This document shows, one piece after another, positions 1-41,042 of a DNA stretch of 41,042 nt; position 1 is the first letter of the stretch, and every line of letters begins with the position of its first letter. A program made the position numbers and the translations under genes. The notes under the pieces are model-generated. The model saw only the letters and a program-made list of their open reading frames with translations. It had not been told where the DNA came from and did not search any database. Source of the stretch: Planctomycetaceae bacterium (lineage in GTDB: Bacteria; Planctomycetota; Planctomycetia; Planctomycetales; Planctomycetaceae); the NCBI GenBank assembly GCA_021732845.1, contig JAKFUF010000146.1:1-41042 (forward strand), in the 5' to 3' direction.

Positions 1-30
1 TTTCGCGCGACCTGTAAACCGTTTCGCCAT
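1..30 (-). CDS. Possible 5' end of a gene leaving the left edge
   Basis: On the minus strand an ATG at 30-28 opens a frame that stays open to the window edge (MAKRFTGRAK). A GGGAG lies about eight bases upstream of it, which would be a usable Shine-Dalgarno. Ten codons cannot be assigned to a family, and chance is a real alternative. Confidence 0.2.
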   Translation of the reverse strand, partial: MAKRFTGRAK

Positions 31-325
31 CCCTAGCACTCCCTTGAGCTTATGACGCGGACTCCGCCGATTTCCCAACGCCATTCTTAACATCACCATT
101 GCAACGCGCGAATAGCGACGTACGCCCAGCGCGAATCAGACGCGGCGATTGACATTGCACGATCCCAAGTCTTCCCGGAAGATTGCGCGTTCAACGACCA
201 GTTTCCTGGGGGTTTCGGACCATTGGCGGGAAATTCTCCCGCCAAATGCAATTTCCATTCTAAGATTGCAACCAGCACTCCAGGAGTTGCAATCCGGCAC
301 GCCGTGCTTTCTGATCGAATCGACC

Positions 326-1039
326 ATGTCTTCTGGGTTTCGGGAGCCTGTCTCAACCGCGCTGGACATGTTCGTTCGCGGAGCGCAGCCATTCGTCGAG
401 GCCGAGTTTCGCAAGGTTTATGGCGACGAGAAGTGGATGGAGGCGGCGCTCACGACGCTGCGTTCCAGCCGCGACGTGCCACAGCAGACCGGCAACGCGA
501 TTCGGTGGGATGCCCAGTCCATTGTGCTGTTGATCCATGAGCAGTGGCCAGGCGTCTTCCGTTTCAAGCTCTCGTCGCTGGAACGGCCGATGCTCAGCGA
601 GCTGCGGGAATTTCGCAACCGCTGGGCGCATCAGGGCGCGTTCGATTTTGACGATGCCTTGCGGGTCATGGATACCGTACGTCGTCTGCTGGTGGTGATG
701 GAGTCCACGGAGGCGGCCGCCGCCCTGGCTCTTCGCGACGAACTGCTGCGGAAGCACGTCCGCGGCATGACCCGGACGGAAGCCCGACAAACCGTCTCCC
801 GGTTGAACCGCTGGTCGTGGGTGGCCTTGTTTGTCCTCTGTGGCGTCAGCATCATCTGGCAGTCGTGGAACACCTTTGGGAACCGCGCCTGGCTGTTCAA
901 CGTAATGGTCCTGGCGACGTTTGGCTACCTGAGTTGGCAGCGACTGCGACGCAAGCCGATCACCGGAGTCCACGAGTGCCGCGACTGCGGACGGATCATT
1001 TATGGCACGCCGTGCCCGTACTGCGAGCGGGATGGGTGA
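326..1039 (+). CDS. Swt1-type HEPN protein with two TM segments and C-terminal zinc ribbon
   Basis: The frame is open from 149, but the recognisable protein begins at the ATG at 326 (MSSGFREP), giving 237 aa. Residues ~1-130 resemble the Swt1-like HEPN domain. An RNRWAH sequence at 97-102 fits the RX4-6H motif of HEPN ribonucleases. Two hydrophobic segments follow (~164-180 and 188-205). The C-terminus is a zinc ribbon with CxxC pairs at 218/221 and 230/233. The predicted form is a membrane-tethered HEPN domain with a cytosolic ribbon. HEPN proteins of this class are often RNases in toxin or defence settings, but RNase activity here is inference. The start is uncertain because no strong ribosome binding site precedes 326. 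Confidence 0.72.
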   Translation: MSSGFREPVSTALDMFVRGAQPFVEAEFRKVYGDEKWMEAALTTLRSSRDVPQQTGNAIRWDAQSIVLLIHEQWPGVFRFKLSSLERPMLSELREFRNRWAHQGAFDFDDALRVMDTVRRLLVVMESTEAAAALALRDELLRKHVRGMTRTEARQTVSRLNRWSWVALFVLCGVSIIWQSWNTFGNRAWLFNVMVLATFGYLSWQRLRRKPITGVHECRDCGRIIYGTPCPYCERDG

Positions 1040-1264
1040 GTCATCCCAGCGCTGGTCTCGGTAGAGGCGGTGTCACCATCAGCTTCCATGGCAGTGCAAG
1101 TACCGGGCAACCAACACTCTGTTGTGGGGGTGGAAAGCCACCTATGCAGGAACGCCTGACGGACCCTCACTGAGAATGGCCCGTGGTAACGGCTAGAACC
1201 CGGTGGCAGATCCGGCAACTTGCTCAAGCAATATTTCTCGCGTCGACAACATACTGGAGCTGAA

Positions 1265-1902
1265 ATGCGAGCGCTCTTTTGTGGTTGCAGAAATCCACTC
1301 GATGAAACTTACGCACGTGCGGCCAAGTGTGTCGACAGGGCGGCGTACCGCTTCTGCCCTCAATGCCAACATTGCTTCCACCCAACCCTGGATGAACCGG
1401 TGATCGAATGGCGTGTGGAACGGTATGAGGCTGGCTCTGACAAGATTGGCGATTTCACGGGAATTGGAAAGGCAAACGAATTTGTCGTCACCGACCGCGT
1501 GCGACAGGCATTTGAAAACACGCTGCGCGGGATCCAATTCGTGCCCGTCGTGATGTGGCAGGATCCAAAACTGAAAAAATCGAAACGGGGAAGGCGCGAA
1601 TTTGGCTTCCCTATGAGGGACCGCCAATCTGGTACATGAAAATCACTTCGTGGTGCCATCTCCACCTTCGCAAGTCGAATGTGGACTTCATGGACAATTG
1701 CGATGTTTGCAGTTTGCCGAGATTCGACTATAGCCGAAAAACCACGCCTTCCGTCGCAGATCGAAAAACATGGGACGAAGCGGACATTTTCTCGATGTAC
1801 GAACACGACCTATTTTGGATGACAACGCGCGCAAAACGATTGATTGAGAAGATGAAGTTCACAAACCTCGATATCAAACTCAATGGATACGTTTCCGATT
1901 GA
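1265..1902 (+). pseudogene. Double-CXXCG (SitI6-like) immunity-type gene split by a frameshift
   Basis: Two overlapping frames make one coherent protein. The first begins MRALFCGC at 1265 (in-frame ATG also at 1220) and stays coherent to the A6 run at 1574-1579. The second frame continues IETGKARIWLPYEG and ends at 1902. One extra A in the run, or a -1 slip there, joins them. The first half has Cys clusters (FCGC, CPQC); the second has CDVC and a C-terminal stretch DIFSMYEHDLFW that resembles the end of the double-CXXCG family of Myxococcus SitI-type immunity proteins. Similarity is distant and judged by eye. Alternatives are a decayed gene, a sequencing error in the homopolymer, or programmed frameshifting. 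Confidence 0.5.
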
Positions 1903-1946
1903 TTGTGCATTCAAGTTCTGTCGCTTCGCAGCAACTTTGCTCAGCG

Positions 1947-3323
1947 TCACTTCTGCGGCACGCGTTTCAGCAGTTCGGCAGGGTCGCACACCAGGCCTCC
2001 GCGAATGACCCGTTCGATGCGGCGCGTGTTCTGAATGTCCTCCAGTGGATTTGCCGTCAGCAGGACGAGGTCGGCGAGCTTGCCGGCGGCAATCGAACCC
2101 AGCCGGTCCTTTTCGCCCAGCACCGTGGCGTTGTTGAGTGTGGCGGCACGGAGGGCGGCGGCGGGTGGCAGCCCGGATTCCACCAGCATCTGCAGTTCCT
2201 GGTGCAGGGAGTAGCCCGGCGGAACCAGTGGCTCAGGCGAATCTGTTCCTGCCAGCAGCGGCACACCCGCGCGGTACAGTTTTCCGGTCAGTTCCTGAAA
2301 CTTGGCGAACTCACGGCGGCGGTCGTCCAGTGCTCCACCCTGCGGGCAGCCGGTCTGTAGGAGGTATTTCGGCCAGAACTCTTTGAGCCGCGCGGGAACC
2401 GGCGCGTTGTCCGGATGGTCGCGAACCTCGGGCACATCGGGCAGCAGAATCATATTGCGAAACACCGCCAGCGTCGGATCGACATAGGTCTTGTGTTTGA
2501 CCAGTTCGGCAATGAGGGCGTCGCATTGCGGCGTGTTGAGGTCCAGCCGCCCGCGATGGCCGGGCACGCGTGGAACATCCGGAGGGATGATGTAGTTGAA
2601 CACGGACCAGATATGTTCCAGTCCGTCGACGCCGTCGGCGACGGCCTCCTGGGGGGAATAGGCACCCAGATGGGCGGTGACAAACAGACCGCGGCGGTGT
2701 CCTTCCTCAATGATCGCCCGGCCGACGGGGCGGGCCGTGCCGGCATAGATCTTGATCGTTCGCACATCCCACTGGGCGAGGTCGGCAAACAGCGCGGGAA
2801 CCTGTGCCGGATCCGTGACCGCGCGGCCCACGTCGCGATGAATGGGCGGGTCGGCGTCGAGCAGTGGGCTGCAGGTGAACACGCGGGGGGAGCTGGCGGG
2901 CTGAGCCACGGCGACCCGCGCGACCAGGGTCGCGGCCACTGGTTCGTCACCGGTGCTGCGGATCGACGTGACGCCCGCCGCCAAATACAGCGGCAGCACC
3001 TCATCGCCGGTGACATGCGCGAAGTCGAGGACATGCACGACATGCACATGCGCGTCGATCAAACCCGGTATGACAAATTTGCCCCGCCCGTCGATCCGTT
3101 GTGCCTCGGGCGGGATTGGCCCAGCCTCGCCCGCCGGTGTGACGCGGTCGATCACAGAATCCCGCACCACAATCGTCCGGTCGGGGAGCATCTGTCCGGA
3201 TTCGGTGTCGAACACGCTGCAATGTTCGATGGCGAGCCACGAGTCGGCGGCCTTGATGTCTTCCTTGGTCGCCGCGACCCCGCCGACCACAACCGCCGCC
3301 ACCAGCCAGCGAATTGACCACAT
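1947..3323 (-). CDS. Exported amidohydrolase-family metal-dependent hydrolase
   Basis: 458 aa with an N-terminal hydrophobic leader (residues ~4-18). The amidohydrolase layout is clear: a composite beta-sandwich N-terminus (GRGKFVIPGLIDAHVHV, metal His92 and His94), a Lys in TIKIYAG that could bridge the metals, later His residues in TAHLG and LEHIW, and the final catalytic Asp in AGTDSPEP. The C-terminal ATLNNA and LGSIAAGKLADLVLL stretch returns to the sandwich domain. It resembles imidazolonepropionase-like and prolidase-like members that act on cyclic amides or dipeptides outside the cytoplasm. The substrate cannot be read from the sequence. It is monocistronic, with repeat DNA upstream and the opposite-strand CXXCG gene downstream. 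Confidence 0.85.
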   Translation of the reverse strand: MWSIRWLVAAVVVGGVAATKEDIKAADSWLAIEHCSVFDTESGQMLPDRTIVVRDSVIDRVTPAGEAGPIPPEAQRIDGRGKFVIPGLIDAHVHVVHVLDFAHVTGDEVLPLYLAAGVTSIRSTGDEPVAATLVARVAVAQPASSPRVFTCSPLLDADPPIHRDVGRAVTDPAQVPALFADLAQWDVRTIKIYAGTARPVGRAIIEEGHRRGLFVTAHLGAYSPQEAVADGVDGLEHIWSVFNYIIPPDVPRVPGHRGRLDLNTPQCDALIAELVKHKTYVDPTLAVFRNMILLPDVPEVRDHPDNAPVPARLKEFWPKYLLQTGCPQGGALDDRRREFAKFQELTGKLYRAGVPLLAGTDSPEPLVPPGYSLHQELQMLVESGLPPAAALRAATLNNATVLGEKDRLGSIAAGKLADLVLLTANPLEDIQNTRRIERVIRGGLVCDPAELLKRVPQK

Positions 3324-3456
3324 GGAAAACCTCGAAAGGCCAGTTGTTGCGATGTTCCTCTGCGAAGTGCAGTGTCTCTGCTCCTGTTTCCCTCGTCAAA
3401 TGGCCATCCTGCGTCGAACTGTCGGCGTGGCGAGTTTTTCAAGATGGGGATCTCGA

Positions 3457-3550
3457 ATCAGCCGGAGGCCGTTAGGCTCCGGTTCTGGTCTCGTTGCGAA
3501 CCAGTGATCGCACGAGGTACGGAACCGGACGCTAATGCGTTCCGGCTGAT
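3457..3550. repeat. Imperfect inverted repeat (~29-bp arms)
   Basis: The arm at 3457-3485 (ATCAGCCGGAGGCCGTTAGG and on) pairs with 3522-3550, which reads ATCAGCCGGAACGCATTAGC on the other strand, with about six mismatches around a 36-base centre. Extragenic palindromes built on CCGGACGCTAA..CGTTCCGGCT are widespread in planctomycete genomes. Confidence 0.7.
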
Positions 3551-3576
3551 CTTTCGAAAAGTCGCCAGCCGTGTAA

Positions 3577-3716
3577 GGATCGCCGCAAAAATAACTGTTC
3601 GATTTCGATTCGTTGATCCGCCAATGAGCCGGAGGGCCTTAGCCGGCTAAGGCCCTCCGGCTCATTGGGTGTGCGGCTCGTCAAAAATCGACAGTTATTC
3701 TTGCCGCGGTCCTGTA
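3577..3716. repeat. Foldback element with a 48-bp perfect palindrome at its centre
   Basis: The centre (3621-3668) is perfectly self-complementary: two 24-base arms with no loop, starting CCAATGAGCCGGAGGGCC. The flanks continue as an imperfect inverted repeat. The left GCCGCAAAAATAACTGTTCG (3582-3601) pairs with the right arm that reads GCGGCAAGAATAACTGTCG on the other strand (about 3688-3706). The whole 140-bp block can fold into one long hairpin, as expected of a MITE-like or REP-type element. No coding frame is supported. Confidence 0.8.
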
Positions 3717-3803
3717 AGCGGGACAACAGCGCTGTTCCCTGCCGGAACACGCCCGCATCCTTTCGGCGGATGCAAAAGGCGACTTTATGCCACCGGGAAA
3801 TGC

Positions 3804-3838
3804 AAAGTCATCCAGTCACTCCGCGCCTGGATGACTTT
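3804..3838. repeat. 12-bp stem hairpin at the border of the repeat array
   Basis: AAAGTCATCCAG (3804-3815) pairs exactly with CTGGATGACTTT (3827-3838) around an 11-base loop, followed by TTAGC, which begins the first array unit. The related but diverged sequence AGAGTCGTCCAATCACTG recurs at the end of each array unit. Confidence 0.6.
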
Positions 3839-4980
3839 TTAGCGGCTGGGCGCAAGCCCTCCGGTGAGCGGTGACGACCGCTCGGAACGCCGAAAACCCA
3901 TCACCAGACGGCTCACGCCGTACCGCTCAAGGCGCGCGGACGAGCCATCCCCACCCACAACCCCACCGAGTTCACCTCGGTGGTCAACGGGCCTTCGCAC
4001 TACGCCGTGCGTGCTCGCCGTTCGGCGTGAGGCGTTACGGGAAGCGTAGAGTCGTCCAATCACTGAGCGCCTGGGTTCGAGTCACGGAGTGACTGGTCGA
4101 CTTTGTAGCGGCTGGGCGCAAGCTCTCCGGTGCTACACACACGTTGCCGGCATAGGGGATTTCATGGTGCCGACCCATCGGGCGACGTGGCGGGAGGGCG
4201 AGGCTCCTGCCGAGCCGCGAGCAAGAAAACACTCGGTCTTTACGGCGAATCTGGCCCCGTTCGTGAGGGAAAGGCGGCGAGAAGCGGGCACGCACTGTTG
4301 AACGCGGCTCAGCAGGAGCTTCGCCCTCCCGCCACGTCGACATGGAATCAAACCCTACCATTTGCCGCGTGGCCAATGCCCCTGTCGACTTGTGTGTAAC
4401 AACGGGGGCGCAAGCCCTCCGGTGACCGGTGACGACCGCTCGGAGCGCCGAAAACCCATCACCGGACGGCTCGCGCCGTGCCGCTCAAGGCGCGCGGACG
4501 AGCCATCCCGACCCACAACCCCACCGAGTTCACCTCGGTGGTCAACGGGCCTTCGCACTACGCCGTGCGTGCTCGCCGTTCGGCGTGAGGCGTTACGGGA
4601 AGCGTAGAGTCGTCCAATCACTGAGCGCCTGGGTTCGAGTCACGGAGTGACTCGTCTACTTTTTAGCGGCTGGGCGCAAGCCCTCTGGTGACCGGTGACG
4701 ACCGCTCGGAGCGCCGGAAACCCATCACCGGACGGCTCGCGCCGTACCGCTCAAGGCGCGCGGATGAGCCATCCCCACCCACAACCCCACCGAGTTCACC
4801 TCGGTGGTCAACGGGCCTTCGCACTACGCCGTGCGTGCCGCCGTTCGGCGTGAGGCGTTACGGGAAGCGTAAAGTCGTCCAATCACTGAGCGCCTGGGTT
4901 CGAGTCACGGAGTGACTCGTCTACTTTTTAGCGGCTGGGCGCAAGCCCTCCGGTGACCGGTGACGACCACTCGGAACGCG
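3839..4980. repeat. Array of ~265-bp units, three full-length and two partial
   Basis: A unit starting TAGCGGCTGGGCGCAAGCC recurs at 3839, 4107 (about 25 bases only), ~4406, 4664 and 4929 (about 50 bases). Spacing between whole units is 264-267 bp and identity is very high by eye. Each unit contains the palindromes GACGGCTCGCGCCGT and CCGAGTTCACCTCGG and ends with GAGTCACGGAGTGACTC followed by a T-run. Short frames inside it (60-90 codons) repeat only because the DNA repeats, so I do not call genes. The array is interrupted by the element at 4131-4406. Confidence 0.88.
4131..4406. mobile_element. MITE-like palindromic element inserted in the repeat array
   Basis: Between two copies of GCGCAAGC(T/C)CTCCGGTG lies unrelated DNA with nested inverted repeats. 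The main ~33-bp arms are at about 4187-4221 (GGCGGGAGGGCGAGGCTCCT) and 4311-4345 (read on the minus strand), with about two mismatches. Outer ends TACACACACG and TTGTGTGTAA are roughly complementary. The arms translate as REGEAPAEP, a peptide frequent among spurious planctomycete ORFs, which marks this as a dispersed repeat family. No transposase is encoded, so mobility would need a helper in trans. Element borders are approximate. Confidence 0.6.
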
Positions 4981-5048
4981 AATGTCTGGCGATATTCCCG
5001 ACAGCGATATATAACAATCATTTTTGTGGTAAAAACTTTGTTTTGTTA

Positions 5049-5076
5049 TTGACTCGACACGAAAGGGGCGTAAGAT
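5049..5076 (+). promoter_or_regulatory. Near-consensus sigma-70 promoter with AT-rich upstream DNA
   Basis: TTGACT (5049-5054), a 16-base spacer and TAAGAT (5071-5076) closely match -35 and -10 hexamers. Transcription would start near 5083, about 40 bases before the ATG at 5125. Positions 5000-5050 are markedly AT-rich (for example ATTTTTGTGGTAAAAACTTT) against a GC-rich background, and could act as an UP element. Confidence 0.6.
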
Positions 5077-5124
5077 GCTTCGAACCAAGAGTACATCGGT
5101 CGATCAACAACGAGGCAGGCTGCA

Positions 5125-5979
5125 ATGAGCGGTTGCACTTCCCATGAGAGAGCGGATGCGGGCGTTTCCCTGGAACAGCAGGTGGCGGAGGGGCGCGGGC
5201 GGAAGCAGCGCAGCGACTGCAAGGTGACCGATGCGCAGATCTATGCAGCGATCGTCTCGAACATGGGAGTCGTGACGTATGCGGCTGTCGCTCTGGGGAT
5301 CCTCCGGCCGACGCTTTACCGGCGGATCGAGCGCGCGCCGCAACTGAAGGCGTGTCTGGGCGCGGCGCGGGCGGTGATGGTCCGCATCGCCTGGGAGCAG
5401 CTCGACAAGGCACTGGACGCCAGTGCCCGCTGGGCGGTCATTTTCGTTTTCAGCCGCATGCATGGGGTCCCGATCACGCCACGCTCCTGGCCGAGTGAGT
5501 CGTACTCCGCCGAGACTTCGGGGGCTCCGGCACGGCGGAAGCCACGGACTCCACTCGTGGCTCAACCCGACGCGGCCGACGCGTCGACGCTGCGGCTGGT
5601 TCTGGCCCTCGAGAACGGCGAGCCATGGGCGATCAAGTATTGCCTGAGCCACCTGGACCCGAACGGGCCTTGTGGCGTCAACCAGGTTCGCGGAAGGAAT
5701 GATGATTCCGCAGCGGAACCCGCCGAGTCGCTGACTGAGGACGATGAGGATCCGCCGGAAGAGATCGATCCTGAAGTAGACGCTCACGACCATGAGGTGG
5801 CGTCCGGCCATGCCCAGCAGCGCCATGCCATGCTGACGGGCAGGATTCAGCCGCCGCCCGCGCCGCCTGTCTTGGACGCGGCCCCGCAGACCAGCGCGAA
5901 CTCCGGGAGTTGCAAAGTAGCCGAGTCACTCCGTGACTCGAACTCGTCCATGAACCGGACGCCGCGGAGTTCCGGTTGA
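5125..5979 (+). CDS. HTH-containing protein of unknown function, repeat-invaded
   Basis: 284 aa. Residues ~34-70 (VTDAQIYAAIVSNMGVVTYA then LGILRPTLYRRIERAP) look like a Fis/terminase-small-subunit type helix-turn-helix. ARWAVIFVFSRMHG (101-114) and EPWAIKYCLSHLD (166-178) resemble two copies of one motif separated by low-complexity sequence. That insert covers a small DNA hairpin (5540-5562). Residues ~195-225 are strongly acidic and ~246-252 read PPPAPPV. Near the C-terminus the frame runs through the palindrome GAGTCACTCCGTGACTC (5923-5939). The ATG at 5125 has GAGG upstream and follows the promoter at 5049. It overlaps the next gene in TGATG. The job is unknown; DNA binding is likely. Confidence 0.6.
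   Translation: MSGCTSHERADAGVSLEQQVAEGRGRKQRSDCKVTDAQIYAAIVSNMGVVTYAAVALGILRPTLYRRIERAPQLKACLGAARAVMVRIAWEQLDKALDASARWAVIFVFSRMHGVPITPRSWPSESYSAETSGAPARRKPRTPLVAQPDAADASTLRLVLALENGEPWAIKYCLSHLDPNGPCGVNQVRGRNDDSAAEPAESLTEDDEDPPEEIDPEVDAHDHEVASGHAQQRHAMLTGRIQPPPAPPVLDAAPQTSANSGSCKVAESLRDSNSSMNRTPRSSG
5923..5939. repeat. Array palindrome inside a reading frame
   Basis: GAGTCACTCCGTGACTC is the reverse complement of the GAGTCACGGAGTGACTC found at 4637-4653 and 4902-4918 (4079-4094 with one end change) in the repeat array. Flanking bases GCAAAGTAGCC also match the array on the opposite strand. It is read in frame as ESLRDS. Confidence 0.8.
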
Positions 5980-6458
5980 TGACCGAACAAGCGTCGCAAC
6001 CACCAGCCGCGCCGCCTGTCTTGGAAGCGGAACCGCAGGCCGACGGACCATCAAAGACGGCGGAGGCGCGTCGGAGTGCGTCTACCGGCGTGAACGGGGC
6101 GGGGTTCGAGTCACGGAGTGACTCGTCTACTTTGTCACGCGCCACGCAGGAACATCCTGACGGAATCGTCGCCAGACGTTCGCGTTCTTTTGCGGAGAAA
6201 GAGCCGATATTACGCCACCCGAACGGCAACGCTGGCGGCGCGGAGCAGGCCGCGCCGCCTATCCCAGGCGACGATCGTGACGACGAAGAAACCGACGAAC
6301 TGTTCCGGCAGATTCGGGAGATGGCGCTCGCGTTTCAGGCCGCGGCCGCGCCGCCTGTCGCCGGGCGCGCGCCTGTCCAGAAGCCCGATATCGATGAGTT
6401 CCGGCGGCTCCTCGAACGGGGAAGAGCCCGCCTGCCACCCGCGCCGCCTGTCAGGTAA
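5979..6458 (+). CDS. Proline-rich protein of unknown function, coupled to the HTH gene
   Basis: 159 aa from the ATG at 5979, which overlaps the previous stop by one base (TGATG), so translation is probably coupled. A TTG at 5976 is an alternative start. The protein is disordered-looking, with recurring motifs QPPAAPPVLEAEPQ (8-21), EQAAPPIPG, AAAAPPVAG and LPPAPPVR at the very end. These are written in nearly the same DNA, GCGCCGCCTGTC, as the PPAPPV of the upstream gene. A short helix-forming stretch (ETDELFRQIREMALAFQ) is the only folded-looking part. The frame also crosses a copy of the array palindrome (6108-6124). I recognise no family. Confidence 0.5.
   Translation: MTEQASQPPAAPPVLEAEPQADGPSKTAEARRSASTGVNGAGFESRSDSSTLSRATQEHPDGIVARRSRSFAEKEPILRHPNGNAGGAEQAAPPIPGDDRDDEETDELFRQIREMALAFQAAAAPPVAGRAPVQKPDIDEFRRLLERGRARLPPAPPVR
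6108..6124. repeat. Second in-frame copy of the array palindrome
   Basis: GGTTCGAGTCACGGAGTGAC continuing to CTCGTCTACTTTGT at 6103-6134 matches the unit ends of the array (4632-4662, 4897-4927) almost base for base. Here it is read as FESRSDSSTL inside the proline-rich protein. Confidence 0.85.
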
Positions 6459-6638
6459 GCGGTGTCAGTGGCCGAGAGCAGCGTGGAGGGCTCCGTTGGC
6501 GTTGCCAGCTTCGTCGTCCGCTGTTGAATTTCGCCCCCGTGGGGGGGTAAGGAGGGTGCCGGGATGAATCCGCGCCGTGAGCTGCACGGGAAATGCCACT
6601 CGCGACATCTTGGGCAAACCGCGTGTTAAGCCTGCTCG

Positions 6639-7196
6639 TCATTCCCATCCAAACTTCAGAAGTCCGCGCCCACATTTGGGACAGGGGGTTCGCAGTTTCG
6701 CAAGCTCGATGTTGGCAATATGGCATATCGGGCAATAGACGCCATCGTTGGGGATTGGAATTGCTTCTCGCAACTGAGACAGTCTCAACGCGATTCGGTA
6801 GACATCATCCGAGCCTGCGTCTGGCGGTGGAAGTCCGACTGATTCGGGATTCGAAAGAGTGGCGTTCAAAGCCGTCGTAGAAATCCACTCGTCGGCCTGC
6901 AGAGCTTCGTCATCGTTAAATCTCTCGGTGATGTCCAATTGGCTGAAGCCGATCGTTTCCGAGCCGATCGTTTCGACTTTCCGAAGCCGGAGGATTAACG
7001 TGCCGGCATTCGTGTACGCTTCCCTTGTCTGCGGATCGGCATGGACAACGGACCATTCCTCGCCGCCAAGCTGCAGAGTTGTGTGTGCATCAAACGACTC
7101 GGGCAGATCGACAGGTGCCATTTCGGACGTTGCGAACGCTTCGCCAGTGGCTTCGTTGACGAGCGTCAACAGTATTTTTGGATTGAATGATGCCAT
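6639..7196 (-). CDS. Uncharacterised protein with C-terminal zinc ribbon
   Basis: 185 aa, cytoplasmic by appearance, without a signal peptide. The C-terminus has CPIC (~155-158) and CPKCG (~174-178), a four-Cys zinc ribbon, ending LLKFGWE. The N-terminal ~130 residues (for example LGGEEWSVVHADPQTREAYT) look like a mixed alpha/beta domain that I cannot place. It is convergent with the proline-rich gene, 180 bp apart. The next minus-strand gene ends 54 bases upstream of its start, so co-transcription is possible. No strong ribosome binding site is visible. Confidence 0.65.
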   Translation of the reverse strand: MASFNPKILLTLVNEATGEAFATSEMAPVDLPESFDAHTTLQLGGEEWSVVHADPQTREAYTNAGTLILRLRKVETIGSETIGFSQLDITERFNDDEALQADEWISTTALNATLSNPESVGLPPPDAGSDDVYRIALRLSQLREAIPIPNDGVYCPICHIANIELAKLRTPCPKCGRGLLKFGWE

Positions 7197-7250
7197 CTGT
7201 GGATACTCTGGCTTCGATCAGGGTGACGCTCCGCGCGGCGCAGCCAGCCG

Positions 7251-8456
7251 TCACACCTTGGCCGCCGGGCTGTCCGCCGGAACCGCTTCGGGTTCATCCT
7301 TCACCGGGTGCAATTTTGAAAAATCGGGCTCCTTGAAGACCAGCGGGAAGACCCGGCGAAAGATCGGCGCGCGGAGCGGCGAGACGAGCGTGCTGAGGGC
7401 CTTGATGTAAATGAACCGCGGACTGCCGACGCAGCCCAGCCGCTGTTTGAACTCATCCGCGGACTGGCCCACAAACAACCGCGTGGCTCCGGCCGTGAAG
7501 CTGTCCTCCAGCGCCTTATACAACAGGTTGAAATACAGGTCGGCTTCGACGTTGAGGTCGTAGTCGACGCCGCAATACAACAGGTTCAGGTGCTTGGGAT
7601 TGAGCTGCACCCCACAGCAGAACGCGACCAATGTCTCACCCCGGTACAGCAGCGTGAACCGCGACTGTTCGGGCAACTGCCGGGCGAGTTCCTGAAAGAA
7701 CTCCGGTGGCACCACCTCGAACTTCATGTCGCTGCGGCGAAAGACCGCCATGTACAGCTCGTGGACACGCGAATCCTGCAACCGCTGCAGTGCCGTTTTT
7801 CCCTGCAGAAACTCACAGCGCAGGCCGGTGCTGTCAAACTTCGAAAGCACCTTCCGCATGTTGGCCCGCGTCCGCTTGCTGCGGGACTTGTAGTAATCGT
7901 CAAACGACGTGAATTCTGAATCCAGCACATAAGTGATCACGCTGGTGGCGCGCTGGTAGCCCAGCTTTTCCAGCGGCTGCAACCGGTCGGCCAGAACCTG
8001 GTCGAACTCTTTGAAGGCGACGTACACGCAGCCGCATTTGCGGGCCAGCTCTTTGGCCGCGGCATCCATGGCCTGCGTCACCGCCGCCATGTCGGCATCG
8101 GGGGCGATCACCAGGTTGCTGGCACCGGTGCTGACGGGCAAGCCGCACAGCAGGACCTTGAACTTGAAAGCCGGCGGAACAATTCTTTGGACCGACTGAA
8201 TCAGCCGCTGCACGCGGCCGGGTGCCAGTTCGGCCCCGTCCACGATGTACCGGGAATAACAGGCGCAGGCCACGGGTGTCTGCATTGCGTCGTAAAAAAT
8301 CGCGTAGCAGCACTTCGTCGTGGCCCGCATCGAAATCTCGACAGCGCGCATGAACCCGTCCTGCATGAAAGCGTTTTCATGCACGCCAGGAACCGTGTTC
8401 CAGTCGTCGAAATTGATTTCGTCGACGGAAAAATACAGACGGTAGGTACAAGACAT
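7251..8456 (-). CDS. FemAB/BioF2-like GNAT N-acyltransferase
   Basis: The frame is open to 8531, but the protein starts at ATG 8456 (MSCTYRLYF), giving 401 aa. It has the double-GNAT look of FemAB and BioF2-type acyltransferases: an N-terminal half with NAFMQDGFMRAVE and ACACYSRYIVDG, a central basic helix (YYKSRSKRTRANMRKVL) typical of this family, and a C-terminal half with LLYRGETLVAFCCGVQLNP and YCGVDYDLNVEADLYFNLLY. Related proteins transfer aminoacyl or acyl groups to peptidoglycan precursors, lipids or sugars; the substrate here is unknown. The C-terminal ~30 residues are an acidic, Pro-rich tail. Confidence 0.78.
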   Translation of the reverse strand: MSCTYRLYFSVDEINFDDWNTVPGVHENAFMQDGFMRAVEISMRATTKCCYAIFYDAMQTPVACACYSRYIVDGAELAPGRVQRLIQSVQRIVPPAFKFKVLLCGLPVSTGASNLVIAPDADMAAVTQAMDAAAKELARKCGCVYVAFKEFDQVLADRLQPLEKLGYQRATSVITYVLDSEFTSFDDYYKSRSKRTRANMRKVLSKFDSTGLRCEFLQGKTALQRLQDSRVHELYMAVFRRSDMKFEVVPPEFFQELARQLPEQSRFTLLYRGETLVAFCCGVQLNPKHLNLLYCGVDYDLNVEADLYFNLLYKALEDSFTAGATRLFVGQSADEFKQRLGCVGSPRFIYIKALSTLVSPLRAPIFRRVFPLVFKEPDFSKLHPVKDEPEAVPADSPAAKV

Positions 8457-8542
8457 TCGAGACGCCAGAAGTGCATAACGAATGACAACAATCAAATGAC
8501 AAATCCGCCGTTCGTTAAGACCGTGCCTCAACAGAAGGCGAA

Positions 8543-8580
8543 TTTGTCATTTGTCATTTGTCATTTGTCATTTGTCATTT
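8543..8580. repeat. Tandem 7-bp repeat TTTGTCA, five copies
   Basis: Five exact copies of TTTGTCA run from 8543 to 8577, followed by TTT. The inverse motif AATGACAAAT lies 40-50 bases to the left (about 8495-8504), so the pair could also form a hairpin. It sits between two minus-strand genes. Confidence 0.9.
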
Positions 8581-8589
8581 GGATTTAAT

Positions 8590-9990
8590 TCAGTCCGCGT
8601 CCGTCCGGAACGGCCCTGCCGGCAAGCCGTCGCCGTTGAACAGATTCGGCAGTGACGTGTCGAGGAAGGCAAAGCGGACGAACTTCGGCTCTGCCACACC
8701 TTCGGCGGTGACGATCACCGTTTCGCCCTCGAGGGTGGCGGTGGCATCGACAAACTTTTTGTCGGCACCAGCGATCTGGAACGCCGCCAGTTTGTCGCCC
8801 TTCATCATCAGGCCCTTGGCGTTGTCAAAGGCGACAACGATCGTCTTGTCCTTCACCTCGGCGGACTTCAGCGTCGGTCCACTGTCGTTGACCGCTTCGC
8901 CATAAGCGATCTTGCGGGCGGACAGCGCCAAACGGTGGCTCACTTCCTGCTTGTTCTTCGGATGAATGTCATTCACATCGCCGATGTCCATCGTGACCGT
9001 CATGCCAGTCTTGGGCAGGGCCAGCGTCTTGGTCTGCGCCTCGCGGACCAGCGGGCAGCCCTCGCGCGGCCAGCCAGGAATGCGGCTGTAATCCCACGGG
9101 GCAATCTGCACGAAGAGGAACGGGAACTCGCCCTGGTTCCACTCCTTGCGCCAGCCCTGAATCATGGCGGAGAACAGCTTGTGGTAATGCTTCGCCATCG
9201 GCACGTTCGATTCGCCCTGATACCAGATCGCCCCTTGAATGGCGAACGGCACCAGGGGGGCGATCATCCCGTTCCACAGCGTGGAGGGCTCTTTCATCAC
9301 ATTCTTGGCGTGCTGATGGTCGCCCGATTCTTTGAGGGATGGATCCGCGGCAAAGGCCGAGGGCGGCGTGAAGAATTCTGCCGGCTGCCCGCCCCACGAG
9401 CAGTGGATCAAACCCACCGGCACCTTCTGGGTCTGGTGGATTTCACGGCCGAAGAAGTAAGCCACGGCGGAGAAACCTTTGACGGTGTCCGGCGTGCATT
9501 CGGCCCACTGGCCCTCGAAATCGGTCTTCGCCACGTCACCGCCCTTGGCCTTGGGAACGGTGATCAGCCGGATTTGCGGGAACTTCGCCGCAGAGATCTC
9601 TTCCGCCGGCTTCAGGGCCGCCGTCACCGGCCATTCCATGTTGGACTGGCCGGAGCAGACCCAGACTTCGCCCACCAGCACATTCTTGAACGTCAGCGTG
9701 TTCTTGCCGGCAATCGACAGGGCCTGCCCATCGGCATTGGCTGGCATTTCTGGCAGCTTGACCAGCCAGTTCCCCTTGTCGTCGGCCGTGGCGGTGGCGG
9801 TCTTCCCGGCGAGGGTGACCGTCACCGCTTCCCCCGGTGCCGCCGTCCCCCACACGGGCAGGGGCTTGCCCTGCTGGAAGACCATGTTGTCGCCAAACAG
9901 GTGCGACACTTTGACGTCCGCGTGGGCGAAAGAAGCCACGGCGAACAGGAGCACAGCGCCGACCGCGCCGCGAAGAGTCACATGAAACAT
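8590..9990 (-). CDS. Secreted sialate O-acetylesterase (SASA-domain SGNH esterase)
   Basis: 466 aa from ATG 9990 (an in-frame start at 10047 would only extend ahead of the signal peptide). Signal peptide residues 1-24 end at AHA. The N-terminal region has HLFGDNMVFQQGKPLPVWG, the usual opening of these enzymes, before the esterase core VCSGQSNMEWP (nucleophile Ser116). Then follow WYQGESN (Gly/Asn oxyanion block) and DVNDIHPKNKQE carrying the catalytic Asp341 and His343. The C-terminus is a small beta domain. Family members deacetylate 9-O-acetyl sialic acid or acetylated xylan and pectin, and environmental planctomycetes usually act on algal or plant polysaccharides. It stands alone, with 166 bp before the next gene. 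Confidence 0.93.
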   Translation of the reverse strand: MFHVTLRGAVGAVLLFAVASFAHADVKVSHLFGDNMVFQQGKPLPVWGTAAPGEAVTVTLAGKTATATADDKGNWLVKLPEMPANADGQALSIAGKNTLTFKNVLVGEVWVCSGQSNMEWPVTAALKPAEEISAAKFPQIRLITVPKAKGGDVAKTDFEGQWAECTPDTVKGFSAVAYFFGREIHQTQKVPVGLIHCSWGGQPAEFFTPPSAFAADPSLKESGDHQHAKNVMKEPSTLWNGMIAPLVPFAIQGAIWYQGESNVPMAKHYHKLFSAMIQGWRKEWNQGEFPFLFVQIAPWDYSRIPGWPREGCPLVREAQTKTLALPKTGMTVTMDIGDVNDIHPKNKQEVSHRLALSARKIAYGEAVNDSGPTLKSAEVKDKTIVVAFDNAKGLMMKGDKLAAFQIAGADKKFVDATATLEGETVIVTAEGVAEPKFVRFAFLDTSLPNLFNGDGLPAGPFRTDAD

Positions 9991-10156
9991 TTGCGAAATT
10001 CCGGGGACAGATGGAACCTTTATTGTCAGCTCACAGCCACAGGCCATGAGATTACAGTAGGGTCACACTGGACCGGAGGGAATGCAAGTCTGCCGTTGCC
10101 GCTGTCCCAGCCTGTTGAGCAAGGCCGGATGCCGGCTTTGGCGGCCTCGGCGTCTG

Positions 10157-11596
10157 TCACGCGAAGAGTTCGCTGACGACGCGGCCCTCGACATCCGTCA
10201 GGCGGAAGTCGCGGCCGGCGTAGCGGTAGGTGAGCCGTTCGTGATCCAGGCCCAAGAGGTGCAGCATCGTCGCGTGCAGGTCATGGATGTGGACTTTGTT
10301 CTCGGCGGCGAAGTAGCCGTAGTCGTCGGTGCTGCCGTAATGCAGGCCGCCTTTGACACCGCCGCCCGCGAGCCACATGGTGAACCCTTCGGGGTTGTGG
10401 TCGCGGCCATCGGCTTCCGCCGTCGGGGTGCGGCCGAATTCACCGCCCCACCAGACGAGCGTGTCCTCCAGCAGGCCGCGGGCCTTCAGGTCGTGGAGCA
10501 GGCCGGCAATCGGCAGGTCGACTTCAAGGGCGTTTTTCTCGTGGCCGGCCTTAAGGTTGGAGTGCTGGTCCCACTGCACCTTGTTGTCGTTGTGGGTCAC
10601 CTGGATAAACCGCACGCCGGATTCGGCAAACCGCCGCGCCATCAGGCACATCCGGCCGAAATTGGCGGTCACCGGATTGTCGAGTCCATACAGCGCCTGT
10701 GTCGCCGCCGTTTCACTCGACAGGTCCTCCACTCGCGGCAGTTCGGACTGCATGCGGTAGGCCAGTTCGAACGAGTTGATCCGCGCTTCGAGCGAGGCCT
10801 CGGCGCCCGCCTGAACCTGGTGTTCGCGGTTGACCTCGCCCAGCCGGTCGAGCTGCAGCCGCTGCAGCTCACGCGGGAGCCGCGAGTTTTTAATGTAGCG
10901 GACTTTCGCCTTTTCCGAGGGGACGCTGGCGTCGCCGAGGGCCGTGCCCTGGTACACGGCCGGCAAAAACGACGAACTCCAGTTGTTGATGCCGCCAAAG
11001 GCGAGCGTCGGGCAGATGGTGACAAACGCCGGCAGATTGCCGTTTTCCGTCCCCAGCCCGTAGCTCACCCATGAGCCGATGCTGGGGCGGATGAAGTTGT
11101 CGCTGCCGGTATGCACCTTCATCACCGCGCCGCCGTGGGCGGGATTGGTGCCATGCAGCGAATGGATCTGACAGAGGTCATCCACGCGGCGGGCGAGGTG
11201 CGGGAACAGCTCGCTGACCCACGAGCCACTTTCGCCGTACTGCTGAAATTTCCACGGCGACTTCAACAGGTTGCCGGTGGAATTGAACTGCACCGACGGC
11301 TTGGCAAACGGCAGTGGCTTGCCGTCGTCCCGCTGCAGCAGTGGCTTGTAGTCGAAGGTGTCGACCTGCGACGGCCCGCCGCTCATGAAGAGGAAGATGA
11401 TCCGCCTGGCCCGAGCCGGAAAATGCCCACCCTGGGGTGCCAGTGGGTTGGGCACGGCAGTCTCGACCGGCGCGGCCCCCGCGGCCGGGGCCAGCAATGA
11501 AGCCAATGCCATGGACCCAAACCCCGCCGCCGAACGGCAGAGCGCCTCGCGACGGGTGATTCCGACGGGCTGAGCATCGAACTGGCGATTGAACAT
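10157..11596 (-). CDS. DUF1501 family protein (sulfatase-like fold) with Tat-like leader
   Basis: 479 aa from ATG 11596; the frame is open to 11644. The leader TRREALCRSAAGFGSMALAS fits a twin-arginine signal. The mature part shows DUF1501 marks: RRIIFLFMSGGPSQVDTFDY, ELFPHLARRVDDLCQIHSLH, GAVMKVHTGSD, SWVSYGLG, and near the end LVWWGGEFGRTP and DHNPEGFTMWLAGGGVKGG. DUF1501 proteins are alkaline-phosphatase-superfamily relatives, very numerous in planctomycetes. They usually follow a DUF1549/DUF1553 cytochrome-like gene. No such partner lies upstream here, where the neighbour is an aldehyde dehydrogenase. Biochemical function is unknown for the family. Confidence 0.92.
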   Translation of the reverse strand: MFNRQFDAQPVGITRREALCRSAAGFGSMALASLLAPAAGAAPVETAVPNPLAPQGGHFPARARRIIFLFMSGGPSQVDTFDYKPLLQRDDGKPLPFAKPSVQFNSTGNLLKSPWKFQQYGESGSWVSELFPHLARRVDDLCQIHSLHGTNPAHGGAVMKVHTGSDNFIRPSIGSWVSYGLGTENGNLPAFVTICPTLAFGGINNWSSSFLPAVYQGTALGDASVPSEKAKVRYIKNSRLPRELQRLQLDRLGEVNREHQVQAGAEASLEARINSFELAYRMQSELPRVEDLSSETAATQALYGLDNPVTANFGRMCLMARRFAESGVRFIQVTHNDNKVQWDQHSNLKAGHEKNALEVDLPIAGLLHDLKARGLLEDTLVWWGGEFGRTPTAEADGRDHNPEGFTMWLAGGGVKGGLHYGSTDDYGYFAAENKVHIHDLHATMLHLLGLDHERLTYRYAGRDFRLTDVEGRVVSELFA

Positions 11597-11735
11597 CGGA
11601 CCTCCGAGACGAAACGCATCGATCTTGCTTGATGATTCTGACAAGTCCGTGCGTGGTACTCAAACCTTCACCGGGCTTGGGTTGGGCAGGGTCGGTGGTA
11701 AGGGTTTGTGGTTGAAACCCACGCTACGGCCGGTC

Positions 11736-13328
11736 TCAACCCACATCAAACTGCACCCCCTGCGCGAGCGGCAGACCGGTTCCGTAATTGATGGTGCAGG
11801 TTTGCCGCCGCATATAAGCTTTCCAGGCGTCAGATCCCGCTTCGCGACCGCCGCCGGTGTCCTTCTCGCCGCCGAAGGCACCGCCGATTTCTGCGCCGGA
11901 GGTGCCGATATTGACGTTGGCGATGCCACAGTCGCTGCCGGCGGGGGACAGAAACCGCTCGGCATCGCGCATCCGGTCGGTGAAAATGGCCGACGACAGC
12001 CCCTGGTCCACGGCGTTGTTGAGAGCCACGGCTTCGTCGAGCGTCCGGTAGGTCAAGACGTAGAGAATGGGGGCGAACGTTTCCTCCTGGACGATCGACA
12101 TGCCGGCATGTGCCCGAATCAGCGTCGGTTCCACGAAGTTGCCGGGGCGGTCCAGACGCTGCCCGCCCGCCAGAACCTCGCCACCCTGTTCGCGGGCGGC
12201 CGTCACCGCATGCAGCATCCACTCAACCGCTTTGGGACTGATGAGCGGCCCCATCAGCGTGCCCGCTTCCCAAGGCAACCCCACGGTCACACTGGCATAT
12301 GCCGCCTGGAGTTTGGGCAGAAATGTGTCTGCCAGGCTTTCGTGCAGAATCAGCCGCCGCAAGGTTGTGCAACGCTGGCCGGCGGTGCCGACCGCGGAAA
12401 ACAGGACTGCCCGCAACGCCAGGTCGAGATCGGCAGACTCCGTCAGAATCACCGCATTGTTGCCGCCGAGTTCGAGCAACACCCGTCCCAGGCGTTGAGC
12501 CACGGCGGAGCCGACGGCCCGGCCCATCGCACAACTCCCCGTGGCTGAGATCAACGGCAGCCGGCGGTCCTGGGTCATCAACTGTCCAATCGGATCGGTG
12601 TCGCCCACGCAAACGTTGAACACCCCCTCCAAGCCCAGGGGCGAAAGGATCCGATCGCAGATTCCTTGAATCGCCAGCGCGGTGAGCGGAGCCAGGCAGG
12701 AGGGTTTCCAGACCACCGGATCGCCACAGACGGCGGCCAGGGCGGCGTTCCAGGCCCAGACCGCCGCGGGGAAATTGAACGCCGTGATGACCCCGATCGG
12801 ACCCAGCGGATGCCACTGTTCAAACAGGCGGTGCTGCGGCCGCTCGCTTGGCATCGTCAAGCCGTAAAGCTGCCGGGAGAGACCAACCGCGAAGTCGCAC
12901 ATGTCGATCATTTCCTGGACTTCACCACGCCCTTCCGACAGGATTTTTCCCGTCTCCAGGGTGACGAGGAGCCCCAGATCATCCTTGTGTTCCCGCAATG
13001 CCAGACCAAGTTGCCGGACGATCTCGCCGCGCTGCGGGGCGGGTGTGTCCCGCCAGCGGGGAAAGACGGCCTGCGCCTGAGCCACGATGGCCTCGTAGTC
13101 CGAGACATCCGCCAGTTGAACTTGAGCTAAAATGTCGCCCGTCGCCGGATTTCGGCAGTCGATGATGGGCTGTTTGCCAGAATCTGCTCCGCGCACACTG
13201 CCCGATCCGGCAGGTCGAGTGAAGGCTCCCGATTTCCCCCAGTTTCCACAACCAGCACCGAAGTTCTGCGACTGAATGCCCAGCCGGTGCAGAACCGATT
13301 CAATGTTTTGACGTTCGGAAGTTCGCAT
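11736..13328 (-). CDS. Aldehyde dehydrogenase, ALDH7/AmaB type (alpha-aminoadipic semialdehyde dehydrogenase-like)
   Basis: 530 aa from ATG 13328 (MRTSERQNIESVLHRLGI). Catalytic Glu286 lies in VLLELGGNN and catalytic Cys320 in GTAGQRCTTLRR. The NAD-binding FNFPAAVWAWN and WKPS are present. The C-terminal block (GAFGGEKDTGGGREAGSD followed by WKAYMRRQTCTINYG) is the hallmark of the ALDH7 subfamily, which oxidises L-2-aminoadipate-6-semialdehyde/piperideine-6-carboxylate to 2-aminoadipate in lysine breakdown. Residues ~24-54 are a Gly/Ser-rich stretch before the fold starts. Lysine 6-oxidase (LodA type) makes the same semialdehyde, so the LodA-like gene 9 kb away gives a speculative functional link. 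Confidence 0.88.
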   Translation of the reverse strand: MRTSERQNIESVLHRLGIQSQNFGAGCGNWGKSGAFTRPAGSGSVRGADSGKQPIIDCRNPATGDILAQVQLADVSDYEAIVAQAQAVFPRWRDTPAPQRGEIVRQLGLALREHKDDLGLLVTLETGKILSEGRGEVQEMIDMCDFAVGLSRQLYGLTMPSERPQHRLFEQWHPLGPIGVITAFNFPAAVWAWNAALAAVCGDPVVWKPSCLAPLTALAIQGICDRILSPLGLEGVFNVCVGDTDPIGQLMTQDRRLPLISATGSCAMGRAVGSAVAQRLGRVLLELGGNNAVILTESADLDLALRAVLFSAVGTAGQRCTTLRRLILHESLADTFLPKLQAAYASVTVGLPWEAGTLMGPLISPKAVEWMLHAVTAAREQGGEVLAGGQRLDRPGNFVEPTLIRAHAGMSIVQEETFAPILYVLTYRTLDEAVALNNAVDQGLSSAIFTDRMRDAERFLSPAGSDCGIANVNIGTSGAEIGGAFGGEKDTGGGREAGSDAWKAYMRRQTCTINYGTGLPLAQGVQFDVG

Positions 13329-13547
13329 GTCACGGGCTCTCCTAGAACTGCAGCTCCTGCATGTCACCGCAGGATTCCCGCGCAGCGCGGCGAAGTTCCA
13401 GGGATTGGAATTTCGTACCGGGTGCTGGTGGGAGTCTTGGAATCCTCGCCCTCCATTGTACGCTCCCACCCCGCGTCAGAAACATACGGTTGACGCCGCC
13501 GTACTCTCTCGCGTTCCTTTCCTTATTGGCTGAGTCGGGCAGTCCTC

Positions 13548-14060
13548 ATGGCACAAGCGCCCGCTGCTGCTGCTGGTCCAGACGATCGGCTGACGAAGCT
13601 GGAGAAATCCGTCCGCTTCTGGCGCTGGTTCTCCATGGGCGTTGGCGGCATGTTCCTGCTGGTCACCCTCGGCCAAGGGTGGCTGCTGTACACATCCATG
13701 CAGGTGCTGCGGACCCGGAAGGTCGAGATCGTGAACGCCAAGGGCGTCGCGGTTGAGATCAGCGCCGACGCCGATGGCGAAGGCCAGGTGAGCATCCGCA
13801 ACGGCAAGGGCGACCCGCGGATCGTGCTGGGCACGTCCCGCAAGAACACCGGGCTGATCGACATCTACGGGATGCACGAAGAACGCGTGGCCGGCCTGGG
13901 GGGAACCGCTTCCGGGGGGATGCTGGTGCTGTTCAACAGCTCAGGCCACCGCGTGGTGGATGTCCAGGCGCTGAAAAACAATTGCGGCGCTGTGATGGTC
14001 CACAACTTCGATGGCGAACTGCGCCACAGCATGTCCGGCGAAGATTCCCGCATGCGGTAG
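13548..14060 (+). CDS. Small membrane-anchored protein of unknown function
   Basis: 170 aa. Residues 1-22 are polar and include a short charged stretch (DDRLTKLEKSVRFWRWF). One TM segment (~29-48) is followed by a ~120-residue beta-rich domain with repeating short strands (KVEIVNAKGVAVEISADADG, VSIRNGKGDPRIVLG). Predicted topology is N-in with the beta domain outside. The gene is divergent from the ALDH gene (219 bp between starts) and convergent with rimI, sharing the terminator region. No family recognised; the layout resembles other planctomycete orphan membrane proteins. Confidence 0.7.
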   Translation: MAQAPAAAAGPDDRLTKLEKSVRFWRWFSMGVGGMFLLVTLGQGWLLYTSMQVLRTRKVEIVNAKGVAVEISADADGEGQVSIRNGKGDPRIVLGTSRKNTGLIDIYGMHEERVAGLGGTASGGMLVLFNSSGHRVVDVQALKNNCGAVMVHNFDGELRHSMSGEDSRMR

Positions 14061-14094
14061 GCAAGCTGCCAAGCGACCGCGACCCAATGCAAAA

Positions 14095-14118
14095 AGCCGG
14101 AGACAAACGTCTCCGGCT
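14095..14118 (-). terminator. Rho-independent terminator of rimI
   Basis: AGCCGGAGAC (14095-14104) pairs perfectly with GTCTCCGGCT (14109-14118) around a four-base loop. On the minus strand the stem is followed by TTTTT, giving a classic intrinsic terminator 30 bases past the rimI stop. On the plus strand the T-rich tail is weak, although it could also slow transcription from the convergent gene. Confidence 0.88.
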
Positions 14119-14148
14119 CGATATTTGTGGCGGCGGAAATGGACGGCC

Positions 14149-14694
14149 CTACTCGTTGCCGACGCTGTTCCCGTATTGGGCAATGCGGTTGACCGGCTGG
14201 CCCGATTCAGACTCTTCCGGATCCAGACGAAACTGCATGATGTAGGCGTCTTCGCTGGAATCTTCGTAGTGCATGCGGATCACGCTGACCGCGCGGAACC
14301 CCTGCTGCTGGTAGAACAACTGGGCGGCGAGGTTGCTCTCGCGGACTTCCAGGACAATCTCCTGGCGGCGCTGCTGCGACAGCTTGTTGATCAGCTTGTC
14401 GACCATCTGCGCCCCAATGCCCAGGCGGCGGGTGTCGGGGGCGACGGCGAAGTTCAGAATGTGCAGGCGGGTCTTGTGCAGTTCATAAATCATGAACCCG
14501 ACCACGCGGCCCTGGTATTCGGCCACCATGCCGATGCAGTTGCGCTGGCGGAGACAGGCCAGGAAATCTTCTTCCGTCCAATTGAAGTCGAAGCTCTGAC
14601 GCTCAATGCGGAGGACATCCGGCATGTCGCGGCGGATCATCCAGCGGATTTGTACCGATACGGCCTGCTGCTTTTGGATCGGTCCGGTTTTCAT
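14149..14694 (-). CDS. rimI: Ribosomal protein S18-alanine N-acetyltransferase
   Basis: 181 aa from ATG 14694, chosen because AGGAGG sits seven bases upstream; the frame is open to 14757. One GNAT domain is visible: MPDVLRIERQSFDFNWTEED, the acetyl-CoA loop RRLGIGAQMVDKLI, the conserved VRESNLAAQLFYQQQGF, and YEDSSEDAYIMQFRL. These match RimI, which acetylates the N-terminal Ala of S18; a few RimI-like proteins have other N-terminal targets. The C-terminal ~25 residues after FRL are a polar tail not needed by the fold. The gene ends at the terminator at 14095. No tsaB or tsaD neighbour is present. Confidence 0.88.
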   Translation of the reverse strand: MKTGPIQKQQAVSVQIRWMIRRDMPDVLRIERQSFDFNWTEEDFLACLRQRNCIGMVAEYQGRVVGFMIYELHKTRLHILNFAVAPDTRRLGIGAQMVDKLINKLSQQRRQEIVLEVRESNLAAQLFYQQQGFRAVSVIRMHYEDSSEDAYIMQFRLDPEESESGQPVNRIAQYGNSVGNE

Positions 14695-15017
14695 CAAGGC
14701 CTCCTTGCCTCTGTGCTGCTGCCGGCGGCGTCTGAATCCCTGATTCACTGCCGCCACACTGAAACATCCTATCTCAGTTCTGGCCGTCTCTAAGTCACTG
14801 GTTCACTCATCCCGCTTGATCAGCATCAGGTCCATTACTGGAATCGTCCGCTTTCGACATGTCCCCGAAGCAGGGTTCGGGGCGGCGAATTCTTAAGGTC
14901 GCGAAATGTGGGCCGGAACTTATCAGATGCCCACGTGTGGCGAAAGAGCGAAAAGCGTGAAAATCGCGGAACAGGGGCATGCCCTTGAAGGCACGGTCTT
15001 TACACACGGAACGCTGC
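14695..15017. other. Intergenic stretch without a convincing gene
   Basis: It holds the rimI leader with its AGGAGG site and about 260 bases of unassigned DNA. A 66-codon minus-strand frame (14807-15007) has no family resemblance and no ribosome binding site, so I do not call it. Confidence 0.6.
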
Positions 15018-15137
15018 TCAATCGTCGCGGGAATTGCGGTTGCGATCGGTCGCCACGATGGCGATCACAACCGCCACCGCACCCAGCAGCAGGCAAATCC
15101 CCACAACAGCCAGAACGATCAACAACGTAACTCCCAT
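15018..15137 (-). CDS. 39-aa single-pass membrane microprotein (copy 2)
   Basis: ATG 15137 opens MGVTLLIVLAVVGICLLLGA and ends in TDRNRNSRDD. Residues 3-29 form one TM helix, followed by a short charged tail. The tail ATDRNRNS mirrors ASDRNQNS in the gene just upstream, so the two are probably paralogues. The start lies nine bases after the upstream stop. Too short for family assignment; a regulator or stabiliser of a membrane complex is a guess. Confidence 0.6.
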   Translation of the reverse strand: MGVTLLIVLAVVGICLLLGAVAVVIAIVATDRNRNSRDD

Positions 15138-15146
15138 GGGGATCTC

Positions 15147-15308
15147 TCAGTCCTCATTTGAATTCTGGTTCCGGTCGGAGGCCAATAGGGCAATCACGGT
15201 GACCACCACAGCCAGGGACAGGCCGAAACCTCCGATTGCGAGGCCCATGAGCAGCGTCCCGCTCACCGGGTATCCATTGATCAGCACCTCGTCAACGATG
15301 ACGACCAT
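15147..15308 (-). CDS. 53-aa single-pass membrane microprotein (copy 1)
   Basis: Starts at ATG 15308 (MVVIVDEVLINGYPVSGTLL), with GGTGGGAG upstream as a ribosome binding site. The frame is open further, but the upstream part overlaps metF and has no coding look. Residues ~16-41 form one TM helix (LLMGLAIGGFGLSLAVVVTV), ending in ASDRNQNSNED. It lies 17 bases after the metF stop, so the two are very likely co-transcribed, followed by the 39-aa relative. Function unknown. Confidence 0.65.
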   Translation of the reverse strand: MVVIVDEVLINGYPVSGTLLMGLAIGGFGLSLAVVVTVIALLASDRNQNSNED

Positions 15309-15325
15309 CTGGCACTCCCACCGTC

Positions 15326-16207
15326 TCAGATGACCGCCGGCGAATAATCGAGAGCCCGCAAAATCGCCTCGCAGGCCTGTGAGCGGTTCAGGACGTAGAA
15401 ATGAATCCCCGGGACGCCCGCGTCCAGCAGCTCGCGGCATTGTTCCACGGCGAAGTCGACGCCGACCTGGAATTGCGCCTCTTTGTCGTCTTGAACTGCC
15501 TCCAGCCGTTCCGAGAGCGCTTCAGGCAGCACGGCCCGGCACATCCCGGTGATCCGCTTGATCTGCGCGAAATTCAAAATCGGCATGATACCGGGCACCA
15601 GCGGTACGGGTATGCCCGCCGCGTCGTAGCGCTCGCGGAACGCAAAGAAGTTCGCGTTCTCGAAGAACAACTGCGTGAAGACCGCGTCGGCACCGGCGTC
15701 GACCTTGCGCTTCAGGTTGTCCAGATCGGTGTCGGCATTCGGAGCTTCCTGATGCACCTCCGGGTAGCCCGCCACTCCGATTCCAAACTCAGGAAACTCA
15801 TCGTGGATCAGCTTCACCAGCTCATTGGCGTAAGTCAGTCCGCCGGCAACGGCTCGAAATCCGGTCTGCCCGGCAGGAGGATCGCCGCGCAGGGCCATGA
15901 TGTTGGCGATGCCGCTGGCCCGGGCCTGTTCGAGCCACCGCCGCAGTTCGTAGACCGTCCCACCGAGGCAGGTAAAGTGCGCCGTGGCCGGAATGTTGAA
16001 CCGCGATTTGATGCCGCAGCACAACTCGGTTGTCCGGTCGCGCGTGCTGCCGCCGGCTCCGTAGGTGCAGGAGATAAACGCTGGACGAAACTGCGCGAGC
16101 CGCTCGATGTTTTCCCAGAGGGCCGCGTCCCCTTCCGCCGTCTTCGGGGGAAAGATCTCAATGGACAGCCCCAGGCTGCCTGGGCGATAGATTTCACTCA
16201 ACTGCAT
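15326..16207 (-). CDS. metF: Methylenetetrahydrofolate reductase
   Basis: 293 aa, the normal length of bacterial MetF. The order of motifs is complete: [20 protein letters not shown], the catalytic Glu-containing strand, [55 protein letters not shown] (FAD site) and a C-terminal [10 protein letters not shown]. It reduces 5,10-methylene-THF to 5-methyl-THF with NADH and FAD, feeding methionine synthesis. The next two genes downstream encode tiny membrane proteins. The metalloprotease gene starts divergently 169 bp away. No S-adenosylmethionine or cobalamin riboswitch is evident in that gap. Confidence 0.96.
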
Positions 16208-16376
16208 GTCGACATTCCCGATGGTTCGATCGTCAGGGCTACGTTATTCATGTTGCGGGGTTTTGTCCAACCGGGTCGCCGACGCCGACCGCCGAATCTC
16301 TGCGGCCTGTAGCGTCGAAACCGTTACTCCCAGGCCAATCGAAGGACGCTGACAGGAATCTCGGTGGATTTTCTGG

Positions 16377-17405
16377 ATGTTGCTGAAATCCATCGTAGAC
16401 TGTCGATGCCCCCTTGAATCTGCCTTCCGTGAGTTTCGTTCCGTGTCCATTTCGCCCGCGCGCCTGGCCGTGCTCGCGCTGGGTCCGTTTGGGATCCTGG
16501 CGTCAACCTACGCGATCTGCCTTTCCCGGCATGATCCGCAGGCGGCGGCGTTTGCAGACCAAGTGACCGCGGCGGAGACGCGCGGGGCCAAAGTTCAGAG
16601 CGTGCGGCAGACACTTCTGCTGGATGCGTGCCATGAACGCTCCCGCAAACTTCAGGGACAGTTGCCCGCGGATTTTGAGATCGTGTGCCGCGCCCCCTTC
16701 ATTCTCGCCGGCGATGTCCCCGCGGAACGGCTGGCCAAGCTTCACGAAGAGGCGGTACTGCCCCTTTCGCGGGCCCTGTGGCGGGCGTTCTTTGACCGCA
16801 AGCCCGACGAACCGATCGTTCTGGTCGCGCTCTCCGACGAGGCACGGTACATCCAGGTCGCTCACGACCTGGACGGCTACGACGTGGCCGCTTATGCCGC
16901 CTATTACAACCGCAAAGAACGGCGGATTGTGCTCAACCTTTCCCACGGCACGGGAACACTGGCGCACGAGCTTTCCCACGCGCTGGTCCAGTCCGACTTT
17001 CCCGAGATGCCGGAATGGTTCGACGAGGGGCTGGCCTCACTGCACGAAGACACCGTTTACTCCGCCGACGGGCTGCTGCTCATCCCCCAGCCGAACTGGC
17101 GCTCGCGAATTCTTGTTGACGCCCTGCAGGCCGACGAGCTGCCCGACCTGGCCACTTTGATCCGGACGCAGTCGTTCCGCGGCGAAGGCGAGGGCCTGCA
17201 TTACGCCTGCGTCCGTGGCTTGTGCCTGTTCCTGCATCAGAAGGGCCTGCTCACGCACTTCTACCGCAAGTTCCGCACGGAATGCGCCTCGGACCCGACC
17301 GGCCTGGCAACGCTCCGCGAGGTGGTGGGAGCCACGGACGATGCGGCGCTGGACCAGGAATTCCGCCGCTGGGTGTTTCAGCAGGCCAGCCCGGCTTCGT
17401 CATAG
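16377..17405 (+). CDS. Exported HEXXH metalloprotease-like protein
   Basis: 342 aa from ATG 16377; a GTG at 16443 (320 aa) would place the hydrophobic leader RLAVLALGPFGILASTYAIC nearer the N-terminus and may be the true start. The zinc motif is TLAHELSHALV with His197, Glu198 and His201. WFDEGLAS at 214-221 supplies Glu217 as third ligand, which is the gluzincin/peptidase-MA pattern. Preceding residues 145-195 (IVLVALSDEARYIQVA, RIVLNLSH) are the usual beta-sheet of these domains. It probably acts outside the membrane, anchored by its N-terminal helix. Substrate unknown. Confidence 0.82.
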   Translation: MLLKSIVDCRCPLESAFREFRSVSISPARLAVLALGPFGILASTYAICLSRHDPQAAAFADQVTAAETRGAKVQSVRQTLLLDACHERSRKLQGQLPADFEIVCRAPFILAGDVPAERLAKLHEEAVLPLSRALWRAFFDRKPDEPIVLVALSDEARYIQVAHDLDGYDVAAYAAYYNRKERRIVLNLSHGTGTLAHELSHALVQSDFPEMPEWFDEGLASLHEDTVYSADGLLLIPQPNWRSRILVDALQADELPDLATLIRTQSFRGEGEGLHYACVRGLCLFLHQKGLLTHFYRKFRTECASDPTGLATLREVVGATDDAALDQEFRRWVFQQASPASS

Positions 17406-17537
17406 GGGAATTTTGGACAGGATGAAATGGGATGACGGAGGATCTGTTTGAATTAGCGTTCAATGAAACCATCCGTTGTTGTCCTTTTGCATCCATATCA
17501 ATCCTGCCCCCCAAGTCGTCTCAAAAGTTGGAAATGC

Positions 17538-18176
17538 TTATCCGCCCTCCTCGCCCAGCGAAATCGGGCCGCCGGGCGGCAGCAGGGGTTCCAGCGGGCA
17601 CCCGGTGCAGCGGGGTTGTGGGCCACAGTGTTTGCTGCCGACGGCGGAAAAGCCGCGGGACACCCGCTGCAGGGCGGCGGTGGTTTCCCATGTCCGTGTG
17701 ATTGTCGCCTGCCAGTCTTCGTAGTCGGCCTCGGGTTCGGTCCAGCCATGCCGGCAGGCAATGCGGATGGTGGCCCGGTCGATTGGAAAGGCCCGGTGCT
17801 GCCCCACAAACAACAGGAGCCGGTCGGCCAGTTCGGCGTTGATGCCGGGCATCGACCGTAATTCCGCCCGAACCGTTTCTGTGCCACGGTCCTCGAATGG
17901 CAGGCCGGAGTGCTCCACCCACCATTTCGCGAGTTCAAGCAGAGTCTTGGCGGGCTTGGGCTGTCGTCCAGCAGCTTCGAGCCACGCGCTGATTTGCGTG
18001 AGCCGTGCGGCGGCCACCTGCTGCGGGTGGCTCAGCTCCGAGTCCGCCAAAGTTTCCCGCTGCTTGTCACCTTTTCCAACCACCACCAGCTTGAGCACCT
18101 CGGTCCAGTCGCCGGGACTGGAATCGTCCGGGTGAGGCTGCGGGAGCAGGTCGAGGGCGTCTCTCATCTGCGCCAT
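17538..18176 (-). CDS. HhH-GPD (endonuclease III-like) protein with altered active site
   Basis: 212 aa, the size of EndoIII. The helix-hairpin-helix reads MPGINAELADRLLLFVGQHR, followed by AFPIDRATIRIACRHGW, where the conserved Asp of the family is kept (FPID). The Lys used for lyase chemistry in EndoIII (in G-x-G-x-K) is absent. The C-terminal cluster reads HCGPQPRCTGCPL: three Cys spaced C-x5-C-x2-C, with no fourth Cys before the end, unlike the C-x6-C-x2-C-x5-C of EndoIII. It may be a monofunctional glycosylase or a non-catalytic DNA binder. It is the last gene of a tight run, 15 bases after the histidine kinase. Confidence 0.78.
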   Translation of the reverse strand: MAQMRDALDLLPQPHPDDSSPGDWTEVLKLVVVGKGDKQRETLADSELSHPQQVAAARLTQISAWLEAAGRQPKPAKTLLELAKWWVEHSGLPFEDRGTETVRAELRSMPGINAELADRLLLFVGQHRAFPIDRATIRIACRHGWTEPEADYEDWQATITRTWETTAALQRVSRGFSAVGSKHCGPQPRCTGCPLEPLLPPGGPISLGEEGG

Positions 18177-18191
18177 GACAGGAATTCCAAG

Positions 18192-20033
18192 TCAGCCTTG
18201 TCCGTTGGCCGCGGATTCGGTGGGTGCCGGCGGAAGTTGAAAGCAGAACGTCGTCCCGGTTCCCAAGCCGGCGGACTCGACCCAGATTCGTCCGCCCTGC
18301 ACCTCGATGATCCGTTTGCAGAGGGCCAAACCGATGCCGGTGCCGCCACTTTTGGGATCCAGTTTGTCGAACAGCCCAAACACCTTCTCATGAAACCGGG
18401 GCTCAATGCCAATCCCGTTGTCTGCGACAAAGATCGTCTGCGGACCGCCGGGGGACGCGACATCTCGGCATCCGATGCGGATGGTCGGGTTGGCCACGTC
18501 TCCCATGAACTTGGAGGCGTTTTCGATCAGATTGGTAAACACTTCCAGCAGCCGAATGCGGTCCGCACAGACGACGGGCAGCTTCGGTTCAATGCGGAGC
18601 GCGATGCGGCGGGACAGCAGCACGCCCTGCAATAGTTCCTCCGCCTGCCGGGCCACGGTGCCGGTCGACACCAGTTCGGGAGGGCTGACAACCCTGCCGA
18701 CGCGCGACAGCTCCAGCAACTGATCCAGCATCAGCTTCATGCGGTCGGCAGCTCCGTCAATCCGCGCGATGTCGGCACGGAACTGCTCGACATCACCGCT
18801 GACAACCGATGGATTCAGCAGTCCCAGAAATCCCTTGATGGTGACCAGGGGGCTTTTCAGGTCGTGCGACACCGTGTAGGTGAACTGCTCAAGTTCGCGG
18901 TTTTTGGCTTCCAGGTTGGCAATCAACTGCTCCCGTTCAAGCTGCGCGTTCCGCGCTTCGGTCACATCCTGGCACATCGAAATGATGCCCACAAATGTGC
19001 CGTCGTGGCTGCGGATCGGTGAATTCTTCCATTCGCAATAGATGGTCTGGCCGTCGCGCGTCAGGTTTTCGCCATTCACATCCAGCGGGCTGCCATCCGT
19101 CTTGAGCCGCTCGAAGATCTGGCAGACCGGTGCCCGCGCGGACTCCGGCGTGATCAGTCCAAACGGCTCCCTCCCGACGACCTCCGCCATGGAATAGCCA
19201 AAGATCCGTTCCGCGGCAGGGTTCCAGTAGGTGAACCTCCACTGGGTGTCGTTCAGGATGCAGCCCACCGGCATGCGGTCCAGCATCATCTGCAGCCGGT
19301 TCGTGACTTCCTCGCGTTCGCATTCCAGCCGCTGGCGGGCCTGTTCGACCTGTGTCTCCCGGGTGATGTCGACCCCGATGCCCCATGTGGCCCATCCCGG
19401 AATCCGCACGCGCCGGGAAATGTTCGACCACGACAGATGCCGCGGCGCGCCGTCGCGCGCCTGGATGATCAGCTTGCAGTTGTGAAGTTCTTCCGTCTCG
19501 CGCGACCAGGCCGCCTGCAGTCGCGCCCGGCCCGGTTCATCCACCGCCAGCCAGTCAAGCGCTGCCGCATTGCCCACGATCTCGCGGGCGGCATATCCGG
19601 TGACCGTCTCGCACTCCCGGTTCCAGGCAATGATTCGTCCATCCTGGTCAAAGGCGGCCATCATCACCGGCATTTCATGAACCACGGTCCGCAGCCGCGA
19701 CTCCGTCAGCGCCAGCGTTTCCTGGGAGTGGAAGAATGTGCCAAACAGCGGGTCAAACGTGACCAGCGCCGCCAAGGCCAGGCTGGAAGTGGTCAGCGCG
19801 AGCAGCTCCGCCATCATGCTTGGCGTGTGTCCAGTGTCGTACCATTGATACAACAACCCCGCGCGGCGAATGGCCATCACCGAAACGGTGAAGGCCACCA
19901 TCCACCACGCAAACCGGCGGCCGCCGGTGATCAGCAGGCGATAGGCCACGACAACCAGCATCGCCTCCACGCACACCGTCACGGTGACGATGCCCGCGGT
20001 GACGAGGGCGGCTGTGTCGGAAAAAAGTTCCAT
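18192..20033 (-). CDS. Membrane sensor histidine kinase with two PAS domains
   Basis: 613 aa. Three hydrophobic segments (~10-35, 42-60, 73-95) are followed by PAS 1 (~112-228, ending WGIGVDITRE), PAS 2 (~247-360, ending GIISMCQDVTEA) and a short coiled coil. The dimerisation domain follows with His390 in YTVSHDLKSPLVT. The ATPase has an N-box around NLIENASKF (501-509), G1 DNGIG (538-542) and G2 GGTGIGLAL. The phosphorelay output is unknown because no response regulator is adjacent; the NtrC-type regulator at 29094 is a possible but unsupported partner. It starts 12 bases after the DUF1559-like gene and is clearly part of that transcript. Confidence 0.93.
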   Translation of the reverse strand: MELFSDTAALVTAGIVTVTVCVEAMLVVVAYRLLITGGRRFAWWMVAFTVSVMAIRRAGLLYQWYDTGHTPSMMAELLALTTSSLALAALVTFDPLFGTFFHSQETLALTESRLRTVVHEMPVMMAAFDQDGRIIAWNRECETVTGYAAREIVGNAAALDWLAVDEPGRARLQAAWSRETEELHNCKLIIQARDGAPRHLSWSNISRRVRIPGWATWGIGVDITRETQVEQARQRLECEREEVTNRLQMMLDRMPVGCILNDTQWRFTYWNPAAERIFGYSMAEVVGREPFGLITPESARAPVCQIFERLKTDGSPLDVNGENLTRDGQTIYCEWKNSPIRSHDGTFVGIISMCQDVTEARNAQLEREQLIANLEAKNRELEQFTYTVSHDLKSPLVTIKGFLGLLNPSVVSGDVEQFRADIARIDGAADRMKLMLDQLLELSRVGRVVSPPELVSTGTVARQAEELLQGVLLSRRIALRIEPKLPVVCADRIRLLEVFTNLIENASKFMGDVANPTIRIGCRDVASPGGPQTIFVADNGIGIEPRFHEKVFGLFDKLDPKSGGTGIGLALCKRIIEVQGGRIWVESAGLGTGTTFCFQLPPAPTESAANGQG

Positions 20034-20045
20034 GCCGTTGCCCGC

Positions 20046-20996
20046 CTATGGCAGCTTCGGGGCCGGTTCGCCGCCAGCCGGGGTGGCCAGCGCCTTCAGC
20101 ACCGCCGGGGCAACACTGGCCGAGACCCACTGGACCGAGCCATCCGCCATCAGCAGAAGTGCCCCGGGACCAGTTCTCCCCAAGTCCGGTCCGCCGAAAC
20201 CGGCAGGGTTGCCGGCCAACCCCAGCGTCAGGTCGCGCAGGTTCTCGGGCGAGCCCCAAGCCACGTACTGGCCTGACGCATCCCCGGCCACCACCGTGTT
20301 GCCCAGCCCGTCGGTAATGTCGGCGACCTTCATGCCGTCGTTTTTCAGCAGGACCAACTGGTTACCCGCGAAGTGCGCCACGGCGAAGCCACCGCTGTCG
20401 TGGGTCGGATCTTGAATGATTGGGCTCTGGTACATCGGCACCGGTTTGATGAACACCGGCCGCTGGGTGGGGTCATTCCAGGCAAGGTTAAAATCCACAC
20501 GGTTGTAGACATCGTCAAGACCAACTTGCGGCAGGAGAAAGGTCATCCAGCCATGTCGTGGCTCACCGCTGCGAGAATAGGTTCCACCCGGTGGAAGCCT
20601 TTCGGTACCTGCCGCGCCCGGAATTGGAATTGGAATCGAGACGCCTCTCGGGTAGGTGATGGTGTAACCGCGCTGGTCGTAGCTCTTGACGGCCATGCCG
20701 ACCAAATCGAGATTTCCGGAGTGTTTTTTCTGCAGCACCTGGATTCTGGATGCCTCCAGCATCGGCTGGACATACCCAAAAAACACGGCCGTCCCGCCGC
20801 CAATCAATGCGAGCCCGACGAAGGCCATGGCAAACCGCGTCGGAAATATCATCCAGCGTCTGTACTTGCTGATGGGAGTGCCGGCCACAGGCTGGAAATG
20901 CAGCCGCTTGTCGGGGTTTCCCAAATCGGCGCCGCACTGCGTGCAGAACCGGGCGCTGGTGGCCAATGGCGCGGAACAAAGAGGACAAAGATCCAT
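20046..20996 (-). CDS. Zinc-ribbon, one-TM protein with DUF1559-type C-terminal domain
   Basis: 316 aa. The N-terminus is a zinc ribbon: CPLC (4-7) and CTQCG (18-22). A TM segment (~55-75, MAFVGLALIGGGTAVFFGYV) precedes a domain that matches DUF1559: DDVYNRVDFNLAWND, GGFAVAHFAGNQL, ADITDGLGNTVVAGDASGQY, WGSPENLRDL and the terminal LLLMADGSVQWVS (H-x9-DG region, here without the His). Standard DUF1559 proteins begin with a pilin-like methylation motif; here it is replaced by the ribbon and TM helix. First gene of a three-gene unit with the histidine kinase and HhH protein, so a role in sensing is a guess. Confidence 0.8.
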   Translation of the reverse strand: MDLCPLCSAPLATSARFCTQCGADLGNPDKRLHFQPVAGTPISKYRRWMIFPTRFAMAFVGLALIGGGTAVFFGYVQPMLEASRIQVLQKKHSGNLDLVGMAVKSYDQRGYTITYPRGVSIPIPIPGAAGTERLPPGGTYSRSGEPRHGWMTFLLPQVGLDDVYNRVDFNLAWNDPTQRPVFIKPVPMYQSPIIQDPTHDSGGFAVAHFAGNQLVLLKNDGMKVADITDGLGNTVVAGDASGQYVAWGSPENLRDLTLGLAGNPAGFGGPDLGRTGPGALLLMADGSVQWVSASVAPAVLKALATPAGGEPAPKLP

Positions 20997-21265
20997 GTGG
21001 GCATCCGTGAGCGGCCTGCGCCTCGGTCAGACGATGAAGCTACTCGAATCCGCCAACAGCCGCAACGGCCCACGACATTCCGTCAGGGGTGGCCAGTCTT
21101 CGAAAAAATCGCCGGAGCGCGTTGGCGTCCGGTTCCCGATTTTGCGCGATCGCCGCAATTTGGCACGGCCAGAACCGGGGACTAAGGACCTCCGGTTGAA
21201 GCAAGACGGCTCGCGCCGTGCTGCTGAAGCCGCGCTATGCGACAACCGAGAGTCGAATCCGCACT

Positions 21266-22309
21266 TCAACTGGCATGACTTCCAAATCCAGCAATTCCCA
21301 GCGACTGATAGAATGCCGCCAAGTGCCGGGCGTCGTTGGCAAACCATCCAGACAACCATTGGTTGTAGATGTCAGCCACTTCTTCAAGCAGGGCCGTTCC
21401 GGTTGTCGCGGAGGCGACGAGCTTGCCCGTGATAATCCCAGAGAGCAGGGCCTTCAGAATCCCCTTGGCGGAGGTGGGGTCGAGAACCGCGGCGGCGTCG
21501 CCGACCATGAACCACCCTGGCCCCGCCGTCTTCCCGGCCAGCCGCCAGGTCACATCGGCTCCGCGCGGCGAGCCTAGGGAAACCAAGCCGCGGAATTCGT
21601 CCGGACGCCAGTCGGCGGCGTGCTTCGTGCCATCCAGCACGACCCGCGTCCACTGATAGACTCCGGGACGAACCAGCGCCGTCCACAGCCAGCCGGAAGA
21701 GTCTCCCACCAGCAACGGAGCCACGTCGAGATCGGGAAGCGAGCCGGTGGCGTAGCCATAGCGAGCCACAAGCGACGGGGAATGGACGCTGCGTTCCATG
21801 CGAAGCTTTGCGCCCAGCCAGTGGGCGCGTCCCGAGGCGTCGACCACCATGGGTGCTGACATCGGCCCCTCGTCCGTCAGCACCCCGGCAATCCGGCCGT
21901 TCTCCATCAGAACTTCGCGGGCGGCGCAGGGTTGGAAGACCCGCGCCCCCAGTTCGCGGGCGCGCCCGAGGAGCAGCGCATCAAAATCAGCCCGCCACAC
22001 CTGGCATCCGTGCCAGGGTCCCGCCGCGTCCTGGCCATACGGCTCGAAGCGGCTGGCATCGTTCCAGCGGATCCGAATCCCCGCATGGCGGGAGCCGACC
22101 ACCGCCGCCAGCCGGTCGGCGACTCCCAACTGTGCCAGCACCGTCTCGACGCCGGGATGCAGCGTTTCTCCGGGCCGGTCTGCGGGAAACGAGTCGCGTT
22201 CCAGGAGCCGCACGCGCAACCCCCGGGCCGCACAGGTGATGGCGGCGGCGCTCCCTCCAGGGCCGCCGCCAATGACTATGACGTCGGCATCGAAGTGTCC
22301 AGCGTCCAT
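21266..22309 (-). CDS. LodB-like FAD-dependent oxidoreductase (quinoprotein maturation)
   Basis: 347 aa. The FAD-binding GxGxxG lies at the N-terminus (VIVIGGGPGGSAAA), then LLERDSFPADRPGETLHPG, the pattern of tryptophan-halogenase-like and LodB flavoproteins. A second FAD motif, GWFMVGDAAAVLDPTSAKGI, is near 285. There is no halogenase WxWxIP motif, which argues for LodB. LodB installs the cysteine tryptophylquinone of LodA, probably by hydroxylating the Trp. The gene overlaps the end of the LodA-like gene by 34 bases, as expected of a translationally coupled partner. The C-terminal ~40 residues are helical. Confidence 0.82.
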   Translation of the reverse strand: MDAGHFDADVIVIGGGPGGSAAAITCAARGLRVRLLERDSFPADRPGETLHPGVETVLAQLGVADRLAAVVGSRHAGIRIRWNDASRFEPYGQDAAGPWHGCQVWRADFDALLLGRARELGARVFQPCAAREVLMENGRIAGVLTDEGPMSAPMVVDASGRAHWLGAKLRMERSVHSPSLVARYGYATGSLPDLDVAPLLVGDSSGWLWTALVRPGVYQWTRVVLDGTKHAADWRPDEFRGLVSLGSPRGADVTWRLAGKTAGPGWFMVGDAAAVLDPTSAKGILKALLSGIITGKLVASATTGTALLEEVADIYNQWLSGWFANDARHLAAFYQSLGIAGFGSHAS

Positions 22310-24786
22310 GAGTCACCCGCCTTTTTGATCACCCCATTGCCGTCCGAGTACGCTGTGACTTCCTCCAGAATCTCGACGAGGACCACCTTCGGATCGGCGG
22401 GATCCTCTCGGTGGTCGCCCCAGCGGTAAATCTCGAAGCGATAAATGTGCTGTCCGGTGAAGTCGTGTTTGGCCACGGCCTGCACATTCCGAACTGCGGC
22501 ATCGTTCGCGGCGATCCGTTTGAAGGAGAACACCGCCCAGGCCGCCTTCGCCCGCATCAGCATGCTGTAGTTGTCGGGCCTGAGCAGGTCCCCCTCCCGG
22601 ATCCCCAGGCTCCAGTAGACCGCGGCCATGGCCAGAATTCGCGCCTTGTACTCGTCCGGCTCGGTTCGGGCCGTCAGTGAGGCGGTCATCGTTCCCAGTG
22701 TGTCGATGTAATCGACGTGGTCCATGTCCTGGTAGGCGACAACGTCGCGGTCGCCCTGTGTGCGGCGTTGCGGGCCGGGCACGCCATCCCATGGCATCCG
22801 CCTGCCGTTGGCGGTGGGGACCATCCCCAACTCCTCGTCCGTGAGCGGCACGATCGAAGGCCAGGGATAGGAGAGTCCGTCCAGCACCTTGCTGGGAGGG
22901 TATTGGCGGGTGCCGTCGGGTGCCAGTCCCGGCCAGTAGGCCCCAAGCGCGGCGCACAATTTGGCATCCTCGATGAACGGGGAGCCCAGTCCATGCCCCA
23001 CCAGGTACTTGTGAATGTCCCTGCCGCCGTTGGTGGCGCGCACGCCAATGCTGACATCCCAGCCGGGGTCAAACAGCCCGGGGGAACCATCTGGCAGCCC
23101 CACCTTCTCAAAGTTCAACGGACCATTCGGGACCTGAACCGGGAGTTTGGCCTGATCCAGCCCGGCAGGCGCAAGCTGCGAGAGGATGGCGGTCATCGTG
23201 TCATCGGTCAGGCTGAACCCGACCGGCAGTTCCACATTCGCGGCGATGCGGGCGTGGGACAGGGCCAGCGGAGGAACCGTCCAGAGCGTGGCCCGGAGCG
23301 GCTTGGGGACTTCGGTCTGCCACCACCGCATGAGGTCGCGCTGGTTGAGCTTGGGCAGAAAGTCCGGAAGTCCCACCAGGACAAACCCGGCCCGGCTGTG
23401 CTGGACCCCGCGGCCGCGCAGTTGCGGGCATTCCGCGGCGACCCAGCCGTCCCCGGTGGAGTCGGTGTAGTGCAGCACCTCATAGCCGCCCTGGCGAATC
23501 AGATCCATCAAGTCGGGACGCGGATTCAGGCTCTCGACCTTTTCGTCCACGACCCGGTGCCGGATGTTGATGTACTCCGGCGCGTTTCGCGGGGAATCCT
23601 GATCCGCATCCAGGGCGTAGCCCGGCACAATCGGCGCGGGCGCGTTCGGCATGACAAAGTACGATGAGATCTGGAGGTTTTTCGAGCTCCGGCTGAGTGC
23701 GTTGTGCCAGGGAAATGTCAGCAGTTTGTCCTTGTACCGGGCTTCCCGGATCAGCGGCGCGGGCTTGGGCACCACCAGTCCCTCGCCGTTGTCCTCCTGC
23801 CGGGAGAGTTCCGCGATCTTTTCGTCCTTGATCACGAACGGGAACTGCTCCAGATCGTGGCCTGTCCAGCCCGTCGCCAGCCCCTGGCCCTGGATGACCC
23901 GGTGAAAGCTCCCGATGACATCGTTCCGCATGCCACTGCTCAGCCGGACATCCAGCTCCATGTCGGCGATGCATTCCCTGCCGTTGAACAGCTTGTGGAC
24001 CGGGACCCAGAACTCGCGCGCCTCGTCGCCCTGCTGCGGGTCCTGCAGCCCGATCCGCCCGACATCTCCGGTGACCCGCCGCGCGAGGTAGGCAGCGAAC
24101 CGCCGGGGGGTGACGCGAAAATCGTAGGGGCGCGCGTCATCAACGGTGGCGAAGGACCGCCGTTCCGCGTCGTAGTGCGGCTCGATCGTGCCCAGATGGG
24201 CGATGCCCGTCCGGGCGAAGCACAACTGCGCATGCCGGCCATTGGCGGACATCGGCGCGTTGCGATAGTGGAGCGCGAAGACCACGATGCCGATGTCCTC
24301 CGGCTTCGCGTCCCCCTTGAGTTCGTCAAGCGTGCCCTTTCGAGACGCGTAGATGTAGTTCTCGACGGTCTCGATCTCGGCCATGGTCGGGAACCCGCGC
24401 AGCCGGACCCCATCGCGGGTGGCAACGACACTGGGCGCCGCCAAGGCATGGTAGAGCAGGCTTTGGTCGGGGCAGCCGGGTTCAACCGCCTTCTTCCCAT
24501 GCAGTGCAAAGTCTCCGAAGCCCGGACAGTTCCGGTCGATCTGGGTGAGCGGCTTGCCAAGTTCGCCCGCCAGATCCGGTGCCTGGATGTCCAACTGGCC
24601 CCCGCTCGCCTCCAGCAGCAGTTCCCTCCAGCCCAGCGGCGCCAGGCGGCGGCACACGGCCGCCACGCCGTCGAGCAACGGCACCCCCGGCACGGAGGCC
24701 CCCAGACCGCCCACCGCCAGCGCGGCAACGCCAAACGCGCTGAGCTTCACGAAGTCTCGACGCGACGTTTCATTCATTCCACTCAT
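22276..24786 (-). CDS. Distant LodA/GoxA-like quinoprotein oxidase with Tat leader
   Basis: 836 aa. The leader is a twin-arginine signal (SRRDFVKLSAFGVAALAVGG). The region after it is not the usual LodA opening (RVAIHPAIGIARVG-type sequence is missing), but residues 186-205 (AQLCFARTGIAHLGTIEPHY) and 263-275 (VHKLFNGRECIAD) are distinctive. Near the C-terminus FIEDAKLCAALGAYWPGLAP places Asp607 four residues before Cys611, the spacing I recall for LodA Asp512/Cys516, and WP..xPD follows as in LodA. A Trp candidate for the cofactor is Trp666 in MPWDGVPGP. The adjoining LodB-like gene supports a CTQ amine or amino-acid oxidase. Substrate unknown; assignment is by motif and context. Confidence 0.65.
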   Translation of the reverse strand: MSGMNETSRRDFVKLSAFGVAALAVGGLGASVPGVPLLDGVAAVCRRLAPLGWRELLLEASGGQLDIQAPDLAGELGKPLTQIDRNCPGFGDFALHGKKAVEPGCPDQSLLYHALAAPSVVATRDGVRLRGFPTMAEIETVENYIYASRKGTLDELKGDAKPEDIGIVVFALHYRNAPMSANGRHAQLCFARTGIAHLGTIEPHYDAERRSFATVDDARPYDFRVTPRRFAAYLARRVTGDVGRIGLQDPQQGDEAREFWVPVHKLFNGRECIADMELDVRLSSGMRNDVIGSFHRVIQGQGLATGWTGHDLEQFPFVIKDEKIAELSRQEDNGEGLVVPKPAPLIREARYKDKLLTFPWHNALSRSSKNLQISSYFVMPNAPAPIVPGYALDADQDSPRNAPEYINIRHRVVDEKVESLNPRPDLMDLIRQGGYEVLHYTDSTGDGWVAAECPQLRGRGVQHSRAGFVLVGLPDFLPKLNQRDLMRWWQTEVPKPLRATLWTVPPLALSHARIAANVELPVGFSLTDDTMTAILSQLAPAGLDQAKLPVQVPNGPLNFEKVGLPDGSPGLFDPGWDVSIGVRATNGGRDIHKYLVGHGLGSPFIEDAKLCAALGAYWPGLAPDGTRQYPPSKVLDGLSYPWPSIVPLTDEELGMVPTANGRRMPWDGVPGPQRRTQGDRDVVAYQDMDHVDYIDTLGTMTASLTARTEPDEYKARILAMAAVYWSLGIREGDLLRPDNYSMLMRAKAAWAVFSFKRIAANDAAVRNVQAVAKHDFTGQHIYRFEIYRWGDHREDPADPKVVLVEILEEVTAYSDGNGVIKKAGDSWTLDTSMPTS

Positions 24787-24861
24787 GATCTGGCCCTCTG
24801 GTTAATGTCGGCTGTAAACGTCGGCCGCAAGAATGCTTCGTGGATGGGTGCCCCGCCGCGC

Positions 24862-25680
24862 TCACCGCTGGATCGGCACCCGGTGCATCTGCAGTTCATC
24901 CTTGACCACGACCTCGATGAACTCCTGCTCACTGCCCACGAGGCTCAACTTGATGCGCTGCCCCGGTTCCAGCTTGTTCTTTTCAATGTTCTCCGCGCCG
25001 CTCACACAGACCCGCTTGCCGACGCTGGTTGGCGTCACTTCCCTGGACGCGGCGACGACATCGACGGACAGCACATGATCAAAGTCTGTCTCCTGCTTGC
25101 CGGGCTTGTGAGGGGCGCTGAGCTGGTGGGCCAGAAACGCCGCCTTGGGCGTGCCGAACAGCACGTAGGTCAAGGCCTTCGGTCGTGGAAACCTGGGGTT
25201 CAGTTCTTCCTTCCACACAATGCCCTTGACCGTTGCCGTCACGTTCCTGCCGACAACCTGACGCTCCTCGCCCTCAAAATGGAAGATGTCGCCGTTGAAG
25301 CTCTTGCCGGCCTTCAGCGTGTCGGGAAGCACCCAGTCGTCTTCATCCTCGGCACGGTCGGCCGACACCGGACCCTTCCTGAACGGCTCCAACTGGTATC
25401 GGCGCTCCCGCTTGAGGTCTTCCTTGACATCCTTCTCGATGGCCAGCCTCGAGTCGTCATCGAATGACACCTCCACGATGTACTGGTATGAATGGATGCT
25501 GGAGAACCTTGGAAAATGGGACAGGAAGAACTTCCCGTCACCAATGCAGACGCGGAATTCATGATGCCCGACCGGCATTGATCCGCCATGATGGTCGTCA
25601 TGCTGCGCCTGCAACGATGAAGCGGATGCGAGGCTGACGAGAACCGCCGAGAACAAGCAGGCTTGCCTGATGAATGACAT
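24862..25680 (-). CDS. Exported His-rich protein of an unnamed family, LodA neighbour
   Basis: 273 aa from ATG 25680; the frame extends to 25986 but overlaps the amidase gene. Signal peptide ~1-25 (LASASSLQAQ), then HDDHHGGSMPVGHHEF, a His-rich N-terminus. The body has FFLSHFPRFSSIHSYQYIVE, FNGDIFHFEGEE, LTYVLFGTPKAAFLAHQLS and DFDHVLSVDVV. I recognise this motif set (LSHxPxF..HxYQ and LFGxxxxxFLAH) from unnamed exported proteins in other bacteria but know no function. The His cluster suggests metal binding. It sits 54 bases after the amidase and 75 before the LodA-like gene, consistent with one operon. Confidence 0.7.
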   Translation of the reverse strand: MSFIRQACLFSAVLVSLASASSLQAQHDDHHGGSMPVGHHEFRVCIGDGKFFLSHFPRFSSIHSYQYIVEVSFDDDSRLAIEKDVKEDLKRERRYQLEPFRKGPVSADRAEDEDDWVLPDTLKAGKSFNGDIFHFEGEERQVVGRNVTATVKGIVWKEELNPRFPRPKALTYVLFGTPKAAFLAHQLSAPHKPGKQETDFDHVLSVDVVAASREVTPTSVGKRVCVSGAENIEKNKLEPGQRIKLSLVGSEQEFIEVVVKDELQMHRVPIQR

Positions 25681-25733
25681 GTTGTTTCCCCGAATTGTGA
25701 TGGGTGACATTGAAGGACGCGGCTCTGGCCGGA

Positions 25734-27233
25734 CTAAACTGGCGGGGCCTGATAGCCGCCGAGGCCTTGCTCGACCAGTTTGGCCAGCGCCAGCACGACA
25801 TCTTCCCGCCACGGCCTGCCGACAATCTGGATGCCGATGGGCAGCCCCTTGGCCGATGTCCCGGCGCGGACCACGGCGGCGGGCCAGCCGGTCATGTTGT
25901 AGGCGAAGGTGTAACTGAAGGCCGCGTTGGCCTCCGCCGGCGCCGACCTGCCATGGGGCATGTCGGCGAACGCGCAGGCCGGGCACACGATCGCGTCGAA
26001 GCCCTCCATGAACTGCAGCATCCGCCCGCGCCAGGCGTCCCAGCGCTCGATGGCGGCCGTCAGATCACCGCTGGTCATCGCTTTTTGGCCGAGGGCCAGC
26101 AGCATTTGCGGACCGGGCTGCGTCGTGCCCGCCTGGGCCAGAAGCCGGTGGAACGAGGCGGCGCCATCCGCGCTGTACAAGTCCGCGTCCATCTGGATCA
26201 CATCATCCAGCGCCGCGGGTCTCTGGGCTTCAACCCGCGCGCCGCTCTTTTCCAGAACCTTGGCGGAATCCGTCACGACCCTGGCCACCCCAGGGTCCAG
26301 CGGGCAGGCACCGTTTTCGGTGTACATGGCGACGCGCAGCCCCTTGCATTCGACCCGGCCGGGGTCACCCAGCGGCAGGGGGGCAATCGAGGCATCGCGC
26401 CAGTCCGGGCCGGCGATCACCCCTAGGATCAGCGACAAATCGTCGACCGAGCGGGCCAGCGGCCCCAACTGGGTGAACGCCTGCAGATGGCCTTCCGGTG
26501 AAATGATGTGCCCGGTTCGAGGAACCCGTCCCGAAGTGGGCTTGATGCCCGCGATTCCGCAGAAGTGCGCTGGCAGTCGAATGCTTCCCCCCGTGTCGCT
26601 GCCGATGTCAAACGGCACTCCGCCCGCCGCCACGATCGCCGCCGCGCCCCCGCTCGAGCCGCCCGGAGAATACTCCAGATTCCACGGGTTGTTGGTGACG
26701 CCGTAGACAGGGTTGGTCGTTTCCCAGGCGCAGGTCAACTCCGGGGTGTTGCTCTTTCCCAACAGGATCGCCCCCGCCGCCTTGAGCCGCTTGACGACCG
26801 TGGCGTCCTCCCTGGGGACGAATTTCGCGCGGCCCCGTGTCCCGGCCGTGGTGACGACGCCCGCCGTGTCCAGCGAGTCCTTGATCGTCATCGGCACGCC
26901 GTGCAACGCGCCCGTGGCTTCGCCGCGTGCCAGCGCCTGGTCGGCGGCGTCGGCCCTGTCGCGGGCATCCGCCGCGAGCGCCACCACCGCATTGAGCTTT
27001 GGATTCACGGCCGCGATGCGTGCCAGGCAGGCGTCGACGACTTCGCGCGCGGACACCTCCTTGTGGCGGATCAGCGCGGCAAGCTGCCCGGCCGTGGCAT
27101 GCGTCAGGTCGGAAGGTTTGGCGGCTGCATTCAGGCGTTGCGGAACTCCCGCGGCGAGCGCTGCAACGCCGGCTGCTCCCATCCCGATAAAGCGGCGGCG
27201 CGATGTACGGACCGTCTCCGATGGAATGGGCAT
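25734..27233 (-). CDS. Tat-exported amidase (amidase signature family)
   Basis: 499 aa from ATG 27233 (MPIPSETVRTSRRRFIGMGA). The Tat leader spans ~10-30. The amidase signature is complete: Lys118 in PMTIKDSLDTAG, the cis-Ser in SPGGSSGGAAA (Ser193/194) and nucleophile Ser217 in GSDTGGSIRLPA, the Ser-cisSer-Lys triad. It ends GWPAAVVRAGTSAKGLPIGI and QIVGRPWREDVVL, as in normal-length amidases. The enzyme hydrolyses carboxamides outside the cytoplasm, releasing ammonia or amines; the substrate is not readable. First gene of the run towards the LodA/LodB pair. Confidence 0.92.
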   Translation of the reverse strand: MPIPSETVRTSRRRFIGMGAAGVAALAAGVPQRLNAAAKPSDLTHATAGQLAALIRHKEVSAREVVDACLARIAAVNPKLNAVVALAADARDRADAADQALARGEATGALHGVPMTIKDSLDTAGVVTTAGTRGRAKFVPREDATVVKRLKAAGAILLGKSNTPELTCAWETTNPVYGVTNNPWNLEYSPGGSSGGAAAIVAAGGVPFDIGSDTGGSIRLPAHFCGIAGIKPTSGRVPRTGHIISPEGHLQAFTQLGPLARSVDDLSLILGVIAGPDWRDASIAPLPLGDPGRVECKGLRVAMYTENGACPLDPGVARVVTDSAKVLEKSGARVEAQRPAALDDVIQMDADLYSADGAASFHRLLAQAGTTQPGPQMLLALGQKAMTSGDLTAAIERWDAWRGRMLQFMEGFDAIVCPACAFADMPHGRSAPAEANAAFSYTFAYNMTGWPAAVVRAGTSAKGLPIGIQIVGRPWREDVVLALAKLVEQGLGGYQAPPV

Positions 27234-27562
27234 GATTATCAGCCTTTTCGTGTGGTGAAAGGTGAATTCGACGCCCCGGCGGTCTTGGCCCAAGCGCCTG
27301 AGACGTAGCGTCGGCTTCAGCCGACCCGCGGACCGGTCTGCCCCGGCGGGAGACCGCCTCTCGCGTTCGTTGTTGTTAAATGCCTGGAAGCTTCTTGAGC
27401 CCGACGCGTATTTTTTGCGGATTGCCAGACTGGCCTTGCGCCCTAGTCTGGGAAACGAAGATCCGTCAGCGCAAAGCGCGACCTGCAGGTTGATTTTTGC
27501 AAAAAGGCATTTTACTGTGAAATTTGAAATCTGAAATTTGTAATTCCACCGTGCGCCCCACG
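27234..27562. other. Divergent intergenic region with palindrome and AT-rich repeats
   Basis: This lies between the amidase start and the ferredoxin start. It holds the REP-like palindrome at 27310-27325, a hairpin-prone GC stretch (CCGGTCTGCCCCGGCGGGAG), and an AT-rich tail from about 27490 with GAAATTTGAAATCTGAAATT repeats. No gene is supported. Confidence 0.65.
27310..27325. repeat. REP-like palindrome
   Basis: GTCGGCTTCAGCCGAC, preceded by AGC and the GTA that completes the GTAGCGTCGGCTTCAGCC form seen at 36805-36827. Its core also occurs at 40784-40803 with one change (TTG for TTC), in all cases intergenic. Confidence 0.85.
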
Positions 27563-27760
27563 ATGCCCCGGCAGAACCTGCCTGATGTCGATCCCCGCCG
27601 CTGCACCACCTGTGGCGACTGCGTCCGCGTCTGTCCGACGGACTGCCTGACGGTTCGCGGGCATGTGCCGGTGGTCGCCCCGCAATTGTGCATTGGCTGC
27701 ACGGTGTGCGAGATCGTGTGTCCGGTGGCGGCAATTGCGATGCGGATGAGCGATTGGTAA
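27563..27760 (+). CDS. 2[4Fe-4S] ferredoxin
   Basis: 65 aa from ATG 27563 (MPRQNLPDVDPRRC); a GTG at 27551 is an alternative. Two complete cluster motifs are present, CTTCGDCVRVCP and CIGCTVCEIVCP, each C-x2-C-x2-C-x3-C-P. This is a low-molecular-weight bacterial-type electron carrier. It lies 47 bases upstream of mrp on the same strand, so shared transcription is plausible, linking electron supply with iron-sulfur handling. No good ribosome binding site is visible at either start. Confidence 0.88.
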   Translation: MPRQNLPDVDPRRCTTCGDCVRVCPTDCLTVRGHVPVVAPQLCIGCTVCEIVCPVAAIAMRMSDW

Positions 27761-27807
27761 AAACGCCGGAAGCATATGCATTGGCAGACAACAAACCTGG
27801 AGTCGTG

Positions 27808-28878
27808 ATGAGTGTGACAGAAGCCCAGATTCGTGACGTTTTGCGGAAACTTCCCGATCCCGAAATTGGACGGAATCTGATCGATCTGGACATGGTGAAG
27901 GCCGTCCGGTTCAACGCCGACATGACGGAAATTCAAATTGAACTGCCGACGCCGGCCTACCCCCGCAAAGAACGGATCGGCGAGGCGGTGGAAGCCGCGA
28001 TCAAGCGGGAACTCCCGCAAACGGTCAATCCCGTGGCCACCTACTGCTGGGATGTGAAGGGGAAGAACACCGGCGGCGCGATTGGGCTGAAGGTCAAGAA
28101 CGTGGTCGCGGTCGGCAGCGGCAAGGGCGGCGTGGGCAAAAGCACCATCGCCGCGTCGTTGGCGTACGGCCTGCATCTGGCCGGAGCCAAAGTGGGCGTG
28201 ATGGACGCCGACATCTACGGCCCAAGCATTCCGCACCTGTTTGGCGTCAACCGCCGGCCGGAAATGATCGAAGAACACGGCCCGAATGGCGAGGTCATCC
28301 AGCGGATCGAGCCGATCGAAATCAACGGCATCAAGCTGATCTCCATTGGCTTTTTGATCGGTGCCGACGAGCCCGTCGTCGTCCGCGGCCCGATTCTGCA
28401 CCGCACCATCACGCAGTTCCTGCAGCAGACAAGCTGGGGTCCGCTGGACTACCTGATCATCGACCTCCCCCCCGGCACCGGTGACGTGTCGCTCACGCTG
28501 TCCCAGTTGCTGGGCCTGGCGGGAGCGGTGGTCGTCTGCACTCCGCAGCAACTGGCGCTCTTGGACGCCGTCAAGGCGCTCAACATGTACCAGAAGGTCA
28601 AGATTCCCGTGCTGGGCATGGTCGAGAACATGACCGGCGAGATCTTTGGCCGTGGCGGCGCGAAGAAGAAGGCCGAGCAGATGGGGGTGCCGTTCCTGGG
28701 CGAAGTGCCCATCAATGCCCAGATCCGCGTGAATGGCGACGGAGGGTTGATCGCCGACAACTTCGCCGAGGGCGCGGCGTCGCGTGAGCCACTGATTCAC
28801 ATGTGCGAACGCGTGGCGATCGAGATTGCCAAAACCCTGCTGGAGACGCCCACAATGCCGACACTGGAGATTCTGTAG
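27808..28878 (+). CDS. mrp: Mrp/NBP35-type iron-sulfur carrier ATPase
   Basis: 356 aa from ATG 27808, with GGAG a few bases upstream. N-terminal MIP18/DUF59 domain (~1-80), then a P-loop NTPase with the deviant Walker A GSGKGGVGKST (103-113), MDADIYGPSIPH (Switch I) and YLIIDLPPGTGDVSLTLSQL. Mrp proteins bind a [4Fe-4S] cluster between two subunits and pass it to apo-enzymes. The usual C-x-x-C pair after GMVENM is missing: the sequence goes MTGEIFGRGGAKKKAEQMG. The cluster-binding mode must differ, or the protein lacks it. A ferredoxin gene precedes it. Confidence 0.93.
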   Translation: MSVTEAQIRDVLRKLPDPEIGRNLIDLDMVKAVRFNADMTEIQIELPTPAYPRKERIGEAVEAAIKRELPQTVNPVATYCWDVKGKNTGGAIGLKVKNVVAVGSGKGGVGKSTIAASLAYGLHLAGAKVGVMDADIYGPSIPHLFGVNRRPEMIEEHGPNGEVIQRIEPIEINGIKLISIGFLIGADEPVVVRGPILHRTITQFLQQTSWGPLDYLIIDLPPGTGDVSLTLSQLLGLAGAVVVCTPQQLALLDAVKALNMYQKVKIPVLGMVENMTGEIFGRGGAKKKAEQMGVPFLGEVPINAQIRVNGDGGLIADNFAEGAASREPLIHMCERVAIEIAKTLLETPTMPTLEIL

Positions 28879-28923
28879 CCAGTTGGATCGACCTGTTGCA
28901 GCCACAGCGGAATTCAGACCCGG

Positions 28924-28952
28924 CAGGCAGTTCGGTGAGGCCGAACTGCCTG
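28924..28952 (+). terminator. Probable terminator hairpin after mrp
   Basis: CAGGCAGTTCGG (28924-28935) pairs with CCGAACTGCCTG (28941-28952) around a five-base loop, 45 bases past the mrp stop. The stem is strong, but only a weak T-rich tail (TTGGCATT) follows, so termination is likely rather than certain. Confidence 0.55.
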
Positions 28953-29093
28953 TTGGCATTACAGGTGATTGACCGGTGCTGCAGAGATTGAAAAACGGCG
29001 CGCCCCGCAATTGTCGGCCCTCTCGCTTCAAAAGCGGTCGCAGAGCCGCAATAGTGACTGGTGCGTGGGTTTGAGTTCTTTGCAGGTCTCGCC

Positions 29094-30530
29094 ATGGGTT
29101 CAGTTCTGATCGTCGACGACGAGCCGGCCATCTGTTGGACGCTGCGTGAGGCCCTGCGGGATGAGGGCCACCAGGTGCAGGTGGCCCCCTCCGCGGAGGA
29201 AGCCCTGCGGCTCACGGCGGGGACGCCGGCGGCCTTTGTTCCGGACGCGGTCCTCCTCGACGTCCGGCTGCCCGGCCGCGACGGGCTGGAGGCGCTGGAA
29301 GACCTGCGGCAGAATATTGGCGCGGTCCCGGTCATTATTATGACCGCCTTTGGCGATCTGCAGACGGCGGTGAATGCGGTTGAGCATGGCGTCTATGACT
29401 ACCTGTTGAAACCGTTTGACCTGGACCCGGCGCTGGCGATCGTCAACCGCGCCCTCCAGCCGTCAGTCAGCGACTCCACGGAAGGCGCTGCCGGCGCGGG
29501 CCTGACGCCCAGCTCGGTTGGCGAGACGATCATTGGCCGTTCGTTGGCGATGCAGCAGGTCTTTAAGAACATTGCCCTGGCGGCCGCCTCCGAAATCAGC
29601 GTGCTGATCACGGGCGAGAGCGGGACCGGCAAAGAATTGGTGGCCCGCGCCCTGCACCGGCACAGCCCGCGCCGCGACGCCGAGTTCTTGCCGGTCTGCA
29701 TCCCCGCCCTTAATCCGGGCGTCATCGAAAGCGAACTGTTCGGACATGTGCGGGGGGCCTTCACCGGAGCGGCAGAAGACCGGATGGGGCTGTTGGAGCT
29801 GGCCCGGGCCGGCACTGTGTTCTTGGATGAAGTGGGTGACATTCCGTTGCACCTGCAGGTGAAGCTGCTGCGCGCCATCGAGCAGGGCGAGATCACGCGC
29901 GTGGGCGAAGCCCGCGCCCGGCCGGCGAAGCCACGCCTGTTGACGGCGACGAACCGGCCGATATCCGAACTTATTGCCCAGGGGCAATTTCGCGAGGATC
30001 TGTACTTTCGCCTCAGCGTGTTTCACATTCACCTGCCGCCCCTCCGCGAGCGACCGGAGGACATTCCGCTGCTGGCCGAACACTTCGTGCAGCAGACGCA
30101 GGCCGCCCGCGGCGGGCAGCCGGTCACGCTCAGCGAGGCGGCGCTGCGGGAACTGTCGCGCCGCACCTGGCCCGGCAACGTCCGTGAACTCCGCAACGCC
30201 GTGGAGCATGCCGCGCTGGTCTCACGCGGGGGGATGATTCACCCGGAACATCTGCCCCGGCCACTCGCCCCGGCACGTGTCGAACCCGCCAATTTGCTGG
30301 ACACGGTTCAGGCGGCCCTGCGGAAATGGGTGGCTCAAGCCGCCCGCGAAAACACCGACCCCAACCCGGAACTTTATGCCGAGTTCCTGCACCTGGTTGA
30401 GCCACCGTTGCTGGAGGTCGTCCTGGAACACGTGGCTCAAAACAAAGCCGCCGCCGCCCAACTCCTCGGTCTGCACCGGGCAACCCTGCGGCAAAAGCTC
30501 CGGCGGTATGGACTGCCGCAGCCGGAATAG
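29094..30530 (+). CDS. NtrC-family sigma-54 response regulator
   Basis: 478 aa from ATG 29094 (MGSVLIVDDEPAICWTLREA). Receiver domain: acidic Asp8/Asp9, phosphoacceptor Asp56 in LLDVRLPG, Thr in IIMTAFGD and Lys in LLKPFD. Sigma-54 AAA+ domain: Walker A GESGTGKE, the RNA-polymerase contact loop RGAFTGAAED, Walker B VFLDEVGDIP, and arginine finger region REDLYFRLSVF. The C-terminal Fis-type helix-turn-helix reads AQNKAAAAQLLGLHRATLRQ. It activates sigma-54 promoters after phosphorylation. No adjacent histidine kinase; the PAS kinase at 18192 could be its partner. It is convergent with the acidic exported protein, separated by a strong hairpin. Confidence 0.94.
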   Translation: MGSVLIVDDEPAICWTLREALRDEGHQVQVAPSAEEALRLTAGTPAAFVPDAVLLDVRLPGRDGLEALEDLRQNIGAVPVIIMTAFGDLQTAVNAVEHGVYDYLLKPFDLDPALAIVNRALQPSVSDSTEGAAGAGLTPSSVGETIIGRSLAMQQVFKNIALAAASEISVLITGESGTGKELVARALHRHSPRRDAEFLPVCIPALNPGVIESELFGHVRGAFTGAAEDRMGLLELARAGTVFLDEVGDIPLHLQVKLLRAIEQGEITRVGEARARPAKPRLLTATNRPISELIAQGQFREDLYFRLSVFHIHLPPLRERPEDIPLLAEHFVQQTQAARGGQPVTLSEAALRELSRRTWPGNVRELRNAVEHAALVSRGGMIHPEHLPRPLAPARVEPANLLDTVQAALRKWVAQAARENTDPNPELYAEFLHLVEPPLLEVVLEHVAQNKAAAAQLLGLHRATLRQKLRRYGLPQPE

Positions 30531-30587
30531 ATAGACGCTGACCTGAAAATCAAAGGGTCGAAAGAGGAACCGCGCTGGCCAAATGAG

Positions 30588-30618
30588 AGTGGCCCCAATG
30601 GTTTCCATTGGGGCCACT
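30588..30618. terminator. Bidirectional hairpin between convergent genes
   Basis: A perfect 14-bp stem (AGTGGCCCCAATGG at 30588-30601, CCATTGGGGCCACT at 30605-30618) with a three-base TTT loop. It lies 57 bases past the ntrC-type stop and 30 bases past the end of the opposite gene. There is no T-run on either strand, so it may act as an attenuating or Rho-assisted terminator. Confidence 0.6.
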
Positions 30619-30648
30619 TGACACGGGATCCGACCCACTCGGGCACCG

Positions 30649-31875
30649 TTACTGCTCTGAAGTCTCGCCACCGGAGGACTCGGCTGCGGGAGCTTCTGGT
30701 TCTGAGGGGCTCTCACTCGGGGGCGTGGCTTCGGGTTCGGAACTGCCCGCTGGTTCAGAGGCCCCCGCTGGTTCAGAGGCCCCGGCTGGCTCGGAAGTCC
30801 CCTCAGGTTCTGGGGTCCCTTCAGGCTCAGGAGTGCTGGATGGTTCCGGGGTGCCTTCAGAATCGGGGGAAGCTTCAGACGGTTCGCCTTCCGAGGCGGC
30901 CTCTTCACCTTCCATCTCTTCGCCCTCGGTCATTTCTTCACCTTCCGAGAGCTCCCCTTCCTCGCCAGCTTCCATTTCGCCGTCGAACTCGCTGCTCACG
31001 ATTTCGCCGTCGCTGCCTTCTTCGGGAGACGACAGGGAGTCCGAATCACTGATGTCTTCGACAATCTCTTCCATCGGCTGATCGTCGATGAACTCGGAGG
31101 AAGCGGCATCCGACAGGTCGGAAACCACATCGATCGAGATGTCACCTTCGTCGCCGTTGGAGGACGGGTTGGAAGCATCGGGCGTGCTGGCGGATGGAGC
31201 CGGAGCGGGAGCCGGTGCTGGTGCGGCTGGCTTGCCTGAGCCACGGGCGGCGGTGGCGTTCGGCTTGGTTTTCAGCGGAGTGGGGGCGACCGGCGTGGGG
31301 GACTTGCCGGCGGGCTGCTTGGGTTCGGGTTTGCCGGCGGGCTGCTTGGGTTCGGGTTTGCTGGAGAGGTAGTCTTCCAGCTTGTCGCAGGGGATGCAGC
31401 GTTCGTCACCCGCCTCGCTGGCCGACTTGAACGATTCGTCGAAGCTGGCCTGAGCCTCGCTGCGTTTGGCTTCGGAGTCACGAGCCGCCTCCGCCGCTTC
31501 TTGCCGTGCCTGGTCGGCCGCTTCGACATCGGCCCGGGCCTTTTCCAGGGCCGCCTGATCCGCCCCGCCCTTGGCCAGATCGTCCAAAGATTTCTCTGCC
31601 GCTGCCACAGCCGTTTGCGCGTCGGCCAGGGCGGCCTGCTTCATCGCGTCGGCCTTGGCCGCACTGTTCAGGGCGGCGGTGTTGGCCTTGTGTTTGGCGG
31701 CCGCGGCCGCCTGGGATTTTTTCTTCTCGACCACGGCGTCGATCAGCCCCTGCAGGACTGGATCCGCGGCGGCCTTGGCAGGTGCCTGGGCCAGGGTGAT
31801 GGAACAAAAGCTGACGGCCAAGACGCCCACACCACAGGCCAGGCCGCGAAGAACGAGTTGTTTGAAAGTCGCCAC
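30649..31875 (-). CDS. Exported low-complexity protein: Ala-rich coiled coil, Pro repeats, acidic tail
   Basis: 408 aa from GTG 31875, chosen because GGAG lies six bases upstream; the frame is open to 31923 from a TTG. Signal peptide ~1-29 (VGVLAVSFCSITLAQAP). Layout: Ala/Lys-rich coiled coil (~35-160), a CIPC pair, tandem KPEPKQPAG repeats, Pro-rich PAPAPAPAP, a D/E/S-rich block (~235-330) and then SEPAG and TPEPEG repeats to the end. The 27-bp and 18-bp DNA repeats behind them can expand or shrink. I know no family; the layout suggests a cell-surface spacer or stalk protein. The next gene upstream (31995) has a similar Ala-rich coil. Confidence 0.75.
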   Translation of the reverse strand: MATFKQLVLRGLACGVGVLAVSFCSITLAQAPAKAAADPVLQGLIDAVVEKKKSQAAAAAKHKANTAALNSAAKADAMKQAALADAQTAVAAAEKSLDDLAKGGADQAALEKARADVEAADQARQEAAEAARDSEAKRSEAQASFDESFKSASEAGDERCIPCDKLEDYLSSKPEPKQPAGKPEPKQPAGKSPTPVAPTPLKTKPNATAARGSGKPAAPAPAPAPAPSASTPDASNPSSNGDEGDISIDVVSDLSDAASSEFIDDQPMEEIVEDISDSDSLSSPEEGSDGEIVSSEFDGEMEAGEEGELSEGEEMTEGEEMEGEEAASEGEPSEASPDSEGTPEPSSTPEPEGTPEPEGTSEPAGASEPAGASEPAGSSEPEATPPSESPSEPEAPAAESSGGETSEQ

Positions 31876-31994
31876 GAGTCGCTCCAATGTTGTTTTTTTC
31901 AGCACCGTCTGCGGCCTGCCCAAAGTCAGGCCGGAATGGCAAGGATTGATGAGGAAAATTCAGCAGAAGAAGGTTTGAATGGGGTCGGTCTGAG

Positions 31995-33428
31995 TTAGGC
32001 ACGCAGTTGAGCCAGCAGGAAAGCGACCATCTTGTCACAGACGGCGTTGCGGTTGGCCAGGGCGTCGTTGGCCTTGGCTTTGGCCAGGTTGGCCTTCTTC
32101 TGCGAGTCGGCGACTTTGGTCTTGGCGGCGGCGATCGCATTATTGGTCGCGGCCACCTTGGCCTTGGCGTCGTTCTGGGCCTTCTCTGCGGCAGCCAGAG
32201 CCGCCTTGGCGGCAGCCTCGCCGGGCTTCCCCTTCTTGGCCTTGAGGTCATTCTGGGCGGCGGCGACCTTCTTGGCGGCGTCGTCCAGGGCCTTGTTGTC
32301 CTTCACCAACTGGGTTTCCAGAACCCCCTGTTTGAGCTTTTCATCCTGCACGGTTTTGTCAGCCCCGGCGGCTTCCTTGACCGCGTTCTCATGGAGCTTC
32401 TTGATGTCATCCGCCGCGGCGAGCAGGTTGGTCCGGTTCGGCCGGACCCGGCCGAGCAGCAGCATCCGCAGGGCTTGGTTGTCCACTGGAATCATGGCGA
32501 TCGGGCCGCCTGCCAGGGGATCAGCACCGTTGCCGACGCCGCCAGCAACCGCCCCACCATTTCCGGCATTGCCCGCACCGTTTCCAGCTTGTCCACCGCC
32601 ACCCGCTGGTCCACGTCCGCCGCGGTTGCCGCCACCAGTTCGATTAGCCACGCGGTTGCCGCCGCCGCCATTCGCGGGAGCGCGATTTGCCGCACCGCCG
32701 TTGGCCGCACCCGGGTTGGCCACAGCGGGATTTGCCACACCGGCATTCACCGCGACGGGATTTGCTCCAGCACGACCTGCTCCGCCACCGGCGGCGCGGC
32801 CGTTCTTGCCGGCGACGGCACGGGCAGCCGGGTTGGGTTGCCGCTGTGCGAGGGAGAACTCGCCACCCTGAAATGTCATGCCGTACTGGCCAGGCTGGGC
32901 GATCGACACGGTTTTCCAGCCGACGCTGGGCTTGCCGCTCCAGTAGGTCAAGTTGTACGGATATTTGGTGGCGGAGATGCTCAGGCTCTTGTTGGGAGCC
33001 AGTTCGATGTTCTTGCCGGCGGCACTGCGGACCGTGGCGGCCTGCGTCCCCGGATTCGAGATTGAGATCCGCGAGGAGGTCAGCGCGAACTGGTTCCCCG
33101 TGTACTGGAAGTTGTATTGGCCGGACCGGGTGATGGACAGCGTCTTCCAGGACACCGCCGGATTGCCGCTCCAGTAGGTCACGGTGTAGGGCAGCTTCGA
33201 CACGGAGATGTTCGCCGCGCTCTTCGGGGCGATGACGACATTTTTTCCCGTCCTGTCGCGAATCGTGGCGGCCTGATCACTGGTGTTGGCGAGCCGGATT
33301 TTGGCGGCCTGCTGCGCGGCGACCGGTGAGCAGAGTCCACACACCAACAGGGCCAGCATCAGGCCATGCCTGACACTTTCGCGGACCAGATGTCCGTCGT
33401 TCGCGGAATGTTTCGTCACCTGCGGCAT
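31995..33428 (-). CDS. Exported protein with two tandem beta repeats and Ala-rich coiled coil
   Basis: 477 aa from ATG 33428, with GGAGG nine bases upstream. Signal peptide ~10-38 (LMLALLVCGLCSPVAAQQ). Two ~78-residue repeats follow (~43-118 and ~120-197), each with AATxRxxxGKN(V/I)xxAP, then LTYWSGxPxVxWKT and a GQYxxxF ending. A Gly/Ala/Asn-rich linker (~205-310) precedes an Ala/Lys coiled coil (~340-465) that ends NAVCDKMVAFLLAQLRA. The coil resembles that of the downstream gene in style. The strands suggest an extracellular module; function unknown. The TYWSG repeats make recent internal duplication likely. Confidence 0.75.
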   Translation of the reverse strand: MPQVTKHSANDGHLVRESVRHGLMLALLVCGLCSPVAAQQAAKIRLANTSDQAATIRDRTGKNVVIAPKSAANISVSKLPYTVTYWSGNPAVSWKTLSITRSGQYNFQYTGNQFALTSSRISISNPGTQAATVRSAAGKNIELAPNKSLSISATKYPYNLTYWSGKPSVGWKTVSIAQPGQYGMTFQGGEFSLAQRQPNPAARAVAGKNGRAAGGGAGRAGANPVAVNAGVANPAVANPGAANGGAANRAPANGGGGNRVANRTGGGNRGGRGPAGGGGQAGNGAGNAGNGGAVAGGVGNGADPLAGGPIAMIPVDNQALRMLLLGRVRPNRTNLLAAADDIKKLHENAVKEAAGADKTVQDEKLKQGVLETQLVKDNKALDDAAKKVAAAQNDLKAKKGKPGEAAAKAALAAAEKAQNDAKAKVAATNNAIAAAKTKVADSQKKANLAKAKANDALANRNAVCDKMVAFLLAQLRA

Positions 33429-33642
33429 GTGATGTTTCCTCCAATTTCGATGTGGGTTATCGGGTGGTGGCCGACCGCGGTTTTGCGGCCGATTGATCTC
33501 AGGCGACGCGTCTGGTGGTCGCTGATTCCCCCCCTGTGATACTCAATGTCGATCTGTGTTTCGAGCGAGACAGGAAAAATTGAATAATTCCTGACTTCCA
33601 CGCTTTTTGGGGGACGGAAAACCAGCCCGCCGGCGGAGAATC
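33429..33642. other. Divergent intergenic region, no gene seen
   Basis: Contains the ribosome binding site of the 33428 gene and no convincing ORF. The nearest plus-strand frame is the dehydrogenase remnant. Confidence 0.5.
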
Positions 33643-33972
33643 GTGATCTCAATCCGCCCCAAATGGGCTGGCGGCAAGCCCGTGGCTCTCCGCGAACTGC
33701 TCTCCCAGTCGGACCTGATCACGCTGCACTGCCCGTCCTCCGCCCAGACCCGTGGCCTCATCAACGCCGATTCCCTGGCGATCACCAAACCAGGCCTGAT
33801 CCTCGTCAACCTTTCCCGGGGAGACCTCGTCGACTCCGCCGCCCTGACCGCCGCCCTGCAAAGCGGTCACGTCTCCGCCGTACGCAAGCTCCGCGAAACC
33901 GCCGCCAACCTGGCAGCGATGGCCGTGCGTGGGGACGAGCTGCCGAATGTGGTCAACGGCGTGGGTCAGTAG
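33643..33972 (+). pseudogene. Remnant of a D-isomer 2-hydroxyacid dehydrogenase with internal deletion
   Basis: The frame preserves ALRELLSQSDLITLHCPSSA, TRGLINADSLAITKPGLILV and NLSRGDLVDSAALTAALQSG, the centre of a 2-hydroxyacid dehydrogenase. Then it jumps straight to the end of such a protein (KLRETAANLAAMAVRGDELP and NVVNG). Missing are the N-terminal domain, the GxGxxG nucleotide loop and the stretch with the catalytic Glu and His. The deletion keeps frame. It could still be expressed as a 110-residue peptide, but activity is impossible. It lies just ahead of the DUF1501 gene. Confidence 0.72.
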
Positions 33973-34080
33973 CCCGGGTTGGCTTTCCGTTTGCCGTGGC
34001 GAAAGGTTCCGAAAGATCAGGATTCGACGATATGATAGGTGTGTCGGCCAGGTGTCCGGCAAACCCATAGAGGGTCGCTC

Positions 34081-35460
34081 ATGGATTTTCGTCTTCCGTG
34101 CCCGGGGATTTCACGCCGGTCAGTGCTCCAGGTGGGGAGCCTGGGGCTGGGCGGCCTGACGCTCCCACAGATCCTCAAAGCGGATGCCGCAGCGAACCTC
34201 AAGCCGGTCAAGTCGTGCATTCTCCTCTACATGGATGGCGGGCCGAGTCATGTGGACCTGTTGGACTTGAAGCCACAGGCTCCCGCGGAAATTCGCGGAC
34301 CCTGGAAACCGATCTCGACGTCGGCGGCAGGCATCCACGTTGGCGAGCTGATGCCTGGACTGGCGAAACAGATGCACCAGATGCTGCTGGTCCGGTCGGT
34401 GCGCCATCAGGAAACCGTGCATGATCCGGCCGTCTATCAGATGCTGACCGGTTGCAAGCATGTCAGCTCGGCGGGCGGACTGAAGGTCGAAGACACCGAT
34501 CTGCCGCATGTCGCCAGCAGCTTCTCGCGCGCCGGAGACGTTCATTCCGGCATGCCGCCGGCCATCCAACTCCCGGAAACCATGAAGATGGAGGGCCGCG
34601 TCCTGCCCGGTCAGGGTGGCGGCATTCTGGGAGCCACGTTCGATCCGTTTCTTGTGGAGGTCAGCCAACAGGGGGCGGTCGTGCCACCGGCCTTCACCCG
34701 GCAACCCGGCCTCGAACCCTTGCGGCTCGACCGGCGTTCGGCGTTGTTGTCGCAGTTTAATGGCGAACTCTGCCGGCTGGAGTCCGGCATGCATGCGGCA
34801 CGGTTCGACCGCTTTCAACAGCAGGCCCTGTCGATTCTTGCCGCCCCTTCGATCCAGCAGGCCTTCGACATGGGACGCGAGTCTCCGCAGACCCACGCAA
34901 GATATGGACAGCATCGACATGGGCAGTGTGTCCTCCTGGCCCGGCGGCTGATCGAGGCCGGCTCGCGGTTCGTGACGGTCTATTGGGGGCGTGAGCCACA
35001 GGATTGGGCGGATGGCGTGCAGCGGTTCGCCAACAACCCGTGGGACACGCACCGGAATCACTTCCCGCTGGTGAAGGACACCCTCGCTCCCCGCGCCGAT
35101 CAGGCCCTGTCGGCATTGGTGGAAGACCTGGAGGAGCGGGGCCTGCTGGAAGAAACGCTGGTCGTCTGGATGGGCGACTTCGGCCGGACACCCAAGATCA
35201 GCCGCCCGTGGAACAGCCGCGACCACTGGCCCCACGCCTTCTCGATCCTCCTCGCGGGCGGCGGCATCAACCGTGGCTCAGTCTTCGGAGCCACCGACGC
35301 CCATGCCGCTGAGGTCGTCGACAACCCCGTTTCGCCCGCCGACATCACCGCCACCCTGCTGGCGGCACTCGGCGCTGATCCACATGCCATCGTACCCGCA
35401 GCGAACGGGAAGCCACATCAACTGTCGACGGGCCGGGTCGTTCGCGAATGGTTCGTGTGA
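34081..35460 (+). CDS. DUF1501 family protein with Tat-like leader
   Basis: 459 aa from ATG 34081 (MDFRLPCPGISRRSVLQVGS), a twin-arginine-type leader (SRRSVLQVGSLGLGGLTLP). DUF1501 marks: CILLYMDGGPSHVDLLDLKP, ELMPGLAKQMHQMLLVRSV, LVVWMGDFGRTPKISRPWNS, RDHWPHAFSILLAGGGINRG. It belongs to a different branch from the copy at 10157, being shorter and with DGGPSHVD instead of SGGPSQVD. It is the only gene in its transcript, preceded by a dehydrogenase remnant. No DUF1549/DUF1553 gene is adjacent. Confidence 0.93.
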   Translation: MDFRLPCPGISRRSVLQVGSLGLGGLTLPQILKADAAANLKPVKSCILLYMDGGPSHVDLLDLKPQAPAEIRGPWKPISTSAAGIHVGELMPGLAKQMHQMLLVRSVRHQETVHDPAVYQMLTGCKHVSSAGGLKVEDTDLPHVASSFSRAGDVHSGMPPAIQLPETMKMEGRVLPGQGGGILGATFDPFLVEVSQQGAVVPPAFTRQPGLEPLRLDRRSALLSQFNGELCRLESGMHAARFDRFQQQALSILAAPSIQQAFDMGRESPQTHARYGQHRHGQCVLLARRLIEAGSRFVTVYWGREPQDWADGVQRFANNPWDTHRNHFPLVKDTLAPRADQALSALVEDLEERGLLEETLVVWMGDFGRTPKISRPWNSRDHWPHAFSILLAGGGINRGSVFGATDAHAAEVVDNPVSPADITATLLAALGADPHAIVPAANGKPHQLSTGRVVREWFV

Positions 35461-35479
35461 TTGAGCGGTCCTTAATGGT

Positions 35480-36760
35480 TCAACGGTTTGTCACCGGAAT
35501 TTTGGCAAACTGAAATTCCACCGGCGTCTCCAGGATCAATGTGGGGGCGACATAGACGAATCGCAAGTTCGCCAGTGGCTCAGTCAAGTCATTGAAGGTG
35601 TAGGCGGCACCGACGCGGCCGTTGGCCTCCGCCGTGGTCTCCTGCCCGCCGTTCAGTTCGATTGTTTGACCAGCGGCCGTCTCCAGAAACACGCGGTTGT
35701 GCTGGACCCAACTGCGGTGCGATTCGAAGGCGGGGCCACCCGTGTCATACGCCACCAGCACCTGGATGCGGGCATTCCGCTTCCCGTCCGTGGCTGGCTC
35801 CAGCTCGACCTTTTGCAGGGTGACGGTGACTCCGCCACGGCGGCGCGACACGGGCGAGGCCTTGGCTTCCGTGAGCGGCACCAGTTCGCTGAAGCGGATC
35901 GCCTCGCTGCCAGCGGCTAGCGTCACGCGGAACCGGCCGCTGATGTCCACCGTGTCGGGTGGTGTTTCAGGAGTCACGGCATCGATCTGAATCTGCGGCG
36001 ACCGGCCATCCGCCAGCACCAGTTCATACTTCGCCTCGGGATTGAAGGGGGCCAACACCCCGGAACCGCCACGCAGCACCATGTCCTCGGCCGAAAAGTG
36101 CATGAACAGCGGACGCAGCCGTGGCTCGGCCATCAGGGTGAGTCCCAGCCGCACCAGCGGCTTGTCCGCCGTCAGTCCCGGCCGTGTTCGGGCCACCGCG
36201 ACGGCCACGCGAAAGGCCCCCGCATGTGTGACCGCCAGTTCCGGGACGGCGTTGGGATCAGCCTGATTCCAACGCAGATGCCCGGCGGCGAGATCCGCTT
36301 TGAGCCTCGCGGCGCGGGACAGTTTTTCGATGGCGGTCCAGTAGGTTTGATCCTTGATCTCCAGTTTCAAGGGCTGGTCCAAGTCGGCCGATGACAAGAG
36401 CCGCAGGTCGTTGGTGTTTGTTGTTTGCCGCTGCAGTTCCTTCGTCCATTCCGAAACGCTGCGTTCTCCCTCCAGGGTGACGTGGGATGGCGCGATTGAC
36501 AGCAGCGCCTGCCGGCGCTCCAGCGTCACGCGAATGCGGACGAGACTTTCGCGGGCGGCGCTGGGCACCAGTTCGGGCGGCGGCAGCAGCGGCAACAGTT
36601 CCGGCCCCACCTCCAGCATCTCCTGCTCAGCCTTCACCCGTGCGGCGCGTGTCGGCGCCCGCAGTCCGGCAATCATCCGCTCGACCTGCGCCGGCGTGGG
36701 CACGTCGGCGAAGGCGACGAGGGCAAGGCACAAGAGGGAAGTTAAGCAGGACAAGTACAA
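35480..36760 (-). CDS. Exported planctomycete protein of unknown function
   Basis: 426 aa with a signal peptide (~1-18, LTSLLCLALVAFA). Early residues ~20-80 are helical, HEAT-like (RMIAGLRAPTRAARVKAEQE). Residues ~90-130 contain LEGERSVSEWTKELQRQTTN. The C-terminal half is beta-rich with SRRRGGVTVTLQKVELEPAT, near the look of carbohydrate-binding or fibronectin-like sheets. I know this type of protein from planctomycete genomes but no function. It follows the glycosidase gene on the same strand after a 61-base gap that holds the REP element, so co-transcription is possible. Confidence 0.72.
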   Translation of the reverse strand: MYLSCLTSLLCLALVAFADVPTPAQVERMIAGLRAPTRAARVKAEQEMLEVGPELLPLLPPPELVPSAARESLVRIRVTLERRQALLSIAPSHVTLEGERSVSEWTKELQRQTTNTNDLRLLSSADLDQPLKLEIKDQTYWTAIEKLSRAARLKADLAAGHLRWNQADPNAVPELAVTHAGAFRVAVAVARTRPGLTADKPLVRLGLTLMAEPRLRPLFMHFSAEDMVLRGGSGVLAPFNPEAKYELVLADGRSPQIQIDAVTPETPPDTVDISGRFRVTLAAGSEAIRFSELVPLTEAKASPVSRRRGGVTVTLQKVELEPATDGKRNARIQVLVAYDTGGPAFESHRSWVQHNRVFLETAAGQTIELNGGQETTAEANGRVGAAYTFNDLTEPLANLRFVYVAPTLILETPVEFQFAKIPVTNR

Positions 36761-36763
36761 ACT

Positions 36764-36827
36764 CCGTAGTGTGGGCTTCAGCCCACATCAATTGGTGCCT
36801 CCACGTCGGCTGAAGCCGACGCTACGG
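36764..36827. repeat. Composite REP element of two palindromes in an outer inverted repeat
   Basis: GTGGGCTTCAGCCCAC (36771-36786) and GTCGGCTGAAGCCGAC (36805-36820) are enclosed by CCGTAG (36764-36769) and CTACGG (36822-36827). The minus-strand stop codon TAG of the glycosidase gene is inside the right end of this element. Confidence 0.85.
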
Positions 36828-38516
36828 GACCGGAATCAACCGGACCTGCCGAATATCCATGATGGCGTTCTTGGCCTTGCGCGTCGGTTTGACCGCCAGG
36901 CGGCATTCACCCGCGCTGTCCAATTTCACCGTGCCCACGACCCGTGGCTTGAAGTTCTGGAAGTGCCCGGTGTCTTCCACCGTGAAGTGCAGCGTCTGCC
37001 CATTCACGATCACATCGGCTTCGCTGCCGCCTTCGCCTTTGCCGCAGCCTTGCAGCACCTCAACTTGGAATTCTCCTGGCTTGGTCAGGTTGAAATCCCA
37101 CGAGGCCCAGTCTTCGACATTGACCCAGTAACCAATCGTGGTCTTTTCCGGGCGTGGCTCCCATTGCAGCTTGGTCGAATGCACTGTCACATCGCGGGCA
37201 TGACAGGTGACAACGCCATCCGCGGCCTGCCGGATTGCCTGGCCTTCGGTATACGGCGTGAGAACGAGAGCCACGAGGTTTTGTGCGACGGCGCTCGAAC
37301 TGGCAATTTCCAATGTCAGCGTCTGCGGCCCGGGGGCCTTCACCCGCACGATTCCCGCCGGTTCGGTGATGAAGCGGGTCTCGCTGCCGGTGGGTGACAT
37401 TTCAATCTCAGCCGACAACGCCTCACCGCTGGACCGCAATTTCTGCACTTCCTTCGCCTGACCAGCGTGAATCGCGGAGAGGGTGTAGGTTCCCGGGCGA
37501 GTGAACGTAAACTCCTGGGGGAAGGCCTTGCCATCAAGAATGATCCGCCCGTCGGACATTTGGCGCGTGGGCTCCTTGTGTCCGGCTCCGAAGTGAACGC
37601 GGACCTTGTCGTGCATCGTGTATAGCCGCAGGGCGGGCTTCTCAGTACTTCCGGCATCCACCAAAATCCCGCTCGACTTGTTGTCCAGCATCAACGGGTT
37701 GGCGGGCGATTTCTGCCAGTGAATGAGGTCATCCGAGACGGCGATGTTCGTGGTCCAGACGGCCGGCACAGGCGGTGTCTGCGCGGCAGGCTTGGCGCCT
37801 CCGTGGTAGTAGGCGTAATACCGGCCGTCGCGCTTGACGATCTGATTGAAGGCGATCATGTCGCGGTCGTAATCGCCCGGGCCGGGCTTCATGACGGGTT
37901 CATCGTCGACATTGGTCCAGACTTTCAGGTCCTTGGACGTGGCGAGCCACACTCCGGCATCGCTCCGCTCGTAAAACAGGTGCCAGGTGCCGTTTTCGAA
38001 CCAAGCCACAGGGGTTCCGAAAGGACCGGGTTTGATGGGGGTTCCGTCCTTCTGCCGCACATCGAGCGTCCCGACACGTGTCCAATGCACGCGGTCGGTG
38101 GAGGTCAGCAGTTGGGCCTGGTCGTTCAGCCCTTCGGCGAACATGTAGTAGGTGTCGCCCTGATGGACGACCATCATGTCTTCGACCCAGCTCTCATCGA
38201 AGATCGGTTTCTCCGATGCCCGCTTCCAATCCAGACCATCGGAGCTGGTAGCATAGCCGAGGTGTTTGACGCCTTCACGGGTGCCGTTGTAGCCGGTGTA
38301 CCACATATGCCAGACATCGCCTTCGCGCAGGATCCAGCCCCGCTCACGAATCCGCGCGTCCCAATACCCCGGCCCGCGGCCTTCAAAGAGCGGATTGACC
38401 GCCGCCGGAACGAATTCGACCAGGTTGCGGGGAAATTCCTGGGCATTGAGCGAGCCGGTGGAGAGCGCGACCCACAGGAGAAGCAGCCACGCTGCGCTGA
38501 AGGGAGAGGGTTTCAT
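36822..38516 (-). CDS. Exported five-bladed beta-propeller glycosidase with C-terminal beta domain
   Basis: 564 aa with signal peptide (~1-25, LLLLWVALSTGSLNAQ). Residues ~30-300 repeat short blades typical of GH43/GH32/GH130-like propellers: WHMWYTGYNGTREGVKHLGY, SSDGLDWKR, YYMFAEGLND, STDRVHWTRVG, WHLFYERSDAGVWLATSKDL, YYAYYHGG. Residues ~440-560 form a separate beta domain (WASWDFNLTKPGEFQVEV, VIVNGQTLHFTVEDTGHFQN), resembling carbohydrate-binding modules seen in planctomycete secreted enzymes. Substrate unknown; an oligosaccharide of algal or plant origin is likely. Its stop codon lies within the REP element. Confidence 0.82.
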   Translation of the reverse strand: MKPSPFSAAWLLLLWVALSTGSLNAQEFPRNLVEFVPAAVNPLFEGRGPGYWDARIRERGWILREGDVWHMWYTGYNGTREGVKHLGYATSSDGLDWKRASEKPIFDESWVEDMMVVHQGDTYYMFAEGLNDQAQLLTSTDRVHWTRVGTLDVRQKDGTPIKPGPFGTPVAWFENGTWHLFYERSDAGVWLATSKDLKVWTNVDDEPVMKPGPGDYDRDMIAFNQIVKRDGRYYAYYHGGAKPAAQTPPVPAVWTTNIAVSDDLIHWQKSPANPLMLDNKSSGILVDAGSTEKPALRLYTMHDKVRVHFGAGHKEPTRQMSDGRIILDGKAFPQEFTFTRPGTYTLSAIHAGQAKEVQKLRSSGEALSAEIEMSPTGSETRFITEPAGIVRVKAPGPQTLTLEIASSSAVAQNLVALVLTPYTEGQAIRQAADGVVTCHARDVTVHSTKLQWEPRPEKTTIGYWVNVEDWASWDFNLTKPGEFQVEVLQGCGKGEGGSEADVIVNGQTLHFTVEDTGHFQNFKPRVVGTVKLDSAGECRLAVKPTRKAKNAIMDIRQVRLIPVP

Positions 38517-38517
38517 G

Positions 38518-38679
38518 GATTTTCGATTTTCGATTTATGATTTTCGATTGGAAGCGCGCAACGGCGACGGTTGAAAAGTGACGGCGCATTCTTCACAGAG
38601 TCTATTCATCCGTCGCCCACTGAAACAGTTTGCCGCGCATTTCGATGTTGGATCGCCCACAATCGAAAATCAAAAATCC
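38518..38679. repeat. Inverted TTTTCGATTTT-type AT-rich repeats
   Basis: ATTTTCGATTTTCGATTT and neighbours (38518-38550) face AATCGAAAATCAAAAATCC (38661-38679) as an inverted pair about 110 bases apart. The interior also has roughly complementary stretches (CAACGGCGACGG and CCGTCGCCC). A third copy, AATCGAAAATCAAAAATCGA, lies at 39222-39245. Confidence 0.65.
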
Positions 38680-38685
38680 CCATCT

Positions 38686-39165
38686 TCAGTTCTCTCCATA
38701 GGGACCGGCCGTGGCGTACCAAGCGGACTCGTGCCCGTCCGCGATCCGATCCGGCGGCGCGTCCTTCGGATGAATGTGGTCGCCATCCGCGCAACGAACT
38801 CCGAGTCCTGTCACACCGCCCTGTTCCAACAACACCAGAAGCGTCCAGTTTCTAGCACCAAAAGTCAGTGGTGATTGATACCGAATCAAGTCATAGTCCA
38901 GCGCAACTTCCTCCAAGGCCCACCATCCATCCTTCGCGATGATGTTCCTCACGCGATCGATGTCGTCCCCGATGGAGATCTCGCGATATCGTTGCAAGAC
39001 GATGTGACGGCCGGACGCTGTCGAGTGAATGTCGTAGAGCACCCACAGGGCCATCGCACATAACAGGGTCCGCCCCGATGTCAGCTTCGAGTTCCATGCG
39101 GTTTTTCGCGATGTTGATTGACCGCTGGAATTCGAGCCATCCTCGACAGGGCTTGCAGAGTTCAT
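38686..39165 (-). CDS. Small membrane-anchored protein, possibly OmlA/SmpA-like
   Basis: 159 aa. A short polar N-terminus is followed by one hydrophobic segment (~33-47, LLCAMALWVLYDI). The mature part has SIGDDIDRVRNIIAKDGWWA, reminiscent of the small OmlA/SmpA fold, and ends in charged sequence (CADGDHIHPKDAPPDRIADG). It sits between AT-rich repeats on both sides. The frame is coherent, but codon evidence is limited, so it is less sure than its neighbours. Confidence 0.5.
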   Translation of the reverse strand: MNSASPVEDGSNSSGQSTSRKTAWNSKLTSGRTLLCAMALWVLYDIHSTASGRHIVLQRYREISIGDDIDRVRNIIAKDGWWALEEVALDYDLIRYQSPLTFGARNWTLLVLLEQGGVTGLGVRCADGDHIHPKDAPPDRIADGHESAWYATAGPYGEN

Positions 39166-39221
39166 CCCAGCGGCTCCATGTCAGAACCGGTCGCCACCCA
39201 TTTCGACCCCCGATTCACCCC

Positions 39222-39245
39222 AATCGAAAATCAAAAATCGAAAAT
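39222..39245. repeat. AT-rich repeat, third copy
   Basis: AATCGAAAATCAAAAATCGA followed by AAAT, in the same orientation as the copy at 38661-38679 and opposite to 38518-38550. It borders the stop of the VWA gene. Confidence 0.75.
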
Positions 39246-39248
39246 GCC

Positions 39249-40388
39249 TCACCGCATCGTTCGCCGCCTCTTCCGCCCCTGCGCAAAGCTGTCAATGACC
39301 ATGTTGCCCAGGTCATCAGCATTGCAATACGCGGCGATCCCGCCGGAGACGGAGGCCATCTGTTCCACGAAGTTCACCAATCCGAGGTAGAAGTAGTCCT
39401 CGATCAGCGCGAAGCTGGAGAGATGGATCCCGTCGTTGGCGCAGCGTTTCGCTTCACCCAGGGTGATGCGGGCCGTTTTTTCGGCGGGCGGGTAGATCAA
39501 CACGATGTCGCGGCCTTCGACGTGGGCGGTCGGCTCGCCATCGGTGATGGTGATGATCTGCTTGTTGGCCGCCGGCTGCCGCCGCAGCGCGCGGCGGGCG
39601 AACTGCAGGCCCGCTTGAATGTTCGTGAAGTGTTCGGGGACGAATTTTGGCGGACTGTCGAGATTGACCCGCAGGTTGACGCGGGAATCGTAGATGCTGA
39701 CCGGCTTGGGGGCGGAATAGAAGAGTTCCCGCTCCGAGAGCGGCGTGGCATAGGTGTAGAACCCCACGACTTGGAGGAAATCGCCCTGGTACTTGCTTCG
39801 CACCAGCGACTGCAGGGCCAGCGCCACTTTCTTGGCCATGCCATACTTGCCAAAGCGGCTCATGCTGCCGGACATGTCCAGCAGCACCACCGTGGCACAG
39901 CTCGTCTGATACTCGGTGTCGTACACGACGAGGTCGTCTTCGGTGATTCGCACGGGTGAGCCACCGCCCTGGCGGTGCAGGGCGTTTCTGAGCGTCTCCT
40001 GCAGGTGCAGGTTCGCGACGGGGTCGCCGTATTCGTACGGCTTGTGCTCGTCGTGCATCGTCTGGCCGGCACCGCGAAACTCGGTTTCGTGCCGGCCCAT
40101 TTTGTCCTTGCGGGAGACATCGAACAGGGCTTCCAGCGCCTTGTTCTCGACCCGCCGCATCCCCTTGGGCGTGACCTGAAATTGCCCCTTCTCGTCTTTC
40201 TCCAGGTATCCCGCCTTGACCATCAGATCGATTACATCCTGATTCTGCTCTTCTCGGTCCTCCAGGGAGCGGAGCACTTCGTCGCCGTAGTCCAGCAGAA
40301 ACTGGCTCAACTGGTCGAACAGCGGATCGGCCGACTGGGGCGTGAACTCCTGTGACCCGTCCCATTTTGAATATTCATAGCTGGACAT
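39249..40388 (-). CDS. VWA-domain protein with metal-ion-dependent adhesion site
   Basis: 379 aa from ATG 40388 (MSSYEYSKWDGSQEFTPQSA); the frame extends to 40589 into repeat DNA. The N-terminal ~150 residues are helical (LFDQLSQFLLDYGDEVLRSL). The VWA domain then starts with the MIDAS core TVVLLDMSGSMSRFGKYG, later DSRVNLRVNL and ITITDGEPTAH. The C-terminus ends in a basic RKRRRTMR. VWA proteins of this kind usually work with a MoxR AAA+ ATPase or the magnesium-chelatase-type ChlI; none is adjacent. The region upstream of the gene is repeat DNA and a transposase end. Confidence 0.85.
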   Translation of the reverse strand: MSSYEYSKWDGSQEFTPQSADPLFDQLSQFLLDYGDEVLRSLEDREEQNQDVIDLMVKAGYLEKDEKGQFQVTPKGMRRVENKALEALFDVSRKDKMGRHETEFRGAGQTMHDEHKPYEYGDPVANLHLQETLRNALHRQGGGSPVRITEDDLVVYDTEYQTSCATVVLLDMSGSMSRFGKYGMAKKVALALQSLVRSKYQGDFLQVVGFYTYATPLSERELFYSAPKPVSIYDSRVNLRVNLDSPPKFVPEHFTNIQAGLQFARRALRRQPAANKQIITITDGEPTAHVEGRDIVLIYPPAEKTARITLGEAKRCANDGIHLSSFALIEDYFYLGLVNFVEQMASVSGGIAAYCNADDLGNMVIDSFAQGRKRRRTMR

Positions 40389-40783
40389 GCGGAGAACTTC
40401 GCTCGGAAACCGGAACTGGCCGGGCTGGCGTGCCGCGGCCTTCAGGCAATTGTAGCCACGGGCAAAGTCCGGCACAGGGGGCGCGGTCCCAAAAGGTGGG
40501 CGGAGCCGTGATGGGGGGCGCGATGCCGACTGGTCGGAGCCGAGGACCAGGTTGCGAGATCCACGATCGAGATGAGGCCAGCGAGACACAGATGAGCGGC
40601 GCGCTCATGACTGTGGACGCGGTTACAAAGGGGGGGCGCGACGAAGATGGGGGGCGCGGTGCCAACCGGTTGGAACTGAAGGCCAGTGCGCAATCCACGG
40701 CTGAGACAGGGCCAGCGAGATGCAGATGGACGGATCGCCGATTACAGGGGGCGCGGTCACAAAAAGTGAGGACTGCTTTCGTG
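40389..40783. repeat. Degenerate ~140-bp tandem repeat block
   Basis: GATGGGGGGCGCG, then GCC(G/A)AC(T/C)GGT(C/T)GG, recurs at ~40509 and ~40649. CCAGCGAGA(C/T)(A/G)CAGATG recurs at ~40575 and ~40714. GGGGGCGCGGTC(C/A)CAAAAAG(T)G recurs at ~40477 and ~40745. Successive copies have diverged strongly. Apparent frames here (for example 40375-40851, minus) only reflect the repeat. Confidence 0.7.
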
Positions 40784-40803
40784 GCGTCGGCTTGAGCCGA
40801 CGC
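40784..40803. repeat. REP-like palindrome
   Basis: GCGTCGGCTTGAGCCGACGC, a 20-base palindrome with a short loop, related to GTCGGCTTCAGCCGAC at 27310 and 36805. Confidence 0.85.
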
Positions 40804-40876
40804 GGCCATGACGAACCGGCAACCTGACTGTGGATTGAAGTCGAATGGCACTTAATCGGACCGATCTTATGGGGGG

Positions 40877-41042
40877 TTAATGCTTTGGCACGACGCGCTG
40901 ACGTGTAAGGCGTTGTCGGGCCTTGGTGCGGGGCTCAGTCAAGTTCGGGAAGGGCTTGGGGCGGCGTTTTCTTGCCCGGGGTTCGACCCTGTCGGGACGA
41001 TCCCCCACCACATGTTTGATGAGCGAGTCGGTCAGCGCCTTC
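40877..41042 (-). CDS. IS4-type transposase, C-terminal fragment running off the right edge
   Basis: The minus-strand frame reads KALTDSLIKHVVGDRPDRVE followed by PRARKRRPKPFPNLTEPRTK and ends VVPKH at the TAA on 40879-40877. A DRPDRVEPRARKRRPK tail is characteristic of IS4-family transposases in planctomycetes and relatives. The gene continues beyond 41042, so only the last 54 residues are seen. No terminal inverted repeat is visible downstream of the stop within the window. Confidence 0.8.
   Translation of the reverse strand, partial: KALTDSLIKHVVGDRPDRVEPRARKRRPKPFPNLTEPRTKARQRLTRQRVVPKH

Follow-up and report, generated by a model that had tools for sequence, protein, structure and literature searches.

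An exported bacterial relative of the PcncAAAD C-terminal double beta-barrel domain encoded beside a LodA/GoxA-fold gene

In the 41,042-nucleotide stretch of a Planctomycetaceae genome analyzed here (the window), a gene for an unnamed exported protein lies next to a gene that a sequence-only reading had called LodA-like. The question raised by this locus is what such a protein might do beside an enzyme of that kind; the earlier reading had suggested metal binding or partnership in electron transfer.

The target protein and its homologues

The target gene (24862..25680, minus strand) runs from an ATG at 25680 to a stop codon ending at 24862 and encodes a stand-alone protein of 272 aa. The signal peptide claimed in the sequence-only reading is present: the 12 most hydrophobic residues begin at residue 7, with a mean Kyte-Doolittle value of 2.41, and the signal is Sec-type. 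LQAQHDD follows the hydrophobic stretch, with a putative cleavage site. The three motifs claimed in the same reading, HDDHHGG, LSHFPRFSSIHSYQYIVE and LFGTPKAAFLAH...DFDHVLSV, were likewise all found in the translation. An internal repeat formed by the two motif halves was suspected and rejected, as pairwise shuffles were not significant.

In a Planctomyces MAG (L009), a related protein aligned with all 272 residues, gap-free, at 64% identity. The two genes differ at 57, 52 and 134 first, second and third codon positions, respectively, in 272 codons. The dN of 0.23 against a dS of 1.45 indicates that the target is under purifying selection, and the gap-free full-length relative, the codon-position differences and dN/dS together indicate a real gene, not a chance ORF. 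The single target protein yielded nothing convincing (empty results or noise) in Pfam, NCBIfam and PDB sequences.

We found ten homologues including the window copy. Those of the Planctomyces MAG and of Ca. Anammoxibacter (L007/L015) were reached through a LodA-type gene, and seven were reached without such a seed: Embleya (L051), another actinomycete (G745/L066), Pseudoalteromonas (L071, L073 and L074), and Streptomyces canus and Streptomyces NBC_01361 (L052 and L072, fragments only). The earlier claim that the family occurs in other phyla was thus correct, with members in Actinomycetota and Gammaproteobacteria. The homologue of Pseudoalteromonas HL-AS1 (L073 6998-7669) is split into two ORFs and is an apparent pseudogene. 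The pair formed by the target and the L007 protein is unconvincing when taken by itself, as 4 of 200 shuffles reached its score; it is L009 and the remaining members that support this kinship.

Broader searches added no further homologues. With the target as query, 150 genomes at the order level and 392 at the phylum level each gave one match, the own genome, as did profile A3 in 150 family-level genomes; plasmids gave no further locus, and 86 pattern matches in genome contigs included none that was confirmed. No member of the target family was found in viral contigs. In the 15 genomes behind the examined loci, profile A3 matched once, in the L009 genome; it missed the L007 copy present in one of these genomes, so the reach of the negative searches is limited. 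In 23 genomes with LodA or the family of the LodA-like neighbor, profile A7 brought only the window and anammox copies above noise, together with two weak, unproven matches (G525 and G517, E 0.02 and 0.1). The C-terminal part of the L007 protein gave three weak matches in 294 genomes of the phylum (E 0.007-0.009) and none in plasmids, where the DNA of the L066 gene also found nothing; nearly all plasmid matches listed for the full L007 protein covered its cupredoxin part only. A loose motif screen of eight weak-match loci (L055, L056, L058-L060, L062, L063 and L065) gave four matches in ORFs judged spurious by eye and none in the rest, and a profile scan of L067-L070 found no match.

Homology to the C-terminal domain of PcncAAAD

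A profile of seven homologues from three phyla matched chain A of 6EBN in PDB sequences (E 1.2e-7), and profiles of four and five homologues matched the same chain (E 1.2e-7 and 2.2e-8, respectively). For each of these three overlapping profiles, 6EBN was the sole PDB match at E <= 0.1; the matched stretch spans approximately residues 713-863 of the 1013 and corresponds to the beginning of the C-terminal appendage described below. A two-sequence profile and the three individual members tried did not match 6EBN.

6EBN was released on 2018-12-12, after the AlphaFold2 training data. We predicted the structure of the target from three sequences without templates, which gave a model of low confidence (pLDDT 43.5). 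A Foldseek search with this model placed 6ebn_A first and 6ebn_B second (E 1.9e-3 and 2.0e-3; prob 0.99 and 1.00), followed by a third row at E 0.17 and prob 0.09; the superposition on 6ebn was loose (TM 0.34, rmsd 15.5). VIA-align superposed 102 residues of the model (36-211) on 719-878 of 6ebn at rmsd 2.9 and Z 5.8, in the range (Z below 8) where the tool cautions against common arrangements; the next row had Z 4.6.

The protein in 6EBN is the Psilocybe cubensis noncanonical aromatic amino acid decarboxylase, PcncAAAD. According to the portion of PMC13062060 available to us, its appendage, Met718-Lys1013, consists of two beta-barrels and is called a unique, novel domain. This C-terminal domain (CTD) is non-catalytic, yet activity is lost without it, and co-expression of the CTD as a chain of its own brings part of the activity back. 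Ca2+ at the domain interface and between the barrels stabilizes the enzyme, and the metal sites described there are Ca/Na sites with oxygen ligands (Asp, Glu, Ser and backbone oxygens) (PMC13062060).

The profile comparisons show that the target is homologous to this C-terminal double beta-barrel domain, and the low-confidence model suggests that it may adopt a double beta-barrel fold. We consider it very improbable that the two proteins share a small beta-barrel arrangement but neither descent nor function. Such an explanation would fit the low-confidence model, the modest VIA-align Z and the failure of the three single members to reach 6EBN, but it is opposed by profile E values of 1e-7 to 2e-8 in three overlapping alignments with nothing else below E 0.1, and by colinear identities at H40, H55, Q66 and H185.

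Only six residues are invariant in the 7/7 homologues compared: H40, H55, H63, Q66, G137 and H185. H55, H63, Q66 and H185 fall inside the two long motifs of the target. The HDDHHGG cluster shows no positional conservation, and the invariant N-terminal His is H40. Four His among six invariant residues, given 12 His in 272, correspond to a post hoc hypergeometric p of 3e-5. The alignment with 6EBN retains H40, H55, Q66 and H185 and loses H63. At site B of 6EBN, Glu824-Asp825 align with E158-E159 of the window protein, the only homologue with both acids; L009 reads Q-E at this position, keeping the second acid, and an acid pair is absent here from the remaining five homologues. The alignment stops short of the region of the site A acid Asp971.

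These residues bear on the two guesses made from the sequence. Amicyanin is the electron acceptor partner of the tryptophylquinone enzyme methylamine dehydrogenase. The L007 homologue carries a fused N-terminal amicyanin-like domain, matched by NCBIfam TIGR02657 at E 1.8e-6 and below the curated cut-off (28.3 of 110.2 bits), in which H34, C72, H75 and M78 may serve as type-1 copper ligands. No cupredoxin match (the domain with type-1 copper His/Cys/His/Met ligands) was obtained for the target itself in Pfam and NCBIfam. The target could accordingly be pictured as a metal or electron-transfer partner, with H40, H55, H63 and H185 binding a transition metal and the protein carrying electrons from, or handling products of, the LodA-type enzyme. 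We regard this as unlikely. His makes up 4/6 of the residues invariant in 7/7 homologues, the anammox relative has its fused domain, and an FMP-type heme-binding protein occupies a neighboring slot at L016, L018 and L020 (described below); against these points stand the missing cupredoxin match in the target, the sub-cut-off score of the L007 domain, and the alignment of H40, H55 and H185, though not H63, with His residues of 6EBN, where the described metal sites have oxygen ligands only (PMC13062060, as far as available). The metal-binding guess therefore keeps its four invariant His and loses ground to the kinship with a non-catalytic domain for which Ca/Na sites with oxygen ligands are described, and the electron-transfer guess keeps a single supporting fact, the L007 fusion with its sub-cut-off match. 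As the metal sites described for the fungal domain are built from Asp, Glu, Ser and backbone oxygens, the invariant His may bind a second metal or have a structural role.

The LodA/GoxA-fold neighbor and its cofactor residues

Downstream of the target, after 75 bases, lies a gene for an 836-aa protein (22276..24786, minus strand) with a Tat signal matched by NCBIfam TIGR01409 above its cut-off. Its family comprises 19 distinct loci in several phyla. No LodA/GoxA match was obtained for this protein in Pfam, NCBIfam or PDB sequences, for six further family members in Pfam (L007, L008, L009, L017, L023 and L025), or for the L007, L012, L013 and L017 members in NCBIfam; an 18-sequence profile of the family found no match in PDB sequences. 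An assignment as an ordinary LodA by sequence was therefore rejected.

Structure and profile comparison gave a different picture. An AlphaFold2 model of the neighbor built from 16 sequences reached pLDDT 79.3 and pTM 0.83, and in VIA-align GoxA/LodA filled the top 14 rows, with Z 8.5 to 5.0 over only about 230-300 of the 836 residues; the next row had Z 3.1. In hhalign, the family scored 42.8 against a LodA profile, compared with 17.1 +/- 2.1 (maximum 23.1) in 60 column shuffles of the LodA profile, at an own probability of only 29% and E 5.9e-4. The L023 member was matched by the LodA profile at E 7.7e-4. Foldseek, used alone, missed LodA, with GoxA only at rank 26 (E 1.6). Taken together, the model and the profile comparison show that the neighbor has a LodA/GoxA fold. 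The term LodA-like used in the sequence-only reading is thus justified for the predicted fold, though not by the sequence searches described above.

The next gene, at 21266..22309 on the minus strand, overlaps the 836-aa gene by 34 bases and encodes a LodB/GoxB/QhpG-type FAD monooxygenase of 347 aa. Its best NCBIfam matches were QhpG (7.6e-33) and GoxB (7.4e-26), with LodB at 4e-17, all under the curated cut-offs. According to the part of PMC7876137 available to us, the flavoprotein QhpG dihydroxylates Trp en route to cysteine tryptophylquinone (CTQ). A LodB-like gene adjoins the 836-aa family in 16/19 loci; L026 is marginal, and none was seen in L022 and L024. In three unrelated loci an FMP-type heme-binding gene adjoins the LodA-fold gene, as another putative partner in the slot of the target homologue (L016 8871-9896, L018 8670-9788 and L020 4889-5905; NF040572 at E 9e-89 for L016).

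In the accessible portion of PMC4417212, the CTQ of LodA is formed by C516 and W581, and every LodA-like protein covered there (168 genes) has Cys and Trp aligned at these positions. Judged by their conservation and the distance between them (65 in LodA, 71 in Embleya), the Trp of PWQ and the Cys five residues before the F of FxPG probably correspond to W581 and C516. Among 17 LodA-family proteins, the PWQ Trp (17/17) aligned with F604 of the neighbor and the near-invariant Cys (15/17) with G567. In 18 members of the 836-aa family, the Trp column contained F in 17 and Y in one, and the Cys column contained G, A, D, F or S; the count of 0/18 for the CTQ residues depends on the hhalign register and the column assignment. 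Neither CTQ-forming residue seems to be present in the family. Conservation extends to 18/18 members for W576 and W666 and to 17/18 for C611. E606-D607-x3-C611 with W666 was considered as a CTQ pair and dropped, as the profile alignment placed C611 on the second LodA Cys.

Elsewhere in the genome of the window lies a LodA-family gene of the canonical kind that keeps both CTQ columns (G000:C191:11253-11621, L032; PF18417 at E 1.7e-22). Two other LodA-family proteins (L033 and L037) keep the Trp of PWQ/PWH, but their CTQ Cys column reads Gly or Leu.

A wider hypothesis, which we hold to be doubtful though conceivable, is that enzymes that process amino acids share the double beta-barrel as a portable module for their activation, which mushrooms have fused to a PLP decarboxylase and which acts in trans on LodA-type enzymes in bacteria. 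The partner branch in the window, having lost both CTQ residues, would on this view use its flavoprotein to build another cofactor derived from Trp, such as one made from C611 with W576 or W666. The sole member without C611, L022, is also without an adjacent flavoprotein, in keeping with a different cofactor; L024, which retains C611 although no adjacent flavoprotein was seen, speaks against it.

Linkage to LodA-type genes and a possible role

A LodA-type gene adjoins the homologue in four lineages: the window, L009, L007 and Embleya. In L009 the gene order is the same as in the window: amidase, target, 836-aa homologue, flavoprotein. The Embleya locus was found by searching with the target family alone and contains a LodA-LodB-homologue operon with an overlapping ATGA. 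The LodA-family gene upstream of this homologue has both CTQ columns and matched NCBIfam GoxA (E 7.5e-117) and LodA (9.8e-62), both under the equivalog cut-offs. The four linkages thus involve two kinds of LodA-type enzyme and both gene orders.

Counted within three genes, a LodA-type gene accompanied 4/10 homologues overall, two of the four linkages (L009 and L007) having been reached via the LodA-type gene, and 1/7 in the set without such a seed, which includes two fragments and one split gene. A scan with LodA and 836-aa-family profiles covered 14-20 kb surrounding the homologues of L066, L071, L073, L074, L052 and L072 and detected no LodA-type gene there. In P. xiamenensis, LodA lies on the same replicon as the homologue, about 138 kb away. 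Seen from the partner, a homologue adjoins the 836-aa family gene in only 3/19 loci, with two of the 19 (L011 and L014) ending within 500 bases upstream, so the LodA-fold partner usually does without it. With 4/10 overall against 1/7 in the unseeded set, linkage to LodA is recurrent but optional, not general. The linkage proposed in the sequence-only reading, together with the count it had called for, is accordingly upheld for four lineages, Embleya being an independent find, and weakened by the single case among seven unseeded homologues. M36 (fungalysin) peptidase genes recur in three of the examined loci (L007 1871-3790; L013 13404-15413, by sequence resemblance; L052 3004-5019).

The uneven linkage raises the alternative that the target is a general exported protein with an unrelated role, such as metal or nutrient handling, that is only occasionally recruited beside LodA-type genes. 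Six unseeded loci without a LodA-type gene nearby would agree with this, as would the LysR regulator that flanks L073 and L074 and the TonB-dependent receptor near them. Four separate linkages, one with an ATGA overlap, spread over two LodA-type families and both gene orders, argue to the contrary, as does the rarity of LodA_C genes, which were present in only 4/149 and 5/185 sampled genomes. We consider this alternative quite unlikely.

Export signals agreed in the 4/4 linked loci, as judged by hydrophobicity and the RR motif only: in the window and L009 the target is Sec-type and the partner has an RR motif, and in L007 and Embleya neither signal is present. Upstream of the target, after 53 bases, lies an amidase gene (PF01425; 25734..27095 on the minus strand for the part scanned, with the true start further upstream) whose ORF contains the twin-arginine motif TSRRRF. 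This Tat amidase may perhaps supply an amine or amino acid substrate.

Kinship with an activating domain, together with a position beside a LodA-type gene in several unrelated bacteria, suggests that the target is a helper subunit of the LodA-type enzyme, and a non-catalytic relative with oxygen-ligand Ca/Na sites points to a docking or stabilizing role. The explanation that we favor, with modest confidence, is that the target is a Sec-exported, stand-alone relative of the PcncAAAD appendage that docks on the LodA/GoxA-fold enzyme encoded at 22276-24786 and stabilizes or activates it. The enzyme would probably be processed in the cytoplasm by the LodB/QhpG-like flavoprotein (21266-22309) and leave the cell in folded form via Tat, and the target would probably meet it outside the membrane. 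By analogy with the PcncAAAD appendage, it would dock there and stabilize or activate the enzyme, perhaps with the help of Ca2+; any part played by the invariant His is putative.

In the portions of the literature available to us, the PcncAAAD appendage has until now been known from fungi only, and among the matches listed in an open-access literature search none linked LodA-type enzymes with the PcncAAAD domain. The appendage now gains a family, of which the separate exported bacterial form beside LodA-type enzymes is new. Its occurrence as a separate bacterial protein suggests that the appendage naturally acts in trans and connects it with another, unrelated class of enzymes for amino acids, and a formerly unnamed protein family receives a testable role. 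The analysis also exposes a LodA-fold branch whose scanned members Pfam and NCBIfam leave unmatched; this branch is seemingly without the CTQ residues and usually has an adjacent modifying flavoprotein.

Among known systems, LodA/GoxA share with the 836-aa neighbor the predicted fold, the colinear motifs IGIARVG, DGxVxA, FxPG and P-[WF]-x-x-D-x-x-x-C...WP, and a LodB-like neighboring gene. The Tat signal of the neighbor resembles that of GoxA groups IIA and IIB, as given in the part of PMC4417212 available to us. By contrast, the CTQ-containing lysine and glycine oxidases of the LodA/GoxA type have Cys and Trp, whereas 18/18 members of the 836-aa family apparently have neither. The modifying flavoproteins LodB, GoxB and QhpG provide the best NCBIfam likeness of the protein encoded at 21266-22309, below the cut-offs, and the likeness to amicyanin concerns the domain of the L007 fusion only, which is absent from the window protein. 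The PcncAAAD appendage resembles the target in its profile match, its top-ranked fold match and the residues H40, H55, Q66 and H185; the appendage is fungal and fused to a PLP decarboxylase, whereas the target is a separate exported bacterial protein encoded beside a LodA-type gene.
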